A stretch of 64,000 nucleotides of DNA, taken from Puniceicoccales bacterium Verruco_01 (GTDB lineage: Bacteria > Verrucomicrobiota > Verrucomicrobiia > Opitutales > Oceanipulchritudinaceae). Location of the stretch: NCBI GenBank assembly GCA_001604565.1, contig LVBV01000018.1:102458-166457 (forward strand), in the 5' to 3' direction. Both the position numbers and the translations under genes were made by a program. Numbering within the stretch: the first letter of the stretch is position 1; each line of letters opens with the position of its first letter. Positions 1-64,000 of the stretch are shown here, piece by piece. The notes below the pieces were generated by a model. The model was not told where the DNA came from, ran no database searches, and saw only the letters and a program-made list of their open reading frames with translations.

Positions 1-757
1 ACCCGCGCGGCGCCCAAGTGTGGAACGGAAAGAGCGAAACAAGGACGCCGAAGCCGATGAGGAGCAGGCCGTACACCCACTTCTGCGTGACGAGCGAGAG
101 CGGATTGGCCGCAAGATAGTCGCGCAGAGTAATGAAGTCGAACGTGGCGATTCCCGAACCCACGTAGAGCGCGACCAGTCCCGCCAAGACCAGCATCGCG
201 CCGAGAGTCAGGTAAATCGTCATTTCGATCGCCGCGACCCTGCGCGCAGTGCCGCCCCAGATGCCGATCATGATGAAGGTCGGGATGAGGGCCAGTTCGT
301 GAAAGAAGTAGAAGAAGAAGATGTCGATCGAGGCAAAGAGCCCGAGGACGCCGCCCGCCATCGTGAGCAGGAGGGCCAAGTAAAGCTGCTGGCGGTCCTG
401 ATTGCCCGCGATCGCGTAGATGCCCGCCGCGAAGGAGACGATTGCCGCCATCGCGAAGAGCGGCAGCGCAATGCCGTTCAGGCCCAGTTTGAGCGAGATG
501 CCCGCCGCGGGAAGGCCGAGGCTGGCGTCGCTATAAAAGGCATAGCCGGAAATTTTCACCGCGTCCGCGAACTGCGTGCAGAGATACAGCGCCAGAACCA
601 GAGGCACGGTGAAACCGATGGCGGCCATCACCTTGGCGACCATCTTCGGCACAGAGCCGAGGTAGAGCAGCGCCGCGCAGATGAGAGGCACGGCCACCGA
701 GGCGAAGAGCACGGCGCTCCCGACGTGGGTGAACGGGCAGGTGCAGGAAGTGTCCAT
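1..757 (-). CDS. nuoM: NADH-quinone oxidoreductase subunit M (5' part, gene cut by window edge)
   Basis: Antiporter-like membrane subunit of respiratory complex I, one of the proton-translocating modules of the membrane arm. The minus-strand frame opens at the ATG at 757 and runs off the left edge, giving about 252 N-terminal residues. I translated it by hand because the track lists only shadow frames here. Visible are several hydrophobic helices, the motif FHELALIPTFIMIGIWGG with the conserved membrane glutamate, and PFHTWAP near the cut end, all typical of NuoM. The start lies 3 nt after the nuoL stop, so translation is probably coupled. The C-terminal half is outside the window and cannot be judged. 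Confidence 0.93.
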   Translation of the reverse strand, partial: MDTSCTCPFTHVGSAVLFASVAVPLICAALLYLGSVPKMVAKVMAAIGFTVPLVLALYLCTQFADAVKISGYAFYSDASLGLPAAGISLKLGLNGIALPLFAMAAIVSFAAGIYAIAGNQDRQQLYLALLLTMAGGVLGLFASIDIFFFYFFHELALIPTFIMIGIWGGTARRVAAIEMTIYLTLGAMLVLAGLVALYVGSGIATFDFITLRDYLAANPLSLVTQKWVYGLLLIGFGVLVSLFPFHTWAPRG

Positions 758-760
758 GGC

Positions 761-2614
761 TTAAAGGATTCCGGAGGTGGTGAGCCAGAATGCGAGCACT
801 CCGGCGGCAAACCAGTAGAAGTAGGTGTTGAGGCTCCCGGTGTGGGCGCGGCGCGCGGCGAGTCCGATCAGGCCCGCGACTCCGCCGCTTCCGCGGACGA
901 GAACGCCCTGAATGACGACCAGTTCCAAGATGGCGACAAGGTTCGCCACCCTTTGCTGAACGGCGCGCACGTACCAGTCGTAGAGATTGTCGAACCACAG
1001 CTTTTCGCGCAGGACGCCATAGACGCCGGGCGCGGCTTTCTCAAAGGTGTCGGTGTTCTTTCCCGGGCGGTAGTAAATGAAGAAGGCCGCGAGGAGACCG
1101 CCGAGGGACAGGATCGCGGAGATGAGGAGCATCGAGGCGTGCTCCGCGTGGGTCGGTTCGGCGATGTTGGCCTCAAGGTAGCTCGCGAGCGCATGCGGAT
1201 ACAGGCCCGTGTAACCGGCCAGCACCGCGCCGATCGCGAGGATCACGAGGGCGAAGAGCATGTCCGGACGGCTCTCGTGCGCGGCCTCCACAGCGTGGCT
1301 GCGGGCCTTGCCGAGGAAGGCGACAAAAATGATCCGGCCCATGTACGTCGCAGTGAGGAAGCTCGTCACGACAAGGAGCCAGAAGGCCGCGGGATTGGCG
1401 TGCTTGGCTAGGAGCAGAATCGCGTCCTTGGAGAAGAAGCCGGAAAGATAAGGAACGCCCGCGATGGCAAGGGTGGCCAGAAGGAAGGTGACAAAGGTGA
1501 CCGGCATCTTCTTCCAGAGGCCGCCCATCTTGTAGATATCCTGCTCGTGGTGGCAGGCGTGGATCACCGAGCCCGCGCCGAGGAAGAGGAGGGCCTTGAA
1601 GAAGGCGTGTGTCGTCAAATGGAACTGCGAGGTCGCCGCGCCCTCAGAGCCGCCCGCCAGCGCGAAGGCCACGACCATGAAGCCGAGCTGCGAGAGCGTG
1701 GAATACGCCAGAATCTTCTTGATGTCCGTCTGGCCGAAGGCGAACAGGGCCGAGAGGAAGGCCGTCGCAAGCCCCACGGCGAGGATCACCGAGAGAGCCT
1801 GCGGATTGAAGATGAAGGCCACGCGGCCAAGAAGGTACACGCCCGCGGCCACCATCGTGGCGGCATGGATGAGGGCGGAGACCGGCGTCGGGCCCGCCAT
1901 CGCGTCCGGCAGCCACACATGCAGAGGCATCTGCGCGCTCTTGCCCATGACGCCGCAGAAAAGAAGCAGGCCGATGAAGGTCAGCGTGCAGGCGGCGACC
2001 GGCGAGGCGGAGAGAGCCTGCGGGAGCTCCGCGAGGGAAACGGTCCCGAACTGCCAGAAGCACCAGATAATGCCAAGGAGGAAGCCGAAGTCACCCACCC
2101 TGTTCACGATAAAGGCCTTCTTGGCCGCCGCGCTCGCCACATCCGTCAGGTAGTGGCCGATCAGCATGTAGCTGGAAAAGCCGACGAGCTCCCAGAAGAT
2201 AAAGAGCATGAAAAGGTTCTCGGAGAGAACGATGCCCGTCATCGAGAACATGAAGATGGAAAGACCGCCGAAGAAGCGCCCGCGCGCCTTGTCGTCGTCG
2301 GAATACCCCACTGCGAAGACGTGGATGAGGAAACCCACGATCGTCACGACGCCAAGGAGCAACGCCGACATCTGGTTGAAATAGAACCCGAGGTCGATCT
2401 GTAGCTCGCCGAGCGTCAGCCACGTGGCGGTGTCGCGGAAGGTGGAGCCGTCCCAGCCGCCTCCCACGAGGAGAAACAGGGTGAGCGCGGCCTGAAGACC
2501 GGCGCTCGCCACGGAGATCGCTGCGGAGAGGCGACCGCGCCTGCGCCCGAAAAGGGCGATGAGCGCCGCCGCACAGAGCGGGGAAAGAAGAATGGTCAGG
2601 AGTGTCCGCGTCAT
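761..2614 (-). CDS. nuoL: NADH-quinone oxidoreductase subunit L
   Basis: Membrane antiporter-like subunit of complex I at the tip of the membrane arm; it carries the long lateral helix near its C-terminus. The protein has 617 aa, a normal length, and is hydrophobic throughout. Family motifs visible include FIFWELVGFSSYMLIGHYL (about residue 140), VNRVGDFGFLLGI (about 170), PLHVWLPDAMAGPTPVSALI (about 235) and STLSQLGFM. The start is 7 nt beyond the nuoK stop. The plus-strand ORFs at 20-1411 and 1547-2404 are GC-rich shadows of this gene and nuoM. Confidence 0.97.
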   Translation of the reverse strand: MTRTLLTILLSPLCAAALIALFGRRRGRLSAAISVASAGLQAALTLFLLVGGGWDGSTFRDTATWLTLGELQIDLGFYFNQMSALLLGVVTIVGFLIHVFAVGYSDDDKARGRFFGGLSIFMFSMTGIVLSENLFMLFIFWELVGFSSYMLIGHYLTDVASAAAKKAFIVNRVGDFGFLLGIIWCFWQFGTVSLAELPQALSASPVAACTLTFIGLLLFCGVMGKSAQMPLHVWLPDAMAGPTPVSALIHAATMVAAGVYLLGRVAFIFNPQALSVILAVGLATAFLSALFAFGQTDIKKILAYSTLSQLGFMVVAFALAGGSEGAATSQFHLTTHAFFKALLFLGAGSVIHACHHEQDIYKMGGLWKKMPVTFVTFLLATLAIAGVPYLSGFFSKDAILLLAKHANPAAFWLLVVTSFLTATYMGRIIFVAFLGKARSHAVEAAHESRPDMLFALVILAIGAVLAGYTGLYPHALASYLEANIAEPTHAEHASMLLISAILSLGGLLAAFFIYYRPGKNTDTFEKAAPGVYGVLREKLWFDNLYDWYVRAVQQRVANLVAILELVVIQGVLVRGSGGVAGLIGLAARRAHTGSLNTYFYWFAAGVLAFWLTTSGIL

Positions 2615-2621
2615 GGTGATA

Positions 2622-2945
2622 CTACTTCTTAAGCGCGGTTAAATCGTCGGTCATCACGGTCGAACGGCGGCGGTAGAGCGCCACAACGATCGCCAGACCC
2701 ACGGCCACTTCAGCCGCAGCCACGGTGATGACAAAGAACACAAAGGCGTTGCCGTCCATCAGCGGATGTTCCGGTGTGGCGTTGAAGCGGGCGAAGGCGA
2801 CGAGCGCGATGTTCGCCGCGTTCAGCATCAGCTCAAGGCACATGAGGACGATGATGAGATTGCGGCGGACGAGCACCCCGGCGAAACCGGTGGCGAAGAG
2901 CAGGGCCGCGACAATCAAATAGTGGTTCAGGGCAATGGCGTGCAT
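2622..2945 (-). CDS. nuoK: NADH-quinone oxidoreductase subunit K
   Basis: Small membrane subunit of complex I, 107 aa with three predicted transmembrane helices. The second helix carries the conserved glutamate in the segment [18 protein letters not shown], part of the central polar axis used for proton transfer. It lies between nuoJ (12-nt gap) and nuoL (7-nt gap), the standard J-K-L order. The C-terminal tail [16 protein letters not shown] is polar. Confidence 0.96.
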
Positions 2946-2957
2946 GCGGCAAATCGG

Positions 2958-3476
2958 TTATTCCGCCTCCGTGGTTGTGTCGCCGGAGTCGGGACGCTTC
3001 GAGATAAAGATCACGCCGACCATCGCTGCGAGCAGGAGAAAGCCCGTGATCTCGAAGGCGAGCTGGTACTTGGTAAAGAGAATCATGCCGAAGTTCGCGG
3101 CGCTGGAGGCGGGGGAAACAGGCAGTGCGTCCGTCCCTACCCCGGTCTTCGCGATCGCGGCAATGCCGAAGAGGCTGAGTAGGACAAAGACGCCCGAGGC
3201 AAGCGCCATGTTGCGGAAGTCGCGTTTGGCGAGCTTCGGGCTCCCCGCGCCCACTAGCATCGCGATGAAGAGGAAAAGGACGATCACCGCGCCGACATAG
3301 ACGACCACCTGCAACACAGCCAGCAGGTACGCCTGAAGCAGCGCGAAGAGCGCCGCCGTGCCGATGAAGGAAAGGATCATCAGCATCGCGCTGTTCACGC
3401 TCTTGCGGGAGAAGACGAGCGCCACTGCGGGCAGGATCGTCAGCGCCGCGAAAATGTAGAAGAGAATGTCTTGCAT
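2958..3476 (-). CDS. nuoJ: NADH-quinone oxidoreductase subunit J
   Basis: Membrane subunit of complex I, 172 aa with about five hydrophobic helices. The start MQDILFYIFAALTILPAVAL is typical of NuoJ, as is the segment LQAYLLAVLQVVVYVGAVIVLFLF, which contains the helix with the pi-bulge known in this subunit. It sits 36 nt downstream of nuoI and 12 nt upstream of nuoK on the same strand. Confidence 0.95.
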   Translation of the reverse strand: MQDILFYIFAALTILPAVALVFSRKSVNSAMLMILSFIGTAALFALLQAYLLAVLQVVVYVGAVIVLFLFIAMLVGAGSPKLAKRDFRNMALASGVFVLLSLFGIAAIAKTGVGTDALPVSPASSAANFGMILFTKYQLAFEITGFLLLAAMVGVIFISKRPDSGDTTTEAE

Positions 3477-3512
3477 CGCATTCGGCTCCGGGGAGCGGTT
3501 AACGGGAAAGGG

Positions 3513-4058
3513 TTAGTGGTGTCCTCCGGCGGCCTTGTCCGCAGCGGCCTTCTTTTTGTCCCACTTCATGATCTTGTCCGGGAGGGTACCGCCAAGTTCG
3601 TAGAGCTTGTCCTTGTGGAGGACCACTTCCTCGCGGGTTGCGGCGTTGAGGCTGTACACATTCTGCAGGACGATGGCCCTCTCCGGGCAGGCTTCCTCGC
3701 ACAGGCCGCAGTAAATGCAGCGCAGCATGTTGAGCTCAAAATCCTTCGGCGCCTTCTCCACATGGGCCGTGGCCGAATCGGCGGGAATTTCGCCAGGAGT
3801 GATGCGGATGGCCTTCGGCGGGCAGACGAACTCGCAGAGCTGGCAGGAAACGCATTTCTCGCGTCCGTTCGGATCCTTGACGAGGGTCGGAACACCGCGG
3901 TAGCCGCGCGGAATCGGCGGCTTCTGCTCGGGGTATTCGAGCGTCACCCTGCGGCCAAACATCTTGCGGAACGTGACCCACAGGCCCGCCGCGATCTGCG
4001 GCAGGTAGGTGCGCTCGGCAAGTGTGAGCGGCTTTCTTTCGAGGATTTTCGTGGCCAT
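3513..4058 (-). CDS. nuoI: NADH-quinone oxidoreductase subunit I (two 4Fe-4S clusters)
   Basis: Peripheral-arm iron-sulfur subunit that carries clusters N6a and N6b toward the quinone site. Two ferredoxin motifs are visible: CVSCQLCEFVCPPKAI and CIYCGLCEEACPERAI. I chose the start MATKILERKP at 4058 over the upstream M at 4097 because the latter would overlap the preceding channel gene and the family begins near this point. The Lys/His-rich C-terminus is variable. It is separated from the upstream K+ channel gene by 14 nt and followed by nuoJ after 36 nt. Confidence 0.95.
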   Translation of the reverse strand: MATKILERKPLTLAERTYLPQIAAGLWVTFRKMFGRRVTLEYPEQKPPIPRGYRGVPTLVKDPNGREKCVSCQLCEFVCPPKAIRITPGEIPADSATAHVEKAPKDFELNMLRCIYCGLCEEACPERAIVLQNVYSLNAATREEVVLHKDKLYELGGTLPDKIMKWDKKKAAADKAAGGHH

Positions 4059-4072
4059 CGGTTTGAAAAGGT

Positions 4073-4861
4073 TTAGTGGTTCCCGGCCAAGTTGCAATCA
4101 TTGCCGTTTTTGGGCGCCGAATCCGTCGCCGCGCCCGCGGCAAGAGCGGCCTTGAGGCGCTCGTTCTCCGCGCGCAGGGCCTCGGCTTCGGAAGAGGCGG
4201 GGGAATTGTCGATGTGCAGGAGCGAGAGGACCGACGCGGTGATCGCGCCGAACATGCCGACGCCGAAGATCATCGTCATGACACCGATGCAGCGCCCGAT
4301 GCTCGTCACCGGATAATAATCGCCGTAGCCAACGGTGGAGATCGTCTCAAAGACCCACCAGATGGCGCTCCCCGCCGTCTTGATGTTGGCCTCCGGATTG
4401 CCGCTCTCGGCGAAGAGGATCGCGGGGGCGCAGATCATCATGATCGTGTAGAAGAGGAAGAACGCCAGGACGGGCGCGCTCACCTTCTTGCCCGCGAAGA
4501 CGTGGCCATGCAGCATCCGCACGCCCTCCACGGCCCGCAGAAGCTGCAGCACGCGGAAGAGCCGGATGCTCCGCCCCCAGCGCAGGAACGGGAAAAGCGG
4601 AATGCTGGCGAGCAGGTCGATCCAGCCCCACTTCCAGAAGCGCAGCTTGTCCGGCGCCTTGCGGAAGCGCACCACAAGATCGAAAAGGAAGAGTCCGCAG
4701 AGGGCAAGGTCCGCAATGGAAAAGAGCCTCTCCTCCTCCGGTGAAAGCTTCACGAAGATGCCGACAAGAAGCAGCACGATTGAGTACAGCGCCACGAACC
4801 CGACATACACGTCGAGCGGACCGATGCGACCGGCCTCTGCACTGCGAGAATCCCCCCCCAT
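4073..4861 (-). CDS. Voltage-gated potassium channel (six-TM, Kv-like) inside the nuo operon
   Basis: Ion channel of the bacterial voltage-gated K+ family, about 262 aa. It shows an S1-S4-like block with regularly spaced arginines (RWGRSIRLFRVLQLLRAVEGVR), an S5 helix, a pore loop with the K+ selectivity filter STVGYGD, and S6. The C-terminal cytoplasmic tail (SEAEALRAENERLKAALAAG) has a heptad pattern and may form a short coiled coil for tetramer assembly. I prefer the ATG at 4861 because AGGGG stands just upstream; the 4897 start would overlap nuoH. The gene is co-directional and tightly spaced between nuoH and nuoI, so it is probably co-transcribed with complex I. K+ selectivity is inferred from the filter. 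Confidence 0.9.
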   Translation of the reverse strand: MGGDSRSAEAGRIGPLDVYVGFVALYSIVLLLVGIFVKLSPEEERLFSIADLALCGLFLFDLVVRFRKAPDKLRFWKWGWIDLLASIPLFPFLRWGRSIRLFRVLQLLRAVEGVRMLHGHVFAGKKVSAPVLAFFLFYTIMMICAPAILFAESGNPEANIKTAGSAIWWVFETISTVGYGDYYPVTSIGRCIGVMTMIFGVGMFGAITASVLSLLHIDNSPASSEAEALRAENERLKAALAAGAATDSAPKNGNDCNLAGNH

Positions 4862-4883
4862 ATGCACCCCTCGTTGAGACGGA

Positions 4884-5990
4884 CTAGCCCTCGACAAGGG
4901 CCAGAATCACGGCATACACCGCGAGGTTCACCACCGCCAGCGGCAGCAGAATCTTCCAACCGAGATCCATCACCTGATCGTAGCGGAAGCGCGGGAGCGT
5001 CCAACGCACCAGCATGATGAAGCTCATGAGGATCACGGTCTTCACAAAGACCACGCCCACCGAGACCACCGCCCCGAGGAGCCCGACCGGCATCGCGTCC
5101 ATCGAAACGAACGGAATGCTCCAGCCGCCGAGGAAGATCACGCTGAAAAGGATCGCCGCGAGGGTCATGTGGGCGTATTCGCCGACGAAGAAGAGGCCGA
5201 ACTTGAAGGCACCGTATTCGGTGTGGAAGCCTCCGACAAGGTCCGTCTCGCTCTCAGCCATGTCGAAGGGAAGGCGGTTACTCTCCGCAAAGAGCGCGAC
5301 AAGGTAAAGGAGTGCCGAGACCGGCATGATGCAAATGAACCACTTGGGCAGGCCGAAAACTCCGCCGCCGACCACGCCGCCCTGCTCGCGAACGATGGAG
5401 AAGAGGTCGAGGGTGCCGCCCGTCCACATGAAGACCGGCAGGAGCGCGAGCCCGATCGTCAGCTCGTAGCTGATGAGCTGGGCACTCGCGCGAATGCTGC
5501 TGAAGTACGGGTATTTGGAGTTCGAGGCCCAGCCCGCCATGATGATGCCGAAGACCGAGATCCCGGAAACGGCCATCACAAAGAGCATGCCGACATCGAA
5601 ATTGGTGATGGCCAGCGGCACCGCCACGCCGTCACTCCCCACGTACTGGCCGAAGGGCACCGCCGAGAGCGCCGCCATCGCGGGCACGAAGGCCACGACC
5701 GGCGCCACGAGGAAATACAGCTTGTTGACGTGCGCGGGCGTCGGCTCCTCCTTGAAGAAGAACTTCGCACCGTCCGCCCAGAGCTGGAAAAAGCCCATGC
5801 GCCGCAACCACCAGCCGACGACCGGGATCGACCCGAGGATCGGGACGGTCGTGCGGTTCGGACCGGGGCGTTCCTGCACCCAGCTGGCAATCTTGCGCTC
5901 GCCGACAACGGCGTAACCGGCGACAGCCATCACAAGGGCCACCACGACGACGGCCTTCACAAGAACGATGAGTAAATACATCCAGTCCAT
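4884..5990 (-). CDS. nuoH: NADH-quinone oxidoreductase subunit H
   Basis: Membrane subunit that links the peripheral arm of complex I to the membrane arm and forms part of the quinone-binding chamber. It has 368 aa with about eight transmembrane helices. Family motifs visible are ERKIASWVQERPGPNRT near residue 30, EEPTPAHVNK, and NRLPFDMAESETDLVGGFHTEY with the conserved acidic loop. The start MDWMYLLIVLVKAVVVV lies 24 nt after the nuoG stop. Confidence 0.97.
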   Translation of the reverse strand: MDWMYLLIVLVKAVVVVALVMAVAGYAVVGERKIASWVQERPGPNRTTVPILGSIPVVGWWLRRMGFFQLWADGAKFFFKEEPTPAHVNKLYFLVAPVVAFVPAMAALSAVPFGQYVGSDGVAVPLAITNFDVGMLFVMAVSGISVFGIIMAGWASNSKYPYFSSIRASAQLISYELTIGLALLPVFMWTGGTLDLFSIVREQGGVVGGGVFGLPKWFICIMPVSALLYLVALFAESNRLPFDMAESETDLVGGFHTEYGAFKFGLFFVGEYAHMTLAAILFSVIFLGGWSIPFVSMDAMPVGLLGAVVSVGVVFVKTVILMSFIMLVRWTLPRFRYDQVMDLGWKILLPLAVVNLAVYAVILALVEG

Positions 5991-6014
5991 GATTTTGCCT
6001 GATGGAGGAAAGGG

Positions 6015-7709
6015 TTAGGCGTTGGCCGGGGCGTAGTGGAGGGTCTTGCCCTCGCGGAATTTCTCATTCGCGAAGGCGGAGCCGTCGATCACGACGCCCT
6101 CCGCCGGAATCTTCGCGTAGGATTGGTCCTTGAGAGGGGCGACCTCGGCGGAAAGGGCCGCCCAGACCGCCGCGAGACCGCCCCCGCGCGTCGCCGGAGA
6201 GCCCATCGCCGCGAGAAGCGCCGCAAAAAAGTCCGCATCGGCAAGAACCCCCGCGGGGCCGGGAACGGCCTTGGCAAACTTCTGAAGGCGCCACTGCTGG
6301 TTCACGAAGGAGCCCTCGCGCTCGAAGACGGTGAGAAGGGGGATCTCGATCGCGGCGTACTGGCTTGTCTGATAGAAATGGGTGCCGAGGCTCACGTACT
6401 TGATCTTCTTCAGGTCCTCGATGCCGAGGCCCGCGCTCGTGACGGACTCGTTGACCGAGAGGACCGTGTCCACCTCGCCCGCGTCCACGGCGGCCTTGAG
6501 GGAGGACATATCCGTCTGCGCGAGGCCCTTGATCAGGCCCGTGACGAGAGCGCCGCGCAGGTTCGGTGTGCGGTCCGCCGAGATGAGCAGGCCGTCACCC
6601 TCCGCATAGTGCGGGGCCACATACACGAGCTTCTTCGCCGCCGGAATCGCCTGGGCGAGCTTCTTTAACAGCCACTGCTCCTCGACGCTGGAAAACGCGC
6701 TGGCAATGAGGGCCACGCCCTTCGAGGCCTTGAGGAGCGCCGCAAGTGCCTTGAGGGCTTCGTCGCTCTTCACGGGACGGCCCTCGATCGCGTAGGCGCT
6801 CGTGCGGTTCTCCGCCGCCACGGCCTTGTACAGGTCGCGCGCGGTGTCGCTCATCCAAGAGTCGTTCACCGCCTCGTTGCGGCGCGGTGTGATGCGGTAG
6901 ATCGTGCCCTCGCGGCTCCAGATCGTGGTGTTCACGCCGACGCTGGATTCCGTGCTGATGGACGGGGTCTCCTTGAGGAACCACGTGCGCATCTTGAAGC
7001 GGAAGTCCACGCTCGTGAGCGCGCCCACCGGGCAGATGTCCACCACGTTGACGGAGTAATTGTTGGAAAGGGTTTTTCCCGGGAAGCAGTCGATGGAGGA
7101 GTGGCTGCCGCGCTCGGTGAAGCCGAGAACCTCGTCTTTGGCGATTTCCTTGCAGAAGCGCACGCAACGTCCGCAGAGGATGCAGCGCTCGTTGTCGAGG
7201 ATGACGCGCGGCCCGATCATCTTGCGCTTGGGCTTGACGTTCTTCTCCTCCACATAGCGGCTGTAACCGCGACCGTACTGGTGGGCGTATTCCTGCAGAT
7301 GGCATTCACCCGCCTGATCGCAGATCGGGCAGTCCAACGGGTGGTTCACAAGGAGGAATTCCTCCACACCCTCGCGGCAGTCCTTGACAAGCTTGGTCGT
7401 CGTGCGGATGTGCAGGCCCGGCGTGGCGTTGGTCGCGCAGGCGATCACGGGCTTGGGCATCCACTGGATGACCTGCTTGCCGTCGGGGCCCATCACGGGG
7501 GCCTTCGTCACGCGGTCGAAGGCGGGCGTGCCCATCTCCACAAGGCACATGCGGCAGTTGCCCGCCACGGAGAGGTGCCGGTGGTAGCAATAGTGCGGGA
7601 TTTGAACGCCGGCCTTGCGGGCGGCTTCAATCATGTTCGTCCCCGGCAGCACCTTTACTTCGATGCCGTCGATGAACACGCTGATGAGCTTGTCTGCGTT
7701 CTCTGCCAT
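6015..7709 (-). CDS. nuoG: NADH-quinone oxidoreductase subunit G (short form)
   Basis: Peripheral-arm electron-transfer subunit of complex I. In order: an N-terminal plant-type 2Fe-2S domain (HYCYHRHLSVAGNCRMCLVEMG), the His/Cys-ligated 4Fe-4S motif (HPLDCPICDQAGECHLQEY), a further cluster region (CILCGRCVRFC, then VVDICPVGALTS), and a reduced molybdopterin-oxidoreductase-like domain. At 564 aa it is shorter than the 670-900 aa of many homologues, so the C-terminal domain is trimmed. It is the first complex I gene here. nuoA-F are not upstream, where a divergent SDR gene lies, so they must be encoded elsewhere. A possible promoter (TTGCTC, 17 nt, TTACAT) lies upstream on the minus strand. Confidence 0.94.
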   Translation of the reverse strand: MAENADKLISVFIDGIEVKVLPGTNMIEAARKAGVQIPHYCYHRHLSVAGNCRMCLVEMGTPAFDRVTKAPVMGPDGKQVIQWMPKPVIACATNATPGLHIRTTTKLVKDCREGVEEFLLVNHPLDCPICDQAGECHLQEYAHQYGRGYSRYVEEKNVKPKRKMIGPRVILDNERCILCGRCVRFCKEIAKDEVLGFTERGSHSSIDCFPGKTLSNNYSVNVVDICPVGALTSVDFRFKMRTWFLKETPSISTESSVGVNTTIWSREGTIYRITPRRNEAVNDSWMSDTARDLYKAVAAENRTSAYAIEGRPVKSDEALKALAALLKASKGVALIASAFSSVEEQWLLKKLAQAIPAAKKLVYVAPHYAEGDGLLISADRTPNLRGALVTGLIKGLAQTDMSSLKAAVDAGEVDTVLSVNESVTSAGLGIEDLKKIKYVSLGTHFYQTSQYAAIEIPLLTVFEREGSFVNQQWRLQKFAKAVPGPAGVLADADFFAALLAAMGSPATRGGGLAAVWAALSAEVAPLKDQSYAKIPAEGVVIDGSAFANEKFREGKTLHYAPANA

Positions 7710-7837
7710 GATGCGAAAGTGAAAGTCCTGATGTAAATCAGCCTGCTAGAAAAGAGCAAGTGCCCCCTCCGACGCAAACCCAAATCGGAGTTTTGCAGGT
7801 TCCGGCGCCTCGAACACGCGAGCGAATTTCTTTACCG

Positions 7838-7865
7838 TCGCCGGAAGGAGGCATAAAACGAATGC
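7838..7865 (+). promoter_or_regulatory. Candidate promoter abutting the SDR start codon
   Basis: Upstream of the ATG at 7866 I see TTTACC, a 17-nt spacer and TAAAAC, with only 6 nt between the -10-like box and the ATG. AGGAGG occurs inside the spacer but is 14 nt from the ATG, too far for a normal SD. If the promoter is real, the message would be leaderless. Based on box similarity only. Confidence 0.35.
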
Positions 7866-8825
7866 ATGGCGACGCAAACCATTCTGGTCACCGGAGCGGC
7901 GGGAAACCTCGGCAGCCACCTCGTCCGGCATCTGGCGGAACGGACCGGGCATTCCGTGCGTGCCATGATCCACCGGAAGGAGCTGGATGCGGAAACGGCC
8001 TCGCTCCCGAATGTGAGAAGCGTCCGCTGCGACCTCGCAAAACCGGAGACTCTCGACGCCGCCTGCGATGGCGCGGACTGCATCGTCCACTTCGCCGGGC
8101 TCCTCTTCGCGCCGAGACCCGAAAAATTCCTGCCGGAAACCAACGTCACCTACGTGAAGAACCTCCTCGTCGCCGCGAAAAAGGCCGGGGTAAGCACGTT
8201 CATTCTCGTGAGCTTCCCGCACGTGGAGGGTGTCTCGACGCCGGACAATCCCGCGCGCGGAGGCATGGACGGCGCCCCGGATTCGACACACGCGCGGACA
8301 CGGCTGGAGGCGGAGAAGGAGGTGTTCGCCGCCGGAAGGGAAAGCGGCATGCGCTGCATCGCTCTGCGCGCGGGCATGATCTACGCGAAGGACATCCTGA
8401 TGATCGACGCAGCCCGGTGGCTCGCGCGGCGGCACCTCCTTGGCGTGTGGAGGAGCCCCACGTGGATTCACCTTCTCTCCCTGCCGGACTTCAACCGCTG
8501 CGTTCAGGCGGCGATCGAAAACGCTTCGGCATCCGGGGTGTACGGTCTCGGCGACGACCGTCCCCTCACCCTTCAGGAATTCCTCGATACGGCCTGTGCG
8601 CACTGGGACTGCTCCAGACCCTGGCGCGCGCCGGGCGGTCTCTTTCCGCTGGCGGGGGCGCTCGTCGAAGGCTGGGCTCTTCTCACTGGCTCGCGCGCTC
8701 CCCTCACCCGCGATTTCATACGGATCGGGATGGCTTCCTACTGTTCCGACACGGCGCGGATGAAGAGGGACCTCGTGCCCGCTCTCAAACACCCCACGCT
8801 CGAAACCGGCCTCCGACTTCTGTGA
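7866..8825 (+). CDS. NAD(P)-binding extended-SDR / epimerase-like protein, atypical active site
   Basis: A 319-aa Rossmann-fold protein of the atypical extended SDR / NmrA-like kind. The N-terminus has the dinucleotide motif TGAAGNLGSH, followed by a second strand with basic residues (RAMIHRKEL) that could favour NADPH. The canonical catalytic YxxxK is not visible. At the expected place the sequence reads HARTR, so Tyr is replaced by His and Lys by Arg. This fits a non-catalytic or redox-sensing member better than a sugar epimerase. It is transcribed alone, divergent from nuoG. No substrate can be assigned. Confidence 0.8.
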   Translation: MATQTILVTGAAGNLGSHLVRHLAERTGHSVRAMIHRKELDAETASLPNVRSVRCDLAKPETLDAACDGADCIVHFAGLLFAPRPEKFLPETNVTYVKNLLVAAKKAGVSTFILVSFPHVEGVSTPDNPARGGMDGAPDSTHARTRLEAEKEVFAAGRESGMRCIALRAGMIYAKDILMIDAARWLARRHLLGVWRSPTWIHLLSLPDFNRCVQAAIENASASGVYGLGDDRPLTLQEFLDTACAHWDCSRPWRAPGGLFPLAGALVEGWALLTGSRAPLTRDFIRIGMASYCSDTARMKRDLVPALKHPTLETGLRLL

Positions 8826-9001
8826 GCGGCGCCTGAATGCACAAATCCGGAGGATAGAACGGACGGGCGCGGTCGGATTCCACCGGTCGCAAGATGCGTC
8901 CGCTCGATTGCAGCAGTGCAATTTCTTCTTATCCCCGTGCCGCGTTTGGGAAAACTGGCCGGGTTTCTCTGTCATAAAAACGCCTTTTCAGCCTCAACCC
9001 A

Positions 9002-10420
9002 ATGAAAGCTCTCTCCTTTACCGGTCTTGCACTGGCTCTTTTCCTGCCTGCGGCACTCCTTAACGCCAACACCAAACCGGGGTATTTCCTCATGGGCACG
9101 GGCATCTGCACCCACGGGCAACTGGGCGTTCCCGGCACGGACAACGCCTATTTCCCGGTCGAGGTGGCGGAACACGTGACGGCCGTCGCCGCAGGCAACG
9201 CACACGCCGCCTTTCTGACAGAGAATGGCGACCTCTTCGTGATGGGCAGCAACACCTACGGTCAGCTCGGCGACGGCACGAGGATCGAGAGGACCACTCC
9301 GGAGCAGATGGCCGCCGGCGTGGCGACGGTCGCCACGGGCACTTTTCACACCCTCTATATCACCAACGCGGGCGATCTCTATTCCGTGGGACTCAACGAA
9401 AAGGGCCAGCTCGGCGTGGACCTCGGCAAGACGCCAGCGGACGATGTCATCGTCACGACGGACATGCCGCATTTCGTCGCAGCGGACGTGGCTGCGGTTT
9501 CCGGCGGGAACTCGCACACCCTGTATCTGACGACGACGGGCGACCTCTACTCGATGGGTAGCAATTCCTGCGGCCAGCTCGGCTACGGGACGCACGACTA
9601 CAACACGCATTACGCCCCCCAGAAAGTGTGCTCCGGCGTGAAAGCGATTTCCGCGGGCAGCATGCACAGCCTCTACGTGACGACGAGCGGTGACCTCTAT
9701 GCCATGGGCAGCAACACCTACGGTCAGCTCGGCGACGGCACGACGACCGATCGCGCAACCCCGGTCCTAGTCGCTTCGGACGTGGCCGAAATCGCCGCCG
9801 GTTACAATCACAGCCTCTTCATCAAGACGAACGGCGACCTCTACGCCATGGGCAGCAACCTCTCCGGCCAGCTCGGCGACGGCACGAAGGCCAACCGCTC
9901 CACGCCGGTCCGGATCGCCACCAACATCGCCGCCATTTCCGCCGACTACGACCAGAGCATGTATGTGACGACAAGCGGCGACCTCTACACCGCGGGCTTC
10001 AATTTCTACGGCCAGCTCGGCATCGGAAAGACTGCGGAATATAATGTGACGACTCCCGTGCTTGTCGCGGGAGGCGTGAACGCCGTCGCTGCAGGCAACG
10101 GCTTCAGCCTGTATCTGACAGGCGACTGCACGTCGGCCTACTGGCCGAGCGGGGAGCTCGGCGCCAAGTGGGACGCCACGATGGGCTGGATCGACGACAC
10201 CAATTTTCCCTGGGTCTGGAGCTACACCGGAAGCAACTGGTACTACCTCTACGACGCATTGAAGGCCGAGCCCGCGCGCAACGGCTACTGGATCGCCTAC
10301 TACACCCCCGACTTTTCCGACTACGGCTGGGGTTACGTGTGGCCGGGATACGGCTGGTACTGCTTTGCGAGCGACATGAGCTGGACCTGGCTCGGCGTAG
10401 GGGAAAAGCAGCCTGAATAA
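9002..10420 (+). CDS. Secreted RCC1-repeat beta-propeller protein (7 repeats) with aromatic-rich C-terminal module
   Basis: A 472-aa protein with a Sec signal peptide (MKALSFTGLALALFLPAALLNA). I count seven RCC1-type repeats of about 50 residues, each with a core like MGSNTYGQLGDG and an upstream strand like HSLYVTTSGDLYAMG. Seven repeats match one seven-bladed propeller. After the propeller (from about residue 375) comes an 85-90 aa tail very rich in Trp and Tyr (GWIDDTNFPWVWSYTGSNWYYLYD, YGWGYVWPGYGWYCF, each quoted in part). The next gene has the same tail. Probably exported; a surface or binding role is inferred. No enzymatic motif seen. Confidence 0.88.
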   Translation: MKALSFTGLALALFLPAALLNANTKPGYFLMGTGICTHGQLGVPGTDNAYFPVEVAEHVTAVAAGNAHAAFLTENGDLFVMGSNTYGQLGDGTRIERTTPEQMAAGVATVATGTFHTLYITNAGDLYSVGLNEKGQLGVDLGKTPADDVIVTTDMPHFVAADVAAVSGGNSHTLYLTTTGDLYSMGSNSCGQLGYGTHDYNTHYAPQKVCSGVKAISAGSMHSLYVTTSGDLYAMGSNTYGQLGDGTTTDRATPVLVASDVAEIAAGYNHSLFIKTNGDLYAMGSNLSGQLGDGTKANRSTPVRIATNIAAISADYDQSMYVTTSGDLYTAGFNFYGQLGIGKTAEYNVTTPVLVAGGVNAVAAGNGFSLYLTGDCTSAYWPSGELGAKWDATMGWIDDTNFPWVWSYTGSNWYYLYDALKAEPARNGYWIAYYTPDFSDYGWGYVWPGYGWYCFASDMSWTWLGVGEKQPE

Positions 10421-10463
10421 GCGCGTCCGAAACGCAGCCGCACGGAAAAAGAACCCCTTCGAG

Positions 10464-10491
10464 GGAACAGGAACGGCATGATTGCTGTTCC
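10464..10491 (+). terminator. Weak hairpin between the two RCC1 genes
   Basis: GGAACAG pairs with CTGTTCC across a 14-nt loop, 44 nt after the first RCC1 gene. There is no convincing T-run directly after it, so termination is doubtful. Confidence 0.25.
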
Positions 10492-10591
10492 AATCCTATT
10501 GCCATTTTTCCGCGCGCCCCCGTTTTCCCTTGCGCCCGGTGCCCCCTCATCGAATACCATTGTGCCCGTGTCTCTCAAAGCCCGTACGAAC

Positions 10592-13156
10592 ATGAAATCT
10601 AGTCCCGCCTCGTTTGCCCACCGCGTCCGCGGCTCCCTGCCCGTCCTGATCGCCGCAACGGCGATCATGCCGCTCTTCGCCTTTTCGGCCCGCGCCGCAA
10701 CGACGCGGCTGATGGGCACGGGTTCAACCTACGACGGCCAGCTCGGCATCGGCGTCATCGGCGACTTTTCGACACCGGAACACGTGGCCGACAATGTGAT
10801 GTCCGTCGCCGCGGGCAACGGCTTCACGTATTTCATCACCACCTCGAACGATCTATATACAATGGGATCGAACGTGGTAGGTCAGCTCGGCGACAGGACT
10901 TACCAAGACCGCGACTACGCGGAGAAACTCGCCTATTCCGTCGCCTCCGCCTCGGCGGGAACCTATCACGGTTTCTTCGTCACGACATGGGGCGATCTCT
11001 ACGGCATGGGCGACAATTATTATGGCGAGCTCGGGATTGACCTCGGCACGGACGATGGCGAACCGATTCAGAACATTCCCGATTTCCGGATCATCTCGCA
11101 CGACGTGGCACAGGCCGTGGCCGCGGACGGTTTCTCCCTGTTCATCACAACGAGCGGCGACCTCTACGGCATGGGCTACAACGGCGACGGCCAGCTCGGT
11201 GTCGATCTCGGCACGGACGGCGGCGGCTCGCCGGTCTTCTGCGCCTTTTCCCCTGTGAAAATCGCCTCGAACGTGGCGTCGGCGTCGGCGGCGGGCGGCC
11301 AGTCGATCTACCTGACCGAGGCCGGCGACGTGTATGTGACGGGCGACAATTCCTTCGGCCAGCTCGGAAACGGTTCCACCACGGCGACCAAGATTCCCGT
11401 CAAGGCGGCCTCCGGCGCGAAGGCTGTGGCGGCGGGTCACGGCAACCTGTATTACCTTGCCACTTCCGGCGATCTCTACGGCGCGGGCGACAATCAGTAC
11501 GGCCAGCTCGGCGTGACGCTCGCAGGCGGGGCCACGCGCAGCACCTCCTTTGTCCACATCGCCTCCGGCGTCACAAAGATGCAGGCCGGAGAGGGACATC
11601 TTCTCTACCTCACCACGGCAGGCGACCTTTACGCGACCGGACTCAACTCCAGCGGCCAGCTTGGCGACGGTTCGCAGGTGAACCGCCCCACGCCCGTACG
11701 GGTGGCTCAGAACGTAGCCGACATGGCGGCGGGCGCGTTCCATTCCCTTTACCTGAATGACGAGGGCGTCCTCTACGCCTTCGGCGAAAACGAGACCGGT
11801 GCTCTCGGCATCGAATCCGCCCTGTACAAGCGCCGCACGCCCGTGGACATCGCGGCCTTCACTGTCACCTTCCCGCATTGCGCCTACAAGACGAATCTGT
11901 ACCTCAGGGACAACACTCTCTACGGATTCGGCGACAACAACTACGGCCAGCTCGGCGACGGCACCACGAGCGATCGCGCGACGCCGGTCACCATCGCCGC
12001 GAATGTCACGGCGGCGGCGTCGGGCCTCTGGCACACCCTGTATGTGACCAGTTCCGGCGACCTCTACGCGGTGGGCGACAATTCGCGCGGCCAGCTCGGC
12101 GACGGCACCACCACCCAGCGCAAGAGCCCCGTCAAGGTGGCCTCCGGTGTTTCCAAGGTGGCCACGGGCGGACGCTCCAGCTACTATATCACGACTTCGG
12201 GTGACCTCTACGCGATGGGCGACAACCAGTACGGTCAGCTCGGTGCGGCGGTTTCGACCAATTCCGGTCTTTACACGGCAACCCCGGTCAAGGTGACGGG
12301 CTCCGTCTCGGCGGTTGCCGCCGGGCGCAACTTCGCGGCCTACCTCACCACCTCGGGCGACCTCTACACGATGGGCGACAACCAGTACGGTCAGCTCGGC
12401 GTGGATCTCGGCAAGGATACCGACAAAAACGCCATCGTGAAGACCACCACGCCCGTCAAGGCCGCGAGTTCCGTCTCGGCGATTTCGGCGGGCTGGTATC
12501 ACCTGCTCTACCTCACAAGCGCCGGCGATCTCTACTCCGTCGGCTCCAATCAGTTCGGTCAGCTCGGCGTGATCCTACAGGACAACTCGAAAGACGGCGA
12601 CACCGGCGAGGTCTATCCTTGGTACACCGTCACCCCGCAGAAGGTGGCCAGTTCCGTCACAAAGATTTCCGCGGGCACCACGCATAGTTGCTACCTGACA
12701 AGCGCGGGCGTGCTCTACGGCATGGGTCAGGGCCGCGACGGACGCCTCGGCGTTTCCGGCGAGGCGTCGCACACCACCCCCGTCCTCATCGCCGAAAGCG
12801 TGAGCGACGTTGGCGCGGGCTACAACACCACCCTCTTCCTTACCACTGCGACGGATGTCTCGGCCTTCTGGCCGCGTTCCAAGAAGGGCGCCAAGTACGA
12901 CATCACCTTCGGCTGGATCGACGACACCTACTTCCCCTGGTTCTGGAACTACCAGAACGGGAACTGGTTCTACCTCTACGGCGGGACGAGCGTCATCCCC
13001 GACCTCAACAATTACTGGGTGGCCTACTACCTGCCGAACTTCTCCAGCTACGGATGGGGCTACGTCTATCCGAACATCGGCTGGTGGTGCTTCGACAAGG
13101 ACATGAAGGGCCGCTTCCTCTGGCGCACCGACAAGATCGTCACAAGCAGCAACTAA
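10592..13156 (+). CDS. Secreted RCC1-repeat protein (14 repeats) with aromatic-rich C-terminal module
   Basis: Paralogue of the preceding gene, 854 aa from the ATG at 10592. I chose that start over 10478 because it gives a clean signal peptide (basic HRVRG, then SLPVLIAATAIMPLFAF and an ARA cleavage site). I count fourteen RCC1 cores, for example MGSNVVGQLGD, MGDNYYGELGI, FGENETGALGI and MGQGRDGRLGV. That is exactly twice the number in the neighbour and is consistent with two seven-bladed propellers in tandem. The last ~85 residues repeat the Trp/Tyr-rich tail (GWIDDTYFPWFWNYQNGNWF, YGWGYVYPNIGWWCF). Probably exported. The partner is unknown. Confidence 0.88.
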   Translation: MKSSPASFAHRVRGSLPVLIAATAIMPLFAFSARAATTRLMGTGSTYDGQLGIGVIGDFSTPEHVADNVMSVAAGNGFTYFITTSNDLYTMGSNVVGQLGDRTYQDRDYAEKLAYSVASASAGTYHGFFVTTWGDLYGMGDNYYGELGIDLGTDDGEPIQNIPDFRIISHDVAQAVAADGFSLFITTSGDLYGMGYNGDGQLGVDLGTDGGGSPVFCAFSPVKIASNVASASAAGGQSIYLTEAGDVYVTGDNSFGQLGNGSTTATKIPVKAASGAKAVAAGHGNLYYLATSGDLYGAGDNQYGQLGVTLAGGATRSTSFVHIASGVTKMQAGEGHLLYLTTAGDLYATGLNSSGQLGDGSQVNRPTPVRVAQNVADMAAGAFHSLYLNDEGVLYAFGENETGALGIESALYKRRTPVDIAAFTVTFPHCAYKTNLYLRDNTLYGFGDNNYGQLGDGTTSDRATPVTIAANVTAAASGLWHTLYVTSSGDLYAVGDNSRGQLGDGTTTQRKSPVKVASGVSKVATGGRSSYYITTSGDLYAMGDNQYGQLGAAVSTNSGLYTATPVKVTGSVSAVAAGRNFAAYLTTSGDLYTMGDNQYGQLGVDLGKDTDKNAIVKTTTPVKAASSVSAISAGWYHLLYLTSAGDLYSVGSNQFGQLGVILQDNSKDGDTGEVYPWYTVTPQKVASSVTKISAGTTHSCYLTSAGVLYGMGQGRDGRLGVSGEASHTTPVLIAESVSDVGAGYNTTLFLTTATDVSAFWPRSKKGAKYDITFGWIDDTYFPWFWNYQNGNWFYLYGGTSVIPDLNNYWVAYYLPNFSSYGWGYVYPNIGWWCFDKDMKGRFLWRTDKIVTSSN

Positions 13157-13173
13157 AGCTGCTCACTTTCATA

Positions 13174-13212
13174 CCGCCGCACGGAACCTCCCGCGCGGCG
13201 GTTATGTTTTCT
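13174..13212 (+). terminator. Possible terminator between convergent RCC1 and recD genes
   Basis: CCGCCGC and GCGGCGG form a 7-bp GC stem around a 14-nt loop, followed by TTATGTTTT. It lies in the 66-nt gap between the stops of the RCC1 gene (plus) and recD (minus) and may end the plus-strand transcript. Confidence 0.45.
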
Positions 13213-13222
13213 AAGGGACCGG

Positions 13223-14803
13223 TCACGCCAAGCGCGCGGCCAGCCCGCTCGAACGGCGGCACTGGCGCGGCAGCGCGGCGCGCAGGACCGCAGGAGTTGC
13301 CAGCACTTTCAGTTCCCGTCCCGCGCGGCTGATGCCCGTGTAGAAAAGCTCGCGCGAAAGCATCGGATGATCCTTCTCCGGCAAAAGGAGCGTGACGCCG
13401 CCGTATTCCGAACCCTGCGCGCGGTGCACGGTGATGGCATAGGCGCTCTCCACCGGCGGCAGTGCGGCAAGGGAGATCTCGCGCACGCCCTCAAACCCCG
13501 GGAAGTATGCACTGAGGGTCCCGCCCCGGCGCAGAACGACACCCGTGTCACCGTTGAAGAGGCCGCTTGCCGGATCGTTGCGGGAAACGATGACAGGCAG
13601 GCCGTGGAAAAACCGGGCCGTCCCCGCCCGCATCCTCTCCGCCGCGAAATTGAAGGCCGCCGCGTTCACCGCCTCCGCCCCGCAGGAGCCCTGACGCAAC
13701 ATGCAGACGAGTCTTTCCGACGAGGCGGCGGCTAGAGCCTCCTGTGGCGACGCGGCGTTGGCGATGCGTTCCACGAACGAGGAGAGATTGCGCCGCGTGA
13801 AGGCGGCAAGCTCCCGGGGCGAGGGCGGCGGCTCCATCGACACGGCACCGCCTTTGTCCAGAATCGCGAGCGCCGCCTCCGCATCGCCCCCCTGCACGGC
13901 GGAAATGAGCGCGGCCAGTTCCGGCGCGGCAGAGCGGTGATTTTTCTTGAGCTCCGTCAGGCAGGGGAAGAGCGGCGAAGACTCGTTGGCCGCCGCTGCC
14001 ACCATGTCCGCCAGAACGCTGCCTGTGTGAATCGCCGGGAGCTGCCCGGAGTCGCCAAGCAGGATCAGGCGCGTCGTGGCGGGGTCCGTCGCATCGGCAA
14101 AGCGCGCCATGAGCGGCAGGTCCATCATCGAGGATTCGTCGAGCACCACGATGTCGGCGGGGAGCGGGGTTTCCGCATCGCGGCGGGGCTTGGTGGGATC
14201 GCTCCCGATGCCGAGAAGGGAATGCACCGTGCCGTGCAGGAGTTTGACGTTCAAAATCCCATCCAGCGCGCGGGAGACCGATTCCTTCAGGCGCGCGGCG
14301 GCCCGGCCCGTCGGCGCGGCCAGAATGACGGAAAGCGTTCTCTCCGGCGCCTCCTCCGCGAGAAGCCGCAGGAGCCTCCCGGCAAGGAAGGTCTTGCCCG
14401 TCCCCGGTCCGCCGGTCACAAGGGCCAGACCGTGACCCAAAAGGGATGCGAGTATCCCCTCTGCCTTCGCGGGAAGCCTTGTCCGGACGGCGGCGAACTG
14501 CTTGAGGCGAGCGGCAAGGGAGGTTTCCAGCACATGGTAGCGCTGGAAGTAGGCATTGCCCCCGTCCAGAATCAGCGGGTAATTCTCCCCCGCCCTTCCC
14601 GCAACGGTACTTGCCAGAAGCCGCGTCTCCACCTCCGCCGCCTCGCCCAATTCCGCAAGAGGCAGGCACGAGCCGCCCTCCTCCAGAACCTCGAAGAGCC
14701 GCGCGGCGCAGCGATCGACAAGATCTCCCTCCGCCTTCGCGGCAACCCGGAGCAGCTCCCGGGCATGCCCGGCAAGCGGTTGCAGTTGGTGTTCCGCCTT
14801 CAT
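13223..14803 (-). CDS. recD: Exodeoxyribonuclease V subunit alpha (RecD helicase)
   Basis: 5'-3' DNA helicase subunit of RecBCD, 526 aa. Walker A GGPGTGKT is at about residues 131-138. Walker B is seen in IVVLDESSMMDL, motif III in LLGDSGQLPAIHTGSVLAD, and the SF1B C-terminal motif in AYAITVHRAQGSEYGGV. YTGISRAGRELKV is near the C-terminus. The start at 14803 overlaps the recB stop as ATGA, so translation is coupled. The longer GTG-started frame to 14980 lies inside recB and was discarded. Last gene of the recC-recB-recD operon. Confidence 0.96.
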   Translation of the reverse strand: MKAEHQLQPLAGHARELLRVAAKAEGDLVDRCAARLFEVLEEGGSCLPLAELGEAAEVETRLLASTVAGRAGENYPLILDGGNAYFQRYHVLETSLAARLKQFAAVRTRLPAKAEGILASLLGHGLALVTGGPGTGKTFLAGRLLRLLAEEAPERTLSVILAAPTGRAAARLKESVSRALDGILNVKLLHGTVHSLLGIGSDPTKPRRDAETPLPADIVVLDESSMMDLPLMARFADATDPATTRLILLGDSGQLPAIHTGSVLADMVAAAANESSPLFPCLTELKKNHRSAAPELAALISAVQGGDAEAALAILDKGGAVSMEPPPSPRELAAFTRRNLSSFVERIANAASPQEALAAASSERLVCMLRQGSCGAEAVNAAAFNFAAERMRAGTARFFHGLPVIVSRNDPASGLFNGDTGVVLRRGGTLSAYFPGFEGVREISLAALPPVESAYAITVHRAQGSEYGGVTLLLPEKDHPMLSRELFYTGISRAGRELKVLATPAVLRAALPRQCRRSSGLAARLA

Positions 14804-17800
14804 CGCGTCCCTCCTTCCGCCTGAAAAGCCTCCGCAAGGCCGTCCAGCAGACGCGCCGAGGGCCGGAAGGAGAAAACGCCGCTCCCGGGCCTCTCCTTCT
14901 CCACGCCGCGAAGGAACACGTAGTATATGGCGCCGAAGTCGCGAGAATAGTCCCACTGCGGCGCGCGGAAGGCCATGCACTTTTTGAAGGCCAGCGCGTA
15001 GAGGGCACCCTGAAGGTAATAGGAGTTCTCCACCATCGCGCGGTGCAACGCCTCCGGGGCGTAGTCCGCCGCCGAGGGACCCAGCCAGTTGCTCTTCCAG
15101 TCTAGGATATGGAAGCGCCCCTGCGAGCGGAAGAGAAGGTCCACATAGCCCTTGAGATACCCTTCCACCTCGCGCGGGGCCATCCGCCGCAGCCGTCCGG
15201 CAAAGTCGGCAAGCGGCCCCTCCTCCGCCGCGAAGGCGTCCGCCATTTTTCCGAAATCGACGCCCCTCGCCGGGAAGTAGAATTCCTCCTCGCGGCGCAG
15301 GTCGCCCGGCAGGCTACCGTAGAGGATCGGACCCTCCGGGGCGAGCGGCGTCTGCAAAACCGAGGAGAGGCAGTCGAGTGCCGCCGCCGGATCCGCACCG
15401 TCCAGCCCCGCCGCCGCCATGCAGGAACGGATGACGCCCTCCCATCCCGAGCTTTCCGCAAAATCCATTTTCTCCAGCGCGGAGTGGAAGAAGGTGCCGA
15501 CCTCCGGCCCGCGCGGGAAGGCCGCGATGCCGAAAAGCGGTTCCTCCGAAGCGACCGGGACCGAGCGGGGGGAATCCGCCTTGTCCGGCGCCTCGCCCTC
15601 GCCGCCCGCACAAAGACCGGTGAAGCTCGTGACGAAGGGTTTTTTTGCGATTTTCCCGGCAAAGGGATGAAAGGATAGTTCGGGAATTTCGCCGTCCTGC
15701 GCCAGATGGGGTTTTTCAACCGGGTCGTCCTCCCACAGGACGGAAATCGAGCCCGTAGCGGCGGCGCAGGCTTCCAGGGCCGCGCCCGTCCCATCCCAGT
15801 CCGTCGCGCCGAGGACAGCGCGGAGCAATCCGCCGAAGGAGCCCTCCTCCAGTGCGTCCTCCGCCAGATACACCGTGCAGCGGCTGCGCGAGCGGGTGAG
15901 AAGGACGTAGAGGAGCCGCGTTTCCTCGCGTAAGACCTCCGCCATCTCCGCCTCAACCACCTCCGGTGAAAACGAGCCCTGCGCCGCAAAATGGAGGACG
16001 GGGCGCGCCCCGCCGCGCCGGACGGCAAAGCGGCCCTTCAGCGCCAGAAGCCGTCCGCCGAAGAACGGGGCAAAGACAATGGGGAATTCGAGGCCCTTGC
16101 TCTTGTGACAGGTGATGACGCGCACGGCGCCCCCGTCGCTTTCAAGGCGCAGCTCGTCCCCCTCGCGCGGACGGCTCCGCTTGTCGGCGATGCGGAGGGC
16201 AAGCCAGCGGCAAAGGCCCTGCGCGCCCAGCTTTTCCTCCCGCTCGGCCCCGCTGAGCAGCTCCTCAAGATGCAGGAGGTTCGTGAGACTGCGCTCCCCG
16301 CCTTCCGTTGCCAGCAGGCGTGCGCGCAAGTCCGTCCGACGCTCCAACCTGCGGAAGGCCGCCGCGAAGCCCTCATCCGCAAGAACCTTGGAAAATTCGT
16401 GTAACGCCGCGCCCGAATCGTTCGCCCCATCCGAATCGAGGATTTCCCGTGCGGAGCAGCGGAAAATATCCCCCGCCAGAACCCGCCGCAGCCCCCCTGC
16501 ATCAGACGGGTTCTCCGCCGCCGTCAAGAGGTCCAGCAACGCCCTGGCCTCGTCGCTGTCGAACACGCTGGCGTCGGACTCCTCCACGGCGCGCACGCCC
16601 GCCGCGGCAAGGGAGCGCACCACCTCCTGCGCCTGCGCATGACGGCGGACGATGACGGCAATGTCGCCGCCCGCAACCGGACGGGAACCGATCGTCGCGC
16701 CGGAAGAGAGGCATTCGCAGACATCCGCCGCAAGGCGCGCCGTCATCCATGCGGAAGTGGGCAGCGTCCCGTCGCGGCGCAGGACAAAGCGCATCGGCTC
16801 CGGCGGCAGGCTCCCCGGGGAAAACACTTTCTCCGGTTTGGTCTTCCCGCCGCTTTCCACAGGGGTGAAGGCGATGCCAGCGCCGAAGGGCTTTTCCGTG
16901 GCGGAAAAGAGGGAATTCACGGCGCGAACAAGGGGTTCGTCGCTCCGCCAGTTGACGCCGAGGCCATACCGCCGGGGAGCCTCGCCCGCCGCGCGGAGGT
17001 ATGCGTCCACGTCCGCTCCCCGGAAGCGGTAGATCGCCTGCTTGGGGTCGCCGATCATGAAGAGCGAGTGCTCCGGATCGTCGAAGAGGGTGCGGAAAAT
17101 CTCCCACTGGAGAAGGTCCGTATCCTGAAACTCGTCCACGAGGCCCACACGATAGCGCGCCTTGAGGAGGCTCCGCAGCGTGCCAGGGCCCTCCCCTCGC
17201 AAGGCCTTTGCGGTCAGGAGGATCAGGTCGTCGAAATCGAGACAGCCGCTCTGGGAGCGCAGCTTGGCAAGCAGAGTCCCGCTCTCTGACAGGAAAGCGC
17301 CGAGAACCCCGGCGAGAAAGCGGTCAAGGAAGGTCATCACCTCGCCGCAGAGGGCGAAGAGCGAGGTTTGCGGAGCCCCCTCCTTCGAGCGCTTGTTGGT
17401 ATTTTCCGCGATGTTTTCCGGGGTGAGGTGGCGGAGTGCCGCAAAGGCGCAGGCCTCTGGAACGCCGCCGCCCGCAAGCGACTCCATGCCCCGGAGGATC
17501 GTGTCCGCTGCTTTGCGCAAATCGCTCTTGGCGCGCTTCTCGTCCCGCAGGAAGGCCGTGACTGCATCCGCACAAAGACCCCACTGACGCGCCACCTGCT
17601 CTAGCAGCGCCTCCAGAGCGGCGTCGCATGACGGCACGTCCGGCGCGGGCACGGCGGGGGAAAGCGGCATCTCAGCATCCGCGCCGCGCATCCACAGGGC
17701 CTCGGCAAGGATCTCCGCAAGGTTCTGCCCGCAAAGGCGCAGGGCAAGGCAGGTCTTCGGCGCGCGGACGGCCAACCGGCGCGCAAAGTCAGCGGCTGCG

Positions 17801-18237
17801 ACGCGGGAAAGCTCGCCGGGATTGTCCGCAAGGGTGGCACCGAAACCCGTGCCGCTCTCGAAGGCGTGCTCGGCGAGCACCCGGCTGCAAAAGCCGTGAA
17901 TCGTGGAAATGCGGGCGCAGTCGAAAGAGGCCGCCGCCGTGGCGAGGCGCCTGCGGACCGTCTCTTTCCCGAGAGCTTCCTCCGCCACCGCAAGGACCGG
18001 ATCGCCGCCGGCTAGGGCCGCGAGGATTCGGGAGCGGATTCGCGTGGAAAGCTCGCGCGTGGCGGCATTCGTGAAGGTGCAGACGAGGATTTCCGGCACG
18101 GGGACGCCTGTTTCCGCCACAAAGCGCAGGTATAGGCCCTCGATCGCATAGGTCTTGCCGGTGCCCGCGCTGGCTTCAAGGAGGGTGACGCCCGTGGCAA
18201 GCGGCGTCCGCGCGGTATCGAAGGCCGGGTAGCTCAT
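14800..18237 (-). CDS. recB: Exodeoxyribonuclease V subunit beta (RecB helicase-nuclease)
   Basis: 3'-5' UvrD-type helicase with a C-terminal nuclease, 1145 aa, the usual size. Walker A ASAGTGKTYAIEG is at about residues 22-34. The Walker B region VGLVDEFQDTDLLQWEIF, the motif IYRFRGADVDAYL and VRVITCHKSKGLEFPIV are clear. The nuclease domain near residues 1020-1050 shows GYVDLLFRSQGRFHILDWKSNW, with the catalytic D...DxK pattern. Overlaps recC upstream (4 nt) and recD downstream (4 nt). RecBCD repairs double-strand breaks and degrades linear foreign DNA. In other bacteria it also supplies fragments for CRISPR adaptation; any such link here is inference. Confidence 0.97.
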   Translation of the reverse strand: MSYPAFDTARTPLATGVTLLEASAGTGKTYAIEGLYLRFVAETGVPVPEILVCTFTNAATRELSTRIRSRILAALAGGDPVLAVAEEALGKETVRRRLATAAASFDCARISTIHGFCSRVLAEHAFESGTGFGATLADNPGELSRVAAADFARRLAVRAPKTCLALRLCGQNLAEILAEALWMRGADAEMPLSPAVPAPDVPSCDAALEALLEQVARQWGLCADAVTAFLRDEKRAKSDLRKAADTILRGMESLAGGGVPEACAFAALRHLTPENIAENTNKRSKEGAPQTSLFALCGEVMTFLDRFLAGVLGAFLSESGTLLAKLRSQSGCLDFDDLILLTAKALRGEGPGTLRSLLKARYRVGLVDEFQDTDLLQWEIFRTLFDDPEHSLFMIGDPKQAIYRFRGADVDAYLRAAGEAPRRYGLGVNWRSDEPLVRAVNSLFSATEKPFGAGIAFTPVESGGKTKPEKVFSPGSLPPEPMRFVLRRDGTLPTSAWMTARLAADVCECLSSGATIGSRPVAGGDIAVIVRRHAQAQEVVRSLAAAGVRAVEESDASVFDSDEARALLDLLTAAENPSDAGGLRRVLAGDIFRCSAREILDSDGANDSGAALHEFSKVLADEGFAAAFRRLERRTDLRARLLATEGGERSLTNLLHLEELLSGAEREEKLGAQGLCRWLALRIADKRSRPREGDELRLESDGGAVRVITCHKSKGLEFPIVFAPFFGGRLLALKGRFAVRRGGARPVLHFAAQGSFSPEVVEAEMAEVLREETRLLYVLLTRSRSRCTVYLAEDALEEGSFGGLLRAVLGATDWDGTGAALEACAAATGSISVLWEDDPVEKPHLAQDGEIPELSFHPFAGKIAKKPFVTSFTGLCAGGEGEAPDKADSPRSVPVASEEPLFGIAAFPRGPEVGTFFHSALEKMDFAESSGWEGVIRSCMAAAGLDGADPAAALDCLSSVLQTPLAPEGPILYGSLPGDLRREEEFYFPARGVDFGKMADAFAAEEGPLADFAGRLRRMAPREVEGYLKGYVDLLFRSQGRFHILDWKSNWLGPSAADYAPEALHRAMVENSYYLQGALYALAFKKCMAFRAPQWDYSRDFGAIYYVFLRGVEKERPGSGVFSFRPSARLLDGLAEAFQAEGGTR

Positions 18238-21200
18238 CGCGCCACCTCCTCCGCATGGTCGTAATACCCGTCCCAGACCCGGTGGGCAACTTCGAGGAAG
18301 CCGGAAGATGCGACGATCGGCTCCGCGCCGCGCCAGACGAGCCGGTTCCAGGGGTCCTCGTCCTCATAAGTCCTCTCCACGCGGTTGCCGGGCGGGCGGT
18401 GCCACTCGGCGAGCGCGCGTTCGAGCGGGGTCTTTTTCGTGCGGGCCGTCTCCGTCACCGCCGCGAGAGAGCTTTCCGGAAAAAACGGCAGAGGAAGGCA
18501 AAGTCCCGCACGGCGAAGGGCGACGAGGTCGTCCAGCCGGGCAAGGGCGTTTTCCGGCGCGCGGACCGTGAGGAGGGCGTCGCGCGTCAGGAAAACGACG
18601 CTGCCATCCGCAACTCGCGCACCGGTTTCGCACAGGGCGCCGAGGAAGAGTGCAGAGAGCCACGCCTCCAGCCGGTCCGCCGCGCGGAGCTTCGCCGTCT
18701 TCCAGCGGACGAGGTTCGTCCCGTGGAGCGGATGCAACCTGCCGCGCAGGGAAAGGCGCGTTCCCGGCAGAAGGACCTCGCCCGCGACGCTTTCCTGCGG
18801 AGCCGCCAGAAGGGGACGCGCGGCGTTGGCAAAGACGAGAGCCTCGCCCGCCGCATCCGCCGCCGCGGATTCCCCCGCGAGGCCCCAAGGCAGGATGCCG
18901 CGCGCAAGGGCCTCCGCACGAACGCCCGCAGCGCCGCCTCCGGCAAGGAATTCCTCCACCATTCGCCGGGCTTCGCGGGAAAAATCGCGCCGGTCCATTT
19001 CGAGCGGTTCTTCTTCCTGTGGCAGTTCCTCCCCGCGAGCCACCGTAATGCCGAGATTTTCCGCAAAGAGGCGCGAGGGATTGCAGAGAGCCCGGCAAAG
19101 ATCGGCGAATTCAAGCACCGCCCCCTCCCCTCTTTCCGGCAAAGCCTCCGCCGCGAAGGCCGGGACGGGCCCGGGGGCAAGACCCGCACGCGCCGCCTCG
19201 AAATCCGCCCGCGAATAACTGCGGAAGGCCCCGCCGGAAAAATACGCGCGGGAAAAGCTCTGGAGGGGATGGCGCACGATTCGCGACTCGGGTCTGCCGG
19301 GAGAAAGGTATTCCAATAGTTCCGCGAGAACCACCGAGGGCGGGCTGTCCGCCGCGCCGTGCTGGGAGACGCCGGAGTAACTCACGTACAGCTTCTGCCG
19401 GGCGCAGAGGAGGGTTTCCAGGAACAGATACCGGTCGCCCTCGCGCACGGAACGGTCGCCCGGGCGGTGCTCGCACGCCGTGCGGTCAAAGGAGAGGGGT
19501 TTGTCCTGTCGTGGAAACGCCTCCGCATCCATGCCGAGAAGGCAGAGCACCTTCGCCGGAACGCTCCGCATGGGCTTGAGCTCCGCAAAGGTCACCCCGC
19601 CGGAGAGGAAGCCCGGCGGCGAGTCGCTCTCCGCAAGAATTTCAGCGAGGGCATCGGCCACGACGCGCGCATCGACGACGTCGCTCCCGGCGCCCCGCAC
19701 CTGTGCCCGCAAAATCTCCACCGCGCCGAGAACCCTGTCCGCGCCACGCTGAAGGTCGCCCTCCGCACCCGCCACGGTGAGGAGCGCCGCCTGACGCACC
19801 CTTTCGGGCCACTCCGAGGGCGAAAATTCCCCGTCCAGAAGGCGCAGGGCCTTCCTCGCGGCCTCGAAAAGAGCCGCCGCCTTCGCCGCCACGGCGAGAG
19901 CATCGCCCTCCGCCGGACCGTAGGCCGCCCTTCCCGCAAACACCGCGCCCGGCTCCATCATCGCCCCGAGGGCGAGACTGTCCACGCCGCTCTTCCACGA
20001 GTTGTTCGCCTCGGGACCGAAGCCGAGCGCCTCGCGATCCTGCGCGTCGATCCCCCAGCGGACGTTCGTCGCCGAAAGCATCACGCGCATTTCGGCGGTC
20101 TCCTCCGCATCGAGGCCGAAGTGCGCCGCCACGGCGGGATGCTCGCAAAAGGCAAGGATTTCCGGCAGCGTCCGGCGCGAGGCATGGAGGGCGAAGAGCC
20201 GCGCAAAGGCGTCCACCGCCGGGATCTCGCGCACGCGGCGGTCCGCCACGGCGAAGGGAATGCGGCAATCCTCCTCTCCCTGACCGAAGACGGCCTCCAC
20301 AAGGGCGGCGTACTTCCCGACATCGGGAAAGAGAACGAGGACGTCGCGCGGGGAAAGTTCCGGATTCTCCTCGAAAAGGGCGAGGAGTCGCTCGCGCAAT
20401 ATCTCCACCTCGCGCATCGGACCTGCTGCGGAGACAACCTCGATCGAGCCGTCCGAGTCTCCCTCATGGGCGCTCTTCATCCACACGATCTCCTCCTGCA
20501 GGCGGGCCAGTTCCGATTCGCCGGAGGGCGCGGGATAGCTTTCGGACGCCTGTTCAAACCCGGCATCCACCAGCATGCCGAGGAATTCGCTCCCCTGCCT
20601 GCCCATCGAGGAAAGCAGGCTCTGCCCCTCCTCGTCCGCGTTCCCGAGGATGCGCTCCACGGCGGCGGCGCGGCGGCGCGGCAGATCCCCCCACCACAGT
20701 GCGCAGGGAGAGAAATGGAAGAGGTGCACCTCCACGCTCCTGCCGAGAATGCGGATGAATTCGAGGTAGAGCTGCGGGAGCGTCGAGAGGGCGAAGAGAT
20801 GAATCCGCTTCGGGAAGTCCGCAGGAAGGGGCGCGTTTTCAAGGTCCTTGAGGCGTCTGGCGAGATTCGCACCGGCCAGATCGGGCGCGAGGGCCCGCCA
20901 GAGGTTCGCCTGCCAGTCGTCCGGCTCGGCCCCTGCCTCCCACGCGGCGGCCAGTTCCGGGCGGTGCGCAAGGGTGCGGTCGCAAAGGTCCGCGACGCGC
21001 ACGGCAAGCTGCCACCGGGCGAGGGAGTCTCCTGAAGCGAGGTAACCGGCCAGTTCCCCCGCGGCGGACTTTTCCGCCACAGAGGGTAGCGCCGCGAAGA
21101 TTTTCCACGCGAGCGCCTGACGGTCCAGCCCGGCGGGCTTTTCCGCCCCGAGGAGCTTTCCCGCCGCCCAATCGACAAAGTTCTTCGGGAAGAGCGTCCG

Positions 21201-21389
21201 CATCCCCATCGCGCAGCCCAGGTGATCCGCAAGCCGCAGGGCCAGCCAGCGCGCCACACCCGGAGTCTGCACGACCACCACGTCCGGTGCCAGCGGATCG
21301 GCCCGCACGCCCGTCTTCATCAGGGCCGCGAGCATCGCCGCGAGGTCCTCCAGACGGCTGGAGCTGTGCATGAAAAGGCCGGGCTGCAT
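18234..21389 (-). CDS. recC: Exodeoxyribonuclease V subunit gamma (RecC)
   Basis: Scaffold and Chi-recognition subunit of RecBCD, 1051 aa. The N-terminus MQPGLFMHSSSRLEDLAAML matches the RecC-type SNRLExLA start. Inactive helicase-like blocks follow (VLVLFPDVGKYAALVEAVFG; RVLCLLGMDAEAFPR-like KVLCLLGMDAEAFPRQD). First gene of the recCBD operon, with an 88-nt gap to the SulP gene. A possible promoter (TTGTTG, 17 nt, TAGTCT) ends 18 nt before the ATG. RecBCD rather than AddAB is supported by all three subunits being present in this order. Confidence 0.94.
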   Translation of the reverse strand: MQPGLFMHSSSRLEDLAAMLAALMKTGVRADPLAPDVVVVQTPGVARWLALRLADHLGCAMGMRTLFPKNFVDWAAGKLLGAEKPAGLDRQALAWKIFAALPSVAEKSAAGELAGYLASGDSLARWQLAVRVADLCDRTLAHRPELAAAWEAGAEPDDWQANLWRALAPDLAGANLARRLKDLENAPLPADFPKRIHLFALSTLPQLYLEFIRILGRSVEVHLFHFSPCALWWGDLPRRRAAAVERILGNADEEGQSLLSSMGRQGSEFLGMLVDAGFEQASESYPAPSGESELARLQEEIVWMKSAHEGDSDGSIEVVSAAGPMREVEILRERLLALFEENPELSPRDVLVLFPDVGKYAALVEAVFGQGEEDCRIPFAVADRRVREIPAVDAFARLFALHASRRTLPEILAFCEHPAVAAHFGLDAEETAEMRVMLSATNVRWGIDAQDREALGFGPEANNSWKSGVDSLALGAMMEPGAVFAGRAAYGPAEGDALAVAAKAAALFEAARKALRLLDGEFSPSEWPERVRQAALLTVAGAEGDLQRGADRVLGAVEILRAQVRGAGSDVVDARVVADALAEILAESDSPPGFLSGGVTFAELKPMRSVPAKVLCLLGMDAEAFPRQDKPLSFDRTACEHRPGDRSVREGDRYLFLETLLCARQKLYVSYSGVSQHGAADSPPSVVLAELLEYLSPGRPESRIVRHPLQSFSRAYFSGGAFRSYSRADFEAARAGLAPGPVPAFAAEALPERGEGAVLEFADLCRALCNPSRLFAENLGITVARGEELPQEEEPLEMDRRDFSREARRMVEEFLAGGGAAGVRAEALARGILPWGLAGESAAADAAGEALVFANAARPLLAAPQESVAGEVLLPGTRLSLRGRLHPLHGTNLVRWKTAKLRAADRLEAWLSALFLGALCETGARVADGSVVFLTRDALLTVRAPENALARLDDLVALRRAGLCLPLPFFPESSLAAVTETARTKKTPLERALAEWHRPPGNRVERTYEDEDPWNRLVWRGAEPIVASSGFLEVAHRVWDGYYDHAEEVAR

Positions 21390-21477
21390 CGCGGGAAAAG
21401 TGGATGCAGACTAACGACCCGCCACCGTCACAACAAGAACGTTTGCGCGAAGCCGTGCCGGAAGGACCGGGCATGTC

Positions 21478-23142
21478 CTACCGTTTCGCGGCGAGGATTT
21501 CCTTCGCGCGGATGAGGGCCGCGTCGATGTCCGGGCAGATGTTCTCGATGCCGATGCGTTCGATGAACCCGGCCTTCTCCATCGTGTGCAGCGGCTGCAC
21601 CTGCGGGGCGGAAATCACCATCGCATGGCCGCGCCGGGCGAGCTTCTCGCGCAGGTTTTCGAGGGCGTTGAGGCCCGTGGCGTCGAGGGCCATGACCTTG
21701 CGCATCCTTAAGACCAGCACGTCCGGCTCGCTCTTCACGCGGGAGAGGATCGTCTCCAGCTTGCTGGCCGCACCGAAAAACAGCGCGCCCGCCATGCTGT
21801 ACACCATGACGCCCTCGGGGATCACCTTGCCGTCAAGGGAGTGCTGGCGGCCTTCCTCCTCCCTCTTGTTATCGACAAGCGTCACCTCGCTCGTCTCGGA
21901 GACGCGCTTGATGAAGAGCAGGGCCGCGAGGACGACACCCACCTCCACCGCCGCCGTGAGGTCGATCACCACAGTGAGGACGAAGGCCGTGACGAACACC
22001 GCCGCGTCGCTCGCGGGCCAGCGGAACATCGCCTTGAAGTTCCGCCATTCACCCATGTGGAGAGCCACGTTGAGGAGCACGGCGCTTAAGGCGGCAAGGG
22101 GCACGTACGCCGCGTACGGCGCCGCAACAAGAAGGATCACAAGGAGCACGATCGCGTGCACGATGCCCGCCACAGGGGTCTTCGCGCCGCTTTTGACGTT
22201 CGTCGCCGTTCGGGCGATGGCGCTTGTCGCCGCGATGCCGCCGAAGAGCGGGCAGGCGATGTTGGCAATGCCCTGAGCGACCAGTTCCTGATCGCTGTTG
22301 TGACGGCCGTCGGTCATGCCGTCGGCCACCACGGCGCAAAGGAGGCTCTCAATGGCGGCAAGGAGCGCGATGGTGATCGCGGGCTGCACGAGGCTCGGCA
22401 GGTTTGCCCAGTCGATCGTGGGCAGGCTCGGCGCGGACAGGCCCTGCGGGATGGCGCCGAAGCGGCTGCCGATGGTCTCCACGGGCAGGTGGAAGTAATA
22501 GGCGACGAGCGTCCCGGCGATGATCGCCACGATCGTCCCCGGCACGCGGTGAGCCAGCGCCTTGGGCCAGTAGCGGATGAAGAGGAAGGTTGCGATCGAA
22601 AGGATCGTCGCGGAGAGGGAGAGGCCCGGCATGGCCTTCACGAGGGCGATCACCTTTTCAAAGAATTCCGAGGGCACCTTTTCTACCGGCAGGCCGAAGA
22701 AGTCCTTCACCTGCGTGGACATGATGAGGACGGCGATGCCGCTCGTGAAACCCATCGTCACAGGGTACGGGATGTACTTGATGATCTTGCCCAGGCCCGT
22801 GACGCCGAGGACGACGAGGAAAACGCCCGCCATGATGGTGCAGAGCATCAGGTCGTTCCACCCGTGTGCCGCGCCGATCCCCGCGAGGATCACGACGAAC
22901 GCGCCCGTCGGCCCGCCGATGCAGACGTCCGTCCCGCCGAGGAAAGAGATGAGGAAGCCCGCGACGACCGCCGTCACGATGCCCGTCTGCGGCGGCGCGC
23001 CGGAGGCGATGGCAAAGGCCATGGCCAGAGGCAGCGCAACGATGCCGACAGTGAGGCCCGCCGCGAGATCCGCGCCGAAAAGACGCTTGTTGTATCCCCG
23101 GATCGTCTCGAAGAATCGTGGACGAAGATGCGAAATTTTCAT
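21478..23142 (-). CDS. SulP-family anion transporter with STAS domain
   Basis: Inner-membrane SLC26/SulP transporter, 554 aa. About 12-14 hydrophobic helices span residues 20-410. The signature near the N-terminus reads ADLAAGLTVGIVALPLAMAF, then GGTDVCIGGPTGAFVVILAG. A cytoplasmic STAS domain occupies about residues 435-550 (VLVLRMRKVMALDATGLNAL). The substrate may be sulfate, bicarbonate or a dicarboxylate; sequence alone does not decide. It sits alone upstream of recC on the same strand, with a 333-nt gap to purH. Confidence 0.93.
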   Translation of the reverse strand: MKISHLRPRFFETIRGYNKRLFGADLAAGLTVGIVALPLAMAFAIASGAPPQTGIVTAVVAGFLISFLGGTDVCIGGPTGAFVVILAGIGAAHGWNDLMLCTIMAGVFLVVLGVTGLGKIIKYIPYPVTMGFTSGIAVLIMSTQVKDFFGLPVEKVPSEFFEKVIALVKAMPGLSLSATILSIATFLFIRYWPKALAHRVPGTIVAIIAGTLVAYYFHLPVETIGSRFGAIPQGLSAPSLPTIDWANLPSLVQPAITIALLAAIESLLCAVVADGMTDGRHNSDQELVAQGIANIACPLFGGIAATSAIARTATNVKSGAKTPVAGIVHAIVLLVILLVAAPYAAYVPLAALSAVLLNVALHMGEWRNFKAMFRWPASDAAVFVTAFVLTVVIDLTAAVEVGVVLAALLFIKRVSETSEVTLVDNKREEEGRQHSLDGKVIPEGVMVYSMAGALFFGAASKLETILSRVKSEPDVLVLRMRKVMALDATGLNALENLREKLARRGHAMVISAPQVQPLHTMEKAGFIERIGIENICPDIDAALIRAKEILAAKR

Positions 23143-23425
23143 GCCTGCTTACCCCATCCCGGTGTCGGCTGTAGCGGGAAAAGGCTCGTGCCCCGTCCCG
23201 GCGGTCAGGCATCGGGATTTGTCTCAAAAAGACTGTCCGAATGGCGGAGGACCCCTCCCCCGGATCAGACAGCCCATAGTCAATATCCCTGCGTGAAAAA
23301 AATGGGAAAAGTTACGGGGATTGCGGTGCCATGCAAGAAGATAATTCCGGAAGCGGAATTCGCATACCGCTGACGAGGGAAAAACGGGATCGGCCCGCCG
23401 TACGTCCTCGTTTCTCGTACACAAC
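23143..23425. other. Intergenic region between the SulP gene and purH
   Basis: About 280 nt without a credible gene; the short ORFs crossing it are not conserved-looking. It holds the upstream region of the SulP gene. Apart from the adjoining purH terminator I see no clear element. Confidence 0.5.
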
Positions 23426-23453
23426 AAGCGGACGCCCCAAAGAGCATCCGCTT
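23426..23453 (-). terminator. Rho-independent-type terminator of purH
   Basis: Read on the minus strand, AAGCGGATG pairs with CGTCCGCTT (one G-T pair) around a 10-nt loop, followed by GTTGTGT. It starts 22 nt past the purH stop. The T-run is imperfect. Confidence 0.6.
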
Positions 23454-23475
23454 GAAGAGGATGGACTGACCGCGC

Positions 23476-25035
23476 CTAGTGGCGGAAGTGGCGGTAGCCG
23501 GTGAAGACCATCGCCATGCCCGCGTCGTCGGCGGCCTTGATCACCTCGTCGTCGCGAACAGAGCCGCCGGGCTGGATGCAGGCCGTGGCGCCCGCCTGCG
23601 CAGCGGCGACAAGGCCGTCGGCGAAGGGGAAGAAGGCGTCGGAGGCGATGACCGAGCCCTTGAGGGAAAGGCCCGCCTCGCCCGCCTTCCACACCGCAAT
23701 GCGGGAGGAATCCACGCGGGACATCTGGCCCGCGCCGATGCCGAGGGTGCGCTCCGGAGCGGCATAAACGATGGCGTTGCTCTTGACGTGCTTGACCACC
23801 TTCCAGGCGAACATGAGGGCCCGCCACTCGTCCTCGGTCGGGGCGCGCTTCGTGGCCACCTTGCACTCCTCGCGCTTGACAACCTTGAGGTCGCGGTCCT
23901 GCACGAGGACGCCGCCGACGACGCTGCGAATGTCCTGCATCGCACTCGCGTCCAAGTGGCCCTTTGCGATCATCAGGCGCAGGTTCTTGCGCTTGGCGAA
24001 CATCTCCTTCGCCGCCGGGGTGAAGTCCGGGGCAATGACGATCTCGCAGAAGATCTGCTTGATGCGCTCGGCAAGGTCCGCGTCCACGGTGCGGTTGGCG
24101 ACGATGATGCCGCCGAAGGGGGCCTGCTTGTCCGTCTCGAAGGCCTGATCCCAGCAGGTGCAAAGGTCGTCCGCACTCGCCACGCCGCAGGGGTTGGTGT
24201 GCTTGAGGATCGCCAGAGTCGGCTTCTGGAACTCGCCGACGAGAAAGGCCGCCGAGCTGATGTCGATGATGTTGTTGAAGGAAAGCTCCTTGCCCTGGAG
24301 CTGCTCGAAGGCGTCGTGGAAGGAGCCGTAGAGGGCGGCCTTCTGGTGCGGATTCTCGCCGTAGCGCAGGCTCTGCGCCATGGGGTAGGAAACGGAAAAC
24401 GTCTTCGGGAAGCCCGCGATCTCGTCAAGGTTCGGCGCGCCCTTTTCCTCGGCAAGGTGCTTGGCAAGGTAGGCGGAGATCGCCCCGTCGTAGGCGCTCG
24501 TGCGGGTGAAGACCTTGAGGGCCAGTTCCTTGCGGAGGGCCTTGAGGGCAGCAGCATCGTTCATCGCGGCGAGGACACGGGAATAGTCCGAGGGATCGCA
24601 CACCACCGTCACACTCTCGTGGTTCTTGGCCGCGCTGCGGAGCATGCTGGGCCCGCCGATGTCGATGTTCTCGATCGCCTCCTCGAATTTCACGTCCTTC
24701 TTCGCGACCGTCGCCTCAAAGGGGTAGAGGTTGACGACGACAAGGTCGATCATCGAGATGCCGTGTTCGGCGGCCTGCGCCATGTGCTCCTCCTTGTCGC
24801 GCCGGCAGAGGAGACCGCCGTGGACCTTGGGGTGCAGCGTCTTCACGCGGCCCTCCATCATCTCGGGGAAGCCCGTGTATTCCGACACGTCGGTCACGGG
24901 CAAGCCCTTGTCGCGCAAGAGCTTCGCGGTGCCGCCGGTGGAGAGCAGCTTGAAGCCGTGGTCCTTTACGAGGCTAGCCGCGAAATCGGCGAGGCCGGTT
25001 TTGTCGCTGACGGAAAGAAGTGCGAGCTTTTCCAT
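23476..25035 (-). CDS. purH: Bifunctional AICAR transformylase / IMP cyclohydrolase
   Basis: Catalyses the last two steps of de novo purine synthesis, AICAR to FAICAR to IMP. It has 519 aa, the usual length. The N-terminal cyclohydrolase domain (about 1-145) shows [15 protein letters not shown] and [17 protein letters not shown]. The C-terminal transformylase domain shows [14 protein letters not shown], the KHTNPCGVA motif, and a C-terminus ending [10 protein letters not shown], all typical. Transcribed alone and divergent from cca; its own terminator lies downstream. Confidence 0.98.
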
Positions 25036-25100
25036 CCCCTATTTCAAAAACCTGAAAAGGCGGTTTGCAAGCCGACTTTTGCATCCTGGTACTTGCAGCG

Positions 25101-25129
25101 TTGCGCAAGATGCGCGTCCGCCATAAAGT
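25101..25129 (+). promoter_or_regulatory. Candidate sigma70-type promoter of the CCA-adding enzyme gene
   Basis: TTGCGC, 17 nt, TAAAGT. The -10-like box ends 9 nt before the GTG start and there is no SD, so the mRNA would be leaderless. Box matching only. Confidence 0.45.
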
Positions 25130-25138
25130 TGGGAAATT

Positions 25139-26545
25139 GTGAAGGCCCCGACCCGCAACCTCCTCCCGAAGGCGCTGGAAAGCGACTGCCGCCGTATTGC
25201 CGCCGCCGTGAAAAGCGCGGGCGGACACGCCTATATCGTCGGCGGGGCCGTGCGGGACGGCCTCCTCGGCATACCGGTCAAGGATGCGGACATCGAGGTT
25301 TTCGGCATCGCTCCTGACAAACTTCGGACACTTCTGCGGGCGGATTATTTTGTTATCGAGGTCGGGTCGTCCTTCGGCGTGTTCAAGCTGCGCGGGATCG
25401 ACATCGACGTATCCCTCCCCCGGCGCGAGGCCAAAAGCGGCGTGGGCCACAAGGCCTTCACCGTGGAGGGCGATCCGGGGATGCCGCTTGCCGAGGCGGC
25501 CCTGCGGCGCGATTTCACCATCAACGCCCTCTACTACGACATCGATAAGGACGAGGTGCTGGACCCTCTCGGCGGCCTGCCGGACCTTGAAAAGCGCCTG
25601 CTAAGACATTGTGGACCCCGCTTTGGCGAAGATCCCCTGCGAGTCCTGCGCGCGATGCAGTTCATCGCCCGCTTTGACCTTACCGCTACGCCGGAGACGA
25701 TTGCAATCTGCCGCGCCATGACGATGGAGAACCTGCCCACAGAGCGTCTCTACGAGGAATGGCACAAGCTGATCGTCAAGGGAGTGAAGCTCTCCAAGGG
25801 GCTCGCCTTCCTCAAGGACTGCGGCTGGATCGACTACTTTCCGGAACTGGCAGCTCTCGTCGGTTGCCCTCAGGACAAACTCTGGCACCCGGAGGGCGAC
25901 GCATGGGTGCACACCCTGAGTTGCATGGACGCCTTTGCAGAGCTGCGCGTCGATGACGATTACGAGGACACGGTGGTGGGCCTTGCCGTCCTCTGCCACG
26001 ACCTCGGCAAACCGCTCACCACATTCACCGACGAAACGGGCCGCATCCGCGCCTTCGGGCACGACATCGCGGGCGAGGCACCCACCCTTTCGTTCCTTGC
26101 CCGCATCACCCGGCAGAAGCAGCTCATCGCGGACGTGCTGGCCCTCGTGAAGGCGCATATGCAGCCCGCGATGCTCCACAAGAATCACGCGGGGCTTGCC
26201 GCCGTCCGGCGCCTTGCCATGAGGGTGCGTATCGACCGCCTCGTGCGGGTGGCGCGCGCGGACATGAGGGGCACCCCGCCCACCCCGCACGACGAGGCGC
26301 CCTGCGACTGGCTGCTGGAGAAGGCGCGCGAAATGGCCGTGCAAAGGGAAGCCCCCAAACCCCTCGTGATGGGACGCCACCTGATCGGGATGGGGATGAA
26401 ACCGGGCGGCCACTTCACACCAATCCTGCGGCGAATCTTCGAGGCGCAGCTGGAGGGGGAATTCTCGGATCTCGACGGCGGTCTGGAATGGACGCGGCGC
26501 CATCAAGACGAGTGGCGCGCCGGTGGCGAAAAACCGGCCTCATAA
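25139..26545 (+). CDS. CCA tRNA nucleotidyltransferase-type enzyme with HD domain
   Basis: Class II nucleotidyltransferase, 468 aa, GTG start. The head domain has the signature YIVGGAVRDGLLG and the catalytic acid pair in KDADIEVFG, then RRDFTINALYYD and the DPLGGLPDLEKRLLRHCG block. RNA-binding motifs follow (FGEDPLRVLRAMQFIARF). A C-terminal HD phosphohydrolase-like domain is marked by LAVLCHDLGKPLTTF. The role inferred is adding or repairing the 3' CCA of tRNAs, with the HD part possibly hydrolysing phosphate ends. A poly(A) polymerase reading is possible but less likely. The downstream MBL gene may be co-transcribed. Confidence 0.9.
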   Translation: MKAPTRNLLPKALESDCRRIAAAVKSAGGHAYIVGGAVRDGLLGIPVKDADIEVFGIAPDKLRTLLRADYFVIEVGSSFGVFKLRGIDIDVSLPRREAKSGVGHKAFTVEGDPGMPLAEAALRRDFTINALYYDIDKDEVLDPLGGLPDLEKRLLRHCGPRFGEDPLRVLRAMQFIARFDLTATPETIAICRAMTMENLPTERLYEEWHKLIVKGVKLSKGLAFLKDCGWIDYFPELAALVGCPQDKLWHPEGDAWVHTLSCMDAFAELRVDDDYEDTVVGLAVLCHDLGKPLTTFTDETGRIRAFGHDIAGEAPTLSFLARITRQKQLIADVLALVKAHMQPAMLHKNHAGLAAVRRLAMRVRIDRLVRVARADMRGTPPTPHDEAPCDWLLEKAREMAVQREAPKPLVMGRHLIGMGMKPGGHFTPILRRIFEAQLEGEFSDLDGGLEWTRRHQDEWRAGGEKPAS

Positions 26546-26603
26546 ACGCCGATCGCCCCGGTTCTTAGTGACTTGGGGACCAACGGAATCTTTGGGTGTT
26601 GCC

Positions 26604-27494
26604 ATGCGCCCGGCACGGGATTGGAACAGTTCCGTGCGTTTCTGCATCCTTGGCTCCTCCAGCGGCGGCAATTGCGGCCTTCTGCAAACACCGGGAAGCC
26701 GCGTCCTCATCGACGCGGGCTTTTCCGCACGCCGCACGCGCGCAATGCTGGCCGCCTTCAACCAGTCCCTCGACGACATCGACGCCGTCTTCCTCACGCA
26801 CGAGCATTCCGACCACGTGAATGGCCTGCGGGGTCTTGCGAAGCTGGAGAACATCAAGGTCTTCGCCACCTATGCGACAAGCTGCGCCGTGCAGAGCGCC
26901 ATGCCGGAAGTGAAGATCCGCTGGCAGATCGTCGAGCGCGGCGCGTCCTTTTCCTTCGGCGACCTCACAGTGCGCACTTTCGCCGTGCCGCACGACGCGA
27001 TGGACACGGTGGGCTACCTCTTCTCGACCGGCGACGGCAGCGCGGAAAATCCCGCCCGCAGCCTCGCGTGGATGACCGACCTCGGGACCGTGACGGAAAA
27101 CGCCGCCCGCAGCGCGGCCCTCGCGGACATCCTCGTTGTTGAGGCGAACCACGACATCAGGATGCTGGAGGAATCCAGCCGTCCCTTCAGTCTCAAGCAG
27201 CGGATCCGCAGCAAGCACGGGCATCTTTCCAACGCCCAGACGCTGGAATACCTGAAAAGCGTCCGAAGCCCGCGCTGGAAGCACATCTACCTCGCCCACA
27301 TCTCGCCGGAATGCAACAGCGTGGGCCTCGTGCGCGAAATCTTCGGCGAGGCGCTGGACCCGGAGGGCGCCTGCCCGATCAGCATCGTCGATCCGGCAAG
27401 CGGCTGTCCCGATGTGACGGAGATCGGCCCGTGGCAAAGAAGCAACCCGGACCCCGAACGCACGCGCGTCGTCCGCCAGCCGGAGATGTTCTGA
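26604..27494 (+). CDS. MBL-fold metallo-hydrolase, WalJ/YycJ-like
   Basis: Metallo-beta-lactamase-fold protein of 296 aa. The N-terminus FCILGSSSGGNCGLL is typical of the WalJ/YycJ group. The metal motif is HEHSDHVNG (HxHxDH), with further histidines in VPHDAMDTVGY and a late H in LAHISPECN. The family is linked to DNA exonuclease or repair functions, but the substrate is not proven here. I prefer the ATG at 26604 because the extra residues from 26523 overlap cca and are basic and low in similarity. It follows cca on the same strand. Confidence 0.85.
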   Translation: MRPARDWNSSVRFCILGSSSGGNCGLLQTPGSRVLIDAGFSARRTRAMLAAFNQSLDDIDAVFLTHEHSDHVNGLRGLAKLENIKVFATYATSCAVQSAMPEVKIRWQIVERGASFSFGDLTVRTFAVPHDAMDTVGYLFSTGDGSAENPARSLAWMTDLGTVTENAARSAALADILVVEANHDIRMLEESSRPFSLKQRIRSKHGHLSNAQTLEYLKSVRSPRWKHIYLAHISPECNSVGLVREIFGEALDPEGACPISIVDPASGCPDVTEIGPWQRSNPDPERTRVVRQPEMF

Positions 27495-27512
27495 AGCCGG
27501 CGCTTCGCCGAT

Positions 27513-28703
27513 CTACACTGGTTTCTCGCGGTCGAGCCAGATGAGCCTGCGCCAGAGCGTCTCCAGCGGGCCCTGCTTGTGCCGCGCGAGCCACCAGTGC
27601 GAGAAGGCGATCTGCCCGCAGAGAATCACAAAGCCCGCCACGAGGCTCAAGGTGCTGCCGAAGTAACGGTGCATCCCAAGACCGTAGTTGTAGTAAAGAA
27701 AGGTTCCGAGCGCGGCCTGCGACATGTAGTTTGTCAGGCTCATCCGCCCGTAGGGAACAAGGACGCGGAAGAGCCTTTGCCCCACCCCTGCCCGCCAGAG
27801 AAGGACAAACGCCGAGACGAGGAGCAGCATCATCGCCACGTCGCCATAGGCATCCAGCGTGCGCAGACAAAGGCCCTTCAGCACCTCGCCACCAATGCCT
27901 TCCGCAAAACCCCGAACCCAGCCGATAGCTAAGAATGCCGCAAGCGCGCACGCCGCCAGCTTCGCCCACGAGCGCGTCATCATCTCCGTGAAGACCTTGC
28001 GCCGGGCGGCCAGCATCCCAAGGAGGAACAACCCCGGGATGTGGAAGGCTCTGCCCACCTCCCAGGTCCAGAGGACGTTGGCGGGCAGTCCGCTTGTCAC
28101 GTCCGCCTTCACGAGCTCCCACAGACTGCCCGCGGACTGAGCCGGGGCCAGCTCGCCCCAGAAGCGCCAGTTCATTTCCGGTGGCGGAACGAAGGAGGGC
28201 TCCAGAAGCACCCGCACGATCTCGTACAGGTTGAGCGGCAGGGAAAGAAGGAAGATGGAAAGACAAAGCACCGTGCGATCCCCCCATCGCCGCGCCGGAA
28301 TGAGCAGAAGGCCGAAGAAGGAATAGAAGATGAGCAGATCGCCCGAGTAGTAAAGAGAGTGCACGAGGCCGAAGCCGAACAAAAGGAAGAGCCTCCACGC
28401 GAATCGCGAGCCGAAGTCATACCCCTTCTTCATCAAATTGCTGAACATGATGAAGAAGCTCAGGCCGAAGAGCATCGAGAAGATCGCGTATGCCTTCCCG
28501 CCGAAGAGGAAGAACGCGCCGCTCCAGACATAGGGGTCGAGAAAGTCGAGAAAGGGAATCTTCTTCTCCGGGGTGTGGTAGAAGTTGAACTGCTCCAGAT
28601 TGTGCAGGAGCATGATTCCGGAAAGCGCGAAGCCGCGCAGCGCGTCAATCGAGTCGATTCGTGCGGAGGGTGCCGGGGAGGGGTCGGGCATTGGGAAAGG
28701 CAA
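27513..28703 (-). CDS. DUF418-family membrane protein
   Basis: Integral membrane protein, 396 aa with roughly nine to ten hydrophobic helices. The opening IDSIDALRGFALSGIMLLHN is the hallmark of the DUF418/DUF1624-like group related to acyltransferase-3 membrane proteins. The C-terminal DUF418 block contains GRMSLTNYMSQAALGTFLYY and a Trp-rich end (FSHWWLARHKQGPLETLWR). The function of this family is unknown. Convergent with the MBL gene (18 nt between stops) and 152 nt downstream of the AraC gene. Confidence 0.85.
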   Translation of the reverse strand: MPFPMPDPSPAPSARIDSIDALRGFALSGIMLLHNLEQFNFYHTPEKKIPFLDFLDPYVWSGAFFLFGGKAYAIFSMLFGLSFFIMFSNLMKKGYDFGSRFAWRLFLLFGFGLVHSLYYSGDLLIFYSFFGLLLIPARRWGDRTVLCLSIFLLSLPLNLYEIVRVLLEPSFVPPPEMNWRFWGELAPAQSAGSLWELVKADVTSGLPANVLWTWEVGRAFHIPGLFLLGMLAARRKVFTEMMTRSWAKLAACALAAFLAIGWVRGFAEGIGGEVLKGLCLRTLDAYGDVAMMLLLVSAFVLLWRAGVGQRLFRVLVPYGRMSLTNYMSQAALGTFLYYNYGLGMHRYFGSTLSLVAGFVILCGQIAFSHWWLARHKQGPLETLWRRLIWLDREKPV

Positions 28704-28855
28704 GTCCGGCCACTCAAGAACGGCAAGTCAAACCGGACAGGTGGCCGTAGCAAAGGACAGGCGGCGCACGTCCTCAACCATCACCGCGGAACAGGAAGAC
28801 GCGCGCCGAAACCTTTGAAACCAGCTCCCATCTTTCGGAACGCAGCGTCAGCAGG

Positions 28856-29716
28856 TCACTTCTTAATGCAAAAACGCCCTGGAGACACCCCGAAACATTT
28901 TCGGAAGACCCGGGAGAAATGGAACACGTCCGCGTACCCGATCTCGGCGGCGGCCTGTTTCACCGGGATGTTGTTCTGAAGCAGGAGCTGAGCCGCGTGA
29001 TCCATTTTCAGACGGTCGAGAAAGGCTTTCGGGGACTCGCTGGCGAAACGGGCGAAGAGACGCGAAAGGTACGCCGGGGAGACACCGCACGCCTCCGCCG
29101 CAGAGGAAAGGCTGGTCAGTTGCAGATAATTTTCGGACAGGTAATTGCGGCATCGTTCAAACGACTTTCTGGCCTGGGTGATCTGCACGTCCCCGCCAAG
29201 ACTGACCGGCAGGCGGACCAGAATCAGCTCCAGTGTCATGCGCGCCAGCTGGCTACGGGAGGCAACATCGAGGAATCGAATCTCCACAAGCTGGTCAAAA
29301 AGTTCCCGGAGCCAGCGGTGCTGTGCGACCATGCCGTAACGCCCCGGCTCAAGTCCCGTGCACCGGAGAAGTTCTAGGGCCGAGCTGCCCGAGAAATCAA
29401 CGAAATACTTGGAGAGCCAGCTTTTGCACAATGGGCGCAGGGAATAGGAAAGCCCCGGACCGTAACTGAAGACCGCGCCGGGGCCGATGCGACACTTTCC
29501 CTGCGGCGTCGTCAGTTCCCAGTCACCGGAGGCGACGTATTCAAGCGCGAGGCAAGGGAAATCCGTCCGGTCGATCCGGTATTCCGCGCTGCAATCCTCC
29601 CATCCCGCGCAGACGACCTTCAGTTCCTCCCGGGGGGATTCGCCGCCTTCCGGGATCAGGTAGAAACCACGGTTGACCTGCTTGGAAAGAAAGGCAGGCG
29701 CTTCGGGCTTTTCCAT
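28856..29716 (-). CDS. AraC-family transcriptional regulator
   Basis: Sugar-type AraC regulator, 286 aa. The N-terminal half is a cupin-like sensor (PCLALEYVASGDWELTTPQG, IGPGAVFSYGPG). The C-terminal ~100 residues hold two helix-turn-helix motifs: LSSAAEACGVSPAYLSRLFA and VKQAAAEIGYADVFHFSRVF, followed by RKCFGVSPGRF. It is divergent from the aldo/keto reductase that opens the fucose-type cluster, with 98 nt between starts, so it probably controls that cluster and responds to a sugar. The ligand is inferred from context only. Confidence 0.92.
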   Translation of the reverse strand: MEKPEAPAFLSKQVNRGFYLIPEGGESPREELKVVCAGWEDCSAEYRIDRTDFPCLALEYVASGDWELTTPQGKCRIGPGAVFSYGPGLSYSLRPLCKSWLSKYFVDFSGSSALELLRCTGLEPGRYGMVAQHRWLRELFDQLVEIRFLDVASRSQLARMTLELILVRLPVSLGGDVQITQARKSFERCRNYLSENYLQLTSLSSAAEACGVSPAYLSRLFARFASESPKAFLDRLKMDHAAQLLLQNNIPVKQAAAEIGYADVFHFSRVFRKCFGVSPGRFCIKK

Positions 29717-29756
29717 GCGGGATTAGGTAAAATTCGTCCATACTCCTGTCAAGCGC
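29717..29756 (-). promoter_or_regulatory. Candidate araC-family gene promoter in the divergent intergenic region
   Basis: On the minus strand TTGACA is followed after 17 nt by TACCTA, then 7 nt to the ATG at 29716. The -35 is a consensus match and the -10 is poor. On the other strand TATGAT at 29785-29790 could serve the aldo/keto reductase. No clear direct-repeat operator is evident. Confidence 0.4.
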
Positions 29757-29814
29757 GTCCATGTCCCGGTGTGGCGAAACATGTTATGATCCGCCAGCAC
29801 CCTTTCTCTACCCC

Positions 29815-30822
29815 ATGACAGAGAAGATCGACCCCGCTTCCGTAACGCGCCGGGAGATGCCGAAGGGCTCCATGCCCATGATCGGCCTAGGCACCTTCGG
29901 CTCGGACCACGTCACTCCCGCAAAGATGGCAGAAGCCGTCCTTTTCGCCGCCGAGGTCGGCTACCGGCACTTCGACTGCGCGGAGGTGTACGGCAACGAG
30001 AAGGAACTCGGCGGCGCCTTCCGCCAGATCCTCGCGGGCGGGGTGAAGCGCGAGGACCTCTGGATCAATTCCAAAGTGTGGAACAACCACCACAGGCCCG
30101 ATGAGGTTGTCGCGGCGTGCGAGCGCTCGCTGGAGAATCTTGGGCTGGATTACCTCGACCTTTATTTCGTCCACTGGCCCTTCCCGAATTTCCATCCGCC
30201 GGGCTGCACGGTGGATTCCCGCAGCGCGGACGCCCGTCCCTACATCCACGCGGACTTCATGAAGACGTGGGAGGCGATGGAGTCGCTTCTGGCGCGCGGG
30301 CTCGTCCGCAACATCGGCACCTCGAACATGACGGTGCCCAAGCTGAAGATGTTATTGCGCGACGCTTCGGTGAAGCCCGCCTGCAACGAGATGGAGCTGC
30401 ATCCGCACTTCCAGCAAGCGGAACTGTACGATTTTGTGGAGGATCAGGGGATCGCGATCATCGGTTACTGCCCGATCGGCAGCCCCGGACGCCCGGAACG
30501 CGACCGCACGCCCGAGGACACAGTGGACCTTGAAGACCCGGTGGTGGTGGAGATCGCGAAGGCGCACGGGATTCATCCCGCCGCCGTGTGCCTCAAGTGG
30601 GCCGTCCAACGCGGCCACGCGCCGATCCCGATGTCCACCAATCCCAAGAACATCGCTGCGAACCTCCGCGCCGTAACGGAGGACCCGCTCACGCCCGCCG
30701 AGATGACGGCGCTCTCCCGCATCGACCGCCGCTGCCGCCTCGTCAAGGGGCAGGTCTTCCTCTGGCAGGGCGCGAAGGGCTGGGAGGATCTCTGGGACGA
30801 GGACGGGACCATCGCCCGATAA
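29815..30822 (+). CDS. Aldo/keto reductase
   Basis: NAD(P)H-dependent (beta/alpha)8-barrel oxidoreductase, 335 aa. The catalytic tetrad can be read in order: D and Y in FDCAEVYGNEKELG, K in INSKVWNNHH, H in DLYFVHWPF. The cofactor region near the C-terminus (APIPMSTNPKNIAANL) is also typical. I chose MTEKIDPASV at 29815; the earlier GTG/ATG adds a poor N-terminus. As first gene of a cluster with fucU and fucP it may oxidise L-fucose (some bacterial L-fucose dehydrogenases are AKRs) or reduce lactaldehyde. This is inference. Confidence 0.9.
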   Translation: MTEKIDPASVTRREMPKGSMPMIGLGTFGSDHVTPAKMAEAVLFAAEVGYRHFDCAEVYGNEKELGGAFRQILAGGVKREDLWINSKVWNNHHRPDEVVAACERSLENLGLDYLDLYFVHWPFPNFHPPGCTVDSRSADARPYIHADFMKTWEAMESLLARGLVRNIGTSNMTVPKLKMLLRDASVKPACNEMELHPHFQQAELYDFVEDQGIAIIGYCPIGSPGRPERDRTPEDTVDLEDPVVVEIAKAHGIHPAAVCLKWAVQRGHAPIPMSTNPKNIAANLRAVTEDPLTPAEMTALSRIDRRCRLVKGQVFLWQGAKGWEDLWDEDGTIAR

Positions 30823-30858
30823 CCCTTCTTTCACGCCAACTCACCTTTCGACAACCGT

Positions 30859-31938
30859 ATGAGCACATCCATTCCCGACCGCATGCTGGGTGCCATTCTG
30901 CCCGGCGACAGTACGACAGTTCTACGCGAGTATCCGGTGGCCAAGCCCGGGCACGGCGAGGTTCTCCTGCGTGTCAAGGCCTCCACCATCTGCGGGTCCG
31001 ACATCCGCTGCATCTACCACGAGCACCTTGGCAAGGGCCCGGAGGGGTACCAGGGCGTGATCGCGGGCCACGAGTCCGCGGGACAGGTCGTGGCCGTGGG
31101 TCCCGGCTGCCGGGGCTTCAGGGAGGGCGACCGCGCCATCGTCTATCACATTTCCGGCTGCGGCCTGTGCAACGACTGCCGCCGCGGCTACATGATCTCC
31201 TGCACGGATCCCGTCTATCGCCGCGCCTACGGCTGGCAGCGCGACGGCGGCATGGCGGGATACCTTCTTGCCGAAGAGAAGGACCTTGTCCGCCTTCCCG
31301 ACGAACTGACGTACGCCGACGGCGCGCAGGTGGCCTGCGGCTTCGGCACGGTGTACGAGGGTCTGGAAAAGATCGGCATCTCCGGCAACGACGCAGTGCT
31401 CATCACGGGCCTCGGCCCGGTGGGGCTTGCGGCGGCGGCACTTTGCAGGGCCCTCGGCGCGCGCAAGATCATCGGCGTGGACGGCATCAAGGAACGCCTC
31501 GACATCGCAAAGAACCTGAATCTCTGCGACGAGGTGCTGACCGCCGGTCCCGACAACGAGAAACAGGTCCGCTCGCTCACGAAGGGCATGGGCGTCGAAA
31601 GGGCCGTGGAATGCTCCGCTAACCCCGCCGCGCGCAACACGGCGATCCGCGCCGTGCGCAAGTGGGGGAAGATGGTGATGCTCGGCGAAGGCGGCCCGAT
31701 GAGTTTAAATCCCTCGCCCGACATGATTCACGACCAGAAGACCCTTTACGGGAGCTGGGTGACAAGCACATGGAAGATGATGGAGCTCACCGAGCGCCTC
31801 GTGGAATGGAACCTCCATCCCGCCGAACTCATCAGCCACCGTTTTGACCTCGACCACGTGGCCGACGCCTACAAACTCATGGCCTCGGGCAAGTGCGGCA
31901 AGGTTGCAGTGTGCTTCGACGAGGAACTCCAACACTAA
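30859..31938 (+). CDS. Zinc-dependent MDR alcohol/polyol dehydrogenase
   Basis: Medium-chain dehydrogenase, 359 aa. The catalytic zinc site is seen at CGSDIRCIYHEHLG and GHESAGQVV. The structural zinc loop has four cysteines (CGLCNDCRRGYMISC). The Rossmann motif is ITGLGPVGLAAA, followed by VDGIKERLDIAK. The acid after the second strand (IGVDG) suggests NAD preference. It is 36 nt downstream of the AKR and 12 nt upstream of fucU, so it is in the same operon. A sugar or L-threonine/propanediol-type substrate is possible; the context favours L-fucose or a product of it. Confidence 0.9.
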   Translation: MSTSIPDRMLGAILPGDSTTVLREYPVAKPGHGEVLLRVKASTICGSDIRCIYHEHLGKGPEGYQGVIAGHESAGQVVAVGPGCRGFREGDRAIVYHISGCGLCNDCRRGYMISCTDPVYRRAYGWQRDGGMAGYLLAEEKDLVRLPDELTYADGAQVACGFGTVYEGLEKIGISGNDAVLITGLGPVGLAAAALCRALGARKIIGVDGIKERLDIAKNLNLCDEVLTAGPDNEKQVRSLTKGMGVERAVECSANPAARNTAIRAVRKWGKMVMLGEGGPMSLNPSPDMIHDQKTLYGSWVTSTWKMMELTERLVEWNLHPAELISHRFDLDHVADAYKLMASGKCGKVAVCFDEELQH

Positions 31939-31950
31939 CCGCACCCCGTC

Positions 31951-32379
31951 ATGCTCAAGGGAATCCATCCCGCCATCAGTCCGGAACTTCTCAAGGTCCT
32001 TTGTGAAATGGGCCACGGCGACGAGATCATCCTCTCCGACGCCCATTTTCCCGGACACACCGTGAACGCCCGCGTGATCCGCGCGGACGGCCTTTTCGTC
32101 GCCACGCTTCTGGACGGCATCATCCCGCTCTTCGAGCTGGACAGCTACGCCCCGCCGCTCGCCATGATGTCCGCAAGTCCGGGCGACACACTGGACCCCG
32201 CAGTCGAGGCGCGCTACATGGCCGCCATCCGCCGCCACGCACCCGGCGCCCCGGCGCCCGAGCACGTCGAGCGCTTCGCCTTCTACGAGCGCGCGAAGAA
32301 GGCCTATGCTGTTGTGCTGACGGGCGAGACGGCCAAGTACGGGAACCTCATCCTGAAAAAGGGTGTGACACCCGTTTGA
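31951..32379 (+). CDS. fucU: L-fucose mutarotase (RbsD/FucU family)
   Basis: Interconverts the alpha and beta anomers of L-fucose. The protein has 142 aa, the family length. The start [20 protein letters not shown] and the segment [15 protein letters not shown] with the catalytic His/Asp are characteristic of FucU rather than Rbs[29 protein letters not shown] is the family C-terminal block, seen here almost complete. It lies between the dehydrogenase and fucP. Confidence 0.95.
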
Positions 32380-32430
32380 CGCCCGGGCGGAAGCCCCTCC
32401 GCCTAATGTTCCTTCACCACTCCCCGCATC

Positions 32431-33783
32431 ATGGAAACCCCAGCAAGCTCCGCCGTACCCGCCCCCCAGTCCAGTTTGACAACCCCGCCCGCGACCATCG
32501 CGCGGACGTTCCTTGGCTCCTTCTGCCTTGTCACCTTTCTCTTCTCCCTGTGGGGGTTTGCCAACGACGTGACCAATCCCATGGTCGCGGCGTTCAAGAA
32601 CATCCTGCTCATCAGTAACTTCGAGAGTTCGCTCGTGCAGTTCGCCTTCTACGGCGGCTACTGTCTGATGGCGATTCCCGCGGCGCTTTTCATCAAGAGG
32701 TTCACCTACAAGAGCGGCATCCTGATGGGGCTGGCCCTCTATGCGGCGGGATGTCTCTTGTTCATCCCGGCGGGCATGATGACGGCCTTCTGGGCCTTCC
32801 TGCTTGCGTACTTCATCATGACCTGCGGTCTCTCGTTTCTCGAAACGAGCGCGAACCCGTACATCCTATCGATGGGCGACGAGCGCACCGCCACGCGCCG
32901 TCTCAATTTTGCGCAGGCCTTCAACCCGATGGGCTCCATCACGGGCATGTTCGTGGCGCAGATGATCATCCTCGCCAACCTGAACCCGACAAAAGAGGCG
33001 GAGCGCCGGGTTATCAGCCAGAACGATCCCTCCGCGTTCGACGCCATGGTGCAGCACGATCTTTCCGTCATCATCGGGCCGTACGTGACGCTGGGACTTG
33101 TCGTTCTGGCGGCGTTCATCGTCTTCGCCCTAGTGAAGCTTCCGAAAACCGCGGGCGAGGAGAACAACGAGATCGCCCTCATCCCAACCCTCAAACGACT
33201 CTTCCACAACAAACGCTACATCGAGGGCGTGGTGGCGCAGGCCTTCTACGTCGGCGCGCAGATCATGTGCTGGACCTTCATCATCCAGTACGCCATGAAC
33301 GAACTGGGCATGACGGCCAAGGAGGCGCAGGGCTACAACATCGTGGCGATGGCGATCTTCGTCTCCAGCCGCTTCATCTGCACCTACCTTCTCAAATACA
33401 TCACCCCGGGGCATCTGCTTCTGTATCTTGCCATGGGCGGCGCGACGCTTGTTCTGGGCGTCATGTTCGTGCCCGGGATGGCGGGGCTCTACTGCCTGAT
33501 CGGCGTCTCGGCGTGCATGTCTCTCATGTTCCCGACGATTTACGGCATCGCGCTCGACGGCCTCGGCGACGACGCCAAGCTCGGCGCGGCGGGCCTGATC
33601 CTCGCCATTGGCGGCGGCAGCCTCATGCCACCGATGCAGGGCGCGATACTGGACATGGACAACTTCGGTTTCCTTTCCAGTACCCGCGCCTCCTTCATCC
33701 TCTCCTTTGTCTGCTTTGTCGTCATCGCGATCTACGGCTACCGCGCCTTCGCGGTGCATCGCCCGCCCTCGGAAACCACATAG
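32431..33783 (+). CDS. fucP: L-fucose:H+ symporter (MFS permease)
   Basis: Major facilitator superfamily permease, 450 aa with 12 predicted helices. The segments FLFSLWGFANDVTNPMVAAF, QFAFYGGYCLMAIPAALFIK and TCGLSFLETSANPYILSMG match the FHS/FucP group, including the N and E residues of the sugar/proton site. Last gene of the AKR-ADH-fucU-fucP cluster, 51 nt after fucU. No fucose isomerase, kinase or aldolase gene is in the window. Confidence 0.93.
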   Translation: METPASSAVPAPQSSLTTPPATIARTFLGSFCLVTFLFSLWGFANDVTNPMVAAFKNILLISNFESSLVQFAFYGGYCLMAIPAALFIKRFTYKSGILMGLALYAAGCLLFIPAGMMTAFWAFLLAYFIMTCGLSFLETSANPYILSMGDERTATRRLNFAQAFNPMGSITGMFVAQMIILANLNPTKEAERRVISQNDPSAFDAMVQHDLSVIIGPYVTLGLVVLAAFIVFALVKLPKTAGEENNEIALIPTLKRLFHNKRYIEGVVAQAFYVGAQIMCWTFIIQYAMNELGMTAKEAQGYNIVAMAIFVSSRFICTYLLKYITPGHLLLYLAMGGATLVLGVMFVPGMAGLYCLIGVSACMSLMFPTIYGIALDGLGDDAKLGAAGLILAIGGGSLMPPMQGAILDMDNFGFLSSTRASFILSFVCFVVIAIYGYRAFAVHRPPSETT

Positions 33784-34144
33784 GGACGCACGAGCTTCGG
33801 TCTCTTCAACTGACGGTTCGTGCAAAGGAGGGACTTCCCGGCGGAAGTCCGACGAATTCATCCGCACGCCAGACGTGTTCGCACGACTGGAAAAACCCCT
33901 GCCAGGCCCGGCCACCCCTGTCCCACTCCCGCCACATTACCAGCCGTAACGATGCGATCATCACCCCGGCAGCGCCGCCCTCGTTGATACCCTTCGTAAC
34001 GAAAGACCATCAAAGCCGATTTTCATTCGCTCAACCCACACTCTCATGCTCCCCTTCTCGCGTTTCCTGACATCCCTCAATGCCGCACCCGCAACCGCTG
34101 GTGCGGAACAAATCAACCCCGGCAGGAATGCGCAAGGAAGCTCC
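33784..34144. other. Intergenic region after fucP
   Basis: About 360 nt. It is lower in GC than the genes around it and has no ORF that looks coding. It includes the upstream region of the acyltransferase. I see no strong terminator hairpin or promoter. Confidence 0.5.
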
Positions 34145-35308
34145 ATGCGGTCCGAGTCTCCACATCCGACGCATTCAGGCAGATATTACCGCCCCGAGCT
34201 GGACATTCTTCGTTTCCTTGCCTTCCTCTGCGTCTTTGTCACACATCGCCTTGATCTGGCGCGCTTCGATGAAGGGAGTCATTACTGGAGCTATCACATC
34301 AGCCTCGTGGGCGTGTTCGGGGTTCCCGTGTTTTTTCTCCTGAGCGCATTTCTGATCACGGAACTGCTGACCCGAGAAAGGGAGCAGACCGGGAAAATTC
34401 AACTTGGGGCATTTTACTTGAGACGCGCGCTGCGCATCTGGCCCCTCTACTTTTCCGTGTTCTTCGGGCTTGTCCTTTTGACACATTTGGTTCCCGCCTT
34501 CGGCTGTATTCCTTCCGAAACATGGCTTCCCTTTGGCCTGTTTGCCGGAAACTGGTACGTCAGCACGCATTTCTGGATTCCTTCCTATCCGGTTAACGCA
34601 CTATGGAGCATTTCCGTAGAGGAACAGTTTTATATTCTCATCCCGCTTCTTGCATGGTTTGGCGGCAACCGCGGGTTAAAAATCTTCAGCGTCGCCTGCA
34701 TCGTCGCGGCGTACGCCTTCATTGCTCTGTACGCCAGCCACCCCACCGCTGGCTTCAACAGCGAGTGGACCAACAGTTTCGTCCACTTTCAGTTCTTTTC
34801 GGCGGGAATACTGCTCTCCCTTTTCCTCAAGGGACGGCAGCCCCGCATGCCGATCGCAATCCGCATCCTGATGGCAGCCGCCACACTTGGATGCTGGCTC
34901 GCTGCCTCGCTTGTTTTCGGCATCAATGCCGACGCCCCGCATCTTTCCTCCATCCCCGCGGCACTATGTGGCTGGATGCTGGTGCTCCTCGGCGCGGTGT
35001 TACTGCTGTTGGGACTGCTGGGGACCCCCGACCGATTCATCCCCCGACCCATCGTCTATCTGGGCCGCATTTCCTACGGGCTCTACGTCTTCCACGCGAC
35101 CATGTATTTTCTCGTTTACTCGCTGTTCAAGGAGGCTCTCATGCGTTTGTGCGAATCACTCGGGATCGGTCCCTGGTGGGGCGCCGTCGGCATGGTCCTG
35201 TCGCTTGCCGCAACCATAGTGGTCGCTTCCCTGTCCTACCGGTACTTCGAACGCCCGTTCCTGAACCTGAAGAAGCGCTTCACAATCGTCCCTTCGCGCC
35301 CCGATTAA
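34145..35308 (+). CDS. Acyltransferase-3 family membrane protein (OafA/YrhL-like)
   Basis: Integral membrane O-acyltransferase, 387 aa with about ten hydrophobic helices. The N-terminal motif is RPELDILRFLAFLCVFVTHR with the conserved histidine. The family motif SISVEEQFYILIPLLAWFGG is near residue 155, and YLGRISYGLYVFHATMYFLV precedes the last helices. The enzymes acetylate or succinylate surface polysaccharides; the acceptor here is unknown. I chose the ATG at 34145 because AAGGAAG lies just upstream, one of the few clear SDs in this window, and the 34046 extension is not family-like. Confidence 0.88.
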   Translation: MRSESPHPTHSGRYYRPELDILRFLAFLCVFVTHRLDLARFDEGSHYWSYHISLVGVFGVPVFFLLSAFLITELLTREREQTGKIQLGAFYLRRALRIWPLYFSVFFGLVLLTHLVPAFGCIPSETWLPFGLFAGNWYVSTHFWIPSYPVNALWSISVEEQFYILIPLLAWFGGNRGLKIFSVACIVAAYAFIALYASHPTAGFNSEWTNSFVHFQFFSAGILLSLFLKGRQPRMPIAIRILMAAATLGCWLAASLVFGINADAPHLSSIPAALCGWMLVLLGAVLLLLGLLGTPDRFIPRPIVYLGRISYGLYVFHATMYFLVYSLFKEALMRLCESLGIGPWWGAVGMVLSLAATIVVASLSYRYFERPFLNLKKRFTIVPSRPD

Positions 35309-35800
35309 GCTGCGTTTTGAGATCCAGACGACCGGGGCAACGGCATTCATTTTCGGCGAAAAACAGATCGTGTGGAAAATCGAGATTCTCCGATCCGGAT
35401 GAGCAGCCTTTTCGCACAATAGACGCCTGCTTCCTGACGGAAGTCTTGTTACAATAAGCTCTTCCGACTTCGCGAGCAACCCTGGAGGTGGCTGGACTCG
35501 GCCACGTTTCTTAAGTCGCTTATTTCCAATGATTAAGCAACTCGTCGCTTTGCCAGTTTAGGCAGAGTTAATACCTTTGAGTCGATTCCAGTAGCGTTCG
35601 CGTGCCTGCGGTTCTCCGATTTTCATCGTTTTCGGGCCTCAAGCAGCCACTTTTTCCTCCTTTCTGTCGGTTCCATCCCCCACCCTCGGGTCATCAGCCC
35701 GGTAGTAGTAGTTGAGCAGCCCTCCGAGCTGTGCGCGTTTTACGATTTCACCCGTATTTCGGTAGGTTTGCGCCTCCGGTTCGATGCTCCGGTTGTCGAT
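35309..35800. other. CRISPR trailer-side region with possible decayed coding sequence
   Basis: About 490 nt without an intact gene, next to the old end of the array. On the minus strand a short frame reads into the terminal repeat and ends RAQLGGLLNYYYRADDP..., and a second peptide, MKIGEPQARERYWNRLKG..., follows it. Both look like scraps of coding sequence, perhaps of a transposase, but neither can be assigned. Confidence 0.35.
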
Positions 35801-38800
35801 GCCCTGATGGGGCCGCGGGGGTTGGCCCGCGGATGGAGGTGAGCAGGCTAGCAAGGCCCTCCATTTTCTCCTCGCTTCAATGGGGCCGCGGGGGTTGGCC
35901 CGCGGATGGACGACTCAAACTCCATAAGCGTCCCAACAAAGGGGCCGCTTCAATGGGGCCGCGGGGGTTGGCCCGCGGATGGAGGCGTTCAAGAGGTTCG
36001 CCCGCGAAGAGCTGTCGCCGCTTCAATGGGGCCGCGGGGGTTGGCCCGCGGATGGTCGCTCGAAGCCCCACGTCTACTACGTGCTCACAGGGCTTCAATG
36101 GGGCCGCGGGGGTTGGCCCGCGGATGGGCCACGAAGGCGGTCAATCGCCTGAAACAGGTCGCGGCTTCAATGGGGCCGCGGGGGTTTGCCCGCGGATGGC
36201 GCCGCTCTCGTCGCAGATCGGCAATCTGGCGCAGGCGCTTCAATGGGGCCGCGGGGGTTTGCCCGCGGATGGCGGTGTGAAAGCTGAGGCGATCCCTTGG
36301 CCGATCCCGATGCTTCAATGGGGCCGCGGGGGTTTGCCCGCGGATGGTTGTGTTTACCTAGAACAGGCAAAGCAAGAACAAATGCTTCAATGGGGCCGCG
36401 GGGGTTTGCCCGCGGATGGTCGACATCACTACTATCGACCATTTTTTGTTTTGTGTGCTTCAATGGGGCCGCGGGGGTTTGCCCGCGGATGGTTATTCCA
36501 TCGCGTCCGTGATTAGTGAATGCTGATAGTGCTTCAATGGGGCCGCGGGGGTTTGCCCGCGGATGGGAGGGCATCCGCCGTGTTCTGTGCGTTGTTGGCC
36601 GCCATGCTTCAATGGGGCCGCGGGGGTTTGCCCGCGGATGGGTGCATGTCAGAACCTAAGATTGCATCGAGCACGCCGCGCTTCAATGGGGCCGCGGGGG
36701 TTTGCCCGCGGATGGCATTCTCCGGAACGTTCGTCAGGCTCGTGCAGCCACGCTTCAATGGGGCCGCGGGGGTTTGCCCGCGGATGGGACGATCTGATCG
36801 GGCAGAACTTTAGCCCCTCCGATGCTTCAATGGGGCCGCGGGGGTTTGCCCGCGGATGGAAACAGATCGGCAATCTCGCTTCGGCGAATGCCGATCTGCT
36901 TCAATGGGGCCGCGGGGGTTTGCCCGCGGATGGTACCAGGGGGCTGAGCGCGTGCTGGCGCAAGTGGCGCGCTTCAATGGGGCCGCGGGGGTTTGCCCGC
37001 GGATGGCGCGATGGCGTGAAAATCCTTACTCCGTTCTGGCAGGCTTCAATGGGGCCGCGGGGGTTTGCCCGCGGATGGTGCCGCGATGGCGTGAAAATCC
37101 TTACTCCGTTCTGGCGGGCTTCAATGGGGCCGCGGGGGTTTGCCCGCGGATGGAGGCTGCGCTTGGTGTCCTTGTCCCCGCCGTCCGAGTAGCTTCAATG
37201 GGGCCGCGGGGGTTTGCCCGCGGATGGCATTTCTAGCGGGTCGGAAAGAAAAAATGCGCCCGCAGCTTCAATGGGGCCGCGGGGGTTTGCCCGCGGATGG
37301 TTTATCCTGGGCATATCTTAGTGGGGTTGGGTTATTGCTTCAATGGGGCCGCGGGGGTTTGCCCGCGGATGGCACAAGGGCGACAAGGGGGGATTCATCG
37401 AGACAGAAGAGCTTCAATGGGGCCGCGGGGGTTTGCCCGCGGATGGCGGGATGACGCCTTTTATGGCGCCGCCAAGCGAGGTGCTTCAATGGGGCCGCGG
37501 GGGTTTGCCCGCGGATGGTCCATCGGCGGAACGACCCATGCCATCGATTCCACGGTGCTTCAATGGGGCCGCGGGGGTTTGCCCGCGGATGGGTAATATT
37601 TGGCACCACTTCGGCACCACTCAACCGAGCTTCAATGGGGCCGCGGGGGTTTGCCCGCGGATGGTTTGCTGCCTATCCAGAGCATGAACCACCATTGCAG
37701 GCTTCAATGGGGCCGCGGGGGTTTGCCCGCGGATGGAAGATCAACCGCTTTCTTGCCGTCACCTGTAACTGTGCTTCAATGGGGCCGCGGGGGTTTGCCC
37801 GCGGATGGCTGAATGAGGCCGACGCGCTTCGCAAGGAGAACGAGGCTTCAATGGGGCCGCGGGGGTTTGCCCGCGGATGGTCCAAGAAAATCGCCTCATT
37901 CCGCAGTTTTGTGTGCGAGGCTTCAATGGGGCCGCGGGGGTTTGCCCGCGGATGGCGATTCCTGCAACAGAAACAGTCGATTCCTGCAACAGCTTCAATG
38001 GGGCCGCGGGGGTTTGCCCGCGGATGGCACGGTCACCGGCATCCTTCCCGAGGCCGAGGCGATCGGCTTCAATGGGGCCGCGGGGGTTTGCCCGCGGATG
38101 GACAGGTCCGCAGGATGCGGACGCTCTTGCGCTACGCTGCTTCAATGGGGCCGCGGGGGTTTGCCCGCGGATGGACCGGTCAGGAATCGACATATCCGGA
38201 TTATTATTCTCGTGCTTCAATGGGGCCGCGGGGGTTTGCCCGCGGATGGCTCGTTGGGTGCTCCTGACTCTGACGGTTGATCCAAAGCTTCAATGGGGCC
38301 GCGGGGGTTTGCCCGCGGATGGCATACTCAATACCATACGGAATGCACCATATAGCCAGCTTCAATGGGGCCGCGGGGGTTTGCCCGCGGATGGAGGCAA
38401 CTCTGACCGCTTGAGCTTCCGCAAGTTGACAATGCTTCAATGGGGCCGCGGGGGTTTGCCCGCGGATGGTCTGTTAATACGTCACACTTCTTCGCAGCCA
38501 TACTCGGCTTCAATGGGGCCGCGGGGGTTTGCCCGCGGATGGCATGAATATTACGGCTTGCCCGATTGGGTTTTAGACCGGCTTCAATGGGGCCGCGGGG
38601 GTTTGCCCGCGGATGGCCAATGAAAGTGTAAGCGCCGGTTGTGGTGTTATAAGCTTCAATGGGGCCGCGGGGGTTTGCCCGCGGATGGTCGCAGGCTTGA
38701 GACGAGGGAGTGGGAAGCGAAAGGCTTCAATGGGGCCGCGGGGGTTTGCCCGCGGATGGGTCAGATACTACGAACTTGAAGATCTCTGCTGGTTGCTTCA

Positions 38801-41800
38801 ATGGGGCCGCGGGGGTTTGCCCGCGGATGGCGGATATGGAAGCATAAGAAACAGCGCCATAGGGTCGGGCTTCAATGGGGCCGCGGGGGTTTGCCCGCGG
38901 ATGGCCTCAGGATCAGTGCCATCACCTTCATTTTTTGACCAAGCTTCAATGGGGCCGCGGGGGTTTGCCCGCGGATGGTATGTCGTTCTAGCGACGTGCC
39001 TGTTTTCCGGTTGTCGCTTCAATGGGGCCGCGGGGGTTTGCCCGCGGATGGGACAGAATTGGCGTCATAGTTGTATGTAGTCCCTGTGCTTCAATGGGGC
39101 CGCGGGGGTTTGCCCGCGGATGGAGGATTTGACGTTGCCGCGCTCAAGAAGATTTTCACCGCTTCAATGGGGCCGCGGGGGTTTGCCCGCGGATGGTCCA
39201 ATGAGGACGCACGGACTGTAAAAACTCAGCGGCTTCAATGGGGCCGCGGGGGTTTGCCCGCGGATGGAAAACGCCTGCGGTTGGATTCGCCAGCAATGCA
39301 CCGCTTCAATGGGGCCGCGGGGGTTTGCCCGCGGATGGTACATGGCCCGTCGTGGACAGGTCAGATGGTTTCCAAGAGCTTCAATGGGGCCGCGGGGGTT
39401 TGCCCGCGGATGGGCCGAGAAGGTGGCGCAGGCGGAGGCCAAGCTCGAGCTTCAATGGGGCCGCGGGGGTTTGCCCGCGGATGGGCGGCGAATCCAGGGC
39501 TGGCGGAACTCGGGCCGGTCTAGCTTCAATGGGGCCGCGGGGGTTTGCCCGCGGATGGCTACTGCGCCGGATTCAGCCTCGCAGATCGAATAATTGCTTC
39601 AATGGGGCCGCGGGGGTTTGCCCGCGGATGGGCGTTCGCGGACCGGGAATCGAGAATACGACATGGCGGCTTCAATGGGGCCGCGGGGGTTTGCCCGCGG
39701 ATGGGCTTTCTGCAACAGCCACAAGGGCCAAGGGCAAGCCCGGCTTCAATGGGGCCGCGGGGGTTTGCCCGCGGATGGCCGCCTTCTTCGCGTTGTGACG
39801 CGCGAAGAGGACGCCGCTTCAATGGGGCCGCGGGGGTTTGCCCGCGGATGGCTGGTGGGCATGGAAGATCCGCACCGGCATCCGAGAGCGGGCTTCAATG
39901 GGGCCGCGGGGGTTTGCCCGCGGATGGGCGTTTTGACACGCTTGCTTTTTCGCAAGCCTTGTCGCTTCAATGGGGCCGCGGGGGTTTGCCCGCGGATGGC
40001 CGCGATGGATTCCGTAACCTTGACAAGAACCTGACGGCTTCAATGGGGCCGCGGGGGTTTGCCCGCGGATGGGGGTGGATCGGTCCCGGGTGAAGAAGAA
40101 ATCAATAAGGCTTCAATGGGGCCGCGGGGGTTTGCCCGCGGATGGCCGTCCTGCTCCGCCAACAACCACCGACGAGGGCAGCTTCAATGGGGCCGCGGGG
40201 GTTTGCCCGCGGATGGCGTGTGCGTTGGGCTTGTCCCGGTCGTGGAGTCGATATGCTTCAATGGGGCCGCGGGGGTTTGCCCGCGGATGGGCGGAAGATA
40301 TTACTTTCCGCCAGCTCATCAACACGCTTCAATGGGGCCGCGGGGGTTTGCCCGCGGATGGCTCGTTAAGCACCATGCTGACGCACGCGCTTTCGCGGCT
40401 TCAATGGGGCCGCGGGGGTTTGCCCGCGGATGGACCGACGGCTTTCGCACGTCGAAGCGCGCGTACTGAGCTTCAATGGGGCCGCGGGGGTTTGCCCGCG
40501 GATGGTGCGTTGGCAATCGACGACGAAAAGCTGGCGAACTACCTTCAATGGGGCCGCGGGGGTTTGCCCGCGGATGGCCGCGACTCATCGCCTCCATTGC
40601 GGAACGGTATTCGCCTTCAATGGGGCCGCGGGGGTTTGCCCGCGGATGGTTGGAACATCGGGAAAGACCCGTTGCATCGGTACCGCCTTCAATGGGGCCG
40701 CGGGGGTTTGCCCGCGGATGGACGGCGGCTGGAGCGGCGGGCGAACAGGATTTTGACCCTTCAATGGGGCCGCGGGGGTTTGCCCGCGGATGGGAAGCGA
40801 TGTCGTGTATGACCACCACGCGACGACCGGACCTTCAATGGGGCCGCGGGGGTTTGCCCGCGGATGGATGAACACATTTTTCCTTGCGCGCGCGGGGCAG
40901 TATCCCTTCAATGGGGCCGCGGGGGTTTGCCCGCGGATGGTCGCGTCAGGCGCTTGTCGATGTCGCGGGTCTGCCCGCCTTCAATGGGGCCGCGGGGGTT
41001 TGCCCGCGGATGGATGCCTCGTCTCTCCCACGCCCGGAAAACAGTCTCTTCCTTCAATGGGGCCGCGGGGGTTTGCCCGCGGATGGGACGGCACGGGCTG
41101 CAGCGGCGGGGGGAAACTCGCGTCGTTCCTTCAATGGGGCCGCGGGGGTTTGCCCGCGGATGGATTCGACGATTGAAAAGGGCCGCCTGCTTGTCCGCAA
41201 GCCTTCAATGGGGCCGCGGGGGTTTGCCCGCGGATGGCGTATCGGCGTCATGGCGCACGGGGTGTGCCGCGATCCTTCAATGGGGCCGCGGGGGTTTGCC
41301 CGCGGATGGACGAACCCATGAGCACCAAAGAAGCAGCTGAAAAGATCCTTCAATGGGGCCGCGGGGGTTTGCCCGCGGATGGCTTACAAGATCGGACATT
41401 TCGCGCAGAAAGTCAACACCCTTCAATGGGGCCGCGGGGGTTTGCCCGCGGATGGCCCGCACCCCCTTCCTCTGATGCTGTCTCCCGGACCCTTCAATGG
41501 GGCCGCGGGGGTTTGCCCGCGGATGGGTAAAAAGCTAAAGGGTTATGATGATGTATATATCCCTTCAATGGGGCCGCGGGGGTTTGCCCGCGGATGGCTG
41601 CCTAGCTAGAACTAATCTACAAATATATAGCTTCCTTCAATGGGGCCGCGGGGGTTTGCCCGCGGATGGTTACCGTTACGGGGCTTGGCAAGTTGCCCGT
41701 GGGGGCCTTCAATGGGGCCGCGGGGGTTTGCCCGCGGATGGGCTCGGCGTTACAGCGACGCCGTTTCGCTCTGACAACCTTCAATGGGGCCGCGGGGGTT

Positions 41801-42753
41801 TGCCCGCGGATGGGCGTAGCCGGTGGCTCCTCCATTCCGGCTTGCTCCCCTTCAATGGGGCCGCGGGGGTTTGCCCGCGGATGGCACTAAAGGCAATGGT
41901 AAGGGTTGTAAGTAAAGCAACCTTCAATGGGGCCGCGGGGGTTTGCCCGCGGATGGGGGCGGAACCTTGTCGCATTGGACAAGGTTATCGACCTTCAATG
42001 GGGCCGCGGGGGTTTGCCCGCGGATGGCTGTGCTATCATGGCAGGTATAGCCTTATAGTGATAATCCTTCAATGGGGCCGCGGGGGTTTGCCCGCGGATG
42101 GACCAATAACCCGTGGACTTCCACCAAGAAACCAACATCCTTCAATGGGGCCGCGGGGGTTTGCCCGCGGATGGAATAATTCAGATTCCGAATATTCTTT
42201 AGTAGAATACCTTCAATGGGGCCGCGGGGGTTTGCCCGCGGATGGCAAGACGAAATGTCCGGTAGAATTCGACGGCAAGACCTTCAATGGGGCCGCGGGG
42301 GTTTGCCCGCGGATGGGTGTTCGTCAGTCTGCCTCTTGATAGGGAGAAGGAGTTCCTTCAATGGGGCCGCGGGGGTTTGCCCGCGGATGGTCACCGATGG
42401 TCTGCGCGTATTCTGTCCGCCATTCCCCTTCAATGGGGCCGCGGGGGTTTGCCCGCGGATGGATCGCGGAAGCCGGATAGATCAAGCATCATGTCAGCCC
42501 CCTTCAATGGGGCCGCGGGGGTTTGCCCGCGGATGGGCGATACGCGGTCGGAGTGCCAAAGCGGTCGTATGCCTTCAATGGGGCCGCGGGGGTTTGCCCG
42601 CGGATGGATCTAACAGACCGCACCTCCCGGTTTCCCTGCGTCCGCCTTCAATGGGGCCGCGGGGGTTTGCCCGCGGATGGGGATTGACTTCCTTCTCACT
42701 GGTTTTGTATCGCAAGGCCTTCAATGGGGCCGCGGGGGTTTGCCCGCGGATGG
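35801..42753 (-). CRISPR. Type I-G CRISPR array, about 96 repeats of 36 nt and 95 spacers
   Basis: By hand I count 96 repeats starting every 71-75 nt, with spacers of about 34-39 nt. The crRNA sense is the minus strand: read that way each repeat ends in the type I-like handle ATTGAAGC or ATTGAAGG, and contains the stem CCGCGGG...CCCGCGG. The leader therefore lies on the right, next to cas2. The leftmost repeat (35801-35836) is degenerate at its handle end, as expected for the oldest repeat. Repeats 1-5 carry a loop variant (TTGG instead of TTTG on the plus strand). Repeats 2-65 begin with G and 66-96 with C on the plus strand. Spacers vary widely in GC content. Confidence 0.99.
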
Positions 42754-43059
42754 TCCGCGCTCGCAAGCTGTTGTTGCAGAGAGTCCTGCGCTGGCGATTG
42801 CGAGTGCGGGCGTGAAGAGCGTGGTTTTGATGAGGAGAACTGTCACAGAATCTGTCGGCGTGGTTCGGTAGTATTTTACAGTCAGACACATCGAGAGCGG
42901 GTTGGCTTTGGCGCATCACCGCCGCGCTCGCGTGCCGTGTGCTGTCAAAGACCGTTCGCGCCAGTGAATGCAATATAACCAGTCGCCAGTTTCAACACAA
43001 CCTTGTTTCGGTCACCGGGCATCCATCACAAATCGGCATCCGGCCATGACAAGATCGAT
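42754..43059 (-). promoter_or_regulatory. CRISPR leader
   Basis: The 306 nt between the cas2 stop and the first (newest) repeat. It is less GC-rich than its surroundings. An AT-rich stretch (TGTAAAATAC on the minus strand, near 42870) could supply a -10 about 120 nt from the first repeat. A 14-nt string at 42946-42959 recurs upstream of cas3. Leader identity is inferred from position and repeat polarity. Confidence 0.75.
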
Positions 43060-43350
43060 TCACAGCACGAAACACGGAACCTCCACCTTGGCGTATTCCT
43101 GCCCGAGGGCGATGATGCGCCTCTCGCCACGCGTGTGACTCGGCCCCAGTTCGATGAAGAGGATCTGATCCTCGCTCCGGTCGATCAACTCAACGAGCCG
43201 GTGCTCCAGCTCCAGACGTTCGCGCTCGGTGAGATCGCACTCGAAGACCGAGTACTGCAAGTGCACCCCGTAATCCTTGCACGCGCGGTGCACGCGCCGC
43301 AGCCGCTTGGGATCACACACATCGTAGCTCACAATGTAGTTGGTTCGCAT
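43060..43350 (-). CDS. cas2: CRISPR-associated endoribonuclease/adaptation protein Cas2
   Basis: Small ferredoxin-fold partner of Cas1 in the spacer integration complex, 96 aa. The N-terminus RTNYIVSYDVCDPKRLRRVH carries the conserved aspartate after the first strand. VHLQYSVFECDLTERERLEL is the second family block. I start it at the ATG at 43350 (MRTNYIVSYDV), preceded by GGTGGAG, and not at 43407. Last gene of the cas operon before the leader. Confidence 0.96.
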   Translation of the reverse strand: MRTNYIVSYDVCDPKRLRRVHRACKDYGVHLQYSVFECDLTERERLELEHRLVELIDRSEDQILFIELGPSHTRGERRIIALGQEYAKVEVPCFVL

Positions 43351-43430
43351 CGCTCCACCCTTCCCTATCCGATCGCTTGCCATCCATACGAACACTCCAC
43401 CATTCACCAGGAAGCAGGCCTTTGCCAGAC

Positions 43431-45278
43431 TCAGCGTGTCGTGAACGGCACATACTGCTGGATCTCGCCCCCGAGCACCCGCGCCAGAAGGCGGAATTGC
43501 AGCTCCAACGCACGCCGGTAACTCAGCTTGTAATCGAACACCGGATGGTTGACCGTCGCCGCCATGCGCTGCTCGTATGCCATGAAGAAGGCCCGCCGCC
43601 CGTTCGCCGAAAGTGACACCGAATCGCCCGCTCGCACGAAATCCCCTTCGTTCACGCGCCCGTTGTTGATGAGCGAAATCACAATCGAGTCCACAATGAT
43701 GGCGCGGAATTCCTCCATCACGTCCAGCGCCAGTGCCGGACGCCCGAAGCGAGGCTGATGCAGGAAACCCACGTACGGATCGAACCCGCAGGCATAGGCC
43801 GCCAGAGTGCAGTCCCGCGCCAGCAGGCTGTAGCCGAGCGAGAGCATCGCGTTGACCGGATCGCGCGGAGGGCGGCGGTTGCGCGAATTGAAGTCAAACG
43901 ACAAGCCCTGCTTCGACGAGGGCGCCGCCCTGCCCTCCTCGACATCCTCGTTTCCGCGTGGCTTGAGCATACCCTGAAAATGGCTGAAGTAGGCCAGCGC
44001 CCCCGCGCCCTCGATGCCCATCAGCTCGGTGATGCTCCCAGCGCCGAGCGCCGCCTGCGCCGCAAACTTGAGGCGCTGGAGCACCTCGCGCGGCGGGGCA
44101 ATGTGATTGCGCATCAGGAGAGTGCGCTGGTTGCGCAGTTTGCCGTGCACAAACAGGCGCGCGTGGCTCAGCCGAAGCTCCGCATCCCCCGCCTGACGGA
44201 ACTGCTCGATGCGCGTGAAGACGTTCGTCAGCGAGTGCCCCCGCGTCATCCCGTAGAACCAGCCCCCGAGCGTGAAGTAGGTGATCGGGATGTCCTTCTC
44301 GCACAGCGCCTGCACGGCGGATGCCGAGAGCTGGATGGCGCCGAAGAGGGCCAGATGGTGCAGGTCCATCAGGCGGAATTCCCCAACCGGCGCTTCCTTT
44401 TCCTTTACGACGAGCGTCTCGCCCTTCTTGGAAACATACATGTGCGGGCTCTGCAAATAGAGGGCCTTCGTGTCGTCGCCCGGCGTCAACAGGCGCCGCA
44501 CATCCTCGCCCGGTTTCATCGGGCGGAGCTTGATCTCCGGCCAGCTCATGAACGGCCCGCCGCTCAAGCGGTCCACATCCACGCCCGCCACCTGCATCGG
44601 CAGCTCCATCTGCGCCGCCGGGGCATAGTCCGCCAACTCCTCGCCGCCACCGAGGGCCTCGGCAAGGTAGCGCGTCTCGTCCGGCAAGCAATGGCCCACA
44701 TGCGAACAACGCGGGCACTTCCAAGAGTGATCGAGTGGCGGCGGCAGTTCGCCAAAGCCCACACGGCGCGCCTGCGAAACGTTGTCCAGCACCCACGCCT
44801 CCAGCTCCTCCGTCAGGGCCAAGAGCACGCGCTGGCGGGTCTCGCGATAGTAGATGAACCCGGTGTCGCAGCGGTAGCCGTTGTCGCGCAGGAGCAGCAT
44901 CTGAAGGCCGAGCTGCATGCGGTCGGCCTCCCATATCTCGGGCTGGCCGTCCTCCCCGGCTTTTGGCGCACCCTTCTTGTATTCGACGGGCGAAAGCTCC
45001 GGCGGCTGCCCGTCCCCGCCCGGCTTCACTTCCACAAGATCCAGCTTCGCCGTCACGCCAAGTCGCTCCGAGGCCAGCGCCACCGAGCGCGAATGAATCG
45101 TCTCCTCCACCGCTTCGCCGGGCGCCGCGAGAGCTCCCTTGCCGGAATCAACGCGTTCGTGCTCCTGCTTGCCCTGAATCGTGTCCGCATTATGGACGAA
45201 AATCCCGAGAACAAACTGGTAATAGTAGAGCCGGGGACAGTAAACGAACTCGTTCAGCTGCCGGGCGGGAATGACCAG
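43431..45278 (-). CDS. cas4-cas1: Cas4-Cas1 fusion protein (spacer acquisition); start codon unresolved
   Basis: Fusion of the Cas4 Fe-S exonuclease and the Cas1 integrase, typical of type I-G loci. The Cas4 part shows the first cluster cysteine in QLNEFVYCPRLYYYQFVLG, the nuclease motif VEYKKG, and the last three cysteines in WKCPRCSHVGHC. Cas1 follows, with PITYFTLGGWFYGMTRG and the active-site block DPYVGFLHQPRFGRPALALD. The track starts the ORF at a GTG (45110), which would remove the first cluster cysteine. The frame stays open upstream and encodes the expected N-terminus, but I find no in-frame ATG, GTG or TTG there. The coordinate used (CTG at 45278) is a guess; ACG 45299 and ATT 45272 are alternatives. 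Confidence 0.93.
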   Translation of the reverse strand: MVIPARQLNEFVYCPRLYYYQFVLGIFVHNADTIQGKQEHERVDSGKGALAAPGEAVEETIHSRSVALASERLGVTAKLDLVEVKPGGDGQPPELSPVEYKKGAPKAGEDGQPEIWEADRMQLGLQMLLLRDNGYRCDTGFIYYRETRQRVLLALTEELEAWVLDNVSQARRVGFGELPPPLDHSWKCPRCSHVGHCLPDETRYLAEALGGGEELADYAPAAQMELPMQVAGVDVDRLSGGPFMSWPEIKLRPMKPGEDVRRLLTPGDDTKALYLQSPHMYVSKKGETLVVKEKEAPVGEFRLMDLHHLALFGAIQLSASAVQALCEKDIPITYFTLGGWFYGMTRGHSLTNVFTRIEQFRQAGDAELRLSHARLFVHGKLRNQRTLLMRNHIAPPREVLQRLKFAAQAALGAGSITELMGIEGAGALAYFSHFQGMLKPRGNEDVEEGRAAPSSKQGLSFDFNSRNRRPPRDPVNAMLSLGYSLLARDCTLAAYACGFDPYVGFLHQPRFGRPALALDVMEEFRAIIVDSIVISLINNGRVNEGDFVRAGDSVSLSANGRRAFFMAYEQRMAATVNHPVFDYKLSYRRALELQFRLLARVLGGEIQQYVPFTTR

Positions 45279-45319
45279 AGTATCGGGCGTCTCGTTCGTG
45301 AGGGAGCCGGAGTGGAATG

Positions 45320-47080
45320 TTAGGACGGATCGGGCGCGGGGACGAACAGGCCAAGGCCGAAGTGTGCGCCGTATCCGGAGACAATTGGACCGCGCACCTT
45401 CTCGCTGAATGTCAGCCGAAGGCCCGTGCCGAAGGCGTGTGCCGTGCGGCTGCCGTGCGCATCGGGTTCAGCGGCGTTGCCTCGCTCGCGCGTGGTCTTG
45501 AATTGGAGCCAATGAAAAGTCCGACCATCATCGAGAGAAAGAAGCTCCAAATTCTCCAGTGCGGCAATGTGCACCTTGTCCGGATCTATCTGCCCGCCCT
45601 CGCCCATCGCATTGCCGTCCTCGTGCAGCAGGCGCACCAAGTCGTGCTCCGGCGAGCCGACGGGCAGCGTCAGGCCGCCAATTTCGCCCATCTTCGCCTC
45701 GCCGTTCTTGCGCGTCTTGGGGTTGCGCACGGGCACGAAGGGCGTGAGCGAGGTCCACGACTTCGATTCGCCGAACAGCGCACAGCTTTGAAAAAAGTCC
45801 TCCGGCTGCCCTGCGGCGAGCTGCACGAGCTTCGGAGCCAGTTTGCCCGTGCCGAGAAGGCCGCGCAGGTGCGTGGCGAGGCGGCTGTGTTCGGTGAAAG
45901 CCGGATCGTCCAGACGGTTCAGGCAATCGAGCGCACGAAGGGCATCGCGATCAAAGCCGTGGCGGGAGTAAACAGTGATGTATTCAATCGCGCCCGTGCG
46001 GGTGTTGCACTCCGGCAGGATGTAGGCGTGCGAATGCGCGCTGACTCCCGTGCTGTCATTCGGGTTGCGGTCCGCGTCGCAGCCAGTGAAGGCAAAGTTC
46101 CCGGGTGCTCTGGCGCAGAGAAGTTTGTGGATCACGTCCGTGATGAGGAGCGTCTTGGTGATCTGCGGCGGCACGGTGCTGACAAGGGCGAAGCGGACGA
46201 CTTTGGGCTTGTCGCCGACCTTGCCGCGCGCCGCGCCGGGCTTGAAGCGGAAGGGTTCGGCGGGGCGTGCGTACGTCACCCAGCGCGAGCCGGGCGGCTG
46301 GCTCCAACCGGCGGCGCGCAGGGCGCCGGTCTCCGCCTGAAGGGCCACATAGATGCGGGACGGCAGGGCGTTCGCGGTCTTGGCCCTTTTTCCCTTGGCG
46401 GTGGGCGGAGTCTGCGCGGCGAGCCACGCGGCAAAGGCGTCCGGTGACTCCGGTGCCAGCAGGCGCAGGGGCTCGCGGGAGCGTCCGGCGTCGGCATCCG
46501 CGGCAAGCGGCTCGACAAGCTGCTTGCGCGGCACCGCGTCGGGGGAGATTTCCAAAAGATCGGCGTCTGCCAGGGCCTCGGCGCGGCCAAGGTAACTGAG
46601 TGAACGCAGCAGTTCCCGCAGGACGGCATTCTCCCGTTCCTCAAGTTCCACGGGCCAGAAGACGATGAGCGGCCAGAAGGCGAGCATCTCCGCCGAACTG
46701 GCGTTGACTGTGGGAACCGCCGCCCCGTTGGTTCCGGGACCGCCCACATGCACGAAGGCGTCGATCAACTTCACCGGCTTGCCGTTCACGGGCATGTAGT
46801 GCCGCGTGTGTGCGGCGGCGGTGTCCGGACTCACGCGATAGCTCGGGAGCGCGGCGGCGAGCTTTTCGACAAGGGCCGCAAAGGCGTCTTCCGACAGCGC
46901 GGGGGCAAGCTCCGGATGGACGCGTTCGACAAAGCCGCGCTTGTGGTACCATGACGCGATGAGGGCGCGCAGGATGCGCCAGGGCGCGGGCGGCCACTCG
47001 GGCACGGCCTCGTTGGCGTGCGTGCCCCATGCGGAGGAATGATACCGCCCCGAGAGGAAGCGGAAGGCAAGTGCAATCAT
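45320..47080 (-). CDS. csb2: Type I-G Csb2 (GSU0054-like; Cas5-Cas6 fusion)
   Basis: Cascade subunit of type I-G, 586 aa, combining a Cas5-like backbone cap with a Cas6-like crRNA-processing RAMP domain. The N-terminus MIALAFRFLSGRYHSSAWG, then EAVPEWPPAPWRILRALIAS, is the family signature. GLFVPAPDPS is at the C-terminus. Its ATG directly abuts the csb1 stop (TAAATG), so translation is coupled. The stop is 41 nt upstream of the assumed cas4-cas1 start. It probably cuts the pre-crRNA to leave the 8-nt ATTGAAGG/C handle; inferred from the family. Confidence 0.93.
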   Translation of the reverse strand: MIALAFRFLSGRYHSSAWGTHANEAVPEWPPAPWRILRALIASWYHKRGFVERVHPELAPALSEDAFAALVEKLAAALPSYRVSPDTAAAHTRHYMPVNGKPVKLIDAFVHVGGPGTNGAAVPTVNASSAEMLAFWPLIVFWPVELEERENAVLRELLRSLSYLGRAEALADADLLEISPDAVPRKQLVEPLAADADAGRSREPLRLLAPESPDAFAAWLAAQTPPTAKGKRAKTANALPSRIYVALQAETGALRAAGWSQPPGSRWVTYARPAEPFRFKPGAARGKVGDKPKVVRFALVSTVPPQITKTLLITDVIHKLLCARAPGNFAFTGCDADRNPNDSTGVSAHSHAYILPECNTRTGAIEYITVYSRHGFDRDALRALDCLNRLDDPAFTEHSRLATHLRGLLGTGKLAPKLVQLAAGQPEDFFQSCALFGESKSWTSLTPFVPVRNPKTRKNGEAKMGEIGGLTLPVGSPEHDLVRLLHEDGNAMGEGGQIDPDKVHIAALENLELLSLDDGRTFHWLQFKTTRERGNAAEPDAHGSRTAHAFGTGLRLTFSEKVRGPIVSGYGAHFGLGLFVPAPDPS

Positions 47081-50440
<3,360 letters not shown>

Positions 50441-50444
<4 letters not shown>

Positions 50445-53185
50445 ACGGCGGCCTCCTTGTTTTCCGGAGTGTCGGCTTCCTTGGAGGCCCGTGCGTCGGC
50501 GGCGCGCAGGAGCGTTTCCAGCAGGGCGAGGCGGAAGGGGCCGATGCGGTTGCGCAGTTCGAGAGTCATTTCCAGCCACGAGGGCCGGTTGTACGAGCCG
50601 CTGCCCATGCGCATCGGCGACAGGTCGAGGGAAATCGGCTTGTCCACTACGAGCCGCCCGTCCCTGCCGTCCGGCAGTTCCATCGGCAACTGGCCAACGG
50701 CGGGCAGCGTGTCGTTCTGCCAGATTCCGCGCGCGAAAAGCGGTTCGCCACCGGCGGTGTTTGCCGGCACGGCCTCGCCCGGCATGGAGCGGAGGGAGAG
50801 GCGCACCTTGCCGTGGTGAGCGGCGATGAGGTAGGCGACAAGGGCGCGCGTCTGCGGATCCAAATCCTTTGCGGCATCCGAGCCGAGCCAGCCGAGCGCC
50901 GAGGCCAGCTCGTGCCGGAACTGTTTGCGGCAGTAGCGGGCCATCTTCGAGCGGCCCGTATCATCCTTCCCGCTCTTGGCGAGGATGGGCTGACCGGAAA
51001 GGGATGCCGCCGCGATCTCATACACGGCATCCGGCTCAAGCGTCTTTCCGCCTTCGTCCTTATCATATCCCCGCACGGCGAGCTGGAAGACCGGGTGGGC
51101 CTTGCCCGCGTCGTGCCAGATGGCCGCCGTCCGCAGCGCCGCACGCTCCGCATCGCTCACGGCGAGCGTCGCCATCACGCGGGAAGTTTCCACAAGCACC
51201 GCGCGCGTGTGGTCGAAGAGTTCCTGCGCATCCCGTGCGCCGCCGCTGGCGTATTCCTCGCCCGCGTTGTGCTCCCGTCCGAAGGGAATGCCCGTGTCAT
51301 CAGTCGGACGTATCCACTCGGGCATGTTGAGCCGCTCGACCGCGCCACTCTTCTTGTTCTTCTTCTCCTCGCCGACAAGGCCTGTCCAGCCGAGCGCGTC
51401 CTCATAGCCGCCCGCAAGGCGCGGCAGTAGGTACATGCGCCCGGCAACGACATTGTCATATTCGCCCACGCTGCGCCATTCGCCCTCGACGGCGTCCCAG
51501 GTCCATGCGTTGAGGCTCTCCGCCGGCTTTGCGTGCGTCTTGCCGAGCTTCTTGACAAAATCCTTGAAGCGACCGATGCCGACGCGGCAGAGTTCCGCAC
51601 GCACCGGTTGCATGATTTCCTTCGCATTCAGATCGTCCGCCTTCACACCGCGCGGCAATTCGCGCCAGAACACGAACACGTCCGCGCTCTCCGCGTCGGC
51701 ATCGCGCACGTAGCGCGATACGTCGATGTCCGCGCCGGAAAGGTCCGGCGTCGTGTCGAAAAGGTCCAGCAGGTCTTTGCGCCGCAGCACGGGGCGCACT
51801 TTGGTTTCAGGCCTCGCGGTGATGGCGGTCAGGCTCGCGGGCCCGGCGTCGCCCCCCTCGCCCATCCCGACGAGTAGCGATCGGCATTCGGCGATGCGAT
51901 CGGCATCGTACGGCAGGGCAAGTTCCACCGCCGCCTTGTCGTCCGTCTTTTCAAAGTCGATCCAGAAAATGCGCGCGCCCTCGATCCTGCCCCGGCGGTT
52001 GCAACGCCCGGCCCGCTGCACAAAGCTGCTCCACGGGCAGAGTTCCGTGAAGAGAGTCGTGGCGGAGAGGTCGAGCCCCGCCTCCACCACCTGCGTTGCA
52101 ACCACGACGCCCGCAAAGGGAGGCTCGCCCGCAAGCCGTTTCATGAAGGCGTCGCGTTCATTCGGGCGGAAGCGGGAATGCAACAGCAGACACTCGTCCG
52201 CCCGGTTCGCCCCCAGAAGCGCCTTCACGCTCTTGAACACCTCCTGAGCGCGGCTGACTCGGTTCACGATGACAAGCGTCAGACCTGGTTTTTCCGCGTA
52301 AGCCGCGCACACCTTCTCCGCAAGGGCCTTGGCATAGCCGGTTTCGTCCTTCGGGGTCAGCTTCACACCCGCAGCGTGCAGGGCCTTGGCCGCGTTGAGC
52401 CGCGTCGCCACATCTGGGATGGCACGGTCTTCCGGCTCAAGTTCCACATGCTTAACCATCGTCAGCGAATCGCGGAAATCCACCGTAGCCAGCCTGCCCG
52501 CGTCGAGCGTCGCGCTCATCCACCAGGTCGCACACCCCGTACCGCCGATCTTCTCCCTCAAACCCTGAAGCTGCGCGCCCGTCTCAACGCCCACGCCCAT
52601 CAGCTGCACCTCGTCCATCACCCAGAGGCAGTCGTTGTTGAGCAGCGCAAAGTGCATCGGCCAGCGGTGTGAGTTCATCGCATAGCCACGATTCAGCGCG
52701 CGGGAAAGGAGCATGTCCTGGGTGCCGATGATGATGGCCGGAGCTTCCGGCGAAAGATCCCAGTCACGGGAATCCGCGGAGGACTCGACACCGCCCATGA
52801 GGACGATCGGGCCGCGTGCGACAAGCTCCGCAAGCAGCTTCGCCGCACGTTCACCAAGACCCAGCTTACCGTTACGCTGTGCTGCGGAGAGGTTGGCGAG
52901 CCACAGCGCCACATCGGCCTGCGTCTGCTCCACAAGCGAGCGCATCGGCAGGCAGTAAACAAGCCTGCGCGGCCAGAGAGAGGCCGCATCGTCACCCAGC
53001 TGATTCCAGAGCCAGGCAAGCACAACCGCCGCCGTCTTACCCATGCCGGTGGGGACATTGATCCGGCAGTTCGGAACGCTGTGACCAGGGTTCGACTGCA
53101 AAGCGTATGCGAGTTTCTCCTGAAAGGCGAACGGATGTGCGCCGCCATATGCGGCAGAAAAGAAAAACGCATATTCAACGCTCAT
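50441..53185 (-). CDS. cas3: CRISPR-associated helicase-nuclease Cas3 with C-terminal HD domain
   Basis: Effector that unwinds and degrades the target strand, 914 aa. SF2 helicase motifs are in order: NVPTGMGKTAAVVLAW (Walker A), VMDEVQLMG (DExH-type box), MSATLDAGRL (motif III), VVVATQVVEAGLDLSATTLF and FVQRAGRCNRRGR (motifs V/VI). The HD nuclease lies at the C-terminal end (AIWHDAGKAHPVFQ, later AAHHGKVR). The helicase-then-HD order is known for type I-G/I-U. I chose MSVEYAFFFSAAYGGAHPFA at 53185 because a good promoter ends just upstream. First gene of the operon. Confidence 0.96.
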
Positions 53186-53196
53186 CTTGCCAACGT

Positions 53197-53224
53197 ATGA
53201 TACAGGCTCGCGGATTATTGTCAA
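53197..53224 (-). promoter_or_regulatory. Candidate promoter of the cas operon
   Basis: On the minus strand: TTGACA (consensus -35), 16 nt, TATCAT (-10), then 11 nt to the cas3 ATG. No SD precedes the ATG, so the message is near-leaderless. This is the best sigma70-like match I found in the window. Confidence 0.6.
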
Positions 53225-53423
53225 TAACACACCTCATGTTCTGTTGCAGCATGTGGTCACCTCGAACAACTGGTTTCGTAGCGAGAACGAGGATTTGCTG
53301 ATGAATGGCAAGGCTTCGGAAGTGAGTCGTATTGGAGGAAATCCGGCGAACTTCCGAAACGCCGCCGGCCACCGCAAAGACCGTTCGCAGCAGAAATCAA
53401 GGTTGTTCGGGTTGCCCCAATTA

Positions 53424-54780
53424 ACAGTCTGCTGAAAAAGTCGGCGATAGCGGCGGGTTGAGATTGCCTGCGACGAGGCGGCGTGAGACAAATTCTCATG
53501 CGAGGAAGAGCTGCGATGGAAACGGGACAATCTGCCTGATCAACGTGGAGGCGCGGCTTGGCGCCGACCATCCGCTGCGGGAAGTGAAGCGGATGTGCAA
53601 AGAGGTGTTGAAGGCGCTGGAGCCGGACTTTGCGCGGATGGTTGCGGCGAAGGGCAGGCCGAGCATCCCGCCGGAGCGGCTGTTGATGGCGTGAGTTCTG
53701 ATGTGCCTGTACGGAGTGCGCTCGTGCCGGAGATTCGCCGAGGAGCTGCCGTTCAATCTGCGCGTGCAAGTGGTTTCTGGACATGAATCCGGACGAGGAG
53801 GGCTTCGACGCGTCGAGTTTCTCAAAGAATCTGGGACGAATGCGGACGGGGCACCTCAAGCGAGCTGTTTTTCGCCAAGGTTGTGGAACTGGCGAGGTCA
53901 CACGGCTGGGCGAGCGACGAGCACTTTTCGGTGGACGGGACGCTGATCGAGGCGTGGGCGAGCGTGAAGAGCTTCCGCAGGAAAGACGAACCGCCGCCGC
54001 CGCCCGGGCAGGGCAACGGGTGGGTGGATTTCAAGGGCGAGAAGCGGAGCAACGAAACGAACGCCTCGACGACCGACCCGGAGGCGAAACTGGTGAAGTA
54101 CAGCGCCGGCGACGCGGCGAAACTGCGCTACGCGCTGCACGCGGTGAGCGAGAACCGCAACGGGCTGCTCGTGCTCCTAGACGTGAAACAGGCGGTGGGC
54201 GAAGGCTGCGCGGAGCACGAGGCAGCGAGCGATCAGCTGGACGAACTGACGTATCGCGGCTTCAACGTGCAAACGGTGGGAGCGGACAAGGGGTATCACA
54301 CGAAGGCTTGTGTGCAGGATTGCCGCGACCGTGCAATCGCTCCGCACGTGGCGCGGGTGAAAGGGCGCAAAACGCCGGGCCTCGACGGACGGACGGCACG
54401 GAGCACTGGCTACAAACTGAGCCAGCGGCTGCGCAAACGGATCGAGGAAAACTTCGGCTGGATGAAGGCGTTCGGGAACTTCCGCAAAAGCCGGTGGAAA
54501 GGGGCGGAGAAGACGAACTTTGTGGCGCAGTTTGTTGGGGCTACGTGCAACCTGATGCGGATGGCGAAACTGTCGCTTGCGGAGGCAAACCTGCCGCTAC
54601 AACCCGCGGCGGCATGAAGCCGCTATAGGCTCCGCCATGCCCCGATGCCTCGAAAACGAGGCAAATCGGGCAGGAAAACCCAGAAAACACGACGTATTGC
54701 TCCAAAATCGGTCTCAAACACGTTTCATTGAGAGCACGGTCCCATCGTCGCGACTGATTGGGCATTTTTCAACGGACTGC
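53424..54780 (+). mobile_element. Decayed IS5-like insertion sequence (about 1.36 kb)
   Basis: The left end ACAGTCTGCTGAAAAA and the right end TTTTTCAACGGACTGC (reverse complement GCAGTCCGTTGAAAAA) form imperfect 16-bp terminal inverted repeats. TA flanks both sides and could be a 2-bp target duplication. The only gene is a broken transposase. It lies 200 nt upstream of the cas3 promoter and separates the cas operon from rpsO-pnp. Family placement (IS5 / IS1182-like) rests on the transposase wording. Confidence 0.85.
53458..54617 (+). pseudogene. Transposase of IS5-like element, disrupted
   Basis: The coding sequence runs through three frames. The N-terminal part (EARLGADHPLREVKRMCKEV, PPERLLMA) ends in an in-frame TGA near 53692 and resumes in the same frame with CLYGVRSCRRFAEELPFNLR. 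The next piece (MNPDEEGFDASSFSKNLGRM) is in another frame, and the C-terminal ~245 residues (53883-54617) are in a third. That last part holds the DDE-type core: VDGTLIEAWASVKSF, VDFKGEKRSNETNASTTDPE, GADKGYHTKACVQDCR and RKRIEENFGWMKAFG. The stop and two frameshifts make it non-functional unless there is unusual recoding. Confidence 0.88.
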
Positions 54781-54782
54781 TA

Positions 54783-55186
54783 ACATTGCAGGTGGTCCGA
54801 CTGCTGCATCCCGGTCAGTATTTCATCGGCTTTGGTTGTCATGAGACCCCGTCCTTCCGCTCGCGTCCTCTGGCGTCATGACGATTGAGGCAACACAGCC
54901 GGGCCGATCCGCGCGCGGATTTGCTTGCCTTGACGGGCCTTCCGGGATTTAAGTGATCCCTTCACGTCGAGAACGGGAAGGCTGCTGCCCGACCGTTCCG
55001 CCGCCGGGCTCCCGCGAGGGGGCTTTAGACGGCATCCTCGGCCCGGGCCGCATCCAAAATCACAAGTGATTGCGGTCCGAACTCTTGCGCAAGGGCGCGG
55101 GAGGGCTGGGATGCACCGGGAAAGGGGTTTGCGCACGAAGCGGAAACCCTCCGCCGGACGGGGGTGAGGAAAAAAATACAGACAAC
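54783..55186 (+). other. Intergenic region upstream of rpsO
   Basis: About 400 nt between the IS right end and rpsO. No credible gene is seen. TTGACG near 54931 could be a -35, but no good -10 follows at the usual distance. GGTGAGGA stands 15-20 nt before the rpsO ATG. The rpsO leader, where S15 often autoregulates, would lie here; no specific S15 site can be identified by eye. Confidence 0.45.
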
Positions 55187-55450
55187 ATGAGTTCTCCAGA
55201 CAAGTCCGGCATCATTGCCCAGTTCCGCCAGAGCGAAAACGACACCGGTTCCAGCGAGGTCCAGATCGCGCTTCTTTCCGCGCGCATCAAGCACCTCACC
55301 GAACACCTCCGCACCCATGCGAAGGATTTTCACTCCCGCCGCGGCCTGATCGCCATGACGAGCCGTCGCCGCAAGCTCCTCGACTACCTCAAGCGCAACC
55401 AGCTTGAGAAATACAACGAGATCGTGAAGAGCCTGGGCCTGCGCCACTAA
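55187..55450 (+). CDS. rpsO: 30S ribosomal protein S15
   Basis: Primary 16S rRNA-binding protein of the small-subunit platform, 87 aa. [40 protein letters not shown] and [17 protein letters not shown] are the family blocks and leave no doubt. The start ATG at 55187 is family-standard; the upstream extension to 55070 is not. The rpsO-pnp order is widely conserved in bacteria. Confidence 0.99.
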
Positions 55451-55491
55451 TTTTCGTGGACAAGTCCGCTCGTAGATTCTTTTGAACCCCC

Positions 55492-55527
55492 GGCGCATGG
55501 AGCGGAACCCATTTCGCTCCATGCGCC
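55492..55527 (+). terminator. Strong hairpin between rpsO and pnp
   Basis: GGCGCATGGAGCG and CGCTCCATGCGCC form a perfect 13-bp stem with a 10-nt loop, followed by TGTTCTCATTC. It may be a partial terminator or a processing site in the rpsO-pnp message, as in E. coli, where RNase III cuts such a hairpin. There is no long T-run. Confidence 0.65.
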
Positions 55528-55647
55528 TGTTCTCATTCAGGCCCGTGGATTTTCCGGAAGGGGTGGCAGGCAACAGTCCCCTCGTCCCCGGGCCCAACGA
55601 CGAAACAAACAGGACGCCGCAATCCGGCGGCGCCAAATGAAAGACAC

Positions 55648-58293
55648 ATGCTGCAGCATAAGTATTCTGTCACGGTCGAAGACCTTGGCATCACGATAGG
55701 CACGGGCACGATTGGCAAGCAGGCCAACGGCGCCGTAATGATCTCCCTTGGCGAAACCACCGTTTTCGTGGCCGCCGTCGCCGCCGCGTCCGTCAAGGAC
55801 GGGCAGGACTTCTTCCCCCTCACCGTCGATTACCGCGAGCGTTTTGCCGCCGCGGGCCGCTTCCCCGGCGGCTTCTTCAAGCGCGAAGGCCGCCCGACCG
55901 AGAAGGAAATCCTCACCTCGCGTCTTTGCGACCGTCCTCTGCGTCCGCTTTTCCCGAAGGGCTTCATGAACGAGGTTCAGGTGCAGGGCCTGCTCCTTTC
56001 AGCCGACGGCGTGAACGATCCGGACATGCTGATGGTGAACGGCGCCAGCGCGGCGCTCCTCTGCTCCGACATCCCGTGGAACGGCCCGATCGGCGGCCTG
56101 CGCGTGGGCCTCATCGACGGCCAGTTCATCGCGAACCCGACGCACGAGCAGATGTTCGACTCCGACCTCGACCTCGTCTACGTGGGCAACGAGAAGGAGA
56201 TGATGATGATCGAGGGCAGCGCCGAGCAGCTTCCTGAAGTGGAGTTCATCCGCGCCCTCGAATTCGCGCAACGTCAGGTCGTCAAGATCATCGACGCGCA
56301 GAAGAAGCTGGCCGAGATGTACCACAAGGAGAAGGCCACCTTCAAGCTCTTCGTCTGCACCGACGAAAACCTTTCCTTCATCCGCAACCTCGTTGGCAAG
56401 CGCCTCTTGGACGCCGTGTTCCAGGAGAGCAAGGTCGCCCGCAACAAGGCCGTCGAGGCCCTGAAGGACGAGGCCGCCGAAGCCCTCAAGGCCAAGGTGG
56501 GCGAGGAAGCCTTCGACAAGAATCAGGTCATGCTGGCCTTCGAGGTTCTTCAAGAGGAAGTGTACCGCGACGCGATCCTCGACGAGGGCAAGCGCGCGGA
56601 TGGCCGCAAGATCGACGAGCTTCGTCCGATCACCGGTCAGGTGGGCGTTCTGCCCCGCGTGCATGGCTCGGCCATGTTCCAGCGCGGTGAAACGCAGAAC
56701 ATTGCCATCGCCACCCTCGGCACGACGAGCGACGTGCAGGAGATGGACGGCATCACCGGCGGACCGCGCGAGAAGAGCTTCATTCTCCACTACAATTTCC
56801 CGAACTACTCCGTGGGCGAGACAGGCCGCATTTCCGGTCCGGGCCGCCGCGAGATCGGTCACGGCGCTCTTGCCGAGCGTTCGCTCCTGCCGGTTCTGCC
56901 GAGCGAGGACGATTTCCCCTACTCGATCCGCGTCGTTTCGGAGATCATGGAATCCAACGGCTCGACCTCCATGGCGAGCGTCTGCGGCGGCTGCCTTGCC
57001 CTCATGGATGCGGGCGTGCCGATCTCGGACATGGTTTCCGGCATCTCCTGCGGTCTTGTGACCCGCCGCGATGACAAGGGCGAGATCGTCAAATACGTGG
57101 TGCTGACCGACATCATCGGCAGCGAGGACCACTTTGGCGACATGGACTTCAAGATCTGCGGCACGCGTAACGGCATCACCGGCTTCCAGCTGGACCTCAA
57201 GATCGAGGGCCTGCCGCACGACATCGCCATCGAGGCCATCCGTCGCAACACCGAGACGCGCATGAAGATCCTCGACATCATGGCCGGCATCCTGCCGGAG
57301 CCGCGCAAGGAGCTTTCCGCCCACGCGCCGCGCATCCAGCAGATCCAGATCGAGCCGGACAAGATCGGCCTTCTCATCGGTCCCGGTGGCAAGACCATCC
57401 GCCGCATCACCGAGGTTTCCGGCGCCCAGATCGACATCAACGAGGATAACTCGGGCCGCGTGAACATCTACGCCACGACCAAGGAGTCGATGGACCGCGC
57501 ACTGGAAGAGATCGGCCTCTTGACCGCAGAGATCGAGATCGGCAAGACGTATCACGGCACCGTCCGCGGCGTGAAGGAATTCGGCTGCTTTGTCGAATGC
57601 CTGCCCGGCAAGGAAGGCCTCGTGCACGTCTCGGAGCTGGCCGACTTCCGCGTCAACCGCGTGGAGGATGTCTGCGCGATGGGCGACGAGATGTGGGTCA
57701 AGTGCGTCGGCATCGACGAAAAGGGCCGCGTGCGTCTTTCCCGCAAGGAAGCCATGGCCGAGCGCGATGGCGAAAAGGACGGACTTTCCGAGAAGCTGGA
57801 GGCCGAGAAGGCCCGCAGCGCCGCCCGTGGCGACCGCGGCGAACGTCGCGACGACCGTGGCGAGCGCCGCGGGGATCGCGGTGAACGTCGTGGCGGTTAC
57901 GATCGCGGCGAACGCCGTGGCGACCGTGGCGAACGCCGTGGTGGCGACCGCTACCGCGACGACCGCGGCCCGCGCGACGACCGTCGTGACGACCGCCCGC
58001 GCGACGACGACCGCCCGGCCCGTGATGACCGCGACGAGCGTCCGGCACGCGACGATCGTGACGAACGTCCGGCCCGCGACGAGCGTGACGAACGCCCCGC
58101 GCGTCGTGATGACGACCGTGACGAACGTCCGGCCCGCGAGGAAGAGGCTCCCCGCGAAGAGCGTTCCGACGCTCCCCGCGCCGAGGGCGATTCCTCCGAG
58201 CCCCGCAGCGAGGGTGGCGAGCGCCGTCCCCGCCGCGACGGCGACGGACAGCGTCACCACCGCCGCAGCAGCCGCCGCGACGACCGCGACTAG
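55648..58293 (+). CDS. pnp: Polynucleotide phosphorylase with long Arg/Asp-rich C-terminal tail
   Basis: 3'-5' phosphorolytic exoribonuclease and RNA-degradation core enzyme, 881 aa. Domains in order: RNase PH-like 1 (1-145), helical linker, RNase PH-like 2 (about 310-540; [20 protein letters not shown]), KH (about 555-615; [15 protein letters not shown]) and S1 (about 625-695; [28 protein letters not shown]). Normal PNPases end soon after S1, near 700-720 aa. This one adds about 165 residues of low-complexity repeats such as GDRGERRG and DDRDERPAR. The tail is probably disordered and may bind RNA or other degradosome partners; that is inference. The stop codon is buried in a hairpin. Confidence 0.97.
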
Positions 58294-58355
58294 GGCCGAA
58301 AGGCCCTAGGACCCGCCGATGCGCCTGCAGGCGCATCGGGAAGGGCTTCGCCCTT
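58290..58355 (+). other. Three consecutive hairpins at the pnp 3' end
   Basis: Back to back: CTAGGGCC-GAAA-GGCCCTAG, whose 5' arm includes the TAG stop codon; the palindrome GATGCGCCTGCAGGCGCATC; and AAGGGC-TTC-GCCCTT. None has a T-run. They could protect or process the 3' end of the pnp message. Confidence 0.75.
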
Positions 58356-58367
58356 ACGCTGGCTAAA

Positions 58368-58444
58368 GCGCGCTATCCTGAAGAGGAGGCGGCAGGTTAT
58401 TTCAAGAGGCTCTCCGGAATCATCCGGAGGGCCTCTTTTTTGTC
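58368..58444 (+). terminator. Element A: conserved 5' box plus rho-independent terminator (downstream of pnp)
   Basis: Begins GCGCGCTATCCTGAAGAGG, then GGTTAT, then the hairpin AGAGGCTCTCCGGA/TCCGGAGGGCCTCT followed by TTTTTT, a textbook intrinsic terminator. The GAAGAGG of the 5' box could alternatively pair with CCTCTT of the terminator arm. It terminates pnp and shares its plan with element B. Confidence 0.75.
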
Positions 58445-58488
58445 GGGGAAAAGCATCGGGTGCCGGACCGGCAACCTTTTCTTCCCTC

Positions 58489-58609
58489 GCGCGCTATTCT
58501 GAAGAGGGGGGGGCTGGAACTCTTCGGGCGATGCGGAAGCATCGCGGGTGAAGGGGTTATCCCCCTTCCTTCGAGAACCCTCCGGATCCTTCCGGGGGGT
58601 TCTTTTTGT
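58489..58609 (+). promoter_or_regulatory. Element B: related box, tetraloop hairpin and terminator upstream of folA
   Basis: Starts GCGCGCTATTCTGAAGAGG, nearly identical to element A. It carries an additional hairpin GCGATGC-GGAA-GCATCGC, then GGTTAT, and ends in the terminator AGAACCCTCCGGA/TCCGGGGGGTTCT-TTTT. It lies 81 nt before the folA ATG. It could be a cis-regulatory attenuator or simply a second terminator; the ligand or factor is unknown. Confidence 0.55.
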
Positions 58610-58690
58610 ACTATTTCGGGAATAAACCGGCGGGAGTTCCGGATCAGATGCGCCTTGACCGTTCCCGCGCTTTGGCTCCAGATTCGGGCC

Positions 58691-59215
58691 ATGACCGAGG
58701 TTCCGCCACCCATCGCCCTTCCCGGCAGCGTCAACTTGATCGCTGCGTGCGACGAGAACCGACTCATCGGCAACAAGGGCCGCCTGCCGTGGCGTATTCG
58801 CGAGGACTGGCTCTGGTTCCTCGCCAACACGACGGGCGGGGCCTGCGTCATCGGGCGCCTTTCCTTCGAGGCGATGCTCCGGGGCTCCAGCGTGAACGAG
58901 AAGCGCCGCTTTTTCGTCGTTTCCAAGAATTCGGGGCTGTCCGGTTCCTTTTCGGAAGTCTTCCCGGATTATCCGGCGGCTCTGGCGGCGGCAAAGGCGT
59001 CCGGCAGGCCCGTCTGGATCTGCGGAGGCGAGCGTATCTACGCGGAAAGCCTGGCCTCCTGCGACCGCCTGTACCTCACGCGCGTCCACGCTAGGTTCGA
59101 GGGCGACGCCTGGCTGCCGGACTGGTCGGCGCAGTTCCCGGGGAAGCCCCTCTGGAAGCGCGACGGCGCGGACGGCAGGTGCAGCTACTCCTTCGAGGTG
59201 TACGAGCGGCGCTAG
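58691..59215 (+). CDS. folA: Dihydrofolate reductase
   Basis: Reduces dihydrofolate to tetrahydrofolate with NADPH, 174 aa. The core motif is IAACDENRLIGNKGRLPWRI, with the usual Trp near the active site. CVIGRLSFEAML corresponds to the NADPH-binding (V)xGRxTxE block, and VWICGGERIYAESL to the GGxxIY motif. Start at ATG 58691; the longer frame from 58460 crosses the upstream terminator and is rejected. Preceded by the terminator-bearing element B. Confidence 0.95.
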   Translation: MTEVPPPIALPGSVNLIAACDENRLIGNKGRLPWRIREDWLWFLANTTGGACVIGRLSFEAMLRGSSVNEKRRFFVVSKNSGLSGSFSEVFPDYPAALAAAKASGRPVWICGGERIYAESLASCDRLYLTRVHARFEGDAWLPDWSAQFPGKPLWKRDGADGRCSYSFEVYERR

Positions 59216-59258
59216 AGAAGACCAGTCTGGGCGGCTCCCACGTCGCGCGCGCGTGGGC

Positions 59259-60107
59259 TCATCTGACGAGCGTCGGCTTATAGAGCGGGTAGGAAGTTCC
59301 CGGGCGCGCTTTGAACGTTTCCAGCCACTTTTGACAGGCTTCCATGTCCTTGGCTCGGAAGCCGGTGGCGTACATCGCGTAAATCAGTTCGATGTCGGCA
59401 ATCAGGTGCTTTGCCCCGATGGTGGTTTTCCTCTCGCGTCCCACGCGGCGCAGGACGATGTCGAAGGGCAGGGGTTTGGGACCGGCGGGATCGGCGTCGA
59501 TCGCCTCGGGCGTGCGGAAGTCCGGCTGCAGGTAGCCGAGGTGAGCGCCGAGGGCCCAATACCCCGCGCGCTCGAAGGAGGTGCGGCGGATCTTGTTTGC
59601 GGGAATGATTAGGTCGATCGGTTCCATTTCGGCAAAGAGGGTGACGGGGGCCTCCGGTCTGCCAAGCAGCGTGGCGGCGCGGCGCGCCGTGACAACCGGC
59701 ACGGTGCGCAGAATCGCCGCAAGGCCCTTGCGGCGCCACTTGGGCGTCACAAAAGCGTGCGAGAGGTGGACGACAACTTCCTCGTAATCCGCTCGCAGGA
59801 TCGCCGTGTGGTCGCAGAGCGCCACGATCTCGCTGCCCACCATGAGGAGCATCAGATTGTAGAGCATCCCGCAGCCGTTCTGCGGCACAACGGGGTTCCA
59901 CAAGAGGCGCTGTGCGAGAACAGAGCGCGTCTCCATCTCGCCCTTCGCGCCAAACTCGCCTTCAAGTAGAAGAAACGCAGCCTCGAAGAGCGGATCGCAG
60001 GGGGACTCCACCACATGCAGCTTGAGCCCCTTGGGAAGGGCGGGATGCGGCGAAGAATCCCCGGGGGCGAGGTCTTCCGGCGCGATGAATCGGGGCCAGT
60101 GTGACAT
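59259..60107 (-). CDS. GNAT-like acyltransferase-fold protein, function unknown
   Basis: A 282-aa soluble protein. The middle contains VHLSHAFVTPKWRRKGLAAI, which resembles GNAT motif A with the acetyl-CoA loop (Q/RxxG/A replaced by RRKGLA). The N-terminal ~60 residues and the C-terminal ~100 (IADIELIYAMYATGFRAKDM) are unassigned. I chose MSHWPRFIAPED at 60107. It stands alone, convergent with folA (43 nt between stops). N-acetyltransferase activity is a guess from the motif. Confidence 0.6.
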   Translation of the reverse strand: MSHWPRFIAPEDLAPGDSSPHPALPKGLKLHVVESPCDPLFEAAFLLLEGEFGAKGEMETRSVLAQRLLWNPVVPQNGCGMLYNLMLLMVGSEIVALCDHTAILRADYEEVVVHLSHAFVTPKWRRKGLAAILRTVPVVTARRAATLLGRPEAPVTLFAEMEPIDLIIPANKIRRTSFERAGYWALGAHLGYLQPDFRTPEAIDADPAGPKPLPFDIVLRRVGRERKTTIGAKHLIADIELIYAMYATGFRAKDMEACQKWLETFKARPGTSYPLYKPTLVR

Positions 60108-60277
60108 GGGTTTCACTTTACGCGCCTTGCACAGGCAAGGGCAAGCCGTGCACCCTGCGGCAGTTCCGGGATGACGTGTTCCGGTCGCTAGCCGAAGCCC
60201 GCCTGAACCGTGCAAGTCCCTTCTTTGCGAGTGCCGGGGCGTAATGATTGATTAATGATTCAGTTTGATTTTCGGCG
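60108..60277. other. Divergent intergenic region between the GNAT-like gene and the toxin-antitoxin operon
   Basis: Holds the start regions of both genes. An AT-rich stretch with two TGATT boxes (60241-60270) precedes the operator. No gene is seen. Confidence 0.5.
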
Positions 60278-60301
60278 TATGTCGTAATACATTGTGACAT
60301 A
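60278..60301 (+). promoter_or_regulatory. Candidate operator/promoter of the toxin-antitoxin operon
   Basis: The inverted repeat TATGTC...GACATA has 12 nt between its arms. The -10-like TAATAC lies between the arms and the right arm runs into the antitoxin ATG. A repressor bound here would block both transcription and start-codon access, fitting the autoregulation usual for such modules. Confidence 0.5.
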
Positions 60302-60810
60302 TGGCAAAGAGAACCACCGTTGTGACACGGGCTGGCATCACGGGAAAATATGTTTGCCTGCCCCTGCAGGGAGACAAGGTTTCTCCACAGGTGAAAAAGA
60401 CCATGCCGCTCTCTTGGATCCACGCGGACATTCCTCCGATCGCCCAGGTGGAGATAATCCGCAAGGGATTGGACGCCAGTGTAATCGGAACACTCTCCGA
60501 GGCAGTGGGTCTGCCTGCCTACAAGTTTGCCCAGACGCTCAACATCAGTCCTCGAACGCTGGTTCGACGGAAGAATGGGAGCAAACCTCTCGACCCTTCC
60601 CAGAGTGAGAAGATGCTCCGCGTTCGCCGGGTTCTTCAGGAGGCGATCAATGTGGTCGGTCGGCGCGATCAGCAGAAGGCGGTGGCATGGCTGAACCGTG
60701 AGGAGGTTGCTCTCGGCGGGGTGACGCCTCTCTCGCTCCTAGATACTTCCGCAGGCGAACAAGCCGTGATGAATGTCCTCGGCGCAATCCGCGAGGGGAT
60801 CATCCTGTGA
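60301..60810 (+). CDS. Xre/MbcA/ParS-type antitoxin (DUF2384)
   Basis: Antitoxin of a RES-Xre toxin-antitoxin pair, 169 aa. The helix-turn-helix part reads LSEAVGLPAYKFAQTLNISPRTLVRR. The C-terminal DUF2384 toxin-binding part includes AVAWLNREEVALGGVTPLSL and ends GEQAVMNVLGAIREGIIL, the usual layout. It ends as GTGA, overlapping the GTG start of the toxin by 4 nt. Probably represses its own operon through the inverted repeat at its start codon. Confidence 0.92.
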   Translation: MAKRTTVVTRAGITGKYVCLPLQGDKVSPQVKKTMPLSWIHADIPPIAQVEIIRKGLDASVIGTLSEAVGLPAYKFAQTLNISPRTLVRRKNGSKPLDPSQSEKMLRVRRVLQEAINVVGRRDQQKAVAWLNREEVALGGVTPLSLLDTSAGEQAVMNVLGAIREGIIL

Positions 60811-61274
60811 GGGTGTATCGGGTTGTTCTGCGGGAATATGGTGCGCCGGATCAGGCTTTCGGCGGGAAAGGCGCTGTTCGTTATCCGGGGCGTTGGCATC
60901 ACGCGGGGCGCCGTGTGACGTACACGGCGGAAAGTATCGCCCTCGGTGTTTTGGAAAAACTCGTGCATGTGGGCGACGCTGCCCTTCTGGAAGAATATGC
61001 ATGGCTTTCCGCAGACATTCCCGACGAGCGGATTGAGACACCGGCTTCCTATCCCGAAGGTTGGGATGCTGCCGTCGCCACGAATGTCTCGATGGATTTC
61101 GGAACCGGGTGGCTCGATTCTCAGCGATCTCTCGCTCTCGTCGTGCCCTCCGTGATCGTTCCGGAGCGCAATGTGCTGATCAATCCGATGCACCAAGACT
61201 TTCCCGCGATAAAAATCGAGGGACCGTTTCCGATTCAATGGGATGGCCGGTTCGGCAGACTTTTCGAGCGTTAG
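60807..61274 (+). CDS. RES-domain toxin
   Basis: RES-family toxin, 155 aa. The N-terminal Arg and the block GGKGAVRYPGRWHHAGRRVTYTAES carry the conserved R/W/Y residues of the NAD-binding pocket. LALVVPSVIVPERNVLINP and the C-terminal FDxRLF-like end (WDGRFGRLFER) complete the family. Known members deplete NAD+ in the cell. GTG start, overlapping the antitoxin stop. Its TAG stop overlaps the TAA stop of convergent proS. Confidence 0.92.
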   Translation: MRVYRVVLREYGAPDQAFGGKGAVRYPGRWHHAGRRVTYTAESIALGVLEKLVHVGDAALLEEYAWLSADIPDERIETPASYPEGWDAAVATNVSMDFGTGWLDSQRSLALVVPSVIVPERNVLINPMHQDFPAIKIEGPFPIQWDGRFGRLFER

Positions 61275-62788
61275 TAGCTCTTCGCCCAAATGACGCGCCG
61301 CTGGCTCGGCTTGCCGGAGAAGGGATCGATTCCCGCCTCTGATGGCATATTGAGCGGGATGCAGCGAATCGTGACCTTGAGGTCCTCGCTGATCTTGTCT
61401 GCGGTCTCCTTGGTGCCGTCCCAGTGGGTGAAGGCGAAGCCGCCGTGGATCTCGGGCTTCTCCGCGTTCTTCGGGGTGAAGAAGGCGTAGAACTCGTTCT
61501 TGCTGTCGATCTTCTTGATGTTCTCGTCGCGGAAGGCCTTGGCCTTTTCAAAGATCGCCTTCTGCATGTCGGAGAGCATCGCGCCGATCTTCGCGACGAA
61601 CTCGGCGCGCGGGAGCGATTCCTTCGCGAGGGTGTGGCGGCGGACGAAGAACACGCTGCCGGATTCCACGTCGCGCGGGCCGATCTCCACGCGGATCGGC
61701 AGGCCCTTCTTGACCCACTGCCACGCCTTCTCGCCGCCGCGGATATCACGGTTGTCGATCTGCACCTCCAGCTCGCGTCCGTCCCAGACGACGGCCTTGA
61801 GCTCGTTCTTGAGGCTTTCGCAGTAGTCGAGGACGGCCTGCTTGCTCTCCTCCTTCGGCGTGACGGGCAGGATCACGATGTGAACCGGCGCGAGGCGCGG
61901 GGGGATGACGAGGCCGTTGTCGTCGGCGTGGGTCATGATGAGGCCGCCCACAAGGCGCGTGGAAACGCCCCAGGAGGTGGTCCACGCATACTCCTGCGTG
62001 CCCTTGTCGGAAAGGAACTGGATGCCGCTCGCCTTGGCGAAGTTCTGGCCGAGGAAGTGGCTCGTGCCCGCCTGCAGGGCCTTTTTGTCCTGCATCATGG
62101 CCTCGATGCACATGGTGGAGACGGCTCCGGGGAAGCGCTCGCCCTCGGTCTTCTCGCCCTGAATGACGGGCATCGCCATGTAGTTTTCCGCAAAGTCCGC
62201 ATACACGGCCAGCATCTTGCGCGTTTCCTCCCATGCCTCTTCGGGAGTGGCGTGCGCGGTATGGCCCTCCTGCCAGAGGAATTCCGCGGTGCGCAGGAAC
62301 AGGCGGGTGCGCATCTCCCAACGGACGACGTTCGCCCACTGGTTGATGAGGAGAGGCAGGTCGCGATAGCTCTGCACCCACTTGGCGTACACCGCGCCGA
62401 TGATCGTCTCCGATGTCGGGCGGACGATGAGGGGCTCGTCGAGCTCGCTTGCGGGAACCAGCTTGCCCGTGCCGTCCGCCTGCAGGCGGCTGTGCGTGAC
62501 GACCGCGCACTCCTTGGCGAAGCCCTCGACGTGCGCCGCCTCCTTTTCCAGAAAACTCTTCGGGATGAAGAGCGGGAAGTAGGCGTTCACGTGGCCGGTG
62601 TCCTTGAACTTCTTGTCCAGCACGCGCTGGATGTTCTCCCAGATGGAGTAGCCCCAGGGCTTGATGACCATGCAGCCGCGCACGGGCGAGTTCTCCGCCA
62701 TGTCGGCGGCCTTCACCACCTGCTGGTACCACTCGGGATAATCTTCGGCGCGCGTCGGCGTGATTGCAGTGCGTTCGGGTTTGGCCAT
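61271..62788 (-). CDS. proS: Prolyl-tRNA synthetase (archaeal/eukaryote-like type)
   Basis: Class II aminoacyl-tRNA synthetase charging tRNA-Pro, 505 aa. Class II motifs: VIKPWGYSIWENIQRVLD, RPTSETIIGAVYAKW and WEMRTRLFLRTAEFLWQEGH (motif 2 region). DKGTQEYAWTTSWGVSTRLV precedes motif 3. It lacks the bacterial editing insertion and ends ...WAKSY, with the C-terminal Tyr typical of the archaeal/eukaryote-like form. Start at the family-like MAKPERTAITPTRAEDYPEW (62788); the residues from 62860 are not family-like. Convergent with the RES toxin, the stops overlapping by 4 nt. Confidence 0.96.
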   Translation of the reverse strand: MAKPERTAITPTRAEDYPEWYQQVVKAADMAENSPVRGCMVIKPWGYSIWENIQRVLDKKFKDTGHVNAYFPLFIPKSFLEKEAAHVEGFAKECAVVTHSRLQADGTGKLVPASELDEPLIVRPTSETIIGAVYAKWVQSYRDLPLLINQWANVVRWEMRTRLFLRTAEFLWQEGHTAHATPEEAWEETRKMLAVYADFAENYMAMPVIQGEKTEGERFPGAVSTMCIEAMMQDKKALQAGTSHFLGQNFAKASGIQFLSDKGTQEYAWTTSWGVSTRLVGGLIMTHADDNGLVIPPRLAPVHIVILPVTPKEESKQAVLDYCESLKNELKAVVWDGRELEVQIDNRDIRGGEKAWQWVKKGLPIRVEIGPRDVESGSVFFVRRHTLAKESLPRAEFVAKIGAMLSDMQKAIFEKAKAFRDENIKKIDSKNEFYAFFTPKNAEKPEIHGGFAFTHWDGTKETADKISEDLKVTIRCIPLNMPSEAGIDPFSGKPSQRRVIWAKSY

Positions 62789-63300
62789 ATCGGGAAACGA
62801 AGAATTTTGAACCGCTGATTGCGCGGATTGACGCAGATTGGAAGAGGTCAAAGCGCGCACCGCGAAGGTGACGGAAAGCGCGTCATTCTGCCACTTCCCG
62901 GAAAACGCTCAAGAAAAAGCGGCGGGGGCTTACGATGCGAGCATGGGATGGTTACGTGCGATGCTGCCCTTTCAGGGCATGGAAAAAGAAGAAGAGCTGA
63001 ATGGTTATGCCCGGGTTCCCAGGGTTCCGGCTTCGCCTCCACCCTTCTCTGTCCCATGACGCGACGTTGGCGCTTGTGAAACCGTACTGCGCTCTGAACT
63101 CCCACCGGCGCCTTCGAGAAAAGCTGCATGACGGCGACTCCGGCGGGTCAGGAACCCATCCTCGAAAGGGCTTCACGGCATCCCCGGCAGTTTTGAATGC
63201 GGGAAAACGCCCATTCGCGCATGCATGTGTCCGCGATTCGGATTGCTGGGGCTTGAGGGTCTCTTCGCGTGGAAACACTGCTGCTTCTCGGCAGAAGGTT
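62789..63300. other. Gene-poor region upstream of proS
   Basis: About 510 nt with several short overlapping ORFs (62819-63350) on both strands, none resembling a known protein. Contains the upstream region of proS. No clear RNA gene or terminator is seen. Confidence 0.45.
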
Positions 63301-63350
63301 TGAAAAAGCCTGAAATACCCTGAAAAACCTTGAAATAGACTGAAAATCAA
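63301..63350 (+). repeat. Five tandem 10-bp repeats TGAAA-N5
   Basis: TGAAA recurs at 63301, 63311, 63321, 63331 and 63341, exactly ten bases apart, with variable bases between. The short A-tracts are therefore nearly in phase with the DNA helix, as in curved DNA. Confidence 0.85.
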
Positions 63351-63600
63351 GGGGTTGCGAAGGCCTCTTCAACGTGGTTGCAGGTTTGAGAATTTTGCCC
63401 CTTTTCTTTGCGGAATTGCACAGGTTTGAAAGAGATTTTCGACCCACTGCCGTCTCGTCCCGCCGCCCTCTTCGAACAGGATGCGGATGATTCGCCCGGT
63501 CGTGTGTCGGTCATTTTTCATTCGGGTCGTCTTTCCTTTTCAGTCGGTTTGTGCCCGAATTTCTCTCTTTCACTTTGGTCGTCTTGCGGGGGTCCAATTA
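63351..63600. other. Region between the phased A-tracts and the DUF3592-like gene
   Basis: About 250 nt with falling GC content toward the right. No supported gene or structured element is seen. Confidence 0.4.
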
Positions 63601-63987
63601 CTATGGCTGGCACTGGGGCTCATTTATAGCATATCTCATTTTGCATATCGATGCTAGCGAAACGCCGGAAATTATCAAGACAACAATACCAAAGATAATA
63701 ATAATGTAATCACTACTGTTCGACCCTACAACCAACACTGATTGACTAGGGATTCCCGGATTTACGTATATCGTAATAATATCACCATGTTTTTGTCTAA
63801 TATAATCATAATTAGCATCACTAAATCCATAGCGAACACGTTTGCTATAGTGCAGATGACCTTTAAACATATACAAGTATTCAATATCAGCAGCCGTTAC
63901 GCTTCCAGAATCTCCGTTAATTTCGTTAGTAGAACTATAGGTCACCTCTAACAACTTGACGTGCAACCGCTTGTGCAATATATACAA
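63601..63987 (-). CDS. DUF3592-like membrane protein, AT-rich, possibly truncated
   Basis: 128 aa from a TTG codon. An extracytoplasmic-type beta-rich part with KGHLHYSKRVRYGFSDANYD and DIITIYVNPGIPSQSVLVVG matches the DUF3592 pattern. A strong hydrophobic helix follows (SDYIIIIFGIVVLIISGVSL). Family members usually also have an N-terminal helix, which is missing. An in-frame TGA sits just before the TTG, so the gene may be 5'-truncated or frameshifted near the window edge. Its base composition (AT-rich, with codons such as ATA and TTA) is unlike the rest of the window and points to recent acquisition. Function unknown. Confidence 0.55.
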   Translation of the reverse strand: MYILHKRLHVKLLEVTYSSTNEINGDSGSVTAADIEYLYMFKGHLHYSKRVRYGFSDANYDYIRQKHGDIITIYVNPGIPSQSVLVVGSNSSDYIIIIFGIVVLIISGVSLASICKMRYAINEPQCQP

Positions 63988-64000
63988 TCATGCGCTACAA

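Follow-up and report, generated by a model that had tools for sequence, protein, structure and literature searches.

An ordered C-to-G switch at the last repeat base of a type I-G CRISPR array very probably descends from one base change in the leader-proximal repeat

Why do the repeats of a single CRISPR array end in C over two thirds of its length and in G on the leader side? The array is located at 35802–42753 of the window, which is the whole stretch of 64,000 nucleotides analysed from Puniceicoccales bacterium Verruco_01. The crRNA sense is on the minus strand and the leader lies at the high-coordinate end. Exact parsing yields 96 repeats and 95 spacers; the repeat has 36 nt and contains a hairpin and an 8-nt handle of the ATTGAAG type. 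Counted from the leader, the repeats of units 0–30 (42718–42753 down to 40542–40577) are identical, and 31 of 31 end in ATTGAAGG. With 31 spacers they constitute the younger block (40542–42753). The older block (35874–40505) comprises units 31–94, from 40470–40505 down to 35874–35909, and its repeats end in ATTGAAGC in 64 of 64 cases. Unit 95, at the trailer end (about 35802–35837), is a degenerate terminal repeat with 10 edits.

The exact parse of the reverse strand revealed no interspersed G and C repeats among the 95 full units. The original prediction of two blocks without mixing is therefore exact: 31 G repeats on the leader side are followed by 64 C repeats and the degenerate terminal repeat. 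The boundary that it had set at 40542 is precisely the −1 base of the oldest G repeat (40542–40577), whose spacer (40506–40541) begins with TAGTTCGCCAGC. If the 31 G repeats were scattered at random among 95, the probability of finding all of them at the leader end would be about 1e-25. The remaining 35 repeat bases are identical across the array except for position 13. A search allowing up to 3 mismatches found no further copies of the repeat in the rest of the genome, and the repeat has no match in IMG/VR.

Judged by its gene content, the locus is a complete type I-G system with a Cas4/1 fusion and not a type I-E system. All genes are encoded on the minus strand in the order cas3g, cas8g, cas7g, cas5-6g, cas4/1 and cas2, directly followed by the leader and then by the array. 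The complete type I-G effector set was matched by PADLOC and Pfam models: cas3g (50441–53230, PADLOC Cas3g; a helicase followed by an HD domain according to Pfam), cas8g or csx17 (48108–50579, PADLOC Cas8g), cas7g or csb1 (47081–48286, PADLOC Cas7g, Pfam PF09617) and cas5-6g or csb2 (45320–47080, PADLOC Cas56g). The adaptation proteins typical of type I-G were found by the same means. The cas4/1 fusion (43431–45110) has its Cas4 domain at about residues 2–151 and its Cas1 domain at about residues 217–548 (PADLOC Cas1g and Cas4 models, Pfam PF01867 and PF01930), and cas2 occupies 43060–43350 (Pfam PF09827). The best-scoring models are those of type I-G, and the locus fails as a member of type I-E.

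All effector genes, Cas4/1 and Cas2 are shared with the type I-G (formerly I-U) systems that carry a Cas4/1 fusion, e.g. those of Geobacter sulfurreducens, Methanosarcina barkeri and Thioalkalivibrio sulfidiphilus. The 36-nt hairpin repeat, the 8-nt handle ATTGAAGC and spacers of 35–41 nt are likewise similar. The window differs from these systems by the G that replaces the usual C at the end of 31 of its 96 repeats. The leader (42754–43059, minus strand) contains the motif GGTCTTTGACA about 200 bases before the first repeat. With at most 1 mismatch this motif is present in 12 of 55 type I-G leader regions, in Verrucomicrobia often at about −180 to −220, and it is possibly a promoter element.

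The direction of the switch can be read from a sister array. Contig G388:C45 (L039; 3,133 bases) was binned with a genome of the same genus. It opens with the last 23 bases of the window leader, which are identical in both, and continues with 43 identical repeats, all 43 of which end in C. It stops 15 bases into a spacer that matches the start of window spacer 37 (CGTCAGGTTCTTGTC, spacer at 40000–40036, repeat at 40037–40072) in 15 of 15 nucleotides. By our own arithmetic, a 15-nt match to the beginning of any of 95 spacers would arise by chance with a probability on the order of 1e-7. None of the other 42 spacers of the contig is present in the window array. The cas operon in the G388 bin shares just 79% identity with that of the window, and its leader differs as well. 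The contig is probably misbinned and may originate from a strain of the window's own species. Such an origin would make it a better and not a worse comparison for the ancestral state. The weak point of the comparison remains that spacer 37 is shared over 15 nt only and that the contig may be misbinned.

In the window lineage, spacer 37 is followed by six units ending in C (36–31) and then by the 31 units ending in G. Judged from the two arrays, C is the ancestral base at −1, since it closes every repeat of G388:C45, which has the leader end and the beginning of spacer 37 in common with the window. G arose in the window lineage, seven acquisitions after spacer 37, and is younger than the split. 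The comparison with arrays of related strains that had been proposed as a check thus places the change in the window lineage.

Each acquisition puts a new spacer at the junction of leader and first repeat, and gap repair yields two copies of the former first repeat. An altered older repeat consequently remains single, whereas an altered first repeat founds a block. Very probably, the younger block is a clonally inherited point change of this kind, i.e. a single substitution in the repeat next to the leader that was copied at every later acquisition. The last base of the leader-proximal repeat would have turned from C to G when spacer 30 (40506–40541) was acquired or shortly thereafter. Duplication of that repeat at each following acquisition would have placed G in each of the 30 repeats added since, and the 64 older ones would have stayed C. 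The perfect order of 31 G and 64 C repeats, the presence of one array only and the C of the sister array all argue for copying of a single change. An inherited variant is recognized by two features, both of which were found: the G runs unbroken from one unit to the leader end with zero exceptions, and the older part shared with a relative (the possibly misbinned G388:C45) has the ancestral base. The original prediction that one change was inherited by the later acquisitions is supported by this unbroken order together with the ancestral C of the sister array. Its description as a dated event in the adaptation machinery is overstated, as the array documents a change of the template but not of the machinery.

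The switch would be a single event at a neutral base. The −1 base is probably neutral because it lies outside the hairpin, because the predicted fold is unaltered by C or G and because the base would lie opposite the N of the PAM, which was reported as TTN in type I-G (PMC9638904). The crRNAs of the two blocks would differ in the last handle base only.

A second, older switch, which the original prediction did not list, is present at repeat position 13 (−24) in the hairpin loop. Repeats 91–94, the four oldest full repeats (35874–36127, GGGCCAACC), and the terminal repeat have C at this position and the 91 younger repeats have A. The change from C to A falls between repeats 91 and 90 (36092–36199). 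This switch follows the same ordered rule and thus provides independent support for forward copying of the first repeat, which accounts for both switches of the array.

Type I-G loci were gathered from the phylum and, with a Cas4/1 profile as the query, from genomes of GTDB, and 57 arrays were parsed. The commonest −1 base is C in 53 of 56 arrays. The survey for blocks covered 48 arrays with at least 7 repeats (1,665 repeats, 1,617 acquisitions). Clean ordered switches were found at 11 positions in 7 of the 48 arrays, or in 6 of 47 if the window array is left out. They are located at −36, −29, −24 (twice), −23, −22 (twice), −21, −11 and −1 (twice), thus mostly at hairpin-loop or end positions, and none is located in the other seven handle bases. 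The occurrence of switches in several type I-G arrays indicates that blocks of this kind arise ordinarily as by-products when repeats are duplicated.

A switch comparable to that of the window is present in L098 from a Bacillota MAG (JAJZZC010000033.1), in which 5 leader-side repeats end in G and all others in C. Subtype, base, C-to-G direction and leader side are the same, but the G block comprises 5 repeats only, and the repeat and the spacers are unrelated. In L213 (G883:C6, 50–740; a Blastocatellia MAG, the genome that also contains L106), the end of a type I-G array has, from the leader side, six C, two G and two C. The old end of L054 has one C and one T, followed by 18 G, its congener L065 has C only, and L054 is probably a further C-to-G case at −1. 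A change from C to G was observed in all three clear cases at −1 as compared with 0 of 6 changes of C elsewhere (Fisher p = 0.012), although the counts are tiny and the statistic is biased, L213 having turned up through a pattern that looks for G. At present numbers, the recurrence is worth a note and no more. Of 384 genomes of the class scanned with a G-specific pattern, only that of the window, G039 (L054) and G072 (in a different register) yielded such arrays.

Two further candidates for a switch at −1 were rejected. L068 is too short an array. The repeat of L058 (G072; array at 10426–11121) starts two bases earlier, and its −1 base belongs to the spacer. This array is similar to type I-G arrays, and no Cas4/1 was matched for it. 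The base after GAAG changes from repeat to repeat in L058, which suggests a duplicated unit that is shifted at both ends, beginning two bases (GTTTCC) and stopping one base before the usual limits.

The blocks would be explained differently by the alternative of the original prediction, a lasting shift in PAM preference or in prespacer trimming. Each spacer would bring its own −1 base, as in type I-E, and the machinery would have switched from C to G. The array alone is compatible with this, as a PAM of TTC before and of TTG after the switch would look alike. In type I-E, and perhaps in type I-C with its TTC PAMs, the last repeat base is PAM-derived (PMC8482600), and it has the same place as the window switch, adjoining the spacer. 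The analogy is nevertheless a misfit, since the locus is of type I-G with a Cas4/1 fusion, and published type I-G data oppose a PAM-derived last base. A match of −1 base and PAM was reported as frequent only for types I-C and I-E (PMC8482600). The Cas4 domain of the Methanosarcina type I-G Cas4/1 was reported to remove the PAM as a whole by cutting directly upstream of it (PMC10504553). In Bifidobacterium lactis, the type I-G repeat ends in G (PMC4521832), yet the PAM is TAT (PMC12915315). Moreover, with a PAM of TTN the −1 base should vary, yet it is constant in long type I-G arrays of 112, 117 and 135 repeats.

The spacers point in the same direction. Mean spacer lengths of the two blocks are 36.5 and 37.0 (p = 0.08), and neither the first and last spacer bases nor the GC content differ significantly between the blocks. 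The neighbouring spacers 77 and 78 (37043–37153) have lengths of 39 and 36 and share 34 identical nt, with one SNP at base 2. They derive from nearly the same protospacer and represent two acquisitions at one PAM. Both start at the same base and differ at their 3' ends, so that the PAM-side end is precise and the far end variable. A single protospacer was found for any type I-G array: spacer 15 of L145 matches a Pseudomonas phage portal gene with the flank TTC. It has C at −1 like the L145 repeat, and this one case (n = 1) fits either reading. A search of the whole window array revealed no protospacer in INPHARED phages and none in PLSDB, where one match of 69.5% is at noise level. Within 273 genomes of the order, including its own, the 95 spacers matched only the array itself and sequences at noise level, and seven spacer-derived patterns gave only chance 18-mers in IMG/VR. 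No phage protospacers were found for spacers of G388:C45, L098, L054 and L119 (part of the set) or for the L128 and L113 arrays, and no plasmid protospacers for L128. Taken together, the finding of no significant difference between the blocks in spacer length, ends and GC and the reported removal of the whole PAM leave a lasting shift in PAM choice or trimming unsupported and very unlikely.

A join of two arrays from different strains at about 40.5 kb, either by assembly or by recombination, is very unlikely. Recombination between repeats is possible in principle, and G388:C45 demonstrates a population variant with a different leader-side half, but the leader side of this sister has C, so that no G-type donor is known. 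The genome contains a single array without a gap, and the overlap at a join within the 36-nt repeat could be no longer than the repeat. A second array in the same genome was rejected as a source of the G repeats, the repeat being found nowhere else in it.

One base change, copied forward in the leader-proximal repeat, remains the preferred reading, and the simplest origin of the first G is a plain replication or fill-in error. The recurrence of C and G at the junction base and the slips observed in vitro make a single misplaced integration a serious rival for this origin. The spacer-side cut would have fallen one base inside the repeat, the prespacer would have kept one PAM base, spacer 30 would have brought the G and later duplications would have copied it. 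C-to-G changes or C/G toggling at exactly −1 are present in the unrelated arrays L098, L213 and probably L054. The target base at −1 differs from that at other repeat positions, which plain mutation would not predict. For type I-G Cas4/1, PAM 'slipping' by one nucleotide and 60–70% accurate spacer-side integration were reported in vitro (PMC10504553). However, two coordinated one-base errors are required, the events are very few, and a TTN PAM should deliver A and T as often as G. In addition, the protospacer search for the founder, spacer 30, gave only chance matches of 18–19 nt (21–24 of 36 identical). A slip at this acquisition is thus a possibility to be taken seriously but the less probable course of events. 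If it took place, a TTG PAM is expected for founder spacers only. Rather unlikely is the wider proposal that the last repeat base of type I-G is a hot spot at which misplaced spacer-side integration occasionally swaps in a PAM base that is then copied forward. If true, arrays would permanently record single integration errors as C/G switches at −1. The recurrence of C to G in unrelated type I-G systems makes it testable whether integration slips or replication errors write repeat changes.

The window switch belongs to a known kind of micro-evolution in arrays and has left an unusually clear record. CRISPR1 of Streptococcus agalactiae likewise has, within one array, repeats that differ from the typical one by a single base (PMC4466440). 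There, the variants are rare (1.5% of repeats) and are apparently not described as forming one long ordered leader-side block, whereas the variant of the window makes up one third of the array and has its polarity set by a sister array. This sister fixes the ancestral base as well as the direction and location of the change. The array is therefore a clean natural record of the leader-proximal repeat serving as the template for each new repeat, and long uniform repeat blocks can be used as phylogenetic anchors within arrays.

Two features outside the array were also observed. No Rfam matches were found in the window. A dispersed element is located just upstream of cas3 (53254–53416, minus strand). 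It is about 165 bp in length, carries long terminal inverted repeats and has 18 matches in the genome, one of only 39 nt, and dozens in two genomes of the same genus, mostly with 81–91% identity. Its consensus is predicted to form one long hairpin (−87 or −98 kcal/mol, depending on the strand), with compensatory changes in 4 of 48 predicted pairs. The element is either MITE-like or a structured element. At 9002–10420 and 10478–13156 (plus strand), two adjoining large proteins of RCC1-like repeats are encoded, with a 144-bp tandem repeat at 9665–10021.
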